Source: Escarpia spicata
Taxonomy: Eukaryota > Annelida > Polychaeta > Sabellida > Siboglinidae
Direction: 5' to 3'
Length of the DNA stretch: 64,000 nt
NCBI GenBank assembly: GCA_963995525.1
Contig: OZ023205.1
Coordinates: 60,698,609 to 60,762,608 of the forward strand
Position 1 is the first letter of the stretch. The number at the start of each line of letters is the position of its first letter. Made by a program: the position numbers and the translations under genes. The notes below the pieces were generated by a model. That model ran no database searches and was not told the DNA's origin. It saw only the letters and a list, made by a program, of their open reading frames with translations. Positions 1 to 64,000 of the stretch are shown here, piece by piece.

Positions 1-95
1 TGGGATGATCCCACACTTGGGATGATCCACACAAACCTGGGATGATCCCACACCCCTGGGATGATCCTACACACCTACCTGGGATGATCCTACAT
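1..95. repeat. Short tandem array of TGGGATGATCC units
   Basis: Five spaced copies of TGGGATGATCC, separated by CACAC/CCTACA-type linkers, are seen directly. The array is cut by the left edge, so its full length is unknown. It lies inside the inferred kinase intron. Confidence 0.8.
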
Positions 96-2339
96 TCTGT
101 GGTACTTCTCTCAACAGTCATTCCACTATCGAACTCTTCAAATAAATTTAGCAAAAAATTTAGCAAAAAATACTTAATTTGGTAGATTTTTAGCGTGTCC
201 GAAAACCTAGTGCCCAAATACAGAGTCATCACAGTATTCAATTGTTCCCATACATTATATTTATGTATACTACAGGGTGTAGTATACTCACATTATTTAT
301 TAATAACCCTTCCTATAACCTGGTTTTAGTTCTGACAACTTCTATAAACAGACTACAGTAAGAAACTAGCTTTCAATGTCAACTATTTGTCTGACAGTGT
401 CTGTCACAGAATCTTCAAAGGCACTCCTATTAGTGATATTGACTAATGTGGTATATTCTAGAAGGAAGCTGACTGCCACTTACTAGCGGTCTATACCTGT
501 GTCTCTGGTCAACTACAGAGGTCTCTAAGAGCTCATCTTTGTTGAACCTAGGGGTCACTTCAATACCACTCAGGGGGCTTATGGAAAATACATGTGTTGA
601 ATTATTGAGAATAGGTAAGGCTGTATGATGTCAGAAAGTGATTGTCCGTGAGTGAAGGGAACTTCCACCCTGCAGCTGTGAGATCACCTCAAGTGGGTGG
701 TGGGCCCTGGGGGAGAACTGTTACCCCCCCCCCACTGTTGTGTGGGAGATCTATGAAGAATTGGGTGTCTTACTGACATCTAAGAAAATCTATGTCGGCT
801 TCCCACAAACACAATCATAATCAGAAAGAATTGGTCTATGTTTGGAAACAAAGCTGCCAGGAAACACACTGATTTTAGTGAAACTGACCTTTGTAAAAAG
901 GTTATAAAGAAAATTGTAACACAAATTACACATCACATGAAAGTAAATTATTAAAAATTATTATAAAAAATTCAGTTCCAGACTACCTATAGTACTTATC
1001 ACTTGTTACTGTTTGCATAATTCACTGATCATTATTATTATTTACTATGATTGATAATATATATTATATAATATATAAATATTTACGTATAAATTTCCTC
1101 ATGCAAAGCCATAATTCCACATAATCCCAAGAATGTTTTAATAATAAATTAACATTTTCCGACCTACTTAATTGCGGTACCAGGTACTCTCAGTATGCAA
1201 AGTTGCAAAAACATGTGTATGCACATCTTTAGTAGATCTACACAAACAGCTGAATACTTCCCCACATAGCAGCTAACATCACATCAACACATTTCTTTCC
1301 ACATTTGAACACATCTTGTATACATCACTTTTCACCAGTCACCACCCTCTGTATCTATTAAGGCCAGTATCTATATCATCATGTCTAAATCAGATGGCAG
1401 TTTACATCATACATATCCACTTTATCCAAGATGTATTTAGATATAGATGTTTCACTTTTGATGTTGCTTTTTTACTAAATACATCAACTGGTCACGAGTA
1501 CATGCGTATGTGCATATACCTTTAAATAACAGACATCTATATTTAAAATAAAAATTAGAAAGGCAAGTAAGTTGAAGTAACCAATTTTGTTTCCATTTAT
1601 AAATAAGACATGATGTAACTATCAGAATGTGCTACAATCTTCTTGCCAATTTTCTGCAGTAATTGTGACATGACGTAATGTTTCAAGACATGTTATACAG
1701 CACTCATGCATCAAGATGCTTAAACTGTTTATAGCATAAAAACTTGTCTTGCTTGGTAAATGTATTTCATTTTTAATTATCCGTTTTTGATAAAGAGACA
1801 GAGGAACTAGCATGTACGGCAAGTTGGGCTGCTGGCAGGACCCCAAAATCCTTCAGGGTAGACCCAGAAATATCCGAATTTCAACCCACATTAAACGAAA
1901 GATCCAGTTTCCATCAGCTGCTGAGAGCATTCCCGAGATAAAAAGGAGCATTTTTATGCAGCATTTGGTGATGTGGGTACAAGGGATGTCACAGCTGCGC
2001 ACTGCCAGTTGCTGCGTGCACACTCCAGCAGCTGCGCACTCTCACCAGCTGCTAGTGCTCATTCTCTGATTTCTTTCAGGATGGATTCTTTCCACATTCT
2101 ACCAGTGCCCTCCAGGCTTCAGGCCTTCATCATAAATCATGCTGGTTTCGGCATCATGTACCACACTCCAATGGCATATTTTTGGTGAAAACTTCACCTC
2201 AGGCCACTTCCTACAGATTTCACATAAACTATATTTTACCAGTGTTTGAGAGGAGAAATATGGTCGTACACCGTTTAATACGTAACTCGTAGAACATTTG
2301 GTTTGATGTAAGAATATTTTGCTCAATCAAAACAAACCA
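96..2339. other. Intronic DNA, no gene seen
   Basis: AT-rich sequence in the inferred intron of the minus-strand kinase gene. Short open frames here have no recognisable protein family, no convincing splice sites and no codon-like composition. The next kinase exon (the RLSLPAD-type region that precedes the catalytic domain in the family) was looked for on the minus strand and not found, so it should lie left of the window. Confidence 0.5.
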
Positions 2340-2940
2340 TTTAGCCAATGCAAACTACAGATACATACGGGGTTTGTATACAAACTACTGATATATACAG
2401 GGAGTTTGTAACTTTGTATACAAATTTCAGATATATATATATATATATACAGGGTTTGTATACAAACTACAGATATATATATACCAGGGTTTGTATACAA
2501 AATACAGATACATACGGGGTTTGTATACAAACTACAGATATATACAGGGTTTATATACAAACTACAGATATATACGGGGTTTGTATACAAACTACAGATA
2601 TACGGGGTTTGTATACAAACTACATATATATATACAGGGTGTGTATACAAACTACAGATATATACCGGGGTTTGTATACAAACTACATATATATATATGG
2701 GGTTTGTATACAAACTAAAGACACATACGAGGGTTTGTATACAAACTACCGATATATGCGGGGTTTGTTTACAAACTACATATATATATATATACACACA
2801 CACAGAGTTTGTATACAAACTACATATATATATATATGGGGTTTGTATACAAACTACAGATACATACGAGGGTTTGTATACAAACTACAGATATATGCTG
2901 GGTTTGTATACAAACTACATATGCGGGGTTTGTATACAAT
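2340..2940. repeat. Minisatellite with a 14-bp palindrome in most units
   Basis: About 18 imperfect units of roughly 28-38 bp. Most carry GTTTGTATACAAAC, a perfect 14-bp palindrome, joined by CTACAGATATATAC-type spacers. The repeat stays open in several frames on both strands (213 codons on plus, 163 on minus) and gives peptides of the YTNYRYI type. These frames are repeat artefacts and not a gene. The array lies inside the inferred kinase intron. Confidence 0.9.
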
Positions 2941-5900
2941 TTCATGTAAAAAAAGGAACCATGTCACTGACATTCTTATCGGCTCATAAGCCCAATTTTG
3001 TTTTATATAATGATTTTGCTCCTTAACAGTAAACTTATATGTTGAAAACAATTAACACCAGGGTGCACCACCAGGACAGTTTGCCAGATCCTTAGACTGT
3101 TCTAGTTGTTAGACTGTTTGTAATTTTACATAGGTACTTTATTAAAAATGTTTTGCAATCAATGAAAAGAAAAGAAAAAATCACACCTGATGATTTATAA
3201 GGTAAATTAGATGTTGTCTTCAACCACTGGGAGGCAGATATGATACCTCTCCCTATCGATTCATAAACTGGTAAAAACGTTGTGTATTCAGAATTGATTT
3301 TTATAAATACTTTTTTAGTTTAGAAAATACTTTTCCATCAGTAACGAGATAATTTTATGTCAGACAGTATACTTTGATAAAATAACCACGTCTAAGAACA
3401 TTCTTAACAGTAATGACTTTCTTAGTAAATGACGTGATTTTTTAAATATAAGAAACATAGGAGTTTACACAAACACATGACGCTAAGTAATTGCGTAACT
3501 TTAAGTACGCTTCATGAAACCGGCCCCTGGTGGTGACCTCAATAATGAGGTTCCAATGTAGTGTCTGTACTGGTATTTGTTCTCAATGGCACTGGTCAAA
3601 AAGGCAAAGTAACCGTACCCAATTACTAGTACACTGCCAAATTAATCGTAACCATGATTTCAATCACAATTACAACTTTCTTGAGCATCATATTACGTTG
3701 TATGAGCAGGTGCCAAGTACATTGGAACCAGGCAGGTATAGATAAATACGTTTTGCTCCAAGTGTCATCCTACATCTGCTAACAACCAGGAAGCTGTAAA
3801 CACAATGGCTAAGCCACTAATGTAACCATGATTGTAATTATGATTACAGTACATGCAAAATAATTATATTTCTAATCCATTACTCATTTTTTAAGAAATT
3901 GCATGCATACATTTTACCATTAATCATAACTGTGATTGATGGCATTTGTGATGTAACTACCTGGTCATTAATATACCTTATTACTACAAACCGTCACATT
4001 CACGTAATGAAACAAAAAGATGGCAGTGGTGCTATTAAACATTTCTCCGATGACATCACATAACTACTGAAACCCGACCATAAATTAATAATTTTCCAAC
4101 AGAAAGATCAACACTACCAATACTCACTTCGATGAGCTGCGAGTGATACTTATTGTGTCGCCTGCACACGCTCAGAAGGCAACCCATCGCAGCTGTGATG
4201 CACATCATCTTCTCAACAACTCACTCCGTTTCTGTAGTTGACGTCTTCATTAGGACAACACGTCACAGATTCTAAGGACTGCACCGAGAAACTGTTTCTT
4301 CTTCATATATTTCTGCATAATTCTGGCAACAAACTGTGAAACTGCATTCTGGGAATCCATTGGACTCACCAACTTTGAAAGACAATATGAGTCATTTGGT
4401 GAAGTGAATGTGACAAAATGTCAACAAATTCCATGCAAACGTCTCCAGCGGTAATCCAATGGAGATCAACCAGGAAGGATGTCAGTAAATCCTTTGAGAA
4501 CATTGTCGTATACATTCCTCTGAGCTCCCTCATCACACGGGCTCTATTTTCATTCTAGCTGTGTTCACCGACAGCGCACTGTTCAACCTAAGACACCGAC
4601 AAGTTACTACTGCCTTGCCACCATGATTGCCACCTAAAACTCAGTATGTGGCAGTCGCTGCCTAGCCATCAGTCAACAGGCAGGTGGAGCTGAGCACTAT
4701 GCCAGAGACAGGTTCAGGAATAGTAAGATGCCATTCAAGTAATCTTACCAGAACACACTTGGTCGTCCTGAATGTTGTTGCAATGTTTCAAACGTCTGCT
4801 CAAGGCCACAAATAGAACAACACAACTGCATACCGCTCAGTCGTGAAGGATCGCTCAATTTGTGTAGAAACGACCGGTATTATTCCAAGGCAGCAGGCCG
4901 GGGAACACATGCGGAAGCTACAATTAATCTGACATCAGTGACAACTGACGTAATCTACACAGCGCCACACCACCAGTCATCACGCTGGCATCGGAAACTG
5001 CATGTTTTAAGTTGGCTCGTACCACAGCTGCAGCACCGGACATTCACTCACTTAATTAAGTACACAAATCCAAGTACCTCACTTGATCTGGAATGATGGC
5101 TGGTGACATCCCAAACTGCACAACGTGTATGCATCGACAAAGTATGAATGATCGCATGGAGTGAGTGCAAACAATAAGTGCAAACACTGCACTGTGCGAT
5201 CGCGTGTTATCCAACACTGAGGAAGACCAACCACTCATGTGACAAGAACCTAGTTATCTTCCCAGGCCAGACGCGAGATGTCAGTTCCAGACCGTGTCTA
5301 GACGCCCGGATCTTTTCCACCACTTCCGTAATATGAAAGCGGTCCCTGTTACTTCCTAATCCTTGTTCTGGGAAGGCGGTTACATCACGTGTGTCACTGT
5401 AATTACACCTGTGTCTCCTATCACCACCGTTCACTCACCGGTAGAATCAGTATGAAAGAAAATAGACTCCGCTACTCAAAACTACCCACTGCTACATCAC
5501 AGCATTGGTGAGAGTGTGGAGTATGGAACAGGACTCCACACCCCTCCCCCACCCCACCCCATCCCCCACACAGCAGGCTCTGCCAATCGCTGGTACGGAG
5601 CCAGACAGCTTTGGCATGTGATTTATCCATCACTCGCAGAAACTCAAGTTTGTTCATTGTGATTTTTTCTAATCGGTGCAGACTCCTTCCGCGATGCCAA
5701 AGTGAAAGGCCGGTAACTATTTAATGGCTCACCAATACCTACTGATTGCTTTCTTAATTTAAAGGTGCTTCCCCATTCAATTTTGTTGCTCGTCTCATTT
5801 CCAGTTAATTTTGCAAAAAATAAAACCTATACAAAATGCCCTACACAATTAACTATTAACTAACCATAAATTTAAGTGACTTCAGAAATTCATGCGCAGT

Positions 5901-6517
5901 GCATTCTCGTAACTGTGTCACATGACCAATATTTCTGTGTTCTCGTTGTCAGCTTTCCTTACTCTCAAAAACACTGTTTATCACATCACAAAGATTGAGC
6001 AGAGTTTATGCCAAGTTTTATTGTTTTGTTTTCCAGATTCTTCCTTCATTTGCTGTCAAAACCAATGAGAGTCATTGACATGTGGCCGCACTTCCTGGCA
6101 GCCTCTAGAGAGTAGATACACACAGCAATGTCACATCTAGGAGTTGTTACTGAAGAATTAAAATGTCTAGAGTGCTTCTGCTGTTTCGTCATGCCACATA
6201 TAGCAGACTGCAGGATAAGTGTTAACAAATAATCTTTTAAATCAATGTTTGCATCTCCAATGCAGCTTTAGCAGCAATCTTCACTTGTAGGGGCAGTTCA
6301 TATTTATGTTCAACTAATACTTGTAGTAATTTTTTAATGAACCCAGGTTTTCAAGAGGAAATTGTAATAACGCACTCACTGTTGCTGGATGTATGAATAC
6401 ACAACAGGCACATACATAGGAAGTGGACAGTTGGACTTTGCTGTTGGCGTGTAAGTTTACCTTGTGAGAAACATGAGATAGTAATAAACTAGCAGAAACA
6501 GCACATTTCGGCCTGTT
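2941..6517. other. Intronic DNA, no gene seen
   Basis: Unique-looking AT-rich sequence with a somewhat GC-richer patch at about 4100-5480. No protein family, RNA gene or clear transposon end was recognised on either strand. Confidence 0.45.
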
Positions 6518-7826
6518 ATGAAATCACATCCACATGGTCTGTGACCTAGTATAATATCACATCCACATGATCTGTGACCTAGTAGGAAATCACATCCACA
6601 TGATCTGTGACCTAGTATAAGATCACATCCACATGATCTCTGACCTAGGAGGAAATCACATCCACATGATCAGTGATCTAGTATAAGATAACATCCACAT
6701 GATCTGTGAACTAATAGGAAATAACATCCACATGATCTGTGACCTAGTAGGAAATCACATCCACATGATCTGTGACCTAGTAGGAAATCACATCCACATG
6801 ATCAGTGACCTAGTAGGAAATCACATCCACACGATCTGTGACCTAGTAGGAAATCACATCCACATGATCAGTGATCTAGTATAAGATCACATCCACATGA
6901 TCTCTGACCTAGGAGGAAATCACATCCACATGATCAGTGATCTAGTATAAGATCACATCCACATGATCTGTGAACTAGTAGGAAATCACATCCACATGAT
7001 CTGTGACCTAGTAGGAAATCACATCCACATGATCTGTGACCTAGTATAATATCACATCCACATGATCAGTGATCTAGTATAAGATCACATCCACATGATC
7101 TGTGAACTAGTAGGAAATCACATCCACATGATCTGTGACCTAGTAGGAAATCACATCCACATGATCTGTGACCTAGTATAATATCACATCCACATGATCT
7201 GTGACCTAGTATAATATCACATCCACATGATCTGTGACCTAGTATGAGATCACATCCACATGATCTCTGACCTACGAGGAAATCACATCCACATGATCAG
7301 TGATCTAGTATAAGATCGCATCCACATGATCTGTGACCTAGTAGGAAATCACATCCACATGATCTGTGACCTAGTATGATACCACATCTACATGATCTGT
7401 GACCTAGTATGAGATCACATGCACATGATCCACAAAAGTTTATGAGATCACATCCACATGATCCATTGCCTAGCATAAGATCACATCCCCATGATCCATA
7501 ACATGTTGTTAGATCACATCCACCGGATTCATGACCTAGTACGAGATCACATGCACATGATCCGTGACCTAGTATGAGATCACAATCCACATTACCTGTG
7601 ACCTAGCATGAGATCACATGATCTGTGACCTAGAATGAGATCACATCCACATGATCCATGACCAACTGTGAAATCACATCCACATGATCCATGACCTAGA
7701 ATGAGATCATATCCACATGATTTATGACCTAGTTTGAGATCACATCCACATGATCCATGAACTAGCAAGTGATCACATCCCTATGATCCATGATCTACTG
7801 CCAGATCACATCCAAGTGATCAGTGA
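6518..7826. repeat. 33-bp minisatellite, about 39 units
   Basis: Units of about 33 bp contain ATCACATCCACATGATC followed by TGTGACCTAGTAGG. Variation is concentrated in the GATCTGTG/GATCAGTG and AGTAGG/AGTATAAG positions, and the units become more diverged after about 7400. The period is a multiple of three, which explains open frames on both strands (for example 7297-7590 minus). Most units carry TGACCT, the reverse complement of the nuclear-receptor half-site AGGTCA; any function is speculation. Confidence 0.9.
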
Positions 7827-7839
7827 GGATAACCTGACC

Positions 7840-8200
7840 TGGTTCCATGATGTCATCTGGGGTCATTGACACCTCATACATAATGCAAATACACCTCACT
7901 ATCTCTTTCAGTGGTTATCTTTCTGGGAGACTTCCCCCTCCCAAGCCCTGGGAGCCTGAATATCTGGCTGCCCTCCCTGACACAGCCCAGCTGGGAGCAG
8001 TAATCAGTGTCACTTCCACCAGTAGTGGCACACTAAAAGCAACTGCCATCAGTTCACCCAAACCAAAAAGCAATTTGGTTCTCAGGAATGACAAGGCTCC
8101 TAATGACATTTTATCGGGAAAAAAATCAAGTTGGAAAATTAATGCAGGAACTTCGCAAATCTGAACGACCCCCAACAGTGCCTCCAATCTAATCGGCAGC
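7840..8200. other. GC-richer patch, open on both strands, unidentified
   Basis: A GC-richer stretch follows the 33-bp array. It has a 105-codon frame on plus (7847-8164) and a 95-codon frame on minus (7915-8202). The plus peptide has a P-, S- and K-rich composition and resembles no family I recognise. A CTCTTTCAG-like acceptor sits near 7910, but no matching donor stands out. It could be a decayed exon or transposon fragment, or chance. Confidence 0.25.
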
Positions 8201-8295
8201 AACTTTGTGAATTACTACGTATAGAATTCAAGGTTTGTTGCTTACATTTCATTAGAAATTGCACACCTCACAGTCACTGTTTCATCAGCAGACTG

Positions 8296-8400
8296 GCTTT
8301 GTCACATGATGAAGGCCATGAGACATGGCCGAAATATTATAAAATGTCGACCAAGTTTCTTGTGATTTACACACCGACTAACTTGATAACAATTTCATGT
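8296..8400 (+). other. Hammerhead-like / retroelement-end hairpin
   Basis: TGATGAA is followed by a perfect 7-bp stem, GGCCATG-AGA-CATGGCC (8314-8330), and then GAAA. This resembles the core and stem II of hammerhead ribozymes that occur in Penelope-like and other retroelement termini. The canonical first core base C is A here, and there is one extra A before stem II, so an active ribozyme is not claimed. It is more likely a worn retroelement end. Confidence 0.3.
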
Positions 8401-8652
8401 CTGCTGATAAAAATGCTGATCGAGGGAAAGTAATACAAAACAATTCAACAGACGGTGCCACCATTCAAAGGTTTAGCTGTGCAAATTAATATTTAAAACT
8501 TATCCCGAGGTTGCTAAGGATATGACTATGCACTGGTTGGCATTCTTTCCAAAGAACCACCATGAACTGTTGGTCTGAACTGAGTTTTGATTAAAAAAAA
8601 CACTGCCTTGTCCTCTGTCCTCTTCATGTTGTGAAGCATGTAGCAATATAAC

Positions 8653-9160
8653 GTGTAGCTATTGAGTTTGTAGCTACAAAGTTTGTAGCTGTGGAATGTG
8701 GAACTTGTAGCTGTCGAGCTTACAGCTGCGGAGTTGTAGCTATAAAGCTTACAGCTCTGGAGTTGTAGCTACAGAGCTTACAGCTGTAGAGTTGTAGCTG
8801 TAGAGTGTACAGCTGTGGAGTTATAGCTATAAAGCTTACAGCTGTGGACTTGTAGTTGTCGAGCTTACAGCTGCGGAGTTGTAGCTATAGAGCTTACAGC
8901 TGCGGAGTTGTAGCTATAGAGCTTACAGCTGCAGAGTTGTAGCTATAGAGCTTACAGCTGCGGAGTTGTAGCTATAGAGCTTACAGCTGTGGAGTTGTAG
9001 CTGTAGAGCATACAGCTGTGGAGTTGTAGCTGTAGAGCTTACAGCTGCGGAGTTGTAGCTGTAGAGCTTACAGCTGCGGAGTTGTAGCTGTAGAGCTTAC
9101 AGCTGCGGAGTTGTAGCTATAGAGCTTACAGCTGCAGAGTTGTAGCTATAGAGCTTACAA
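8653..9160. repeat. 29-bp minisatellite with CAGCTG in most units
   Basis: About 17 units of roughly 29 bp, of the form TTGTAGCTATAGAGCTTA followed by CAGCTGCGGAG. CAGCTG is both an E-box-type hexamer and a perfect palindrome. The right end stops about 165 bp downstream, in transcript sense, of the kinase exon at 9324-9451, so the array lies at the start of the following intron. Confidence 0.9.
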
Positions 9161-9323
9161 AAATTCATAGTAGCAATGTTGTTATGTTTGATCAAGTAGT
9201 AACCCCAGTAACACAGCAGAGTAGAGAGAGATGCCAATGCATGTTTCCGCCTCATTCTGACAATCATGTTAACTTCTGTGAACACACCTACAACAAGCAC
9301 GCATGCGCTCAGTCACAACTTAC

Positions 9324-9451
9324 CGCACTAAACCTTGGATGCTTTGCCCTAAGTTTCACCGGGGATATGACATCATCTTTCTCGTCCGACGTCCCTGAGA
9401 TCTCTTCACTCTCTCCATCCGAGCCCATGTGAGGGTTCTCATGGATCACAC
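9324..9451 (-). CDS. CDK16/17/18: PCTAIRE kinase (CDK16/17/18) exon: acidic GSDGES segment
   Basis: This minus-strand exon is bounded by a good acceptor (TTGCATTGTAG, just above 9451) and a consensus donor (GTAAGT, 9323-9318). It starts with two bases that complete a codon begun by the exon at 25928 (G+GT, Gly), then 42 full codons, and ends in phase 0. The peptide includes VIHENPHMGSDGESEEISGT and then a DE-rich stretch and SPVKLRAK. It matches the conserved (I/V)VHE(N/D)LKMGSDGES...SGTS..DE..SPV region of vertebrate CDK16 and CDK17 N-terminal extensions. In the family this segment lies upstream of the catalytic domain and is a phosphorylation-rich regulatory region. The next exon, carrying the kinase domain, is outside the window. 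Identification is by remembered family sequence and exact phase agreement with the upstream exon. Confidence 0.88.
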
Positions 9452-10756
9452 CTACAATGCAACAGAATAACTATCTTAGCATCGTCAAATAAATCTTTAA
9501 TAATCATCTGACACAATTACATTTGAAACATGTAACAAATGTACTTATTACATAAGTATTATTTTATATTTTTAGTACATTATATACTGTATATATATGA
9601 CACACAGGAACTAGTTTTTTTCCTTTTTAATATATATGGAATGTCATATTATGTAATAAAGAGATTCATATATATGTATTCTTATTCATAATAGATTGCT
9701 TAGAGTATTTTAAAGTTTATGTTTATTTAGCAATTGTTGTAACTTGGTACTGTTGTTTTAATTATCCTGCCAATTAACTGGATCTGGTGCTATATTAAAG
9801 CAAATATATTGTGGTATCTTTCAGGGTCTATCATTATACTCTGGAGCTTTGACAACCTTCTACACCTGTAACTGATTTAGCAACAGGGAAAACTGCTATC
9901 CATTGAGACTGACAACAGACTCTGAAATATATTAATTATATATATACTGTCACAATACTTCAGTGTATTGGTGTTTTCATAGCATCATTCAACATATCAA
10001 GATTAACCATTTCTATTGTCTGGATCAGATAACTCTTCAATTCTTAAATACACTGTAGAGCTTTAACATCACGTCCTATACTGAAAACATAACTGAAAGA
10101 CACTTCTGTCAACTATACGAGGCGAGGCGTCATCTACTAGCAGTCCTTTAAAAGGCATTTGTGCCAAACAATCCAAGGACATGTGACACTATCTATACCT
10201 GTGTCAGGACCTATTTATAATCCCTCTACATTGTCATGTGACAGGTCCACCTGTCCCCAGCCAGTGACGACATGGAGACAAAAACCAGAAGACTCATTCA
10301 CAGTGTCAGACAGCGACAATGCCCCAGACACAGGCCACGTTCCAAGAACTCTGAAGATACGTCAACAAAAACACACACCTAGCAGGACATGCACGATGAC
10401 AGATGTGTGAATAAAAAGATGTTACCGTGGCAACGCGAGAGCAGTGATGACAGTAGAACCTCCATCTTGGAGAGTGCTAGAGCACAAGAAAGCATCTCGC
10501 AATCAATGGCATCGATTGGTCGGGTGGAGAGAGCACCACAGAAGGGGGGGGGCTAATTGCAGGAAGATAGACTCTCCTGGAACACACCTTTAGCACGTAG
10601 CACGGCCAGGAATGACTACCTGAGGCAATGTGGCTTACTACAATCAGAGGTTCAAACCCTCAGGGCATCGGTAGACTATAGGCTGGGTCTAGTCAATAAC
10701 AGGGTCACGGTCTACCTGGGTACAACCCTACACTGGATGTGGTTCAGGCCCAAAAA
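9452..10756. other. Kinase intron, no gene seen
   Basis: AT-rich sequence containing a TA-rich stretch around 9560-9700. Open frames such as 10159-10410 have no family resemblance and no splice context. Confidence 0.45.
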
Positions 10757-11025
10757 GTATACTGGGCATGGCTGATGCTGAAACTTGAAAGGTATACTTG
10801 GATATGGCTGATGATAAAAGGTATACTTGGGTATGGCTGATGCTAAAAGGTATACTTGGGTATGGTTGATGCTAAAAGGTATACTTGGGTATGGCTGATG
10901 CTGAAAGGTATACTTGGGATGGCTGATGCTGAAAGGTACACTTGGGTATGGCTGATGCAAAAGGTATACTTTGGTATGGCTGATGCTGAAAGGTATACTT
11001 GGGTATGGCTGATGCCCTAAAAGTA
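10757..11025. repeat. 29-bp minisatellite
   Basis: About nine units of the form GGTATACTTGGGTATGGCTG followed by ATGCTGAAA, period near 29 bp with small deletions. The minus-strand frame at 10712-10960 is a product of the repeat. Confidence 0.9.
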
Positions 11026-11229
11026 CAATAAAACTTTATTATTCCATGAAGGGAAATTTGTGTGCAGCGTTCATTAAAAAAAAAAAATTCTAAAACATAA
11101 TCATAATAAAAAAATTGCCTAATTGCTTAATTGCCTAATATTCTAATTATGGTCGTCACATCACAGTTACTAGAGCATCACAGTGGAATGTATACACACG
11201 TATTCAAAGTCTGGCTCAAGGCAATGTCA

Positions 11230-12815
11230 CAGAGTGGTCAGTCATTAAAAACCCAAACAGACAGAGGAACAAATGACAACCGCTTCCTACTTGTTCTGCA
11301 TATAACAGTTTTAAAATCTAAACCATCTGGACGAGGGCAGAAGGACATATTCTTCGTGCAAAATATGCGTGTTATCAGCTAGAATGCGAGTTGCGTTTTA
11401 CAATACCTGCATTTCATAAAGAGCAGTGAGAGTGGACTGTTTAACACCAGTCACTTTACTACTGATATTTACAATGCGTTGAAGATTATACTTTTCTTTT
11501 TGTCTGACGTTCCCAAACCAACAGATAAAAGAAAAGGTTAAACCACTCTGGATAAACGACTTGTAAAACATGGCCAAAATGGTATTATCAATGTTAAAAG
11601 AGCATAGCTTCTTTAGGCAGTATAGTCGCTGCTGGCATTTCTTAGACGTAACGCCACAGTGACGGTCCCACCCCAACCTGCTGTCAATTGTCATACCGAG
11701 GTATTTACATTGGTCAACTACCTCCACCTTATCATCGTGGATGAGTCAGTCTGGGGTGGAGGGTCTGTCCTAAAGTCAATGCGCAAATCTTTGGTTTTTG
11801 TTGCGTTCAGGCACAAATACGATGATTATCACACCTTTCAAGTCTTCTAAAACAGGACCGTGGCCAACCTCATCGTTAAACAATAAACTGAGTAAAGCTG
11901 TGTCGTCTGAGAATTTAATAAAAAACCTATTGGGACGGGTGCTCCCACAGTCATTTGTATACAAAATAAACAACAGGGGAGACAGTACACATCCTTGGGG
12001 TGAGCCCGTGGACACAACCTTCACATGTGACATGGTGTTATTCACATGAACCTGTTGGGGTCTCCCCACCACAAAATCAAGCACCCATAGGGCCACGTCA
12101 GACTCACGTTTAAACTCAGAAATCTGTTTTTTGAAAAAGCAGGTGAGGCTGCACAGTTTCTAAGGCAGAACTCATATCAAGGTAGAGAATTCTGGCATAG
12201 GTTTTAGCCTTCTCAAGATGAGAGATTACAACGTTTAGTAGAGTAGCGACAGCCTCCTCCACCCCTCTCCCAGGCCAATACGCAAACTGTAGAGGGTCTA
12301 GAAGATGGACTGTATGGTTCAGTATCATGGTTTTGATGATTTTTTCAAAACTCTTCACTAGGTGCGATGTCAACACTACTGGACGAACTGGCAAGACAAG
12401 CTTTTTTGGGGACAGGAACGACAGTTGACGATTTCCACAAAATAGGGATTTTTGTAAGCTAAGAGAGGCCTGGAAGAGGAAGTGGAAGACACCAGACAAC
12501 TGAGTGGCACAATACTTCAAAACCTGACTGGAAATGCCATCAGGACCAGGACTTTTCATGACATTTGTACACTAGTCATAATCTCAACACATCTTTTTCT
12601 TCAATTTCCAATTTACCATCTGTCTTGGTTGAACTCATATTATCGTCAATGACAGAACATAGTCTTAATGTCCTCCCAGACTGTTCTCATATCACCTGTT
12701 TTAAACGTCAGTTCTATTTTGTTTTTTCTGATCTGATAATCATTTGAACTTCCTTTCGTTCAGCTGAATCTGCCTGAAAATAGACCCTATTCATGTCATT
12801 CAAAACTTTTTCAAT
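11230..12815 (-). pseudogene. Broken non-LTR retrotransposon reverse transcriptase
   Basis: This is a decayed LINE of the Jockey superfamily (CR1/L2/Rex1-like), read on the minus strand. Frame pieces in order are: 12815-12560, an upstream linker ending in a WEDIKTM-type motif, with breaks; 12559-12116, carrying KSPGPDG, DPLQFAYWPGRG and the first catalytic-Asp motif LYLDMSSA; 12096-11776, carrying GSPQGCVLSPLLFILYTNDC and the second catalytic motif as KFSDDTAL; 11727-11398, carrying KYLGMTIDSRLGW and QQRLYCLKKL; and a tail in another frame to about 11230. At least four frameshifts or stops separate the pieces, so no protein can be made. No endonuclease domain was found, as expected for a 5'-truncated copy. 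It sits in the kinase intron on the gene's sense strand. Confidence 0.88.
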
Positions 12816-15800
12816 TGTTTACAAACCCAAGTATTGTTGTTTGGGAACACTTTGCACTTCTTCACAGGTATAACAGTGTCAGCTCAGAAAGAAAAGTAAC
12901 TGGTCACAACATCGGTAAGTTCATCCAGACTATCACAGGAATCTTTATATATCATGAACTCAGAGGTAAATTAAAGCTAAAGGGAAACAAAAGGCATTCA
13001 TGTGGGCCCATAATCTCGCCCTATATACCTACATGAGTTAGTACAAACTAACCAGTTGCAACTACAACCACACATATCATGCCAGTTTACTCAGAATTTG
13101 TTCTCAAAGTGGTAGATTCTAGCAAAATGTCCTAGTTGCCAAAGGCTGACATACCGGGACATGCATCCAACGGTTGACCAACAACAGGTTAGTTGAAGTA
13201 TATATGACATGTTAATGAGCGACACTAACTAGAGTTCCCAGTTTGGTGACCAGTGAACTAGGATGAGTACTGGTAGGCATCCGTGACATCGGGCATTCTA
13301 CCATAATGGCGCTGTCCGTTCGATATTACATGTTCGAAAAGGTTATTCTAGTAAACTACTAGTATAATATTCTTGATTGCAGTTGCAGGAGCTAGAAAGG
13401 GCATCAAAGACGTCACATGAAGGAGTCTGTTAGCCTGCCATGTAGCAGACACAGTTACGTCATCAACTCCAGGTTGGGGACTGCGTTTACATGAACACAT
13501 CGATATTCATGTGTAAATAATACATTTGTTGTTCCTGCTGAAATGAAGGCTAGTATTATATTAATGAAGCCAATCATTGGAACGGATGCGTACTGTTTGC
13601 TTTCCCTCTTCATACATAAAAGTTATATAGTGTGCTGCCTGTCTGTACTCCGACACTGTCTGTTTTCGGCCAGCTGATAATTTAAGTGTTTGAATACATA
13701 CAGGCATTACTGTGGTATCTATCACAGTCTGGGCAACTGTGACACTGTGATGGCAATGACATGTCCAACACAGGTTACACATTTACCCTGTTTGGCATTG
13801 ATTATATCCTTGGCACAGCCATCACAATGACACAGGCACAGTGGGATGAATGAAGTTGCCTAAGCTTCAAAATGCTATCAAGTGTACTCAAACGTCTCTT
13901 CGCTGACATCCTGGTGCTCCAACCTGAGAGCTGCTGCAGCCAATTTTCTCACAACATTAACCTGATGAATATAAAATTTAATAAATTTATCAGATCAACT
14001 ATTTCAGCACAAATGACCCAAGTGCACCTTAATTTAATTGTCTGTCCTGTACTGGAAATAATTATATTAACTCATAAAGTAAAATTTACCCAAACTACAA
14101 ACATTTGTTGACTTATGGGCCTTCCTCTCCGGCAACGAATCCTGCCAATAATAATAGATAAAAGTTGCTTAGCACGACATACCAAAATCATCCAAAAGAT
14201 GATAGCACGATAAATATTAAAAACAAGATTCACAAAATAGTGATCTGTCCCCACCACAACCCTTTATTCCACTCACTGAACGAGATCCCCTGCTCACTGT
14301 CCAGGAGCTCCCTAGTTGGGTACTTGGGTTATCAGGGGTGCACCGAGTGACCCCTCCTCCTCCATAGGACAGACCTGCTGTTTATCTGGCCCTAAACAAA
14401 CATCTACTTGTGCAAGAGACAAGGTAATTCTCTCTCATTACCTTATCTAAACACATGTGTTTTTCTCTTACTTTGTGTACATACCAGAACCGGCTATTGT
14501 CCCACATAGGCCCTCTAAATGGCCCGCTACCAGCTGGAGGCTAAATATAGCACTGCTAAAACAAACCAGCATTGAAAATAGAAAAGGTGCACCAAATAAA
14601 TGTTGCACTTTCAACACAGCAAGTGTTTCCTTTGGTCAAGACAAGAACGGATGCTTCCTGTAACAATGTTTAAAGGAACAAAACTAAAAGTACAACAGTG
14701 TAAACACTGCATGACCAATGACATTCTTCCACTGTAAACTTAGTTCATCGCTTGCTGTTTTCTATTATTTATTCTACACAACCTATTTGTGCTTGAGACA
14801 GAAGTGGGATAATATGGAAATAGGAGTAATTTCACATGATAGCTGGATAATCCATTCACACACAGGATAATCACTTGCTAATAATCTACCATGAGATTAT
14901 GCAGTTAGTGGGTTAGATACATACACAAGATAATGACATGCCGGTCACCAAATACTACATCACTGCATTCCATTGACGATTCACAACATGCGTAAATGCT
15001 GTTACACGTGCAGGATATTATGAGATTTCTCACCATTGTTGGGAATGACAAATGCTAAACAATACAATCAAGTCAAGCTACAGCAAAATTATTAGTAATA
15101 TTCCCGTGAATAAAATCTGGTAACTTGATTGATAACAGTGATTACAAACCATGACGACAGCCATGGCAGAATGTTCTATTATGTTTCCGGTTAAGATCGT
15201 ATTAATTTTAAACACGACAGAGTTTAACATTGATATATACAGCACAGTCATGAAGTCGCTGAAGGAAAATTATGAAAATTCATACATACAAATATGAATA
15301 GCTCGGCTACATCATTAGCTGTCAGTCCATATTGGTCAGCTATTAGATTATTATAGGGATATGTGGCAGTCTTTTGCAGTACCTACCACGTAACAATACA
15401 CACCTATAACATCTAATTTAAACTGGAGAGCAGAGTACACAGACCTTCAACACTCACTTCTCATTTCCCCAAACCATGCACTAGTCCTAGATCAACAATT
15501 GGTATACTGAGTGATCACCGGGTGGCAGCACTGTATGTGTTGTTCCACTGTACATTTTTGTGTACATGGATAATTATCATCATCAACTAACAAACCATCA
15601 CGTCATGTGTAAGTCATTACAACTGCGGGTTTTGTCCTATGGGAGCTACATTTAAAAGCATATGTAAAACGTTTTCATCACCAACTAACTGAGTAATTAA
15701 TTAATTGTTTGTCTGTGACTTAAAAAAATTGAACATTGGGGAAACCAATCTACATCTGGGTGCAAGGGTGTGTTTGCATATGGGGGGGGGGGGGGGGGGG

Positions 15801-18179
15801 GGCATAGGAGGTGGATCTATTTACAAACAGCTCATCTCACCTAAGCTATGCCGAGAGCAGTGATAAACTATCAGCTTCTAGTCATAACTGGGTGTGGGCA
15901 AGTCATCTACTCCTGGCAACAGCTTACAGATAATGCACATATCTAAATCATCCAGAAACAAGCAGAATTTTGAGCAACTGATCTCCTCAGACAGTTTTGA
16001 GCGCTCATCTCGGGATGATTCCCAGAATGCACCTATGTACTGAATTAGCCAAGTAAACTGTCTGTGAGGTTTGAGGTTGACAGTACTTTGTCCAATAGAA
16101 AGAAAATGACCCACTGCTGGACATTGATGTCAGAGTGTGTTAGTGAGATGATGGGGAGTTGGATCAGCAGCTTCACTGGCATGTGTACATCCAGGCAATA
16201 AAAGCTGCTTCCTCAACAGGTTTAACTCATTATGAATCCAATTCTTTGATATCCAAATGTGTATATAATGTGTGAAAAGCTTATATTGAAAATCAGTGTC
16301 ATAAACAAGTCCGTACTTTGGTTTACATCGTCAAAATAATTCACTCTGGTTGTTACAATTGGTAATATATGAAAGCTAATATGGGTTCACTCTAACATAT
16401 TTTCTTCATTAAACCCATTTGGCAGTGTTTGCTTTTTTCTTAAGTAACACACTTTCAACAGCCAAATCGGCAAATGCTCTTCCACTTTGTTTAGCCGAAC
16501 GTAATATTGTTTAGTCATTGCCTAAACGACTAATGGCTAACATAACCCTAGACAACCTACATGTGAATAAAAATAATAGCAATCAATCAATTTATGATTG
16601 TTTTCCAAAAACTATCTATGACTTGTATTTGAACAAAATAATAATGCATACAGGTGTATATAACCCCCCCCCCTTTTACATGCACTCACACAGGCAGGCA
16701 CCACAGAGAAGTACATAAATACTTGACATAAATTAATCAAATCACAGCCTTAATCCTAATCTGATGTCACTTAGTGGCTGAATCTGGTCACATCACTCAG
16801 GCTGTGACTGTCTTTCATCTGACGTAGAGGATCACCAGTTGCCCCCACCAACCCACCCTCCCTACAGCTTGTGAGAAGACTTCAGTGGATGTGTCAAACA
16901 CTTCCATTAGGGGATCACTTCTGAGAAAAGAAACACCTGCCATTGGTTGCAGATTGACTGTGGTGGCGACTGGGGAGATCACAGCTTGTAGCAGGGACTG
17001 AGATGTGTGATTTATTCTTGCAAGTCACCAGTGTTGAAAATCGGTTTGATATGAATTTCATAATCGATCGATTATATAATCACTTTGTGGGCGGCCATTC
17101 TAGGAAAAGTTTGATCTCTAAATTTATCAAACGGTCCTGCGATGTTTATAAATTTAATCCATTGTGTCTTCCCTTAACATGAAGTTTCTGAACTTGCCAG
17201 AAGCACAACAGTTTTTAACGATGTCAGTGGTGCCTTTTTAATGAAACAGAAATTGGTTTTGGTCATTTAGTAAGTGTACATATATCACTCAAGAAAATAA
17301 AAATTATCTAAATGATCATCAGTCACACAATACTGTAATTAATTAATTTATCAGAAGCATGAATCAACCCATTAAAATTAATTAATTGAAATAACACCAT
17401 CTTAGTTCACACAAATCAGTGAACCCCATTCAGGGTTCTCGTGGTTAACCTTAAATCATCATCAATATTTCATACTTCAAATCATGCTAACACCATTTTA
17501 TATATATATATATATATGTTTATATTTAAAATCTATCATATGACAAACAGTGTCTATCACTGAATCCTCAGCCACAACTTGTGAAACTACAATTTTTGAT
17601 ATAAACTGCTAGTACAGTTAAATAAATGTAGTCAATTTTACAAAAAGAAAATTCATGTTGCACAAGCATGCAACTACATTTGTGCTATATCAGGTATGGC
17701 TTCATATCGGTGTCAACTAGACATAACATTATTTAGTCAAACCTTAAATATGTTTAACTGTATTAAGGATTATTCAAGTCTTCCGATAGAATAATTTTGG
17801 ATGACACAGATCTAGAATGACATTTGAGCATTCACCTTTAAAATACATTTATTAAAGACAATATGTTGTATTTCTGGATTTAGTTTGCTGTAGAACTATT
17901 TATAGTAACATTTCATTTTTAAAGTCTAAAATTTCAATTTTCTTTATTCCAAAGCCTGTTTATAAGCACCATAAGAATCTTATCCACTGAACCACCAAAT
18001 GTATAATAAATATTTCATAAAGTAAAGAGCTAAAAAAAATGTGTATGTACTGGGAAATTTTCTGTGAAACGAAAATACACTTACCCTAATGAGAAATGGG
18101 TTAACAAGGAAACATAACACACATTCCAGCACGTGCATGCATGCACTTGTGTGTGTGCATGCATGTTCGTGTAGATACA
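12816..18179. other. Kinase intron, no gene seen
   Basis: About 5.4 kb of AT-rich sequence. It contains a run of 21 G at 15782-15802, a C run near 16664 and a TA repeat near 17500. No coding exon, RNA gene or intact mobile element was recognised on either strand. Confidence 0.45.
15782..15802 (+). repeat. Uninterrupted run of 21 G
   Basis: A homopolymer of 21 G is seen directly. It could form quadruplex-like structures and is also a common place for assembly length errors. Confidence 0.9.
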
Positions 18180-18560
18180 CCTGCGGGCTGTGATGCACGG
18201 CCACGATTAACACAGCTTTACACCGGCATTCCTTCTCAACCCAATCAGCCGACACTGTTTCAAGCGTAAATGTCAATCAACACTTCTGCCTCTCCGGACG
18301 GACGGCCTGAAACACGCTGAGAGTGCCACCGCCTGTGATCTCGCTGCCTATGTGCAATCACCACACCGCGACAAGTGAATAGAAGGACGGCACGCCCGCA
18401 TGCTGAATGGCAACTTTCCTGGAAGAGCTGGCGGTGGGTTGACAGTCTTCCTAACTCACTAGAGACGAGAAGGAAATGACAGTCTCCGGGACACAGGAAA
18501 TGAGACGGAGCACCGAGGTTCTAATGACGCACGCTGGTGTCACCTGACAGCACGCAGCAA
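18180..18560. promoter_or_regulatory. CpG-dense patch inside the kinase intron
   Basis: About 380 bp with roughly 25 CpG dinucleotides by eye, far denser than the flanking AT-rich intron. It contains a CCAATCAG box at about 18240. There is no protein resemblance (the minus frame 17980-18276 only partly overlaps). It could be an internal promoter or alternative first exon of the kinase, which would skip the N-terminal exons; this is inference only. Confidence 0.3.
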
Positions 18561-19110
18561 CACGAACCTCTCTAGAATGACCACCTGAGGCTTCACGAAG
18601 CAGGAGACACAACACAAAAGAAACACCAGCTGTGGCTTAAAACCTGAAGACATAGCATGAAGCTGCTTAAACACCAGAAAAGACAACATGAACCTCTCTA
18701 GAGAGACCAGCTGTGGCTTAAGGAAGCAGAAAACACAACGCGAAAGAAAGACCAACTATGACTTAAGAATGCAGACGACACACAATACGAACCTCTGTAG
18801 AAAGACCAGATCAGACTGCTTAAACACCGGAAGACACAACACTAACCTCTGTAGAAGGACCAGCTGTGGCTTAATGTTTTGGTGTACATATATGTGTATA
18901 TATATATTTAATATTCAGATTGGTAATAAAAAATGTCACTTTACTTAGTCTTTACGCAAGCAGAAGATAGAACACAGGAGACCAGCAGAGGATTAAACAG
19001 CAGAAGATGCAACACAAACCTCTCTAGAAAGACCAGCTGTGGCTTAAGGAAGCAGTGGACACAACAGGAGTCTCTAGAGCTAAAAAACAGCTGCAATGCC
19101 TAATGAAGCA
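18560..19110. repeat. Degenerate ~50-bp minisatellite, interrupted
   Basis: About nine imperfect units built from ACACAACACAAACCTCTCTA, GAAAGACCAGCTGTGGCTTA and GGAAGCAGAAG. A short AT-rich insertion at about 18875-18960 splits the array. Open frames here on both strands are repeat products. Confidence 0.8.
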
Positions 19111-19854
19111 GAAGATGGTGTTTTTAAATTACCTAATAATACAAGGGAATTCTGTAGTAGAATAATTGTTAAAGGTAACAGATAAATATCACCGGGAGTC
19201 TCAAAATATTTGTTAATCCATCCTTCTAGTAGTACAGTAAATTAACAGATAAGCCGATGAACTGAACTGCTACACCTTATGTTTAAGTTGCACACAGTAC
19301 ACTGCAAAAGGACTTGCTATGTTTACGATCCTTTAGATGCATGCCAGCCAGTACACCTTGGGCCAGAACTATTCTAGGGTCTGCCCCACCCGAGGGACAT
19401 TCTCACACCCAGCTCTCATTCTACTCCTGCTACATACAGTGGCAATGTAATACCAGCAGGGTGCAGACCGCCATTTTTTAACTCCTAAGCACTGGTGTAA
19501 CGGGCAGAAAGTATCCTGTGATGGGTGTAGTAGGTCTTTGCGTACTGCACATGCCCAATGCAAGTACACAACGAGCAACTAGCCCTGCCAATTTAACCAC
19601 CAGTCAAGCCGTTGTGATATCATGCCAGGAATAGCCTACGATTTGAATCCAAGTGTTATTTTCTGTATTTTTTGTTATTCTTATTATTTTTTCCTGCAAA
19701 TAATTGCACAAAAGAGTTAAATTACATTTATGTGTGTACTATGTATTATAACATTGAAATGTTTAAACTTAATTTAAACCTAAGACGCCACAGCTACTTC
19801 GGGCCCAGCATTATTCTCAGACCAATGTTTACAAATCTGCCTACCGTGGTAGTA
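19111..19854. other. Kinase intron, no gene seen
   Basis: Unique-looking sequence between two arrays; nothing recognised. Confidence 0.4.
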
Positions 19855-20270
19855 CTAAGGGGACAGAGGGGGGAGAGAAAGGGACAGAGGGAGGAGAGAA
19901 AGGGACAGAGGGGGGAGCGAAAGGGACAGAAAGGGGAGAGAAAGGGACAGAGGGGGGAGAGAAAGGGACAGAGGGGGGAGAGAAAGGGACAGAGGGGGGA
20001 GAGAAAGGGACAGAGGAGGGGGGGAGAAAGGGACAGAGGGGGGAGAGAGAAAGGGACAGAGGGGGGGAGAGAAAGGGACAGAGGGGGGACAGAAAGGGAC
20101 AGAGGGTGGAGAGAAAGGGACAGAGGAGGGAGCAAAAGGGACAGAGGGGGAGAGAGAAAGGGACAGAGGGGGAGAGAAAGGGACATAGGGGGGAGAGAAA
20201 GGGACAGAGGGGGGGAGAGAAAGGGACAAAGGGGAGAGAAAGGGGCAGAGGGGGGAGAGAAAGGGACAAC
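19855..20270. repeat. 21-bp polypurine minisatellite
   Basis: About 20 units of GAGAGAAAGGGACAGAGGGG type, period 21 bp with indels of single G or GA. The plus strand is almost pure purine apart from one C per unit, for about 400 bp. Every frame on both strands is long and open (up to 304 codons on plus, 145 on minus), giving RGERKGQ or LSPPLCPF peptides. These are repeat artefacts. Long purine tracts like this can form triplex (H-DNA) structures. Confidence 0.92.
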
Positions 20271-21771
20271 AGTATCACAACTACCCGCGGTACACCAGTT
20301 ATTTTTTAATGTATGTCACATGTCAATTTATAGCTACTCTCTTTCATTTACCCAGACCTATTTCATACATTTCCATGCACTCCCCTTCCTTCCACGTTTA
20401 CATAATATATATATATATATGTACATGTACCTATTTTCCTCCTCTCACCAGTGTCACCACTCCCTCCCTCCCTCCCTCCTTCCTCCACATTGTAGCCGTT
20501 CTATTTTAAATATACTTATTAGTATTTATAAATGGTTCCTATTTATAACACACACAAAATTAATTGATCAAAGTCAGCAACTATAAAAGACCCACCAAAA
20601 CAGCATAAGTCAAGTAGCATATCTTATTTTGGTAGGTTATCTTATCTTAGTAGCTTATCTAATCTCCATCATCTAGGCTACATTTATAGCCAACCCAGTA
20701 CTTCTACAGGGATCAGCCTGCTGGAAATGGGTGAAATCAACTCCCTTCATTATTATGTACTAGCAAAATGCCTGTTCCTTACAACTGATTTGCCCCATAA
20801 AAGGTGAGAATCTTGCCATATATTAGGTATTTTGAAAATATATAGGAGTTACATTCTATTCATGGGGTCCTACATTAATCCCTGAAAGTTTGGCACTCAT
20901 GGTTCAAGCCGTCTATGAAAAAAACGTTAACATACCCGCATACATACATATATTTCCTCAATTATAATTAGATTACCCGGTAGTAACCTTAAACCGAGGC
21001 TATCTGTTCCTCATTTTTAATATAATATTCTTAATACTATAATAAACATGTTGAAGGTACAATGCCCACCAATTGCATTTAATAAGCCCAAAACACTGCT
21101 TGCAAACTGGTAAACAAAACTGTCAAATTGTAAACAGCCGTTACTGGCACTCACTGTGGAGGCAGACATCTCTACCCACAAATACCTTTGAAGTTGGATG
21201 GTTCCCTCATCCCTGACTACAAGGTAGTACAACTGATTCAGGGATATTCCTGCTAATAGTTATCGACCTTGTTTATTCTGGAAAATGAAACCTTGCTTTC
21301 ATGTATGGTCATTTGAAGACCTGTTCAGGTCGTATTGGGACCAAGACAGAATGACGTCTAAGACAACAACATAATTGGACTGTCTACGGCTATTTCTGGT
21401 AGAAACGATTGGCTCAAATGACCAAGTCATGGATGTCGGCTGTACTAAGACTGCGTTTCGACTGTGGCCTATCTAAAGTGTAATTCTATCGCAACTCCAA
21501 AATCCTAACATGGACTCCTTTCAAAACAAAGATGTCCACTACTATTATTAATTGTAACTGGCATCAATGAGGAAAGTATTAACTGTGTCATACTATAACC
21601 ATTTTAATGGGTAGTGATATTTATACTTCGCAGTGTGCTGTTGTCATCAGCCAAAAGTAGGTGACTTATATAAGTGCCATTGCCTCACAATCCGGTTGCA
21701 TGTCAAAGTGCAAAACTAATCTACTCTAACAGCCAAAACCAATGTACCGTAAAAGTCAAACTAATAATTAT

Positions 21772-21835
<64 letters not shown>

Positions 21836-22275
21836 TTTTTATATTTACATAAAAACACTGCTCTATAAATTCAACATATTATATAATTGTGTCACTTATT
21901 GGACACCACCATTTAGTGATTAAAAGGTGCAATGAGCATTCCTCATTTATTAATATTTATTTATATACTGTTCTTAATACTGGAATAAACATGTACAAGG
22001 CATACTACTGCGTTTAATTAACCCAAAGCAGTGTTTGCAGTTTGAATGTTGCACTCACGAAATGTTCAAATTGTAAACGTAACACACAAATGCTACAGCT
22101 GCTGTTGCCTGCAATGGGCACTTATGGCTAATGACTACCTGGTACTCAGTGGAACAGAGTGGCTAGTCTCCCTTTAAAGATAATGTACAACATATTTTTT
22201 ATAAAATCAGCCGACTCATGAAAGATCAAGCCAGGACACACCAACTTCCTCTGTCATTGCCTGTATGAATGAGAC
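20271..22275. other. Kinase intron with simple repeats
   Basis: Contains (TA)n at 20404-20421, (CCCT)n near 20460-20485 and a compound (CT)n(TA)n(T)n run at 21775-21842. No gene recognised. Confidence 0.5.
21775..21842 (+). repeat. Compound (CT)n(TA)n(T)n microsatellite
   Basis: About 14 CT dinucleotides, then about 10 TA, then a T run, all uninterrupted. Confidence 0.9.
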
Positions 22276-23428
22276 TAGAGCCAGGAGAGTTGCAAGTGGC
22301 AATGAGGAACAGAGGAGTCTGGAGACAGATGGTTGGAATCAGTAGAGTTACAAGTGGCAATGAAGGACAGAGGAGTGTGGAGACAGATGGTTGGAATCAG
22401 TAGAGTTACAAGTGGCAATGAGGGACAGAGGAGTCTGGACACAGATGGTTGGAGCCAGTAGAGTTACAAGTGGCAATGAGGAACAGAGGAGTCTGTAGAC
22501 AGATGGCTGGAATCAGTAGAATTACAAGTGGCAATGAGGGACAGAGGAGTCTGGAGACAGATGGTTGGAGCCATTAGAGATGCAAGTGGCAATGAGGGGC
22601 AGAGGAGTCTGGAGGCAGATGGTTGGAATCAGTAGAGTTACAAGTGGCAATGAGGGACAGAGGAGTCTGGAGACAGATGGTTGGAGCCAGTAGAGTTACA
22701 AGTGGCAATGAGGAACAGAGAAGTCTGGAGATAGATGGTTGGAATCAGTACAGTTACAAGTGGCAATGAGGGACAGAGGAGTCTGGAGACAGATAGTTGG
22801 AATCAGTAGAGTTACAATTGGCAATGAGGGACAGAGGAGTGTGGAGACAGATGGTTGGAATCAGTACAGTTACAAGTGGCAATGAGGGACAGAGCAGTCT
22901 GGAGACAGATGGTTGGAGCCAGTAGAGATGCGGGTGGCAATGAGGGGCAGAGGAGTCTGGAGACAGATGGTTGGAGCCAGGAGAGTTGCATGTGGCAATG
23001 AGGGGCAGAGGGAGAGTTGCAAGTGGCAATGAGGGGCAGGAGTCTGGAAACAGATGGTTGAGACAGGAGGGTTGCAAGTGGCAAAGAGGGGCAGAGGGAG
23101 AGTTGCAAGTGGCAATGAGGGGCAGAGGGAGAGTTGCAAGTGGCAATGAGGGGCAGAGGGAGAGTTGCAAGTGGCAATGAGGGGCAGAGGAATCTGGAGA
23201 CAGGTGGTTGGAACCAGTAGAGTTGTAAGTGGCAATGAGGGGCAGAGGAGTCTGGGGACAGATAGTTAAAGCCAGGAGAGTTGCAAGTGGCAATGAGAGG
23301 CAGGTGAGTCTGGAGACAGATGGTTGGAGCCAGTAGAGTTGCATGTGGCAATGAGAGGCAGGTGAGTCTGGAGACAGATGGTTGGAGCCAGTAGAGTTGC
23401 ATGTGGCAATGAGGGGCAGTGGAGTTTG
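22276..23428. repeat. 58-bp minisatellite, about 20 units
   Basis: Units contain GTGGCAATGAGGGACAGAGG, AGTCTGGAGACAGATGGTTG and GAATCAGTAGAGTTACAA. The period, counted between GGAGACAGAT occurrences, is 58 bp. Shortened units that lack the GTCTGGAGACAGATGG part occur at 22990-23180. The minus frames of 236 and 219 codons result from the absence of stops in the unit and are not genes. Confidence 0.92.
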
Positions 23429-25192
23429 ACCTAAGACCATGCACAGGCAAACAATGACAACCATTGTACATTCCCTGTAAGTTTACTTTAAAGTTGCATT
23501 CTCAGTTAAGCTACCATTTCTAACTGTGTATATATACAACATGAATTATTTGATCATACATGCTAACATACATGTTATTTGATACATTATGTGTTTGCAT
23601 AATTACAGGTTTCCAGGTCCAACCAATTGTGTAATAAACCTATCGCACACAGATATCATTTTTTTGTTTTCTGCACCTTTGATCATAAAACTGCACATCA
23701 TATAGAAACATGTTTAGAGACTGATTGATGTTTAATGTTTATTTACTTTTTTTTCTTTTTCATACACATTTAGCCTAATTTATTTGTTTATATTGACATT
23801 AGTTTATTTATTAAAATAATAATATGACCTTAATTATTTTATTACATAATATTTTTTATCACATTCCTTTTCTAGTTCTGCTATATTTAATGTCTTAATT
23901 ACTATTATTATTAGTTAATTTTATCTATGATATAACAACTATTGTTTTTAGTCAAATGCATTATTTTTAACATACACTTGTATATATCATTGTCATGCAC
24001 ATTGGATGTGGCGCTTAACAAAATGAAATTGTATTATTATTACATGGAGTAGTGGATAATGATACAGTGTTTAAGGCTGGAAATCACTGGAAATTTGTAT
24101 TTCAAAGATGGAAGATCTCAGAATTTAAACCATTCATATACTTGGCAGACATCTGGTGAGAAATAACTGCCATGTGCAGCTGTTGAATCTTGTGTCACAA
24201 AAGAAAGAACACTCAGAGAGGACAGCTGGTCCTCAATCTCAACACACTGGCTGTACATATAAAGAACCCAGTTGGAATCTTGAATTGGTAAAGAGATGCG
24301 AAGTTACTTGAAAACTGTACAATCTTGATTTGTTGAAGATAATTTTGAGAGAACAGCAGACAACAAGGGAAAGGGTAAGAATAAAATGAAAAAAGCGCTA
24401 ATATAATATGTTTTAAATAGTCAAGTTATTCAAGTTATTAATGGCATTTTAAGTCAAACTATATTATAATTTTTCATAATTAATTATGCAAAGATATATC
24501 CATTCTAGTTTAATTTACCTAAGTTTTATCGCACTGATTCTGCTGAAACAACTGCTCTACATTGCTAAATCCTACTGTTGACAATAACCCTAACAAAAAC
24601 ACATTTAAACAACATTTCAATGCAAAAACGACCAACAGTAGGAACCGTGTCACCATTCCAAATTTCCCATAAACCTTGGGTCACATGAAGAATGTCGCGC
24701 AGGGATCAGACTCATCGATCCAACATCCTTACTTATAATTAATGATTCATCAGGAGCGCACTACCATCCTCACAGCTCAACAACGACTGCCCACCACTCC
24801 TGTTGGAAGCAAACAGTACTCCAGCCATTCTGCATCTACTTAGTGGACCATCCCTAAACCATCCAGCATGCATGCATGTTATGATTAACGTCAATTGTGC
24901 GTGTCATCACCTTAGTGACAAGCTCAAATGTCTGCGCGTTGAAAACGGCCCACAGGCATCTAGGCTTCCTGGAACGCTTTGTGCGCGCAAACAGGTCGTG
25001 TGAAGCACGGATTTCTAAAATATCAGATAATTGGCGGTGGTACCGACACCGCCGTGTACTTGTGAGATGTATTGGCTTTCAGTTAGTTTCATCAGCCGCA
25101 GGCGTCTCTTGGAGAGATGGAGGAGGCTCGAGATGAACACAGACAGGGGTCAGTGTCCTCCAGCAGGGACACAGGCTTGTCTCCGGATCAGG
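23429..25192. other. Kinase intron; LINE/SINE 3' tail and a CpG-richer patch
   Basis: Very AT-rich at 23480-24480. A CpG-richer patch lies at about 24890-25140 just before the next array; its frames resemble no family. Confidence 0.4.
23960..24045 (+). mobile_element. Retroelement 3' end (copy 1)
   Basis: AACATACACTTGTATAT, then CATTGGATGTGGCGCTTAAC, then a short A-rich tail with TTATTATTA. The same end occurs at 38750-38838. This is typical of LINE or SINE 3' tails with a GCGCTTTACA-like motif. Confidence 0.6.
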
Positions 25193-25785
25193 CTACTCTA
25201 TCAGCCGGTCAATAAGGTCTCTATCAGCCGGTCAATGAGGTCTCTATCTGTCAGTATCTATGGCCTCTATCTGTCAATATACACCTGTAGATCTAGGGTC
25301 TATATCTGTTACTATCTATGATCTATAACAACTTGTCAATAAAGTTTCTATAAGTCTCTATAAGCCAATCTCCATGGTGTCTATAGTCAGTAGCTATGGT
25401 CTATATCAGCTTGTCAATAAGGTATATATCAGTCTCTATCAGTCAGTATATATGGTCTCCATCAAGGTATCCATGGTCTCTATCAGTCCGCATCTATGTT
25501 CTCTATCAGTTAGTACCCACAGTCTCTATCAGTCAGTATATATGGTCTCTATCGGTCAGTATCTATGGTCAACATCAGCTTGTCAATAAGGTATATATCA
25601 GTCTATATCAGTCAGTATCCATTCTTTCTATTAATCAGTATCTATGGTCTCCGTCAAGGAATCCATGGTCCTTATCAGTTGGTCAACAATGTGTCCATGG
25701 TTCCTATCAGTTGGTCAATGGGATGTCCATGACTTCTATCAGTCTACAATGTGTCCATGGCTTCTATCGGTTGGTCAACAAGGGA
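25193..25785. repeat. Imperfect ~23-30 bp minisatellite
   Basis: Repeats of TCTCTATCAGTCAGTATCTA and TGGTCTCTATCAGTTGGTCA, with variable spacing and divergence toward both ends. The plus frames at 25374-25797 are repeat products. The array ends about 140 bp beyond the donor side of the next kinase exon. Confidence 0.85.
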
Positions 25786-25927
25786 CAAGTACTTTAACTA
25801 ATTTGTGTCATGGTCACCCATTAATTAACTATCTGGTCTGTCATCTATCAAGCCTTCAGAGGCAGCCATCATCCACTGCACAATGTAATAAATTAATATC
25901 AATAATGACATTGCCCGTGAGACCTAC

Positions 25928-26164
25928 CGAGACTCTGCGATCCCTTGTGCGTCCACCGTTCCGGTGGAGCTTCCTTCACTGGCACAACCACAATGGGTTT
26001 ACGTTCCAGTGAACTTTGACCTTGCGTTTTATTCCGTTTTGTTTTCACGCCACCGAGGCTGAGTTTGCGGAGAGAGCATCCGCTTAGAATTAGACGTAAA
26101 TCCATGGTATGGTGTTCTCGGCTCAACCGGCATGAAGTGGGGTGCAGGGTCTTTGTTGCTCTGC
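25928..26164 (-). CDS. CDK16/17/18: PCTAIRE kinase (CDK16/17/18) exon: variable linker
   Basis: A minus-strand exon of 237 nt. The acceptor is a good polypyrimidine tract ending TGTGGATCTTCCAG just above 26164; the donor is GTAGGT (25927-25922). It enters with two bases that complete the Gly codon begun by the exon at 29665 (G+GC), has 78 codons without a stop, and leaves one base (G) that is completed by the exon at 9451. The joined sequence reads ...NGR at the 5' junction, as in CDK17. Near the 3' end is KPIVVVPVKEAPPERWTHKG, then SQSLG, before the conserved VIHEN block. The middle is basic and Ser-rich and corresponds to the poorly conserved linker of the family. The evidence is the double phase fit, open frame, splice sites and flanking motifs; the linker alone would not identify it. 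An internal ATG at 26111-26109 could serve an alternative promoter. Confidence 0.75.
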
Positions 26165-29100
26165 CTGGAAGATCCACATGGAAACACTTTGCGCTAATTA
26201 TGAACAGATCTAATTTGAGACCTGCGTGCACTTCAGCCCATCGAAACAATTCTCTAGCAGCCGGATTCCGAAATGCTGCAGATGTGTCACTGGGTGACTA
26301 GGTCCGCCTTGACGATGTCAACTTCCAACTGACATGGTCACATCTGTCACTGCGCTGGATGGTCACTGCTTGATTTCTGCCTCTCACCAGTCACCTTTGT
26401 GTGTCCAGCATGGCTCAATCAGGGCCGGTCCACGTTGACAGGCAGAGGGGCCACAGGTGGCACTGAAGGCAATAGTGGACTGGTCCATGTTCTGCAGGGT
26501 TGGTGGGTTGCACTGAAATGGACTAGGCACAACAAAAGAAGCGAGTCTGCGGATTCTGTGTACACATATTGGGGGGAGGTAATTAGAGTCCATATATGAT
26601 GTCAGATACCTACTCTCCTGCCATTTAATTGATCTACTATGCTACCAGCCGTTTTGCTGCCAACAGACGCTCTGTAGATACAATAATAAACTTCCAGCTG
26701 GATTATTCCTAATCACTATCGTCACACGTGATGTGAGAATGGTGTAATTTTGGGGTAAGAGAAGCTGGAGAGATACAGATGGCCAGCATGGCAGCTGTAT
26801 TATCTGTGCGCCAATAGGCATGTCAGTCTATCTCTTACAGGTGATAAATATTCACTGCATTTAGCCTCTCGTTAGTGCATGACACACACACGCGCGCATT
26901 TTGTAGTAATTACATGCAATGTTGCCATGACATGACAAAAATTACCGGGTTATAAATATTTCTTTGTAATTTCAATATCACATTTCACACTAATGGTTAT
27001 CATAATTTATTTCACAGAATAAATGTGACAGTAAAACCCACCCACAATCTAGTTAGAGGAAAGTAAATGACCCCCCACCTGGGGGTAGATACAGTATGTA
27101 ATCTTCATACATCCCTTCATATGTAACTGTGGACATAAAAGAGTATGTTGTAACAACTACCAACTGATAGTCATGCGATAAACATGACATCATTATCATC
27201 GTGAAATAAAGCCTGTACTTATTTAGCCTACCTTTCATGATGAAGATAATAAATTAAGCCAGCTGCAGATGGGTCAATATTAACTGCACACTTGCATCAA
27301 GTGGCAGTCACCAGGCGAACCTACCCTGAATTCCTTGGCTATAAAAGATTTACATATCTGATGCTCTGGGGGTGGGCAAGTACTTAAACTTATGCTCACC
27401 TAGCCAGTTGAGAACAATAGGTGAACAGCATATACAAACAAAGTCTGGTTTTTGGCGTGACCACTGAAAGTAGTTCAAAGTAGTTCTTTTTAATAAAAAA
27501 TAATATGACTTATCTTAGCCCCGTTTTCAGAAGTCACTGTGGAATCTTCTGCACACCACTGAAGAACATTACCATATTTTCCAACTGAGAAAAATAAATA
27601 GTAACCTGGCCCCAATGGCAAAATAAACACCGAGCTGTCCCCAATGGGAAACTGAACAGTGTCCTAGCACCAGCTGGCTGCTGCTTGTAAGGAGTGTAGA
27701 TGGCTGGTGTTTGATGACAGGAAGTTGGCATGTGAATGTCATCAGTTGTCACCACATGGCTGCTTTGACGTCAAGACAGTCTCCAACTCTCTAAGGTGTC
27801 ACAGACAGTTTTCTATCACTAACCTTTGCTAGATAACTTCAAGTTGGGAAACTGTGGCTTCAGATTCTGGCCAGTTCTGTGATAATTAAAATGGTTCAGA
27901 AATTCTACAAAGGACAAAGTTAGTAAGTAGAAACATTATCCCATGATCCCACAGGGCAGTTCAAGAGGTCGAATGAGGTCAAAGTGCAGACCTCATTGTG
28001 AAAGAAGTGATTAGTTAGCAGTCCACTGCCTCTGCAGGCAAGTGGATAAATAGAGGTGGTCGGTTTTAACACTACACAATAGTCATAAAAATGACATTTT
28101 AACTAGTATTACTGTAATAAATGTGTAATTTTATTGCAAGAAAATATAAAATGGAGACTGCTTTTGCTTGTATGAAACTGTGAACAAATAGTGAAAGTAT
28201 CATGCTTGTCTAGCATCAAATAAGCAACATTTTGAACGTGAATAAATTTATGGAATCAGCTCTATTTTATAGATGTAATTAAACTGCGATGACCAATAAA
28301 AGACTGTCTAAGTACGTGGCGCCTGAATTGTTTGAATCAGAGGAAAAAGAACTTGAGAAAATGGTCTGAAAATAAACTGATTATGATGTCATATTTCAAC
28401 ACAAGATTAGAACAGAAGGAAATTAAAAAGCAAGGAAAAAGCACATCTTGAAAATGTTTTTCTGATAATTGCAGTATTTTGTTGCATGTGAAATGCCAGG
28501 TACAGAGATAGCGGTTGCACGAACTCGCCACAAACGTAGGCGGCATCATAGTTTATGTACCACATGATATGGTATTGCAGACGATGAATTATTAGAAGCA
28601 ACTGAAATATTCCTGTTGTGCATGTGCCCATCCCAAGTGTGAACTAAATACGGCATTCACTGCCTCTGACATGGCATAATAATACCACCAAGTGTCATTA
28701 TCACCTAATATTGATCACTGCAATGTGACAGAAGGCTCCAGTACTCCTGTCAAAGATCCACTTTGGTATTACATAACTTCTACTAGGAAATCTCACCTAG
28801 GCCAAACTACTAAACAGCTCAGTTTCTGGTAATTAATCTTCTATTTCAATCTAAGTATGCACAGTGCATATGTACGTATGCACAGAGTGAACGGCACAAC
28901 AGAACAAATTCAACAACAAAATATTAAAATCGATTAGCAGATTAATGCCTGAAAACGTAACATAGCATTTCACAAGAGTAAGTCGCATAGTTGAGGTAGA
29001 TCTACATTTAAAACATGTTTTTTTGCAAAATTTGATTGTTTGCCCACACTCCTGATGTTTGCACGTATATTTTGGTTTGTTTTATGACTGTCATTATTAA

Positions 29101-29664
29101 TAATAATTTTGTTACTCTGCATTATGTGCATCTCTAATTCGGTTTGGTGGATATTTTGCTTGTAGTGATTACTATCCTCACTGCTGTTTAATGTGAACAC
29201 AATCTCTTAAACGAAAGTCAACAAATTGCACTTTCTAACAACAACGTCTGAGGAAAATACATGTCTTAATTCTTATAACGTATTTTACCACAAAATGCAT
29301 TATCTCTGTAGAGCTTTCACATTTCAGTTGGTCTATAAGAGTACTGGGGAGTCTCACTCAGACAACAGCTCATGAGGAAAACCAATCACTAAACAAAATC
29401 TATTGTTAAATATACGGGGCTTTTTTTAAATGCATAAAGCCACCGCCATATCACGGAGGACACTATTTTCATGACACACCAGCAAAAATATTGTGGCGCA
29501 CTCTGGTGTCGACACTTTTCACTATAATAGATCACTGTTACGGAGCGAAATTAATTTTAAAGAGAAAAATTGGGATTATATGCTCATAAGACTTAGTGAA
29601 ACAATCTTTCAAGATGCGTCGTTTAAATACACGTGTTTTCCGAGAGAAGGAGTCATCCACTCAC
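26165..29664. other. Kinase intron, no further gene seen
   Basis: 3.5 kb between two phase-compatible kinase exons. The first 400 bp (26165-26600) is GC-richer. No repeat array and no family resemblance were noticed in any frame. Confidence 0.5.
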
Positions 29665-29798
29665 CATTTCCTCTCACTTCGCTGTTCTCTTCAAGACTCA
29701 GGTGCTCGGCCAGCGATGACATGCTCTCGTCGAGCCCGTGGCGCCCTCTGAGGGTTTGCGAGAGGCGGCGCTTTAGACTCTTTAATGACAGCATCGGC
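29665..29798 (-). CDS. CDK16/17/18: PCTAIRE kinase (CDK16/17/18) exon: KRRLSxTLRG N-terminus
   Basis: A minus-strand exon with a strong acceptor (GTTGTCTTGCAG, just above 29798) and donor GTGAGT (29664-29659). The peptide begins PMLSLKSLKRRLSQTLRGRH, followed by GLDESMSSLAEHLSLEENSE. It matches the CDK17 N-terminus (KKFKRRLSLTLRG...IDESLSELAEQMTIEENS) closely in order and spacing. KRRLS is a typical basophilic-kinase site; in CDK16 the equivalent Ser region is known to be a PKA target. The exon enters with one base that completes a codon and ends one base into a Gly codon. The internal ATG at 29794 is a possible start if the upstream exon is not used. This is the best-supported kinase exon in the window. 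Confidence 0.92.
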
Positions 29799-32700
29799 CT
29801 GCAAGACAACACCAGCATCAGTGACATTCTCCAGTCCAAAATAACATCAAAGGGAAGCAACAGGCATTTTGGGACCTGTGCACCTGAAAGATATTCAGTA
29901 TCATGAAGGCGGTTTACTCAGAAATTATTCTCAAAGTAAAGAAATTCTTGTGAAATCTTATAGTTCCCGGCAGCCAGCGTATTATTATTTATACTGTTCA
30001 AGCCCCTGATGGCATTACTGGCATTATTCGGTATATATGGTGATTTTATATTTTCATCCAACAAAAATCGTGAAAGTTAAAACAACAGTTAAAAATGACA
30101 GTGAACATTGTAATACAATTTCCCAGTCATATCATAAGCATAAATTCGCAATAACTCATCAAAGACTTGCTATACATGTACGAATTAACTAGAATGTTGT
30201 CATGGTGCAACAAGTAATGTCTATATGACTGTAAGTGAAACATTAACAGAAAACAGACACAAAAAGATTGCAAACCCCACCCGAGTGTATACAAAACAAT
30301 TACATGAGCTGAAAGAACATATCCCTAGAATGAATCTTCTAGTTAAACCAGTTTTAGTATACAGGTATATATAGACAACATGCACTACAATATAATGACC
30401 TGTATTCACCCCCAACTTACTTATTTTGAATGCATATATGTATTGGAAAATGTTTTTTTTAACTTGAAAAAAAGTATTGTTGCTTCTCTTTCCCCAATTG
30501 ACTTACTTCAGCCAAACGTCACCAGTCTAAGTGGCAAGAGAAGTCATTAGAAATGGTTCAACACAGTACACACGTGTGACATTAAATGATACATACTGTA
30601 ACTAACTGTGTCACCCAATATTCTGTCCTAGTGGCATGGGCAAATGGAATGGTTTAACAGCCTGCCATTGCGATGTGTCAAAGTCTATTTAGCCTGTTAG
30701 TGTCACCCCTATGACAGAGGGTAGATTCTACTATCCTCATAATTTGATTTCTGGTTACCCTGTGAATGGCTTGGATTACTACCCCAGCAATAAACTGTCT
30801 CTGGGTCGACTGGTGAACGGCCCTGTAAAATGATAGATCCTGTATAGTACTCTTGAATATACACTCAGTTGTAGGCCTTGAATGTGAACCACACGGTCCA
30901 CGGATTGCAAACCAATCAAAACAGGTTATTGGATAATAAACCAAAGAAATCCTGCAGTGTGTTTTTGATGAAGCATAAATCCCAAATGTCGCTGTTGTAT
31001 AAACAATTTTGCGAAACTAATTCCTGGTCTACAGAACAAGATAGATCAACACAGACTCGAGTCTTGATTTCTGACCCAGAATGCTGTAATCCCGGCCTGT
31101 TGATCTTCCCTGATCCTGTATAATCCCTATTGATCCATGTTGAAAATATCAACTGACTGACAGCTGTCCGAATTTCACTCAACTTGGACCGAAGTAGCAA
31201 TGGACTCGATTCTGATAGATTCTATATAGGTTGTTAAGTAACTACAAGGTGGCGCTAGCAACAGTGACCAAATTATAATTTTCTCCCATTCGACTGGGTA
31301 GACATTTATTTATATACTGGTTCTGCAAACATTTTCATTTTACTCTACAAGTGTGTATATATAATGTCGTTGTTTTATTGCTTGGGAAAAATACAACTGT
31401 TCTGACTCGTATGGCATAACAATTTATTTCAGCAGGTTATATCAAAGTCTATTATGCTAATACTAGTCAAAATGCCTGGATTCCCAAAGTATTTGTACCA
31501 GAGGTTTGTCTTGATGTAAATTTTAGAAGTTTGTTGAAACACAACTATAGCCAGGTACTCTTTTACAAAGCTGGGTGAACTGAAGCAACGTGGTGTGAAC
31601 AAAATTGTTTGGCAGCATGAGGGTTCATTGAGAGTTCTACGTTCTAATTGAATCTAACCACTACACTACAGTGCCCCTCGTATTTGGGTAAATCAACAAA
31701 GTGTGTACTTTGGTGGGAAAGGTAAACCTGAATCAGTACTTGTCCTGTGTGGTGCTTTGATTTTTGATTTATTCAATATAAAAATGTAGTCTTGTATAAA
31801 TATAAATACAGTGTACATTAACTATATACGGCAGACTCAAGAAAGTGCAGGCAATTGTTTCCATTGTGTTGTCTTTGAGCTTACACAGGGATTATCATTA
31901 AACCTCCAGGGTCAATTGCCACCCCCCTGACTGAGGTCACAGGTCACATTTCCTGTATGTGTTGTCATATCATCAACATGCATATCATAATAGTCATCAG
32001 CCCCAGGCAATTGCATAACCTCTGAGCCTAGGGCCACAGTAGCATAGCCCCCCTAACAGCTAAAGACAGTAGCACAACCCCCCCCCCCCCCAATGTAAGC
32101 AGTATCCCCCAATCTACTCAGTCCTACAGACTGGGCAGAAACTAATCACTTTCAAACCAATTCTTTGAAACAGTTAACGCAATCATTAGCACTTGCAAAC
32201 TCATCTGCTAATGTGGTGCAATTGTCATCACCTACTAGTAGACAATTAGCCTGCTGGGTGTGCGTTGTAAAGAGGTTAGTACAACAGAAACTGAGCTGCC
32301 AATGATGACAGCCAACAGGGTCTCCTTAACACGTGCGTTTGAAAGTATGAATCAAAATCTAGGCCGATTAATATTTGTCTGTGTGCGCTATATTTTGGTT
32401 GTACTACATATCATGAAAGAAACTGAGAGCTTTTTGAAAATATATAAACATGCCAAGGACACAAAATTGTGGGCAGGTATAAGAATTAATTTTCAGTGAC
32501 AGTTGGCTTTTTGATTGGGATGTTGATGTCAGTTATTACAAATTTATGTTAGTAAAAAGTATCAAATTGTTGCGATTTCAGCCTCATTTTCCATTTGAAG
32601 ACATTAAAAGTGCTGCACCATTGACTCAGTTCTGAATTACATTTTCTTAACTTCACTGCGAACATACATGTGTACATAAGATAACTGGACATAGGCACTT

Positions 32701-34430
32701 TCCAATGTTATGAATACAAGGTCATACAATTATATTAAGACAACAGTTATTAAGCAGTACAATTGCACATCTCAACAGGCACATAATTTTAACCATGTAA
32801 TAACAACTGCCAATATTTGATTTATATTACGTCCTGTCAAAAGAAGGAGAGGGTGACTGAGAATGAACTCATATCAGTTCATCAACCATGACCTACAGCT
32901 GGTCAACAAAACATGGAGTGACATGAGAATGTTAACAAATAATAGATCTGGGTGGAATTCTTTGACTGCCTCATGCTTCTATAAACGCAGCCAGGAGCTG
33001 ATAAGTCTAAATCATATCAAAATGTATCCCTTGGGTTTCACTTTTAAGACCATTCTTGTCATATATTCTTGATCAATATTGTTGCAGGTGTTTCTAAAAA
33101 TTATGTAATCGACATAAAGTCTGTGTTTGCAATTTACCAAGGGCTGTTTACAGCAGATTCATTTTAGAAAATATGTAGTCTCCAATTCACTAATTTGAGT
33201 TTGTTCTAACAGTGCAAATATTGCACAAAATGTCACAGGTCATAAGCTGGTAAACAGCACAATGTATCCATTTATTTGGCTTAATGCTATCCTATCTTCC
33301 TCATGCACTATCGCTATTATTGTAAAGACTCTAAAATTCTCTGATTCAAAAACAACACTTCTATTGCTTATTAATAAACTGCAATGGTGCACATTTGATA
33401 CTCAAGGGTTGAGAAAATATAACACAGAACAAATAATACTGCACAACATCGGATTGTCTGGATAGGCATCAATGTCTCATGTTTCTCAATGCGTATTGTG
33501 ACATCAGGCTAATGACATTAAATACAAACTGTTTATTTCAAAGGGCATGTAACTTTTAATTTTAACAGACATCTAAATGCCAGAATCTGTGAAAGACTAT
33601 AACATTAGAGAAATCGTCTAATCTCCACTTCTTACAAAGCCTACACAAGACTGAGGTTGTTGACTTCACAGGCGACCCCTAGGGAACACCTAATGAACTA
33701 CTTTACCTCATTGCTCAAGGGATGTAATATAAAGGTGGGTGTATGTGTGTGTGCATGCATCTGTGCACGCATCTGTGCATGCGTACATACTTGCAATATA
33801 TGCAAATATGTGTATGACAGTGTAGTAGGTACTATCCTTTAAATTATATATCGAAGGTTGAAAATTTAGTAATATACTGAATGAAATTTAAAAAAATCAA
33901 ACTTTAAGAAGGAACTGTGCCTAGCAGAGTGGTGTTAGTTTGTTACTACTTTTAAGACATTAGAACACATATTTACGAGCCAGTCAATTGAATCCCTGCA
34001 TGGATTACAGCATCAAATGATAACATACACGCTAACAGCATTGCAACATAACAACACAACTCGCTGCTGCCAAACAACATGTAGAAATAGAGAGAATTGT
34101 CCTATTATTGCCTAGAGACACTGACAGTGACAATGATACCAACATTTCCTCAGTGACTATCTTTGGTTGTCCAACGTCACTGCCAGAGACACTGTCAGGT
34201 GACTAGAGCCTTGGGTCACAAAACTCACTGGTAAACACCACGTATTGTTCTAGGGCACTCTCACCTATTGTTCTAGGGACCTCAGGCTTCCCCCTGCCTC
34301 TATGGTACCATGTCAGTCTACCTTACTTCAGGCAATGATGCTCAGGACTTAAAGTCAAACAATATAGAGGGTTCCCGCAATCCAACATGGTAACATACTC
34401 GTGGGTGATAGGAAACGTCATCACAAAAAC
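29799..34430. other. Large kinase intron, first part
   Basis: AT-rich sequence with a run of 14 C at 32078-32091 and a worn SINE copy at about 31540-31690. No exon recognised. Confidence 0.45.
31540..31690 (-). mobile_element. Degenerate SINE copy
   Basis: AGCCAGGTA...GTGAACTGAAGCAACGT and the following block parallel the better copy at 60126-60243 base by base, with many substitutions in the tRNA-like head. Confidence 0.5.
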
Positions 34431-34433
34431 GTA

Positions 34434-34680
34434 AGTTATTGTGATGTACTGTAATGCCATGTAAGAAACACTAAGATGTAACTGTTATTGTGATGTACTG
34501 TAATGCCATGTAAGAAACACTAAGATGTAACTGTTATTGTGATGTACTGTAATGCCATGTAAGAAACACTAAGATGTAACTGTTATTGTGATGTACTGTA
34601 ATGCCATGTAAGAAACACTAAGATGTAACTGTTATTGTCATGTATTGTAATGTCACGTAACAATTAGTAGGATGTGATGT
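34434..34680. repeat. 49-bp tandem array, about 5 units
   Basis: Four near-identical units, GTTATTGTGATGTACTGTAA then TGCCATGTAAGAAACACTAA then GATGTAACT, followed by one diverged unit. The low divergence suggests recent expansion. Confidence 0.92.
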
Positions 34681-34841
34681 ATGCAGCCCAACCAAACCAG
34701 CATGGTTATGGATGAAAAGGTTACAGTGTACCAAATATTATACAACAGATTTCAATTACACAGTGTGGTGCACTTATTAAATATACAATATATTTGGCTA
34801 TACCTACCACAGAAATTCTCCTTAGAATTAACCCTTGTCAG

Positions 34842-35137
34842 GCTTTGTCTTTATCATTATATTTATATGTTAATCACAACTGCTATTTCCAAATGTAACT
34901 TGAAAGAACTTTGAGAAGAGATTGAACACATGCTAACACAGACTGAAGTAACACAGTGACTAACACGGTAAGACCCACCCACCCACCCACTTTGTCTTTG
35001 TCATATATTTTTACTGTGTTAATCACATCTGCTATTTTCAAAGGTAACTCAAAAGAACTTTGAGAAAAGACCGAACACACACTAACACACATAGAAGTAA
35101 CACATAGTAACTAACACGGTAAGACCCACCCACCTAC
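34842..35137. repeat. ~148-bp tandem duplication
   Basis: Two adjacent diverged copies, each running from CTTTGTCTTT through GAACTTTGAGAA to CTAACACGGTAAGACCCACC. The copy boundary is at about 34988. Confidence 0.8.
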
Positions 35138-35924
35138 CCACTCATGCAAGTTTTCCAACAGTAGTGATACTATAATGTTCACACTTCATACCATTTTTCA
35201 GTCTAATACTCTAGTATTTCACACTACTTAACAAAATACATTTTTCCAGTTTCTCCTTCATTCCATACTTGAATTTAAATGTTTCATTATGTGGCAATCA
35301 AGAAATATGTGCAAAATATAACATTTAATATAAACAGGTAAATATTCCAAATGCACCGTCACCTAAATAATAAACAATTCTAAAGGCACAGGAGTCGCAA
35401 GAAGTCACGGGTGCTTCCACAAACCAGGCAAGCTATTCAGGATTGCTTTCTGAAAGCTATCATTGCAATGATATATAGTGTTACTAACAACATTCTTTCA
35501 AGTTTAGTCAGACCGTATGATTCTGTTAGCTGTAAAATAACCCCGTAATTTGGGATCTTTTCTCGCTTTTTTCCTCAAGACAGTCATGTGCGTGAACTAC
35601 CATTGTTAAACATCAATGCCTCGTAAACAGTCTGACCCAGTGGAGCTGTGGCCACATGGCTTTTTATATTCACTTATGCCTCATAAAATAACCGTAGAAA
35701 GCGCACCTGTGATTCTATCTATTGGAATTACCAACCAGTTTGTTCATTCAAAGGACGTTTACATTCAGATCCCTACACAACAATCCCATAAATTATTTTT
35801 CATGCACGTCTAAGATTAATAATTCTAAAAATCCATTCCAAGTGTACCATTTGGTGGTAAAATCATTGCTGCCATCTGGTGACCAACCTGCCAACTTGCT
35901 CATATAGTCACAATGTATACCACA
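35138..35924. other. Kinase intron, no gene seen
   Basis: Unique-looking AT-rich sequence; nothing recognised. Confidence 0.4.
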
Positions 35925-36240
35925 CCACCTTGAATTCTGTTATCATAACATACTATTGACCTTGAATTTTTTGGTCAAACATAATGTTGACCTTGAATTG
36001 TGTGGCCAGTGTGATTAAACACAATAATGACCTTGAACATTGGGATGAAACATGTTGACCCTGAATGTTGTGGTCAAATATACTGTTGACAATGATACTT
36101 TGGGGTCAAACATAAACATAATGTTGACCCTGAACTTTGTGGTCAAACAAAATATTGACCTTGTGGTCAAACATAATGTTGACCCTGAACTTTGTGGTCA
36201 AAATTAAACATAATATAGACCATGACCTTTGTGGTTAACA
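35925..36240. repeat. ~31-bp array rich in TGACCTTGA
   Basis: About ten imperfect units of the form TGTTGACCTTGAATTTTGTG then GTCAAACATAA. Three units hold TGACCTTGA exactly, whose reverse complement TCAAGGTCA is the monomeric FTZ-F1/SF-1/ERR recognition sequence; others have TGACCCTGA. Any regulatory role is speculation. Confidence 0.8.
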
Positions 36241-36405
36241 GGTGGTCACTGCTGAACCTGTAAACCCAGTCAAGTAATAGCTGTTGAGCGGGATTCATGG
36301 ATTTCCAAGAGAATTTGTGCATTTTCATAAAATCTATTATCTTCTAAACTTGCATGTAATAAATGGATATTTTTGAGTTATTAAACAAATGCTGCCTTAA
36401 AAATA

Positions 36406-36602
36406 CAATCAAACCTCACTGTAAGGTCATCCTTGTGGTACAGGCAGCCACCTCACAATTACCATCAGCCCGTGGTAGTCCCAAATGACTTCCATAACAG
36501 TGAAGTAGAGGAAATTAGTCCCACTAACACGATCATTTCACATTATTCTGGTCACTTTGGCCCGGTACTGAATGACCTTAATAATGAGGGTCCACTCTAC
36601 TG
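36406..36602. mobile_element. Possible short terminal-inverted-repeat element
   Basis: The left end CAATCAAACCTCACTGTAAG continues GTCATCC. The right end reads, in reverse complement, CAGTAGAGTGGACCCTCATT then ATTAAGGTCATTC. The ends are similar but imperfect, and a TA lies next to the left end only. A worn non-autonomous DNA transposon is the likeliest reading. Confidence 0.35.
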
Positions 36603-37107
36603 AACCATGTTTCCCAGCGTGCGTTGTTCGGTCAATGTGATGGCACAGTGCATAGTTCTGTCACACGTAAACATGTTGTTCAGGAAATTCTAGGATGAAA
36701 GTGACCATTTATCGAGTGACAGTCGCATCTGCAGCATCCATTGCAACAGGACACACAATTGTAGGCTACTGCCTGCAAACACAACATAATTACCGGCTGT
36801 CATTAGTGTTATCTTGGCTGCCTATGGTAGAGTTCACTTGTTTAAAATTGACACAGTCTTATCATGTTATCCCATTAAATGAGTAACCACAATAGACATG
36901 TGCATAACACTGTATATGCTATAAGGTCCGCTCTGGCAGCTAATTGAATCGACACTAGTTCTACCGAGTGCATTCATTCGATCAACAAAATCATTACAAA
37001 TTTGCAAAAACACTAGTGAAAAGAATTCTTCCAGATGTCTTTGCCCATCTTCTGTTTTCTATCACTGCTGCATAAAACCAATAGGTGGAATATTTTCAAA
37101 TTAGGCA
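36603..37107. other. Kinase intron, no gene seen
   Basis: Nothing recognised on either strand. Confidence 0.4.
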
Positions 37108-37469
37108 TACCCCGTGAGGTGGTAACTGCGGATGTCTTATTCTTGTTTTCATTATTCCGCTCTATATATATTATATATATATATATATATTATATATATA
37201 TGATTATATATGTTTATATATTTATATATAAACAACAATGTATAACATTTAGTGTGCAAAACCATTGTATGATCAGGTAATTACCCCGTGAGGTGGTAAC
37301 TGCAGATGTCTTATTCTTGTTTTCATTATTCCACTCTATATATATATTATATATATATATACTATATATACATATATTATATATATATGATTATATATGT
37401 TTATATATTTATATATAAACAACAATGTATAACATTTGGTGTGCAAAACCATTTTATGATCAGGTAATT
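37108..37469. repeat. 174-bp tandem duplication with TA-rich hairpin cores
   Basis: Two copies start at CCCCGTGAGGTGGTAACTGC (period 174 bp counted from CCCGTG) and end at GTGTGCAAAACCATT...GATCAGGTAATT. Each contains a long TA-rich, self-complementary middle; the second copy has extra TA length. Confidence 0.88.
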
Positions 37470-38330
37470 CCAGAGTGACACCACCTGGTCAATGACTGAC
37501 AATTCAATTTTGTCACTGAAAAAGCTCTAAATAACTAACTAAATTGTCCTTGAATGGACTGAAGATCCGGTTTCTTGGTTGTATAATATGCCATAATTAT
37601 CTCATAAGAAACTTTTATTTTTTTCTCAAAAGAGAAAAACGTATCTTGTGAGGTTATTATGTAAGGTAATCATGTCATATTATCTAAACTGTGTTTTTCT
37701 TTTCAAAGACAGCACCAATTGGTAAAGTAGCTCTAGGCCAATGGTCCAAGGATGTGACTGAACACAGAACACAGAGAGAGACCTCAGTGTCTCGGGGGAG
37801 ATATATTTACAACAAACCAATGTTGGCAGATTAATAATCACAATAGTGTTGTTAAGTAAAATATAATAACCGATGATTTAAATAAATATATTTTTTTTAA
37901 TTATATTTTTATTCAAGTTACTGCAATTATGTTTTATTTTACTCAGTCACATTAAACCGTGTACACACACCGCCCAACCATAGACATGCAAGACATCATG
38001 CAAGGTACACAAACAAACCAATGTGATTATGTATCTAGTAGTATCCACATGCGGCAGTTTGCTACACAGGCTCAACAAGGAGTTTGCTGTGCAAACCGAG
38101 ATGTATTGATTGGGTCTTACGAGACTTTGGCATAGTGAACGGACAGCACACAGCTAAAATATCCGCGTCTTTGGATGTGCTTTCAGCTGATCACCTGCTA
38201 TTCATATGCCATTTTACACAAGTCTGTGGTATCTCATAATATAAAAATGTACAACTATACTGTAAAGATCGTACCCTATCAGCATTATGCTCAAGCAACT
38301 TTCAGGTTTTAAAAGAAAATCTGTCAGATT
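37470..38330. other. Kinase intron, no gene seen
   Basis: Nothing recognised. Confidence 0.4.
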
Positions 38331-38334
38331 TACC

Positions 38335-38450
38335 AGGAATGAAGTAAATTCCATTTCGGAATTGACCTTCAATTCCATTTCGGAATTGACCTTCAATTTA
38401 ATTTCGAAATTGACCTTCAATTCCAATTTTGGAATTGGAATTTATTTTAA
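38335..38450. repeat. 24-bp array of GGAATTGACCTTCAATTCCA
   Basis: Four units. Each unit is close to an inverted repeat (GGAATTGA...TCAATTCC), so the array can fold on itself. The minus frame peptide (ELKVNSEM) is a repeat product. Confidence 0.85.
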
Positions 38451-39127
38451 AAAGTTAGTTTGAACTGAATTGTTTGCAACTGAATTTTTGCAGCAGCAAA
38501 CATGAGCCACTGAACTTGCTCGAGTGATGCTGAATGAACAATAGTGAATTTCTAAACATGTCTGATTAAATATGATTGTGCATGCATGTTTTTACAAAAA
38601 AAGTACAAATAAAATGATGTTAATAGGAATTGGAATTAATAATTTGGAATTCTTTTTTTACTTGACTTGAACTGGAAGAGACACAAATTAAATTGACCCC
38701 ATGAGTGAGACTCCCAGGCAAACTGTGGCAACATATGGTATGTTTGCACACATTTTAACATGCACTTGTATATTGTTGTAAAGCGCTGTGAACAACATTG
38801 GATGTGGCGCTTTACAAAATAAAATATTATTATTATTTCCCGGGGAGGGAGTGCTGTTTTTAAGGCTGGCTCTTCTTTAATGTACTAGTTACTGGCTACA
38901 TAAGGAACAAACCTGATACGGCTAACAGCTTGCTATAAATAGACCAGTTGCAACTTGCACGGCTCAAAACATGCAGTCTGTCATAAACAAAGCTTGTGCA
39001 CGTGTACAAGATTTAAATTCCCAGAGAATTCTTGTTACAAAAAATAGAACTTCATAGGCACGTACATATATGATGTAGCTAATCTTTATTAAAACAATTG
39101 GCCAGGCTCAGTTTTAAATGCAATGTA
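38451..39127. other. Kinase intron; contains a retroelement tail
   Basis: No gene recognised. A retroelement 3' end lies at 38750-38838. Confidence 0.4.
38750..38838 (+). mobile_element. Retroelement 3' end (copy 2)
   Basis: Contains GTAAAGCGCTGTGAACAACA, TTGGATGTGGCGCTTTACA and a (TTA)n tail. It shares its ends with the copy at 23960-24045, which lacks the AAGCGCTGTGAACAA part. Confidence 0.65.
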
Positions 39128-40330
39128 CAGAAAAACTCGTCTAAGTCGGATCTTTGCTCAACTCGGACAGAATTCTGAGGAACAGTTGATTTGTAAAGTA
39201 TTCCCCATAAAAATCTTCGTCTAAGTCGGATCTTCGCCTAACTCGGAATAACTGAGTCGGTCCATTTGGTCCGAGATAATGTGTTTTTCTTCACCTAAGT
39301 CGGAATGCAGTATTCAACAAAATATCTTGGTTGCTTGGTGTATGTGTACCAGATGAACTAAAATGTGAAACGGCTATTCCAAAAACTAATCCAGACAGCC
39401 ACAGCAATATACGTATAGGTGTCACGTCTTCACTCATCTAATACAACTACCGTCACCATGCCAATGGACGTTGGTATAACCAAGAACACGACATTCCATT
39501 ACCGGTACATCCTAGCCACCAGGAGACTAGTGGCATCAGAAGGAGTCACACCGTTTTCTCAAGAATTTAAACAATGTTGGACGTTGTCATTACCCTGAAA
39601 CCAGCATGGAACACACTGAAACCAGCGTGGAACACACTGAAACCAGCGTGCAACACACTGAAACCAGCGTGGAACACACTGAAACCAGCGTGCAACACAC
39701 TGAAACCAGTGAAGCAGCTCCTTCATTCAGAAACGTACGGAATAAGATCCACGAGATGTATGGAGATGTTGTTTGCACGACAGACGACTGTGTTGGTGTG
39801 GACGAAACAACAGAAAAGTTGGCTACTCCAAATAATGAGCAGATCATAGAAACCGTACAACACCCCAACGCAGACGGTTGGTTTACTGAGCAATGATGAG
39901 GGTGCTGAAGTCTCGGTGTTTGAAGACAAGATAACAAAACTCAGTGACACACATGCTGCTTTATAGATGCTAATTAAGACACTCTGGTTTGAAGCTTGTG
40001 AAATGTGCCTGACAAGTAGAAGCCATTATCATGAGATAGAAGATGACAATCAATAAAAATTACAAAGCTATAACCTTAGAGATTCATGCCAAAATGAAGC
40101 ACAAAACTGTTCTAATACTGCATAATGTTGTATGTTGCTTGAGGAAATCAACATATATATGTAGAATTACCACAGTATTCAGTCACATTGAAGTGTTACT
40201 CACATTTACCTAAGGGCGTTTAGAGGGTTGCCTTTGGCGCTGGGATGTCATCTTCGGCTAAGTTGGATTTTCGCGTAACTCGGATTAAATCATTCGGTCT
40301 GATTGAATCCGATTTAGGTGAGGTTTACTG
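39128..40330. mobile_element. pogo/Tigger-type DNA transposon, decayed
   Basis: The element starts CAGAAAAACTCGTCTAAGTC and ends, in reverse complement, CAGTAAACCTCACCTAAATC. CAG/CTG termini are followed by repeated TCGGA-type sub-terminal motifs on both ends. It is flanked by the expected TA target duplication (39126-39127 and 40331-40332). These features are characteristic of the pogo/Tigger branch of Tc1/mariner. At 1203 bp it is too short for a full transposase. The interior holds an open frame (39606-39896) that may be a transposase C-terminal remnant, plus a 21-bp array. It lies in the kinase intron. Confidence 0.8.
39590..39712. repeat. 21-bp array inside the transposon
   Basis: Six units of CTGAAACCAGCGTGGAACAC plus one base, in the interior of the pogo-like element. 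In the plus frame starting at 39606 they encode five EHTETSV/QHTETSV heptads, followed by 57 non-repetitive codons to a stop at about 39896. Confidence 0.9.
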
Positions 40331-41585
40331 TATATTGGAGGTAAATCGGATTTAAATGTTGGTGATTTGGAGGTGGGTAAATTTCATGTGTTCAGAACTA
40401 TGTCAACAATAATTAATTTTGGTACAATTTGGGGGTCAGATTTCAGTACAAAAGATAGGAGGGTGGGTGCACATATTTTGGGACCGCCCCCTAAGTTTTA
40501 ATTTGTAGATCCATACATTGGCAAATTTTTCTATGGATACAAAAACTATTGAATAATCCAAATATGTGTGCACAGTGAACAACATCCATTTGAGCATATA
40601 TGCTAGCGCCACCTTGTGTGAAAGTACAGAGAAGCCACCACGGGCGATTACTAATGCAACAACATATCAAACGGCATAATGAAGTACTAACTGCAGAGAG
40701 ACATCATCAGTTGGTGTATCACGACACACAGCAGGTAATCCTCTCAGCCCAGACAAGACACTTGGATCACAGCTATGTCCAGGGACAGGATACATCCAAT
40801 TTGTCAGGAAGTCTATTACTCTGCCTCCCGCATGTAAACAGTGTCAATTGCAGGAAGCCAAACAAAACACTGCATTGCTTCTGCCACATTTGTAGATAAA
40901 CTTCTCTGTCTGGAGGCTGGATTCAATTTGAGCCTCTCCTTGGAACAGGGTGCGCACACATTCATAGCTACTATAAATTCTGTTTCCTTGCTACGATAAA
41001 TAAAAGTTCATGTCAAAACCAACTTCGAGCATGACCCATACATAAATCCAATAACACAGTTGAATATTCCCAGTGAATGTGCATTTGTTGTCACGGACAG
41101 TAACAACATCGCAACGATCTTTATGTACATCTCAATTAGCTCTTTAACTGTAATTGATCTGCCTGTATTTCAGTATTAACATCACACAGGCAGTATCTGA
41201 TACGTTAATCTTAATTAAATACCTCTATGTTGGATGTGGTTTGGGTTGACGCAGAAATATGAGGTCTCTCTCTCCACCACAAACACACCTCTGTACAGTG
41301 AGCTGCTACCCAGTGCCACGTAATGTCACAGCATGTCCCAACAGGCTCAATGATGACGTATTAAGGGGGTTTAATAGTTCAAACTGATACATTAAACTAT
41401 TAGCTAAGATCATCTACCAATCAATCAAAAGGACCAATATTGTCAGAGTGGCTTGGCCTTATGGCTAACTTTAAGAGTTCGTCAGTCCTTACGAGTCATG
41501 ACCACTGCTGTGTACTTACAGGGTTCAGACACCCCCAGTCATTTCTCCAAATGAAATTAATGAAAAGGCAGTTTTAAGAAAGTTT
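40331..41585. other. Kinase intron, no gene seen
   Basis: The plus frame at 40600-40899 (99 codons) was examined and resembles no family. Nothing else recognised. Confidence 0.4.
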
Positions 41586-41589
41586 TTTA

Positions 41590-41945
41590 AGATGAAGCTG
41601 GTGAGGAGTTGACTAGAGTGGACTGGACATGTGGAGTGGACTAGAGTGGAGTCTGTGGACTGGACATGTGGAGAGAATGGGAGTAGAACAGTTGGCAAAG
41701 AAGGGAGATGCCCGGTGAGTGGAGGAGAACAAGGAGACAAGGACAACCTAGACTGTGATGGGAGGTAAACAGAGATTTGGAAGGATGGGGAGATGAGTGG
41801 AGAATGACAGTGAAAGTTAGCAGGGAATGGAGACAGTTGGTGGAAATAACAGTGCAAGATCAGCGAGGGAAAAAAAACCCAGAAATCGAGGATAAGAATC
41901 GAGGCTGGCCTCACCCCGACAGACAGAGAAGCAAATGAGGAGAAC
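41590..41945 (+). pseudogene. LINE reverse-transcriptase C-terminal scrap
   Basis: WTGHVERMGVEQLAKK (about 41655-41702) matches the RW.GHV.RM...LPK motif that follows the reverse transcriptase in many LINEs. In a different frame downstream are DEWRMTVKVSREWRQLVEIT and a short tail. Stops and frame changes separate the parts. A small internal duplication of GTGGACTGGACATGTGGA is present. Confidence 0.7.
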
Positions 41946-43361
41946 AACAAATACCCCTCCCTTCTTTATATTAGGAGATATATATTATTATTGTTTCCCA
42001 AAGAGGTTGGGTTGGTGTGGGAATGAAGCCATATGAACAGCTCTGACGTTATCGCAAGTGTAAAGACATCACACCCTATAAGTACCTTTGACATTTATTA
42101 CATTAATAATTACACACATATATATATATATTTCAAAGTAACGTGTTAGAAACATTATTTTTTAAATCATACTCCGTTAAAAATTTAAATTATCTATACC
42201 TATATATAATACAGTTTACAGTATAAATTGGCATTCCGTACATATTAACTGAGAATAGTTGTAAACAGCATAGCCACAGCATGCTTACACGGAGAATGAA
42301 ACAATCTATTTTTAGCTACAGTGGGTTTTACCACAATGGTACATTAACCCTCTAATGAACATATGAAATGCCAAAGACCACCTGAGGAGTCGCACAATAC
42401 TGAGCCAAACTGGTGTCCTGTAACTTACGCTATATTTTGCTCCATAAACAGCTTCTTTGTGGACAGTTCCTGCTGATTAACATTTGTGCTGTATCTTAGG
42501 CCCATGAAGAAAAAAGAGACACAAAAAACACATCCTGCCTGTTTATTGTTGTTTGAAAAAAATTGTGGTTGTGGACAAAAAAATTGGTGGATAACATAAG
42601 TTACAGTGTCCACCATTTCAGGTCCAGAGAGCTCTGATCATTCTTAACGTTTTAAAAGTCTTGGTTGGATTCTGATGAGGTACTAGCATACATCAGTCAA
42701 GCAAATTTTGATTTCTGAAGGGTTTCACATTCTCATATTTTACTTAAAAGACACCGTGTAACTTTCATCGTGAACTTCACTTGGCATTGTGTCACATAAC
42801 AGTGAGTAAAGAGATCTTATCTGCTTCTTTCATTGTAGGTGTAGATGTATCTTGGCTACCATCTAAGACAGTTTTTCATTTATTTTAAGCACTTTTTGTT
42901 TTTTGTACTTTTGTTTTCGGTGTCTAGTCCTCCTATTTTAGCCCAGTGCAACTCCTCACCTATATATATATAGTATTAAATACCCATATATATATATATA
43001 TAAATGAAAAATTACCTTTACTAGCCACATGTACATAGCACATACATAACAAATCACCTTCCAAGAGTGACTTCTTAGCACCAAACACTGACACAGTTGT
43101 GAAGTAAGCAGTGCCTTAAGCTGAAAGCTAACTATCAGCTGTGGTCATGGCTGACGGCTCACTGGTTGTGGTTGACTGACCCCATGGCAGTCAGTCCTAT
43201 AACTGTGTTGAAAGTACAGTTCCTGTCCTTATCTGATGTCAATGTTTGGTTAGAGGCAGCAAAAGCCAGTCAATACCCTTTTAGAAATCACTCACAAATG
43301 GTCAGTGTACTATGCACAGACATAACAGGGCAGAATACAGCCTTGGAATGTGTCCAACAAA
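41946..43361. other. Kinase intron with TA-rich simple repeats
   Basis: TA runs near 42118 and 42959-43003. No gene recognised. Confidence 0.45.
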
Positions 43362-43362
43362 A

Positions 43363-44640
43363 ATGAATCCATGTTATTCGCAACAATCTGCACTCTTGTA
43401 CTGGTTTGAAGTAAGTATTGCAGTTTAAGAATGCATTATTCATTTGGATGCACCACCTGGGAGAAGTAGTCACATAAAAATGAATCCATGCTATTCGCAA
43501 CAATCTGCACTCTTGTACTGGTTTGAAGTAAGTATTGCAGTTTAAGAATGCATTATTCATTTGGATGCACCACCTGGGAGAAGTAGTCACATAAAAATGA
43601 ATCCATGCTATTCGCAACAATGTGCACTCTTGTACTGGTTTGAAGTAAGTATTGCAGTTTAAGAATGCATTATTCATTTGGATGCACCACCTGGGAGAAG
43701 TAGTCACATAAAAATGAATCCATGCTATTCGCAACAATGTGCACTCTTGTACTGGTTTGAAGTAAGTATTGCAGTTTAAGAATGCATTATTCATTTGGAT
43801 GCACCACCTGGGAGAAGTAGTCACATAAAAATTAATCCATGCTATTCGCAACAATGTGCACTCTTGTACTGGTTTGAAGTAAGTATTGCAGTTTAAGAAT
43901 GCATTATTCATTTGGATGCACCACCTGGGAGAAGTAGTCACATAAAAATGAATCCATGCTATTCGCAACAATCTGCACTCTTGTACTGGTTTGAAGTAAG
44001 TATTGCAGTTTAAGAATGCATTATTCATTTGGATGCACCACCTGGGAGAAATAGTCACATAAAATGAATCCATGCTATTCGCAACAATCTGCACTCTTGT
44101 ACTGGTTTGAAGTAAGTATTGCAGTTTAAGAATGCATTATTCATTTGGATGCACCACCTGGGAGAAATAGTCACATAAAATGAATCCATGCTATTCGCAA
44201 CAATCTGCACTCTTGTACTGGTTTGAAGTAAGTATTGCAGTTTAAGAATGCATTATTCATTTGGATGCACCACCTGGCAGAAATAGTCACATAAAATGAA
44301 TCCATGCTATTCGCAACAATGTGCACTCTTGTACTGGTTTGAAGTAAGTATTGCAGTTTAAGAATGCATTATTTATTTGGATGCACCACCTGGCAGAAAT
44401 AGTCACATAAAATGAATCCATGCTATTCGCAACAATCTGCACTCTTGTACTGGTTTGAAGTAAGTATTGCAGTTTAAGAATGCATTATTTATTTGGATGC
44501 ACCACCTGGCAGAAATAGTCACATAAAATGAATCCATGCTATTCGCAACAATGTGCACTCTTGTACTGGTTTGAAGTAAGTATTGCAGTTTAAGAATGCA
44601 TTATTCATTTGGATGCACCACCTGGCAGAAATAGTCACAT
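43363..44640. repeat. Homogeneous 117/116-bp satellite, 11 units
   Basis: Eleven units, each containing TTCGCAACAATCTGCACTCT, TGTACTGGTTTGAAGTAAGT and ATTGCAGTTTAAGAATGCAT. The first six are 117 bp and the rest 116 bp (one A lost before ATGAATCC). Units are nearly identical. Variants (CTGCAC/GTGCAC, GGGAG/GGCAG, AGTAG/AATAG, TTCAT/TTTAT) cluster along the array. The 117-bp period is 39 codons, so the minus strand is open for 268 codons (43288-44094) until the unit length changes. The peptide has no family resemblance. Confidence 0.95.
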
Positions 44641-45611
44641 CTCAACATAATTTTAATTGTGTACCCAAAAGAAATGTGTACGTCAGAGAGTTTAACCACC
44701 ACAACAACTGCACATGTATCAGCCCTCTAAATTGTGACTGAATTGGTCACATGTGCGACTGTTTTTTCTGTTTAGCGACTGACACGTGATTGTGTCCGGT
44801 CACCCACTGACGACCGCGACGAGTCTGTAATAACAGATCATGCGGTGTCATTTGCCGTTTCATAAACCATGTGTTGTCGTTTCTCGGAAACACCGTAAAC
44901 TATACCGACTTTATTGGCGGTATTTTAAAACAAACATGATTACTCTGCAACGGTATTAGTTTATTTTGGTGGTTTTATGACACAGGATTAAAAAAACGTG
45001 CAAGGCAAATTTTGCTCAAATAAATGTTGTTAGAAAAGTTAACCACACAGTAAAACAGTATTATACATTGTACAGATGCATAGATCGTAACATTGTAATG
45101 TTTTAAATATTTGACAGAATCTATTATTTCTCAAAGTTAACTTTGAAATAAAATATACCGTTTCTGAACAGAAAGGGCTTCTTTTTCACCGTAAACAGGA
45201 AATGCATCATTTGACACAGAATTTGTCTTTTTCTGAAACAGAATTTAGAAACAGAAAATCAGTGTCCCTATACATACATGAATATTTGCTGTTAATTATT
45301 GGTAATTTCAGGGATTCCACATATGACTGTTATTAATTTGCCAGTGTACCATGTTATAATGCATAAAGTTAGTATCTGGCCACATAGTCACACATGTTTT
45401 AAATTTATTTATATTTCAAACGGACATCTATGGTTAAGTTGGATTATATTGGTACTGAAAGCACAATTGCATACATACGCACACACAATTACTTGGCTCC
45501 TACTTTTTAAATTCGGCTCCTAAAAAATGTAGGTAGGAGCCAGTTGGCACCTGGACAAAAAAGTTAACTTAGAGGGCTGCTGTATGATATCATTCAGTCA
45601 CTGAACTGCCA
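44641..45611. other. Kinase intron, no gene seen
   Basis: Nothing recognised on either strand. Confidence 0.4.
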
Positions 45612-46135
45612 GAACGACACTGTGATGGGAGAGTATTGGAATCTCAGACAAGGACACTGTGATGGGAGAGTATTGGAATCTCAGACAAGGACACTGTGAT
45701 GGGAGAGTATTGGAATCTCAGACAAGGACACTGTGATGGGAGAGTATTGGAATCTCAGACAAGGACACTGTGATGGGAGACTACTTACTGGAATCTCAGA
45801 CAATGACACTGTGATGGGAGAGTATTGGAATCTCAGACAAGGGCACTATGATGGGAGAGTATTGGAATGTCTGACAATGACACTGTGATGAGAGAGTATT
45901 GGAATCTCAGACAAGGACACTATGATGGGAGAGTATTGGAATCTCAGACAATGGCACTGTGATGGGAGAGTATTGGAATCTCAAACAATGACACTGTGAT
46001 GAAAGAGTATTGGAATCTCAGACAATGACACTGTGATAGGAGAGTATTGGACTCTCAGACAATGACACTGTGATAGGAGAGTAGTGGAATCTCTGACAAG
46101 GAGACCATGATAGAAGAGTTTTGGAATCTTGAACA
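45612..46135. repeat. 37-bp minisatellite, about 13-14 units
   Basis: Units read ACACTGTGATGGGAGAGTAT then TGGAATCTCAGACAAGG. The first four are identical and divergence grows to the right. One unit has a 4-bp insertion (TACTTACTGG, about 45783). Confidence 0.92.
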
Positions 46136-49100
46136 TGGGTACCACAGTAACAGTGTATTGTACTATTAAACACAGGTAACATAATAGCTAAGTACCGGAC
46201 ACATTGAAGATTATCTAAAACAAGGGGACAGTGTTATTACCGGTAATCTAACTAGATCATAGAATCTCAAATCATTGTATCAAAGTTTCCCTCCAACCAG
46301 GGTGCTGAATCCTGACTCGCTAATGCCCCAGGTCAGTGAGTTGTACTCAGGAGAGGCTGACAATTGACAGTGAAAGAAATAGTTTAATTGATACCCTTTT
46401 AACAATAACATCACTACGACTGAATACTTCTCCTCAGTGATATATTCCACTGACATGCATACAAGTCAGCGGCACTTAGCGTAGGGACAATCACAAGTGC
46501 TGCTGCTTTATGCTGATGAGTGTAGGCTCTTTGACATTTGGTGAAATTGTAATGACACCACACGCCACTGCCATGGTGATACTGTTACCATAGCAACGCA
46601 CACCTTGCCAGTGTCACAAACTCACAGCGCACAGGCTGGCTAATCAAGACCACAGTCTTGCTGATTCTTCAACTCCCTGTTATGTCGGAAACTCATGTAC
46701 ACGGTTCCATGGAAATGACACAACAAAAGACAGTAATCACAAGACTCACAACATTCATGGTTAATCCCTGCAGTTTCTTCCTAAAGAGTCGTTCACATTG
46801 CCAACATTTACCTATCTGTGCATCTAGTGTACAAAAGAGGGTAACAGGGCACATATTAAATATAATAATTTCGGTCGTGTGGGAACTCACAACCACTAAT
46901 TATAGATAAATGTTTGTTGACATGACAATGGTGTTTTTTATTATAAAAATAATGTCATTTGCATGTACAGTGATATAACATTGTCATAGATCTACATAAG
47001 TATTATGATTTGCGACGTGAACAATTATTGACATTTCAAAGTAGTAATTCACAGAACGAGTATGCTATAAAAACGAATCCAGGTAAATGTTGATAACTGT
47101 GAATGATCCCGATTGGGTATCATGATAAGTATTATTCAGATAACCCATAGTAATATATCCATAACCACAGTAATAAAAAATACAGAACAATTTCAGCAAA
47201 CTTTAATAAAATACAGGAATGCTGCCAAGTGTTTCTACATAAGTTAACTTAATGGCTTTCTACTTTTCCAGGAGTACTAACGAAATACAGATTTGCTACA
47301 ACAGTAGAAAACATGGATAATGGAAGAGTGGAATGTTTGCGACAAGTTGGCACAGGATCGCTGAGTGTACAGCCAACTTGTCCGAGCCAATGCAGGTTCA
47401 TGGGTGTTTCACACAAAGGCGCCTTCAGTGCTCAGGAGTTCAAAGAATCAACAGACCATAACTGCCAATGACTCTGTCACAAGTCTGCTGAGGGTGAATA
47501 GACAGACATAATCACTACAACATGACAACAATGGCTGCTGTATTGACTGCAGACCACTACTCTAACCATGAGATCACAGATAGCTGTCACTAACTTGTCC
47601 AATATGAAGAACAAAGGTGTCGTTGCAGTTGGCCGCACAGAGACCAGAACATGCAGCTCTTGAACTCTAAGCAGTGGCCCAGTTACAAGGCAAGATTCTG
47701 ACACACTGAATATGGAGCTGATAAAAGTGATAGGGTACTTTGGGCAAATAGGAGTAAGTCCATAATTACTGATAACCCAACTATGTGACACGGCAGGTAA
47801 AAAAGAATCACACCATTCCTAGTCGAATAACTAGTCTGTCACTTTAAACACAAAGTACATTTGAATGTTGAACTGATCACACTTTAAGTAATACAGTAAC
47901 GTGATAGCTATTAAAAATTAAACCAACCAGTAACACTTAATTGAATATGATGTGTTCATAAAACAGTATCCATCCTGCTCAACTGAATATTTCCATTATT
48001 TCTTTAATTAAAACATTAAATTGTTACACTAAATATCACACCATGCAAGTGATCATACATATCCACATAGAGTTCAATCATTTGTAATGACTGTGCATGT
48101 ACAATCTCTGAGGACTGTCAGCTCATGTAATACTAATAAAGTGTTTTTGTATGAACCATTGATTCTATCTAGGGACATTGATTTGAATGAATGTTGCAAA
48201 ATTATACATTACACTCAACGTGTGGGATCATAATATCAAACATCCCAGTAAATAAACACAATAGATCTCTCACAGATGCAACCACGTTAGAGGGTGACGC
48301 GGGTCTTGATATGGCCCAGTCCTTCAGAAAATGTGATCTTTATGCTGAAAATTCAACCTACCAGGTCACTTGTATGTGAATATTGAACAACAGGTAAACA
48401 ACAGCAGACAAAATATACTCAGAGAATCTGTGACATTGGCATTAACCAATCAGAATAACTTGACCGTGTGATATAAATATGTATGTATGTATGTATATAT
48501 ATATTCGGGCACGCGAACACGTGCACTTACTCCCTGTATAAAGCTTTATCTATACACCGGGAAACTACGCACACAGTAACGATAGTGTCACGGGACGGAA
48601 TAACTGTGAAGCTCATTTATGTAGCAATGCCTTGACACTATAAATTTTACAGTAACCACAGAGCTACTGGTAGTCGCCGCCATTGATGTCAAGTTTTACT
48701 TGAGTTTGTTTTGTGAGTTTTGATCGTTACAGGAATGTAAGAGAATTTTTTGTAATGTAATGTGTGTATATGTATGTAAGATATGTGATGAGAAGTTTGC
48801 TGTTGTAGATGGTTGTTTTCATGGTTAGGTCAGAAAGAAAACGATCACCAAAATAGGACGCAGGGCATAATGGCCCACCATAATTTGCATTTATAAGCAA
48901 TTTATGGAGGCCATAGCCTAGAGTCGGGTATCTGCTCTATATGACTATGACCTAGTATCATAGTATATGTCAATGGCTCGACTAACTCTCATTGACATTG
49001 TGACTGTCAAGAATAACAACAAGGCAACACTTGTCACTTGAACTGAAGTTGAGTCTTAAATTTTCTTGATCATACAAAAATCACAATACCTATGAATATG

Positions 49101-49441
49101 ATGGCATGAATATGTTTACACCCACGCAGCCCATTTACATAGACATATATTCATATGTTAAACTGCGAAACGTCTGAAATAAGACATTTTAATTCCAGGT
49201 GCACTCATTTCATTCGAAACATTGATAAACCAGTTAAACTTCAACGACCGAGCCCAGACGGGTGTCGCAAATCATTCATAATATGCAGTTGGTTATGTCA
49301 CGACACTGACTAAGCTGTCATTTGCCTGGTGCAGCGCCGCCCAAAGACAGAACCCATATAATCGCTGTTAAATCTCGATCCATGTGAGGTTCAGCGTTTG
49401 CATAATGTAACTATATTACCGTGAATAAATAATGAACCTAC
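46136..49441. other. Kinase intron, no gene seen
   Basis: Contains a GTAT/TA microsatellite at 48478-48505 and becomes more CpG-rich from about 48500 to the right end. No coding exon recognised. Confidence 0.4.
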
Positions 49442-49461
49442 CGTCTTTTTACCTCTTCCAT
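49442..49461 (-). CDS. CDK16/17/18: Candidate first coding exon of the PCTAIRE kinase
   Basis: On the minus strand, AGGAAGATGG gives a good start context (A at -3, G at +4). The frame MEEVKR is then cut by a GTAGGT donor (49441-49436), leaving two bases, CG. Joined to the first base of the exon at 29798 this makes CGG (Arg), and the frame continues into the KRRLSQTLRG exon without a stop. A short basic N-terminus before KRRLS is normal for the family. The exon sits at the edge of a CpG-rich region, as expected near a promoter. The exon is only 20 coding bases and the intron would be 19.6 kb, so this is a phase- and context-based inference. An alternative start is the ATG at 29794. Confidence 0.45.
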
Positions 49462-49800
49462 CTTCCTGTTTAGCCGGCCGTCGTTTTCTTACACACAATT
49501 CTTTCAAACAAAAAAATGCTTGACACCGGTAAGTCGTGTTAATAACGTATTAGAACAACAGCAATTATCAGTATAACTCAGCAGACTGTTCTCCGGGTAA
49601 AGCAGCTTAATTTCCAAAAAGATGTATTCCTGAATTTTAAACCGTCATCCATCGCAACAAATTTTGTTATTGATGTAAGCGACTGTACAAGTGCGATGAC
49701 GCTTTTTAACCAAACGCTGCATGGTGGCATTCGGCCCTGACGGCGCGCTCTGGTGACAAGGCGGAGAAGATTCTTCTACAGTTCAACCTGGTGGTTTGTT
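49462..49800 (-). promoter_or_regulatory. CpG-rich putative promoter / 5' UTR of the kinase gene
   Basis: Relatively CpG-dense sequence (for example CGGCCGGC near 49477 and CGGCGCGCTC near 49741) immediately upstream, in minus sense, of the candidate first exon. No TATA box is evident. A minus-strand ATG at 49722-49720 with a perfect GCCACC context opens a 25-codon frame that stops at 49645, which would be an upstream ORF if transcription begins above it. Confidence 0.35.
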
Positions 49801-50996
49801 CATCAGCATGCGTTACGATGAGATGACCAGCATCAACGACAAGTATTTTTATGACAATTATTTCAAACGGTTCTTATACATGGAAGTGTCTTAATTGGAT
49901 GCTGCAGTGTATTTGTAGAACAGGGTGCAGTTGAATGGTTTAGTGAACTCAAGAATGGGGGTTGCACTCGAAGGGTTTTGGTGAGCCTCAGCCCACCTCA
50001 GCTCCACTCCAATATTCGCCACATCCTGACGACTAAGTAGGGAGATCTAGTAGTCTGAAACTATGTATGCAATTGCATGGGTGCATATCGAAGCCGAAAT
50101 AAAACATAAAAAGGGTTCTGGAATAACGGAGAAAAACACACAATTTCTACATGATTTCTACATTGGCCATTGAGGTTGGTTTCTAAAGATATAGGCGCAG
50201 AAGGAAGAAGTTACTTTATTATTATTACATAACACCCATCACTGATTAAAAAAAAAGTGGATATAAACCTTTAGTGTAGCATAGCAACATTTACTGCTGC
50301 CTGGATATGTTTATTTCTTGCTCAAATTGTCCTGCTAGCTCTACTATCAAACAACGCATTCCACATCCTACTGTAGCTGTGAGACTATATAGGCTGCATC
50401 AATGGATGCATGTACAAGGACACACTGTTTGACCTATAGTAGACCGAGGAAGCAGACTATGGTGGACATGCTCACTACAATGTCATGGTCACTAGTGTTA
50501 CGATGAAGTCAAATTTATTGATAGATAATTTACTTCCGGGTTCGTCATCCCAATGTATCTTCCAAATATTCTAGGACAGTGGCTACAACAGAGAATGCAG
50601 ACTTCAATGTGTACAGTACATTTGTACAACTGGCCCATCTTGTCTCACAGAGCGAATGTAGCGTATACGCTACGCTGGATGCCATTTTGGCAGTACCTTC
50701 ATATCACTAAATGCATAGCTGTTGCCACCAAAACTCCATATTCTTCCCGTGAAACTATATACATGTAAGGTAGCAGTTTGGACACCTACACATGTTCATA
50801 GTTATGTTGTAACATGCTAATTAAGAGATGGAATACATCTTAATTGTCATTCTAATGTCGCCACCAGCCACAATATGGCAGCACCATATGCTAAGTAGAT
50901 GACGGATATTGTTACATTCTTTATTTTGTGAAACTACATTTTCATGATTTAATTGCTAAGGTGTTGATTATAATTATATTTAGGTAATTAATTACT
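49801..50996. other. Intergenic, no gene seen
   Basis: A stretch at 49930-50030 with GGTGAGCCTCAGCCC resembles, in inverted orientation, 53105-53165; it is probably a shared mobile-element end. Nothing else recognised. Confidence 0.4.
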
Positions 50997-51467
50997 ATGA
51001 GTAACCAGTTGCTTGAATGGTATGAGATAAACTCCAGAGACACTGGTCACGTGTGTATTTTCACCAAGCATTGGTACAGCAGCTGTGGGCTAGGCTGGCT
51101 CAGGTTTCACACAACAAGGAGGAGACATTTATTTTTGGAGGGAGCCAGGCCTCGAATGAATGATGTGAGATTCATTAATGAGCCTCCAGAGCAGTGTTGG
51201 GGTTTCTTTTTGTATCCGGAAGTAAGACCACAAATAAAGAACTTGATCGAAAAGATTGGAGCCGACTTGTTGTTGTACAAATTGGCCCCGTCACATACAG
51301 TTTGGAACATTGCTTCACCAGTTATACTGGCGACTTCAACAAATCAAAGACATTCACTGGGGATACGAATAGACGCCTCATCCATTGTAGATATTATCTG
51401 GGAAAGGCAAATTATGTCACATCTGTTAAACGACACTGATAAGTTCAATCATTTATGTCCACATTGA
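50997..51467 (+). other. Unrecognised 156-codon open frame
   Basis: This is the longest plus-strand frame in the window not built from a tandem repeat. It starts MSNQLLEWYEINSRDTGHVC and contains ARPRMNDVRFINEPPEQCWG. I do not recognise the family. An 81-codon frame overlaps it (51194-51439). There is no splice-site support, no signal peptide and no membrane segment. It may be a transposon remnant or chance. Confidence 0.2.
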
Positions 51468-51543
51468 TGGACAAAGCAGTTAAGCAACGTGTCGTTCTCG
51501 AAGGTAACAGTAATAAAGCCTATTCTTTGTCAATGGCTTTCCC

Positions 51544-52025
51544 ATGTTCTTCACTATTGACCACCACTTCTCCCACTTGCCCACCACTTCTCCCACTTAT
51601 CCACCACTTCTCCCACTTGACCACCACTTCTCCCACTTGACCACCACTTCTCCCACTTGTCCACCACTTCTCCCATTTGCCCACCACTTCTCCCATTTGC
51701 CCACCACTTCTCCCACTTGCCCACCACTTTGACCACTTGACCACCACTTATCTCACTTGCCCACCACTTCGCCCACTTGACCACCACTTCTCTCACTTGA
51801 CCACCACTTCTCCCACTTGCCCACCACTTCTCCCACTTGCCCACCACTTCGCCCACTTGACCACCACTTCTCCCACTTGACCACCACTTCTCCCACTTGA
51901 CCACCACTTCTCCCACTTGCCCACCACTTCACCCACTAGCCCACCACTTCTCCCACTTGACCACCACTTCTCCCACTTGACCACTACTTCTCCCACTTGT
52001 GCACCACTTTTCCCACTTGACCACC
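51544..52025. repeat. 20-bp minisatellite, 24 units
   Basis: Units of CCACCACTTCTCCCACTTGA, with the last bases alternating GA/GC/GT and TCTCCC sometimes TCGCCC. The plus strand is very poor in G, so there is strong strand asymmetry. All frames stay open on both strands (for example GEVVVKWEKWW on minus); none is a gene. Confidence 0.95.
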
Positions 52026-52436
52026 AGCTACATAATAATTAACAATGACAACATCAGCTGCATAAACCATTATTTGATAATTTAAATTATTTAAAAAAAT
52101 TACTTGTTAATTTCCCTTGCCGATATGGGGCTGCGTCAACGCCACCACAAATGGTTTGTTTGGCTAATGCTATATCTCGTTACTGACTAATTCATAGTGG
52201 CTGCATGTTTCTGTTAGTTTCGCCCCATAGATGTAGTTAAACATTCCTAAACTGAAGTGTGTGATGACATAAATGATATGCTTTGACTAATCACCCGTTT
52301 GCCTGCCGGCCGTAGGCATGACATTTTCTTTGGCAAGGGGGCAACTTCATCAAGACTTCCAGCGGCCACTGTCATGACATTTTTGGTTTGACAATTGATG
52401 TGGAAGCACGTGCATACGTGTGTACGGCTAGAAAAC
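52026..52436. other. Intergenic, no gene seen
   Basis: Nothing recognised. Confidence 0.4.
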
Positions 52437-52580
52437 AGTCGGAAACAATGAGATGGGCAGGACACGTGCAAAGCATGACCGAAGACAGACTGTCAAAACG
52501 GGCATGGAAAGCAGAAGAGAGTAGCAAACGATGAAGAGGAAAAGAAAATTAAGCTGAGATAGCACGACAGCATGAAATGG
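52437..52580 (+). pseudogene. LINE reverse-transcriptase C-terminal scrap
   Basis: RWAGHVQSMTEDRLSKRAWK (from about 52451) matches the RW.GHV.RM..DRLPK..W motif of LINE polyproteins. Stops follow within about 40 bases. It is a different subfamily from the fragment at 41590. Confidence 0.7.
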
Positions 52581-52684
52581 AACCACAGGTGTGAACAGCC
52601 TAGAATAGAAGGTCACTGCGGACAACATAGAAATATGAATGGAATAATGAGAAAAGTAAAAGTAGGTACAAGGAGCTATTGGAA

Positions 52685-52982
52685 GAATTAAGAAGAAAAT
52701 ACTGCATGTAGATAATGTCTTGCAACCTTAATTCCACCCGGTCAGACAGCGGAAGTTTTTCGTCGGCGCGGAGCATTTCGTAAAATTTATGAATCGTGAA
52801 CGAGTCCAATAGCATTAAAGAATATTCATTGTAATATTGCATTTGTTCTCGGGACCATCTTAAAACGCGTAGCTATATAGCTTCATTCGCCATCAGCATA
52901 CAGTCCTTTAAATTGCACTTCCCCGAATCAACCCATGCAAATAACTGACAGTTGAAGACAGTGGGTAAGCCGGTCATGGGCG
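52685..52982 (-). pseudogene. Unidentified coding-like remnant
   Basis: The minus strand reads as about 98 codons in a single frame with one TAG (codon at about 52875). Before the stop is PTVFNCQLFAWVDSGKCNLK; after it LRVLRWSREQMQYYNEYSLM, then a helical, charged stretch with FYEMLRADEKLPLSDRVELR. The composition (balanced charged and hydrophobic residues) looks like real protein, unlike other frames nearby. I do not recognise the family. It could be a dead mobile-element protein or retrogene fragment. It begins about 530 bp upstream of SLC35B4 on the opposite strand. Confidence 0.35.
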
Positions 52983-53512
52983 AAATATGCTAGCGGGCTA
53001 CGCAAATACCAACCCATTGAGGATAACGGGCACGGTACCTTAAATAGCATAGCTTTTTTAACAGCGGTAATGGTTATAGGATTACCATACAAACCTTGTA
53101 CACAGGTGTCGCAACGTGGTGAATATGGGGGGGGGGGCTGAGGCTCACCATAACCTTTTAACTGCACTTCCTTATGGCTCACCTGAAACTCCTACTTCAC
53201 CCGCATTGATGCGCACAAAAAGCCTCCAACCGCACCCCTTGGCAAAATATTGGGTGACGACATTATCCGATAGCATTAATTATTGTGTTGTCTGTCAATT
53301 TACTAATATTACAGAAAAATACACGCCAGATGGCGACACTAGTTATGATCTTGTTGCCTTTAAGGTAGTTTGCCATAATTTATGTTTCTGGAGACAATTT
53401 TTACGCAAGGGCTGCCAAGGAAGAGACGCGTCGCGTGTCAATATGCTTCAACGTTTGCTACACTTTAGGCAATGATTATTCTTGTTACCCTGTTATTTTA
53501 GTAATTCCCAAA
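52983..53512. other. Upstream region of SLC35B4
   Basis: It should contain the SLC35B4 promoter and 5' UTR, but no TATA box or other core element is clear. A short inverted match to 49930-50030 lies at about 53105-53165. Confidence 0.35.
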
Positions 53513-53589
53513 ATGAACCCGTCAATCGCTATTGCAGCCGTATTTATTGGTTGCTGCAGCAATCTTGTTTTCTTGGAACTTCTGATAAC
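53513..53589 (+). CDS. SLC35B4: SLC35B4 exon 1 (N-terminus, TM1)
   Basis: Starts at ATG in a good context (CCCAAAATGA). It encodes 25 residues plus two bases of a Thr codon and ends at a consensus GTGAGT donor. The peptide MNPSIAIAAVFIGCCSNLVF then LELLI closely parallels human SLC35B4 (MRPALAVGLVFAGCCSNVIFLELL), including the diagnostic GCCSN and FLELL. This is the first transmembrane helix of a ten-helix nucleotide-sugar antiporter of the DMT superfamily. SLC35B4 carries UDP-xylose and UDP-GlcNAc into the Golgi/ER lumen for glycan and proteoglycan synthesis. The start is the only in-frame Met and matches the family's start. Confidence 0.93.
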
Positions 53590-55083
53590 GTGAGTATTTT
53601 TTCATCACAACATCATCATGAACATCATTGAACATGATGACATATATACTATATAATATACCGGTGCGCCGGATCGAGACCATTCTCAGCTGTCAGGGTG
53701 AATTAACTTCATTCAGACATTCACATCAGTCCATGATATAAAATATGACAAGTGAATAGATTAGTGTGACTTATTCTGGCGTAGCCTAAGGAGTAATGGC
53801 TAGTGTGTTCGACTGTTCGTGGCCTACTAACCATCCACTCACTCAGTCTCATGCAGTCACTGACACTGTCAGTCTCAAGTTTCCAGCATGCAGAATTGCC
53901 GGCCTTCAACCCATGGCAGGGGTTTGGTTGTTTCACATTTTCTCGTAATTTGATTATACCGTTCTTTGTACCTTCACATCTAGCAAAGTGCAGTTGTAGT
54001 GCTCATTAAAGCATCCTTAATCCTGACTCCTGAGTGATGGACACTGTTGATTAATCTTGTCTATATAGATCTAGGTGGTTACATACTCAGCGATTACAGC
54101 ACTGGATAGCCATAACCATAAGCAACAAGAGGATCGCCTTTCGTTTTCAGGGAAAAGTGAGGGTACAGCAGAAAAGTTTTTATAGGCTATTTGAAACAGT
54201 ATTAAAATGAAATAAACACAGACATCAAATATGACGGCAATAAGAAAATGAACAGTTAATAACATTGCATCATGTATAATTTTTTTGAAATGTTATCAAA
54301 ACAGTTTCACACCAAGATCATGTATATATGTTCAATATAAATAGAGACTAACAGAAGAAGGAGTGAGCTGTATGATCTTCCAACATGTGCCTTTTGTCGC
54401 ACATTTGTACCATTACTAGAAAAATATGACCTGTCGAAGAAGCGCTGCTAGTGTCTGACACTGAAATAACAATGTCAAACACAAAACAAAATGCCATAAT
54501 ATGGGTTTGTCGTAGCCGTCTGAAACTGACAAAGACACAAATGCGGCTAGAATAAATATAGTGTTTACTACATTCACTGGATGGTGGTCAAAACTGCTGT
54601 AGACTGGGCTATAGCATATTATGGTGATACATTGATTTTGTTATTGAAATGTGCTATTTTAAAAGACAATAGCTAAACAAACTGACACAAATTGCACAAA
54701 ATATGTATGTTCTAAATCACAAGCAGTTATGACATTGATTGAGTTCAAACAAATGTCTAGACAAGTCATTTTTATTGGATTTTCTGGTGATTGTGTTGGT
54801 TATTATGAATAGTTGCAGTGCTGGTGAATATTGGGGCTGTACCAAAAAACCTCCAATTACACCCTCATGTGGGGCTAAAAAAAAACTACCTTACAGGTCA
54901 TTCCTTTTAAATATATATAACCAAAAACCAAAACTAGAATGTCTGCCCACAAACCAAATATGTAATCATATCAAGCCGATGATCAATTATGATAATCAAA
55001 GCAATTCCCTCATTCCCAATAGTACCATCAGTTCATGTAAGAGAAAACTGTAATATTACATTTTGTGTAAATTTTGTTTACAG
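53590..55083 (+). other. SLC35B4 intron 1
   Basis: Bounded by GTGAGT and TTTGTTTACAG. No repeat array or further exon recognised; the 104-codon frame at 54739 resembles nothing. Confidence 0.7.
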
Positions 55084-55197
55084 AGAATCTCCAAGCAGTG
55101 GCAATCTCATCACCTTTGTACAGTTCGTCTTCATCAGCATTGAAGGCTTATTCTTCACTTCAAATTTTTTCACAAAAAAGCCTGCAATACCAATTTC
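55084..55197 (+). CDS. SLC35B4: SLC35B4 exon 2
   Basis: 114 nt between the TTTGTTTACAG acceptor and GTAAGT donor. It completes Thr26 and encodes residues 27-63 plus two bases (TC) of a Ser codon. The peptide has ESPSSGNLITFVQFVFISIE then GLFF and ends KKPAIPI. This matches human CGNIVTFAQFLFIAVEGFLF and RKPPAIPI. The exit phase (two bases of a codon) is compatible with both candidate third exons; because TCN is always Ser, the junction residue is the same whichever is used. Confidence 0.95.
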
Positions 55198-55623
55198 GTA
55201 AGTATTACTACGGTTATAAATGGCGTGTTATTACATTTGTGGACATGTCACATTGAAGTTAATTGAAGATCAACTGTTTTCTTAGATCATAGAAGAGTAT
55301 TCCTAATAAACTTTATGCAATGTGACAGTGGCAAAATCAAAACTTATCTATATTTTAAATTCAAAGGCAACTTAATGCTTTCATATTAATGAGCATAAAT
55401 AGAGATTTTTCCATTCTCCAAGTAGTAGTTGTAGCAATTGCTCAAATAACTTGATGACACGTTTGTTAAATGTCAAATAAGAACACGTCGCATTGGCGCG
55501 TTTGTAATGCCATCTGGAGAATGGATATTTGTGCTACTAGTACCAGGTAGATACAACATGATGTTTGTGTAGACCTGTGATGTGGGTGTAATGTAATGTT
55601 TGTTTTGATATGTCCCCTTGTAG
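55198..55623 (+). other. SLC35B4 intron between exon 2 and alternative exon 3A
   Basis: Short intron ending in GATATGTCCCCTTGTAG. Nothing else recognised. Confidence 0.6.
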
Positions 55624-55726
55624 AATGTTTGCCACTATGGCATCCATGCACATGGTGGACGTCATGTATCAAAACGTCCTCCACCTTGTAAAAGTCTCCA
55701 TTCCCATACAGCTCATGCTACGCTCG
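55624..55726 (+). CDS. SLC35B4: SLC35B4 alternative exon 3 (3A), probably mutually exclusive
   Basis: 103 nt, open, with acceptor TCCCCTTGTAG and consensus donor GTGAGT. It enters with one base completing Ser64 and leaves in phase 0, exactly like the canonical exon at 61275. The 34 codons begin MFATMASMHMVDVMYQNVLH and end SIPIQLMLRS; the canonical copy ends NIPMPLHLIFRS. By hand alignment without gaps 6 of 34 residues are identical and many are conservative. The canonical NNYALN motif is replaced by QNVLHL. Equal length and phase, the shared C-terminal P..L..RS and the position between exons 2 and 3 argue for tandem exon duplication. Joining 3A to 3B would shift the frame, so they should be mutually exclusive. 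The divergence is large, so an unused relic is the main alternative, though the frame and both splice sites are intact. Confidence 0.72.
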
Positions 55727-56811
55727 GTGAGTGGACAGTGTTGGCGTAGCTTGTGTGCATCCAGTATGTGCTACCTTCACCCTGCTGACCGGTCGCACTG
55801 ACCAGTCGGATTTGCTGCAATGTGTGGGGTTACCTGCTACACAGAATTGCCCAAAATGAAAGCTGAGAAAGTTACCACAATTTTGTGGGTGAATGTTTTT
55901 GTTAGGGCATTTACGTTTATGGATTTAATTGAAATTTGTTAGTCCGTGGCTGAGACATTTAATCAGTCTTTCTCTGAAACTTAATGATATGCTTGTGTAT
56001 CAATGTAATTTTACAAAGATAAATTTAACACTTTTGTTTTTGAAATGTTACCCCAAAATGTTGGTGCTTTTCCAGGTTTCATTTTGTGTTGTGCTTACAA
56101 TTGATAGTTCCGTTTGTGTGCTAATGAAAAAGTGTTAATTGTGTGCATGACACCATTCCCTTGGATGTCACTGTTTTTGATTTATTGTTTGCTTTATTTT
56201 TGTGGTTTTTAAGTTTTCAGCATCATCATCTTGATGATGGTAAGGTTACAATAGTTTAATCCTTCGGTGACACGTTGTTTGCAGATTTGATGCCAACATA
56301 TAACTTATTTTGTTTGTTGCAACCAACATTGATACTAGTACTGTAGTTGGTAATAATAGGGAACTAATGCAGTACACCAGTAGTTATATATATATATATA
56401 TTTAATTTCTTATAACTTTTTATCTTTAGTAGTAACAGTACGCTGGCAGTGTTGTGGCTTTTTGGCTGTGTTTTTGGCTGCAGTTTCATGATAACTTCCA
56501 TCACACCTAACACATATTCTAATAATAAATTATCTACATGGTCTACATAAGTTTGTTAATCGTGCTCATCCACTTAGTGTTTTAGTAGCTAGATGTAATC
56601 AGAGGCATGAAAGAAGCGAGAGTTGTTCATCTGGCTGTTAGATTGGTATTAAACTAGCATGTGTGATACAGTTTGTGTTCTGTTTGGACGTAGAACTGTC
56701 ATGGGACTATTGTGTGAACTTTGATCGTGTCAACGGTGAATGATAAGCACAGACTGGATGGACAGGTTACGCTAACACTGTGCACATGGGACACTGCAGC
56801 CAGTGCTGTAT

Positions 56812-57055
56812 ACGTGGGTACTAAAGAAGTACACACGGTACAGTGACTCAGGTACATTTCATCTATGTACTTGGGTACTTAAGCTGGGTAGTCGTGCTGT
56901 AAGCCAGCTCAGGTATAATACTGTGTATTTTGGTGCTTAAACATTTAGTCAGTACTAAAAGAAGTACTCACAGTACACTACGTCAGTACTAAAAGAAGTA
57001 CTCACAGTACACTACGTCAGTACTTAAAGAAGTAGTCACTGTAAACTAGTCAGTA
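56812..57055. repeat. AGTACT hairpin minisatellite, block 1
   Basis: About seven degenerate units of GTCAGTACTAAAAGAAGTAC then TCACAGTACACTAC. It is the same family as the blocks at 59870-60524 and 61035-61186. Confidence 0.8.
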
Positions 57056-57079
57056 TTCAGTGTTTCCCCTTGGTGAAAT

Positions 57080-57180
57080 GATAGGTGAGGTGGTAGGGGT
57101 GGGGTATGCGAGCGCCGCAGACGAAGCATTGCTAGGGGGTCCGGCATGCTCCCCCGGAGATTTTTTTAAAACTAGCTTTA
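57080..57180. mobile_element. Dispersed-repeat fragment with CGCAGACGAAG motif
   Basis: GCGAGCGCCGCAGACGAAGC then TAGGGGGTCCGGCATGCTCC and a short A/T-rich flank. It looks like a fragment of a dispersed marine-invertebrate repeat, by memory of similar motifs only. Confidence 0.35.
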
Positions 57181-57454
57181 AAATGGTGCATTCTGAGGTC
57201 TGTTTTAACATTTACTCTTGAATATAGAGGGGGGAGATATAAAACAACAAGACACTACTCGTAAATGTAGTAATCATGATTGATAAAAGTCAGTAATCAT
57301 GATTGTTTCATTATGTTGAGGTGTGGTTTTCATTTTACCACTGCTACTCAGTAGATGTGTGGTTTCCACTTGACCACTGGTACTTGGTTGTGGTTGTTTT
57401 CTTGCACTAACCCTAGGCCTTGTTACCTCGCTGACAGAGTCAATAAAAAAGTAA

Positions 57455-57560
57455 ACAGTAAGTTCTTATATAGCGCAGGACTGCTCAAAGCGCTTTACTC
57501 CCTGGCAGACATGTTCAATCGAACACCATCTCGATTTCTCTGGGAAGCATCCAGTGGTAT
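57455..57560 (-). mobile_element. SINE body fragment
   Basis: TTCTTATATAGCGCAGGACT, AAAGCGCTTTACTCCCTGGC and TCTGGGAAGCATCCAG parallel the start of the copy at 59958-60243, without the tRNA-like head. Confidence 0.65.
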
Positions 57561-58689
57561 CATCTGAAGACTTTTTCATCATCACCTTTAAATTATTTTA
57601 ATATCATAATATTATGGTAAATTGGTGGTTTATGTTCAAAAGATTATATTTGATTTGTTTGCTAGAATGCTATACAATTAATTAAACAGTCATTTCTGGA
57701 ATGCCAAAAAGTATGTTTCTATTAATCGCAAGAATGTTTCTTAAATTGTGTCCTTTTTATAAAACAGTGTAAGTTGTTTAGTACATCCAATTGTTGTGCA
57801 AACATATCATTGTTTAACCCAAGTTATTGATAACCCGTTAGTATACACGGTTTTGGGTAGTAGGCATTTTTTTTATGAGATGTGAACTTCGGTGGTTTAT
57901 ATTCGTAAGTATTTCACTTAAATCAACTTTCCCAAAAGTTTGTTTGCACAACTTTGTCGGACTATGTATTATATATTTAGCACAAAGATGTCTTATGAAT
58001 CACATTCCTTATTTTGCTAAAACAAAACGGCATAGAACATTAGTTGAATAGACTTGTGGGCATTTGCATCGAATCCGGACCCACTTTGTCATTGATTTTG
58101 CTGCTTGAGTTTTGCTTAACTTTGATACCTCAGTGAGATACACTGTAGTTCCATCATTCAACATTATCCTAGGCATATTTACCTTTAAGAATATTGCGTC
58201 TTAGGTCCATTTGAGGCGTAAATAGCGCCCCGGTTTGTATCAACATACGCTGCTATATATATATATCTCTAACGCATGGCCGCAGCGGCACAGACTAGCG
58301 CAAACCAGGTCGCTATTTGAGCTTCAACAGGGTCCGGATTCGATACAAATGCCGACTAGTGAATAGGATTAGGATGCACAGTTTTTATTTGGGCTTCAAT
58401 AGAGTCCACATTCGACACAAGTGTCGACAAGTGACGTAGTGCCATCAGCCTGTGTGGTTTTCACTCCCACCACCGTCATAAACCAAAACGCAAGTTACCG
58501 TTTGGGTGCCATTTTACATGAATGTCTAGATTTCTAGTATATCGAAACTCGGCAAGGTGTCACCAATAGGCCGACTAATGCAATTATTAACTTTTCCATA
58601 TATGAAAAAAATGGTACAGGATCATTACAAGACCAAAGGTTGTGCATGTAACATGGATACAACTACATTATGCAAATAATGTAGGTGCG

Positions 58690-59220
58690 AGGACAAAACC
58701 ACAGCGGACAAAACCACAGCCTCTTATTTCAAATGTGGACAAAACCCCAGCACTGTCTAGAATGTTTTGGCGTATCATAAATTGTCTATGTATGCATCAT
58801 ATACCCTTATTTAAATAAGTGTTGAAAACAAATATATATATAGTAATGCACTTTAGTTTATAAATCCAACATTGTTGATAGAGATTATTATATTTTCCAA
58901 TTAGGGGTGTAATAAACAATTAGCAGCATAAAGGTGCATATCATATCCCTTTGAGTGTAATTACTTGTTTGATCTTTCCTTTCAAAATAACTTCAGGACA
59001 TGGCATTGGCTGATGGTTGGAAAGTACCCCTAATTGGAAAATATTATAATGTCTATCAACTATGTTGGATTTAGAAACTAAAGTGCATTACTATCTATTT
59101 TTATTTTATATAATGCATACATAGAAACATTATGATACACCAAAACATTCTAGGCAATGCTGAGGTTTTGTCCACAATTGAAATAAGAGGCTGGGGTTTT
59201 GTCTGCTGAGGTTTTGTCCT
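58690..59220. mobile_element. Foldback element with ~200-bp inverted arms
   Basis: The left arm 58690-58910 and the right arm 59024-59220 are imperfect inverted copies (roughly 85-90% by eye with small indels). They run from AGGACAAAACC at the outer ends to CCAATTAGGGGT at the inner ends, with a loop of about 113 bp. Each arm itself contains three GGACAAAACC-type repeats near the tip. The loop has no coding capacity. No clear target-site duplication was identified. This is typical of a foldback or long-arm MITE. Confidence 0.85.
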
Positions 59221-59869
59221 GGATTCATGGTAGCATCAATGCATTAGCTACAACTACTCCTAAAGGTAGACTTATATATCTTATTACAAAGTCCCAATAA
59301 CTTGACATACAAGAAAACAAATTGTATATGTAACCATGGACACCAAATATCACTGGTGTCCATTAGATGATGTACCAGGCAGAAACAACAGGTGGTGATA
59401 TTTCCGTCAAAGTCACCAGATTGCTAGCCACCAATAAGGTCAACAGAATCACAAATACATGTTCGCTTAGAAATCTTCAAAATTAACATGATGTCTATTA
59501 ATGGTTCAGGTGTAACAAGGTAAGGTAACAATTGAAGACACCAACCTTACCCTCACTGTACATGGCTTGCTGTTTCTGAAAAGAGGCCAATGACATCATG
59601 ACATAATGCTATCTGCCAGTCTCTGCACACTAGATACACATTATCTTGAAATATGTCGCAGTGTTGCAGCTGTCAGGTGTGATGTGTGGTTGCACGTGTA
59701 ACATATATTTGAGGACACAATAAATACCTAATCTCTCTATGACATGTTTGGCACATTTCAAACGCAGTGTTGTTAAATTCACTGCTGATGTAACAATGTT
59801 GATGCCCTTTCTGTGTGATAAGTGCAATGCAAGCTCAGTATCAAGGAAGTATACCGGTAATATACTTTT
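59221..59869. other. SLC35B4 intron, no gene seen
   Basis: Nothing recognised. Confidence 0.4.
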
Positions 59870-59953
59870 TATTTACACTACATCAGTCAGTGAAGAAGTA
59901 CAATATAACAGTTAAGTATTAGCAAAGTACTGACAGTATATACTAAGTAAAGG
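59870..59953. repeat. AGTACT hairpin minisatellite, block 2 (left of SINE)
   Basis: Degenerate units such as CAGTCAGTGAAGAAGTACAA, separated from the next block by the SINE at 59958. Confidence 0.6.
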
Positions 59954-59957
59954 GACG

Positions 59958-60243
59958 TGCTTACATAGCGCAGTATCCAGTCAAAATCGAAAATCAAAGC
60001 GCTGTACACTTTACTCCCTGGCAGACCTGTTCAATCTAACACCATCTCAACTTCTCTGGGAAGTATTCAGCCATGCTGTAATTAATCTGCGAAGACTATT
60101 TGTACACAAATATCCACCACTGTCTGTAGCCAGGTACAGCTGAGTGAACTGAAGCAATGTAGAGTAAACAAACTTGCCCAAGGTTCGAAACCGCGTTCTC
60201 TCAGTCAAGAGTCCGGAGCTCTTACCACTGCGCTTCTGTGCTC
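59958..60243 (-). mobile_element. tRNA-derived SINE inserted in the minisatellite
   Basis: On the minus strand the head reads AGCGCAGTGGTAAGAGCTCC (A-box-like), then GGACTCTTGACTGAGAG and CGGTTTCGAACCTTG (B-box-like), giving tRNA spacing. The body follows, with CAGTTCACTCAGCTGTACCT and CCAGGGAGTAAAGTG. Related partial copies lie at 57455 and 31540. It interrupts the AGTACT array. A target duplication is not obvious. Confidence 0.75.
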
Positions 60244-60245
60244 CA

Positions 60246-60524
60246 CAGTACTTAAAGAAGCATAGTACATTAGGTAAACATTAAAGAAGTACTATATGCT
60301 AAGTCAGCACTAAATCAGTACTTAAATAAGTACTCATAGAACAGTAAGTACTTTAAAAAGTACTCACTGTACACTAAGTCAGATTTTAAAGAAGTACTCC
60401 TAGCATAGTAAGTCATTACATAAAAAGTATTCACATCACAATATGTCAGTACTTAAAGAAGTACTCACAGCACACTAAATCTGTACTTAAAGAAGTACTC
60501 ACAGTACACTAAGTCAGTACTTAA
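60246..60524. repeat. AGTACT hairpin minisatellite, block 3
   Basis: About eight units of roughly 34-36 bp. The consensus core is AGTACTTAAAGAAGTACT, a perfect 7-bp stem with an AAAG loop, followed by CACAGTACACTAAGTC. The last unit is cut at TTAA by the MITE at 60525. Confidence 0.9.
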
Positions 60525-61034
60525 CCGTTTGAGTGCCAGCCAAAATTGTGCTAACATACAGAAAGTGCCAAGCCATTTTTGAGACTTGCACGCCATACTA
60601 AACTTGTATTTTTATGCACTTAGTGTTTAAATTTCACCAAGTAAACTATTAATTTCCTGAAAGGTCAGATAATTTTCTATTTAGTTTGAAAAATGTAATA
60701 CCGGTAGTCAGATGACAACATAACTTACTCTCATTAATATGCTGGGGCTGTCATCCAATGCATTTTGCATGGTAAACATGAAATTGAGTTTTTTGGTTAC
60801 GACTTCTGGTTTATTTTCGCCGTCAAACTAGCGCAAATCTAAGTGTAACTGTAAAACCAGCTGTCGAACACCTCCCTTTTGTAATGATTAATCTTATTGG
60901 TCAGTTTAAAATGGTGTCATAGATGCAAGCCAATGTGCATGTAGCAAAACAATCGGCTGTGTGGCATTTTTTGATAAAACTGGTAATCAGCGCAATCAGC
61001 GCAATCAGCGCAATCAGCTGTGGCACTGAAACGG
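60525..61034. mobile_element. piggyBac-like MITE with TTAA target duplication
   Basis: The ends are CCGTTTGAGTGCCAGCC and, in reverse complement, CCGTTTCAGTGCCACAGC. TTAA lies on both sides (60521-60524 and 61035-61038). Removing the element and one TTAA restores an uninterrupted minisatellite unit, CAGTACTTAAAGAAATACTC, which independently confirms insertion and boundaries. The 510-bp interior has no transposase, so it is non-autonomous. GCGCAATCA is repeated near the right end. Confidence 0.92.
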
Positions 61035-61186
61035 TTAAAGAAATACTCACTGCACACTAAGTCAATACTGAAAGAAGTACTCACAGCACACCATATCAGT
61101 ACTTAAAGAAGCACTCAGAGCACACTAAGTCATTACTTAGAGAAGTACTCACAACACAATAAGTGAGTACTTAAAGAAGTACTCAC
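61035..61186. repeat. AGTACT hairpin minisatellite, block 4, next to exon 3B
   Basis: About four units with the same stem-loop core. The last ends about 88 bp before the acceptor of canonical exon 3B. It is therefore close enough to influence RNA folding around that acceptor; this is inference. Confidence 0.85.
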
Positions 61187-61274
61187 AGTCGGCCTGTGTT
61201 GCCTCTTGAGAGTTGGTCCGCCCCGTTGAGTTGTTTTGCTTGTGCTTGTCACGTGTCCTGTGTTGCCTCCCCAG

Positions 61275-61377
61275 GACCTACATCTTCATGGTGGCGCAGT
61301 TCTTTATAGTCAATGTTGCCAACAACTATGCACTCAACTTCAATATTCCAATGCCTCTGCATTTGATATTCCGATCG
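61275..61377 (+). CDS. SLC35B4: SLC35B4 canonical exon 3 (3B)
   Basis: 103 nt with acceptor GTTGCCTCCCCAG and donor GTAAGT. It completes Ser64 and encodes residues 65-98, beginning TYIFMVAQFFIVNVANNYAL and ending NIPMPLHLIFRS. Human SLC35B4 has YYAIMVTMFFTVSVVNNYALNLNIAMPLHMIFRS at the same length, so this is the conserved version. It covers a transmembrane segment and the conserved NNYALN..I..PLH.IFRS region that helps form the substrate path in the family. An upstream near-copy of its acceptor (CTGTGTTGCCTCTTGAG) ends at about 61211. Confidence 0.96.
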
Positions 61378-61948
61378 GTAAGTGTAGCCACATGCTTGGT
61401 TTTCTTCTTCATCTGCCCTGTGTTAATCCCACAAGTTTCCGGCGAAACATGCATGCTGTAATATGCAGGCTTACAGGTCTTAAAAATACTGCAACATGAC
61501 AATAATAATATGTGACGCCACAGCAACTGGGCACTAAGTGCAATGGCCTCCTGTTCTGTAGGATCTGCGCACTAGCCAGAAATAGCTGTCTAGTGCATGG
61601 TCCATCAATTTTGTGATTTCCGCATACCCTATGAGCTTATTTAACATTGTCCAGTTTATTTTCCTCGACATATAATCCAAATCCAGAGATGTTTAATTTA
61701 TGCTGATGGGAAGTGATATAAGTGCAGATACACATTTGCTGGTTTGAATAACAAGAATGTATCATGTGCTTCTATGACCTGGCTACATAAGCTTATAGAT
61801 GTACATATGTTTTGCTCAGAACTATTAAGATGAGGTATTGTATTTTAAATAATCTTGATTAACTTTTAAGAAATGAGTTGGATGTCTGCTCTGAGAACTA
61901 ACAAACTATTGGACACGTTATAAAACATGGTTTAACTTCATGTTTTAG
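61378..61948 (+). other. SLC35B4 intron 3
   Basis: Between GTAAGT and TTCATGTTTTAG. Nothing else recognised. Confidence 0.7.
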
Positions 61949-61998
61949 GGTTCTTTGATAGCAAACCTAATACTAGGGGTGATCATATTAAAAAAGAG
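61949..61998 (+). CDS. SLC35B4: SLC35B4 exon 4
   Basis: 50 nt. It encodes GSLIANLILGVIILKK plus two bases of the next codon, between TTCATGTTTTAG and GTAAGT. Human has GSLIANMILGIIILKKR at this point. It forms most of one transmembrane helix followed by a Lys-Lys turn. The split codon AG+T becomes Ser, where human has Arg. Confidence 0.95.
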
Positions 61999-62449
61999 GT
62001 AAGTGACCTATACAGCATAATAATATGCTTTATTTGTATATAATATACAGCACATCGGTCCATAAAGTTAACACATTGTATAAATGCAGTATTGTTATTA
62101 TTTAATATACAAGAAACATGACTGACTGGAGGATAATTTCAGTTTGTTCTGCAAAGTTGTAACATTAATGGTATGCTCCCATTTTAGTATCTTTGTACAT
62201 GGTGTGTGTAGGAAGTGTTGAATATATTTTTGAGTGAACATTTTACTAAGAGAGGATTAGTTTCTATGTGGGCACTATGTGTATAATAAGGCATCTTCTT
62301 TTCGGGAAAAAACTTTTAAAGATGCTTTGAGAAAAAAATAATGATGGGCATAATTTTTAAAGATGTGTTTGACTGACTGTGTTCAACTGATCATGACTAT
62401 TGTACAATCATGTGATTGTGTAGTCTATAAATGACTTGTTTTTCTTCAG
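61999..62449 (+). other. SLC35B4 intron 4
   Basis: Ends in GTTTTTCTTCAG. Nothing else recognised. Confidence 0.7.
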
Positions 62450-62531
62450 TTACACAACATCGAAGTATGTCTCCGTGGTGATGATCACGGTCGGTATCAT
62501 CTTGGCGACAGTCATATCAGCACGAGAAGCA
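62450..62531 (+). CDS. SLC35B4: SLC35B4 exon 5 (right-most exon in window)
   Basis: 82 nt. It completes Ser115 and encodes YTTSKYVSVVMITVGIILAT then VISAREA, to about residue 142, ending in phase 0 at a GTGAGT donor. Human has YSIFKYTSIALVSVGIFICTFMSAKQV. About 43% of a typical ~330-residue SLC35B4 is present; the remaining exons lie beyond the right edge. Confidence 0.93.
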
Positions 62532-64000
62532 GTGAGTGTCACCCTTTAATAATCTCCCTCAACAAAGCAGCTGGTCTCATAGAAGAAGTCAAACAGTTGA
62601 AGCAGTGGCATAGTGATTAGAAAAGCAGACAGAGTGTCACCCTTAGAGCGGGGCTGTCTGTTCTGTTACACAGAATCATCATCTCATACCAAAGGTGATC
62701 ATTATTAGCAGGAAGTTCACTGAATCAAGTCATGGTTGTGTGGGAACCAAGCGATTGTGCTGAACAGCAAACAGCAATTTCAGTTAGCCCCACAAGCCCC
62801 CATAATACTGCCAATAAATGATGTTTATTATGTGACTGTTTTCTTTACGTTTTGACCACTTCACGAGTACAACATTACAACACTGTTTTGGACTTATTAA
62901 GGGGAGGTATAGCAGCTAGATAGGACACTTTTTAAAATGCATAATTAATATAATTTTTTGGCATCCAAGCTGTAGAAAATCTATTACTGAGTAAAAAATG
63001 TGTGACATTTTTTTCTGCCAGACCCCCCGTTTCCATGGTAATAAACAAAATGGCCGCCAAATGGTGGTATTCATAGCACATCTAGAAAATTGCAACACTC
63101 TGGAAGTAAAAATGATATGGTAATCTAACTTAGCCTGTTGTATTCTCCTGGATATTCTTCACAATCCGTATAAAAAACATTTCAATTTTGTTTAATATTT
63201 ATATTTTATTTTGAATTTTCAAAACCGATTTATTGAAAATGCAACTTTTTTTGACTTTTTTTTAGATAACTACAAAGGTAAAACACAAATCCAAAATGTT
63301 TTTTATACAGATTGTGCAGAATACTCGGGAGAATACAACAATCAAAACCAGATTATCATATCATTTTTACTTCCAGAGTGTTGCAAGTTTATATGGCCAA
63401 AAACGTGATTTTCTGTAAACGGCCGTCAAAGTTTACACAGTGATAATATGAATAATATTATTGTAAACAAGTAAAACATTCAATAAATTGTGTTTGTTTA
63501 TCTCCCAGACATTAATTATGCACAATAAATAATATCTGAGATGAAATACACCCACAGAATTTATACAATTTTGCTTTTTTTTATAAATATAAAGGTCATT
63601 TGCATCATCATCTGATTTTCTGTAAACGTCCATCTGACACTGAAATGTCAAGATGTGAATAGTAATGGCTGTAAACAGCCAAAACAATTCAATTAAAGGT
63701 GTTTGTTTTCTCACAACATTAATTATGCATAACAAGCAATGTTTATGATGAAATATATCCACATGATAATAATAAAATTTTATTTATATGCCAACAAATG
63801 AAATATATCCATATGATAATAATACAATTTTATTTATATGCCAACAAATCTGGGGCAACAGCAAGTTACAGGTTTTACTGAAAAGAACAGACGCCCATAT
63901 ATAAGTTGCACAGTTCTGAAAATATAAGTTAACAAAGCAATAACTTAGTCTTATATACCAAACAGTTAACATGTCAAGCCCAAGGGCAAGGCCTGTTAAC
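62532..64000 (+). other. SLC35B4 intron 5 (partial)
   Basis: AT-rich. Contains a hairpin element at 63087-63388, a pair of related segments at 63430-63840, and a 56-bp duplication near 63735-63850 (ATAATAATA.AATTTTATTT type). No sixth exon recognised before the edge. Confidence 0.55.
63087..63388. mobile_element. Hairpin (MITE-like) element with ~100-bp arms
   Basis: The left arm from 63087 reads TTGCAACACTCTGGAAGTAA then AAATGATATGGTAATC...GTTGTATTCTCC. It is repeated in inverted orientation ending at 63388 (TTACTTCCAGAGTGTTGCAA). The arms match over about 100 bp with scattered changes; the loop is about 100 bp and AT-rich. No coding capacity; the target duplication is unclear. Confidence 0.75.

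What the first reader, a model, noticed from the sequence alone, without database searches (positions are those of the whole stretch)
55624..61377. SLC35B4 appears to have a mutually exclusive third exon
Seen directly: two plus-strand exons of exactly 103 nt (55624-55726 and 61275-61377) lie between SLC35B4 exons 2 and 4. Both have proper splice sites, both enter with one base of a Ser codon and both leave in phase 0. Their 34-codon products align without gaps, share the ending P..L..RS, and differ at about 28 positions. From family knowledge, the downstream copy is the conserved vertebrate-like exon. Inference: an old tandem exon duplication now offers two versions of a transmembrane/lumenal segment, which could change UDP-sugar preference or localisation. 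I do not know of a report of this in SLC35B4.
Basis: partly seen in the sequence, partly recalled or inferred. Interest (0 to 1): 0.9.

Follow-up and report, generated by a model that had tools for sequence, protein, structure and literature searches.

The report
Swappable gate exon in sugar-nucleotide transporter
A gene from what is likely a deep-sea tubeworm carries two equally long, related versions of one exon in a sugar-nucleotide transporter (SLC35B4); using one or the other would likely fit the protein with one of two predicted gates, and an abalone protein named as an isoform carries a similar second version, so the arrangement may be very old.

Summary
Exons 3A (55624-55726) and 3B (61275-61377) are each 103 nt, in the same phase, with good splice sites. 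3A is a true homologue of SLC35B4 exon 3: against 137 B-type homologues it scores 13.3 bits; 10 of 200,000 shuffles and 0 of 9,818 random open exons do as well. The source is a siboglinid tubeworm by protein identity, not a mollusc.

New: (1) a Ridgeia piscesae gene model contains 3A with 1 of 33 residues changed, although inferred synonymous divergence in the same gene is at least 0.43, so 3A is selected as protein. (2) A Haliotis rufescens protein named 'isoform X2' has an A-type exon 3, the only one of 139 listed homologues; common origin is favoured (97/93) but not proven. (3) Exon 3 is almost exactly TM3 plus TM4a, the luminal gate of SLC35B1 (PMC12267056, passages).

Using both exons, or neither, shifts the frame. 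Against: the Ridgeia model joins both exons in one protein, and no transcript reads could be examined. Mutually exclusive splicing and any effect on transport are inferred.

The parts
53513..53589 (+). SLC35B4 exon 1, coding part from the ATG
   Evidence: Open frame and donor AC|gtgagt; product identical to Ridgeia over 26 residues
55084..55197 (+). SLC35B4 exon 2 (leaves two bases, TC, of a Ser codon)
55624..55726 (+). Alternative exon 3A (103 nt; A-type TM3 plus TM4a)
   Evidence: present in Ridgeia P0004 with 1 of 33 residues changed; A-type relative in Haliotis P0043
61275..61377 (+). Canonical exon 3B (103 nt; family-consensus TM3 plus TM4a)
   Evidence: 85.4 bits on the family score
61949..61998 (+). 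SLC35B4 exon 4 (50 nt), which either exon 3 would join in frame
62450..62531 (+). SLC35B4 exon 5 (82 nt); later exons lie beyond the window
   Evidence: read out of frame in Ridgeia P0004, which gives the divergence bound
56948..57055 (+). 34-bp tandem array, first cluster, in the 3A-3B intron (role in splicing not shown)
60308..60524 (+). 34-bp tandem array, second cluster
61035..61188 (+). 34-bp tandem array, third cluster, ending 86 nt before exon 3B
   Evidence: folding of 61020-61275 not above shuffles (z -0.48)

Best explanation
The SLC35B4 gene in this window has two homologous 103-nt versions of exon 3, 3A and 3B, that are likely spliced in mutually exclusively and predicted to build the transporter with either of two luminal gates (TM3 plus TM4a). 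Shown: both exons are open, phase-matched and flanked by good splice sites, and joining both or neither breaks the downstream frame. Shown: 3A belongs to the exon 3 family and is nearly unchanged in Ridgeia. Inferred: because 103 is not a multiple of 3, only transcripts with exactly one of the two give a full transporter, and frame-broken ones would be destroyed by nonsense-mediated decay. Inferred: the isoforms share the nucleotide cavity, since the Arg at the position of SLC35B1 K117 and the Ser after it are kept, but differ in the helix pair that opens to the ER or Golgi lumen, so they would differ in release and exchange kinetics or in sugar selectivity rather than in overall fold.
Against: No transcript reads. 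The only gene model from a close relative (Ridgeia P0004) puts 3A and 3B in one predicted protein, with exon 4 missing and exon 5 read out of frame; I read it as an annotation error, but that is inference. The 3A to 3B double-inclusion frame meets no stop inside the window, so decay is assumed. The four gate positions compared all differ between 3A and 3B, but 28 of the 34 positions differ, so that alone is no evidence for gate tuning; in Haliotis two of the four equal 3B. The A-type evolves faster (12 of 34 residues shared between tubeworm and abalone), so constraint is looser than on 3B. Isoform A scores lower than B on the Pfam family (131.6 against 170.4 bits).
Confidence: 0.68

Rival explanations
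1. 3A is a selected poison exon: its inclusion together with 3B, or its use alone, lowers SLC35B4 output through frame shift and decay, and its protein product does not matter.
For: Inclusion of both exons shifts the frame, and the Ridgeia model joins both.
Against: Poison exons need no conserved protein, yet 3A keeps 32 of 33 residues in Ridgeia despite at least 12 of 81 nt changes in exon 5, keeps family-invariant N81 and P91, and is in frame when used alone. Selection on RNA (splicing signals) in 3A cannot be separated from selection on protein without Ridgeia's DNA.
Confidence: 0.1
2. 3A is an alternative first coding exon that starts at its own ATG (55625) and gives a transporter without TM1 and TM2.
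For: 3A begins with ATG directly after the phase-completing base, and Ridgeia keeps the Met. A shorter human SLC35B4 variant of 231 residues is cited in PMC6245738 (passage), of unstated make-up in that passage.
Against: 3A has a proper acceptor and completes the Ser codon of exon 2. The Ridgeia model and Haliotis isoform X2 both carry ordinary TM1-TM2 before the A-type segment.
Confidence: 0.05
3. 3A is a decaying relic of a tandem exon duplication that no longer makes protein.
For: It has lost most family-consensus residues (6 of 34 shared with 3B) and no read evidence was available.
Against: Near-identity with Ridgeia at high synonymous divergence, intact frame and splice sites, and an A-type exon in an abalone protein.
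Confidence: 0.05
4. The duplication is real and used, but the tubeworm and abalone A-type exons arose independently and look alike by convergence or long-branch attraction.
For: A tree with all tubeworm copies held together is not rejected (AU p 0.089), and the Haliotis row is a long branch with odd composition. Independent origin is reported for mutually exclusive exons of mrp-1 (cited in PMC7434440, passage).
Against: Eight shared departures from the family majority; three of them (V13, L19, I28 of the exon) are seen in 0 and one (L32) in 1 of 137 other rows. Placed together at 97/93.
Confidence: 0.27

Closest known systems
coq-2 exons 6a/6e (helminths, annelids, molluscs; PMC7434440, passages)
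   Same: Mutually exclusive homologous exons found in annelids and molluscs; one is the pan-eukaryotic version and the other a lineage-restricted version that remodels the core of a membrane protein and switches its substrate.
   Different: Different gene and fold; splicing and substrate switch were shown there by RNA-seq and exon deletion, and neither is shown here. SLC35B4 3A is far more diverged from its partner.
Human SLC35B1 (AXER) cryo-EM structures (PMC12267056, passages; 9i20, 9gry)
   Different: ATP/ADP exchanger; no alternative exon is mentioned in the passages seen.
Human SLC35B4 (UDP-xylose/UDP-GlcNAc transporter; PMC6245738, passages)
   Same: Orthologous family; isoform B is the conserved form.
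   Different: Two human splice variants (331 and 231 residues) are cited there; they differ in length, unlike the equal-length exon swap here.
SLC12A1/NKCC2 exon 4 A/B/F and SLC25A3 exon 3A/3B (recalled, not read here)
   Same: Mutually exclusive exons that swap a transmembrane segment of a solute carrier and tune transport.
   Different: Unrelated folds; plasma-membrane and mitochondrial carriers.

Membership tests
Mutually exclusive exon pair | Adjacent exons of the same reading phase and compatible length | tested here: met
   Both 103 nt, same entry and exit phase, no exon between them found
Mutually exclusive exon pair | Homologous products | tested here: met
   13.3 bits on a family score without tubeworm and abalone rows; 10 of 200,000 shuffles, 0 of 9,818 simulated exons as high
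Mutually exclusive exon pair | Inclusion of both or neither gives no normal protein | tested here: met
   Skipping gives stops two codons after exon 2; double inclusion shifts the frame of exons 4 and 5, with no stop inside the window
Mutually exclusive exon pair | Transcripts contain exactly one of the two | not testable with these tools
   No RNA reads. Haliotis 'isoform X2' carries the A-type alone in favour; Ridgeia gene model carries both against
SLC35B4 (UAA transporter family, PF08449) | Pfam match above the curated cut-off | tested here: met
   Exons 1-5: isoform A 131.6 bits, isoform B 170.4 bits, cut-off 26.2
[quoted passage not shown]
SLC35B4 (UAA transporter family, PF08449) | Transport of UDP-GlcNAc or UDP-xylose | not testable with these tools
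   No assay
Ancestral lophotrochozoan A-type exon | Annelid and mollusc A-type exons form one clade | tested here: inconclusive
   97/93 support, but long branches, and the tubeworm-only alternative is not rejected (AU p 0.089); only one mollusc row known

The most novel reading that the evidence does not exclude
A two-gate nucleotide-sugar transporter: since before annelids and molluscs split, lophotrochozoan animals have kept a second, interchangeable TM3-TM4a luminal gate for SLC35B4 as a mutually exclusive exon, so that one gene makes two transporters with the same nucleotide cavity but different luminal release or sugar choice.
Probability: 0.4. Interest if true: 0.82.

Novelty: new variant of a known kind. 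Interest (0 to 1): 0.7.

Why it matters
Nucleotide-sugar transporters set which sugars reach the ER and Golgi, and how their substrate choice and exchange are tuned is poorly resolved. A natural exon swap that replaces almost exactly the luminal gate and leaves the rest of the protein alone is a ready-made experiment for separating gate from binding site. If the abalone exon is homologous, this alternative form is older than the annelid-mollusc split and has gone undescribed in the papers searched.

Tried and rejected
Genome of the source: the genome search 'own' was asked five times with the same request and never answered, so neither the rest of the gene nor the species was obtained.

Other loci: genome contigs (P0004) and viral contigs (P0043) scans gave no relative.

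3A-centred protein search (P0004 residues 62-101): one candidate, P0004 itself. This does not show absence: the database is clustered at 90% identity and two isoforms differing at about 28 of 336 residues can fall into one cluster, candidates are limited by length, and exact five-residue words are needed. Of 1,355 proteins matched only 120 were listed, so further A-type rows may be unseen.

Superseded: the first family score (3A 21.8 bits, 0 of 200,000 shuffles, 0 of 5,680 random exons) had the abalone A-type row in its training set; one search leaves it out and is the one used.

A-type scorer from three rows: not discriminating (3B 16.2, unrelated stretch at 29857 15.1).

RNA structure as the switch: region before 3B folds no better than shuffles (z -0.48). 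Inverted repeats in the gene interval (13 pairs) are mostly a fold-back element and TA runs; two weak pairs join intron 2 to the 3A-3B intron (I5, 55421-55441 with 59241-59261, and I11, 55382-55398 with 60725-60741), not tested further. Rfam: no match in the window at gathering thresholds.

Ostracod P0027, which looked closer to 3A than most (11 of 34), is B-type in the aligned segment (27 of 34 to 3B) and is a 574-residue protein with two SLC35B4-like halves.

Literature: ten searches. No paper held both SLC35B4 and 'mutually exclusive exon' or 'tandem exon duplication'. Only open-licence PMC papers are held, and preprints are not. Papers were seen as search listings, plus passages of three: PMC12267056, PMC7434440, PMC6245738. 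No paper was read whole.
Full report
What is in the sequence. The plus strand from 53513 to 62531 carries exons 1 to 5 of SLC35B4; the rest of the gene lies beyond the window. Exon 2 ends with two bases of a Ser codon. Two 103-nt exons follow, 3A (55624-55726) and 3B (61275-61377), each with AG and GT borders and pyrimidine-rich acceptors comparable to the other exons (13 and 14 pyrimidines of 18; the others 11 to 13). Either gives an open frame of 142 residues with exons 1, 2, 4 and 5. Leaving both out gives stops two codons after exon 2. Keeping both shifts the frame of exons 4 and 5, with no stop inside the window. Both single-exon proteins match the UAA transporter family above its cut-off of 26.2 bits: isoform A 131.6 bits, isoform B 170.4; isoform A also has matches to two related families below their cut-offs.

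Which organism. The best protein matches are Lamellibrachia satsuma (P0003) and Ridgeia piscesae (P0004). Both are Siboglinidae, Annelida. Isoform B of the window differs from Lamellibrachia at 8 of 142 residues. The source is therefore very likely a siboglinid tubeworm, not a mollusc; the species was not identified, because the genome search did not complete.

Is 3A more than chance. 3A and 3B share only 6 of 34 residues. I aligned 139 database homologues plus isoform B and took the 34 exon-3 columns; P0004 was left out because it holds both exons. A first score had an A-type row in its training set, so I repeated it without the abalone and tubeworm rows: 137 rows, 3A 13.3 bits, 10 of 200,000 shuffles of 3A as high, 0 of 9,818 simulated open AG-103-GT exons as high (maximum 4.4). 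In a six-frame scan of the window the next stretch scores 7.7. 3A keeps N81 and P91, the columns invariant in all 140 rows that it shares, as well as R97 and S98; a third invariant column, Y66, is Phe in 3A.

Is it alive. The Ridgeia gene model P0004 reads exon 1, exon 2, 3A, 3B and then exon 5 in a shifted frame. Its 3A differs from the window at 1 of 33 residues; exon 1 at 0 of 26, exon 2 at 3 of 38, 3B at 0 of 34. The shifted reading of exon 5 matches the shifted reading of the window at 17 of 27 residues, and so reveals nucleotide changes that the true frame hides. At least 12 of 81 nt differ; in the true frame that is 2 of 26 residues changed and 9 silent changes over 21 synonymous sites, a lower bound of 0.43. 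Neutral change of 3A simulated at 0.1 per site leaves one or fewer residues changed in 0.28% of runs, and at 0.4 per site in 0 of 20,000 (the simulation counts 34 residues, the Ridgeia comparison 33). This supports selection on the 3A protein. The same model is also evidence against my reading: taken at face value it puts both exons in one protein. I think it is a prediction error, because it drops exon 4 and reads exon 5 out of frame.

How old is it. [quoted passage not shown] The rest of P0043 is ordinary SLC35B4 (57% identity to P0003). Both A-type rows leave the family majority at 25 positions, with the same residue at 8 (permutation 0.0006); V13, L19 and I28 occur in 0 and L32 in 1 of 137 other rows. 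A tree of the 34 columns (31 rows) joins the A-type rows at 97/93, but branches are long, the Haliotis row has odd composition, and a tree with all tubeworm copies together is not rejected (AU p 0.089). A common origin before the annelid-mollusc split is favoured, not proven. The name 'isoform X2' implies another isoform of the same gene; I could not fetch it. The counts say nothing about absence elsewhere: one search listed 120 of 1,355 matches, and 90% clustering can hide one isoform behind the other.

Mechanism. I propose that the gene makes two transporters that share the nucleotide cavity and differ in the luminal gate. Splicing would be mutually exclusive because only single inclusion keeps the frame; how the splice choice is made is unknown. 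A 34-bp tandem array occurs in three clusters in the 3A-3B intron and nowhere else in the window at up to 3 mismatches (11 matches, 0.02 expected), but the region before 3B folds no better than shuffles, so I assign it no role. The nearest precedent is coq-2, in which mutually exclusive exons in helminths, annelids and molluscs switch substrate (PMC7434440, passages).

Novelty. No paper in the library held SLC35B4 together with 'mutually exclusive exon' or 'tandem exon duplication', and no other search turned one up. The library is partial. The kind of thing is known; this gene, this segment and its apparent age are new as far as I could see.

Noticed in passing
window 58690-59220: Large imperfect fold-back repeat in the 3A-3B intron: arms of 114 nt (89% complementary) and, inside them, 82 nt (89%), like a palindromic mobile element.
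   Followed up: partly
window 56948-57055, 60308-60524, 61035-61188: A 34-bp tandem repeat with a near-palindromic core (AGTACTTAAAGAAGTACT) in three clusters, all on the plus strand of the 3A-3B intron; 11 matches in the window, all inside that intron.
   Followed up: partly
window 11776-12571, minus strand: Broken reverse transcriptase in two overlapping frames: PF00078 32.9 bits (cut-off 29.6) and 29.1 bits, just below the cut-off.
   Followed up: partly
P0027 (Darwinula stevensoni, 574 residues): Ostracod protein with two SLC35B4-like halves in one chain, either a tandem gene fusion or a gene model that joins neighbours.
   Followed up: no
P0004 (Ridgeia piscesae NP493_1188g00036): Public gene model that joins 3A and 3B, omits exon 4 and reads exon 5 out of frame; likely misannotated.
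   Followed up: yes
window 43288-44136, minus strand: Long open frame built of a tandemly repeated unit (about 36 residues, INAFLNCNTYFKPVQEC-like), probably a minisatellite rather than a gene.
   Followed up: no
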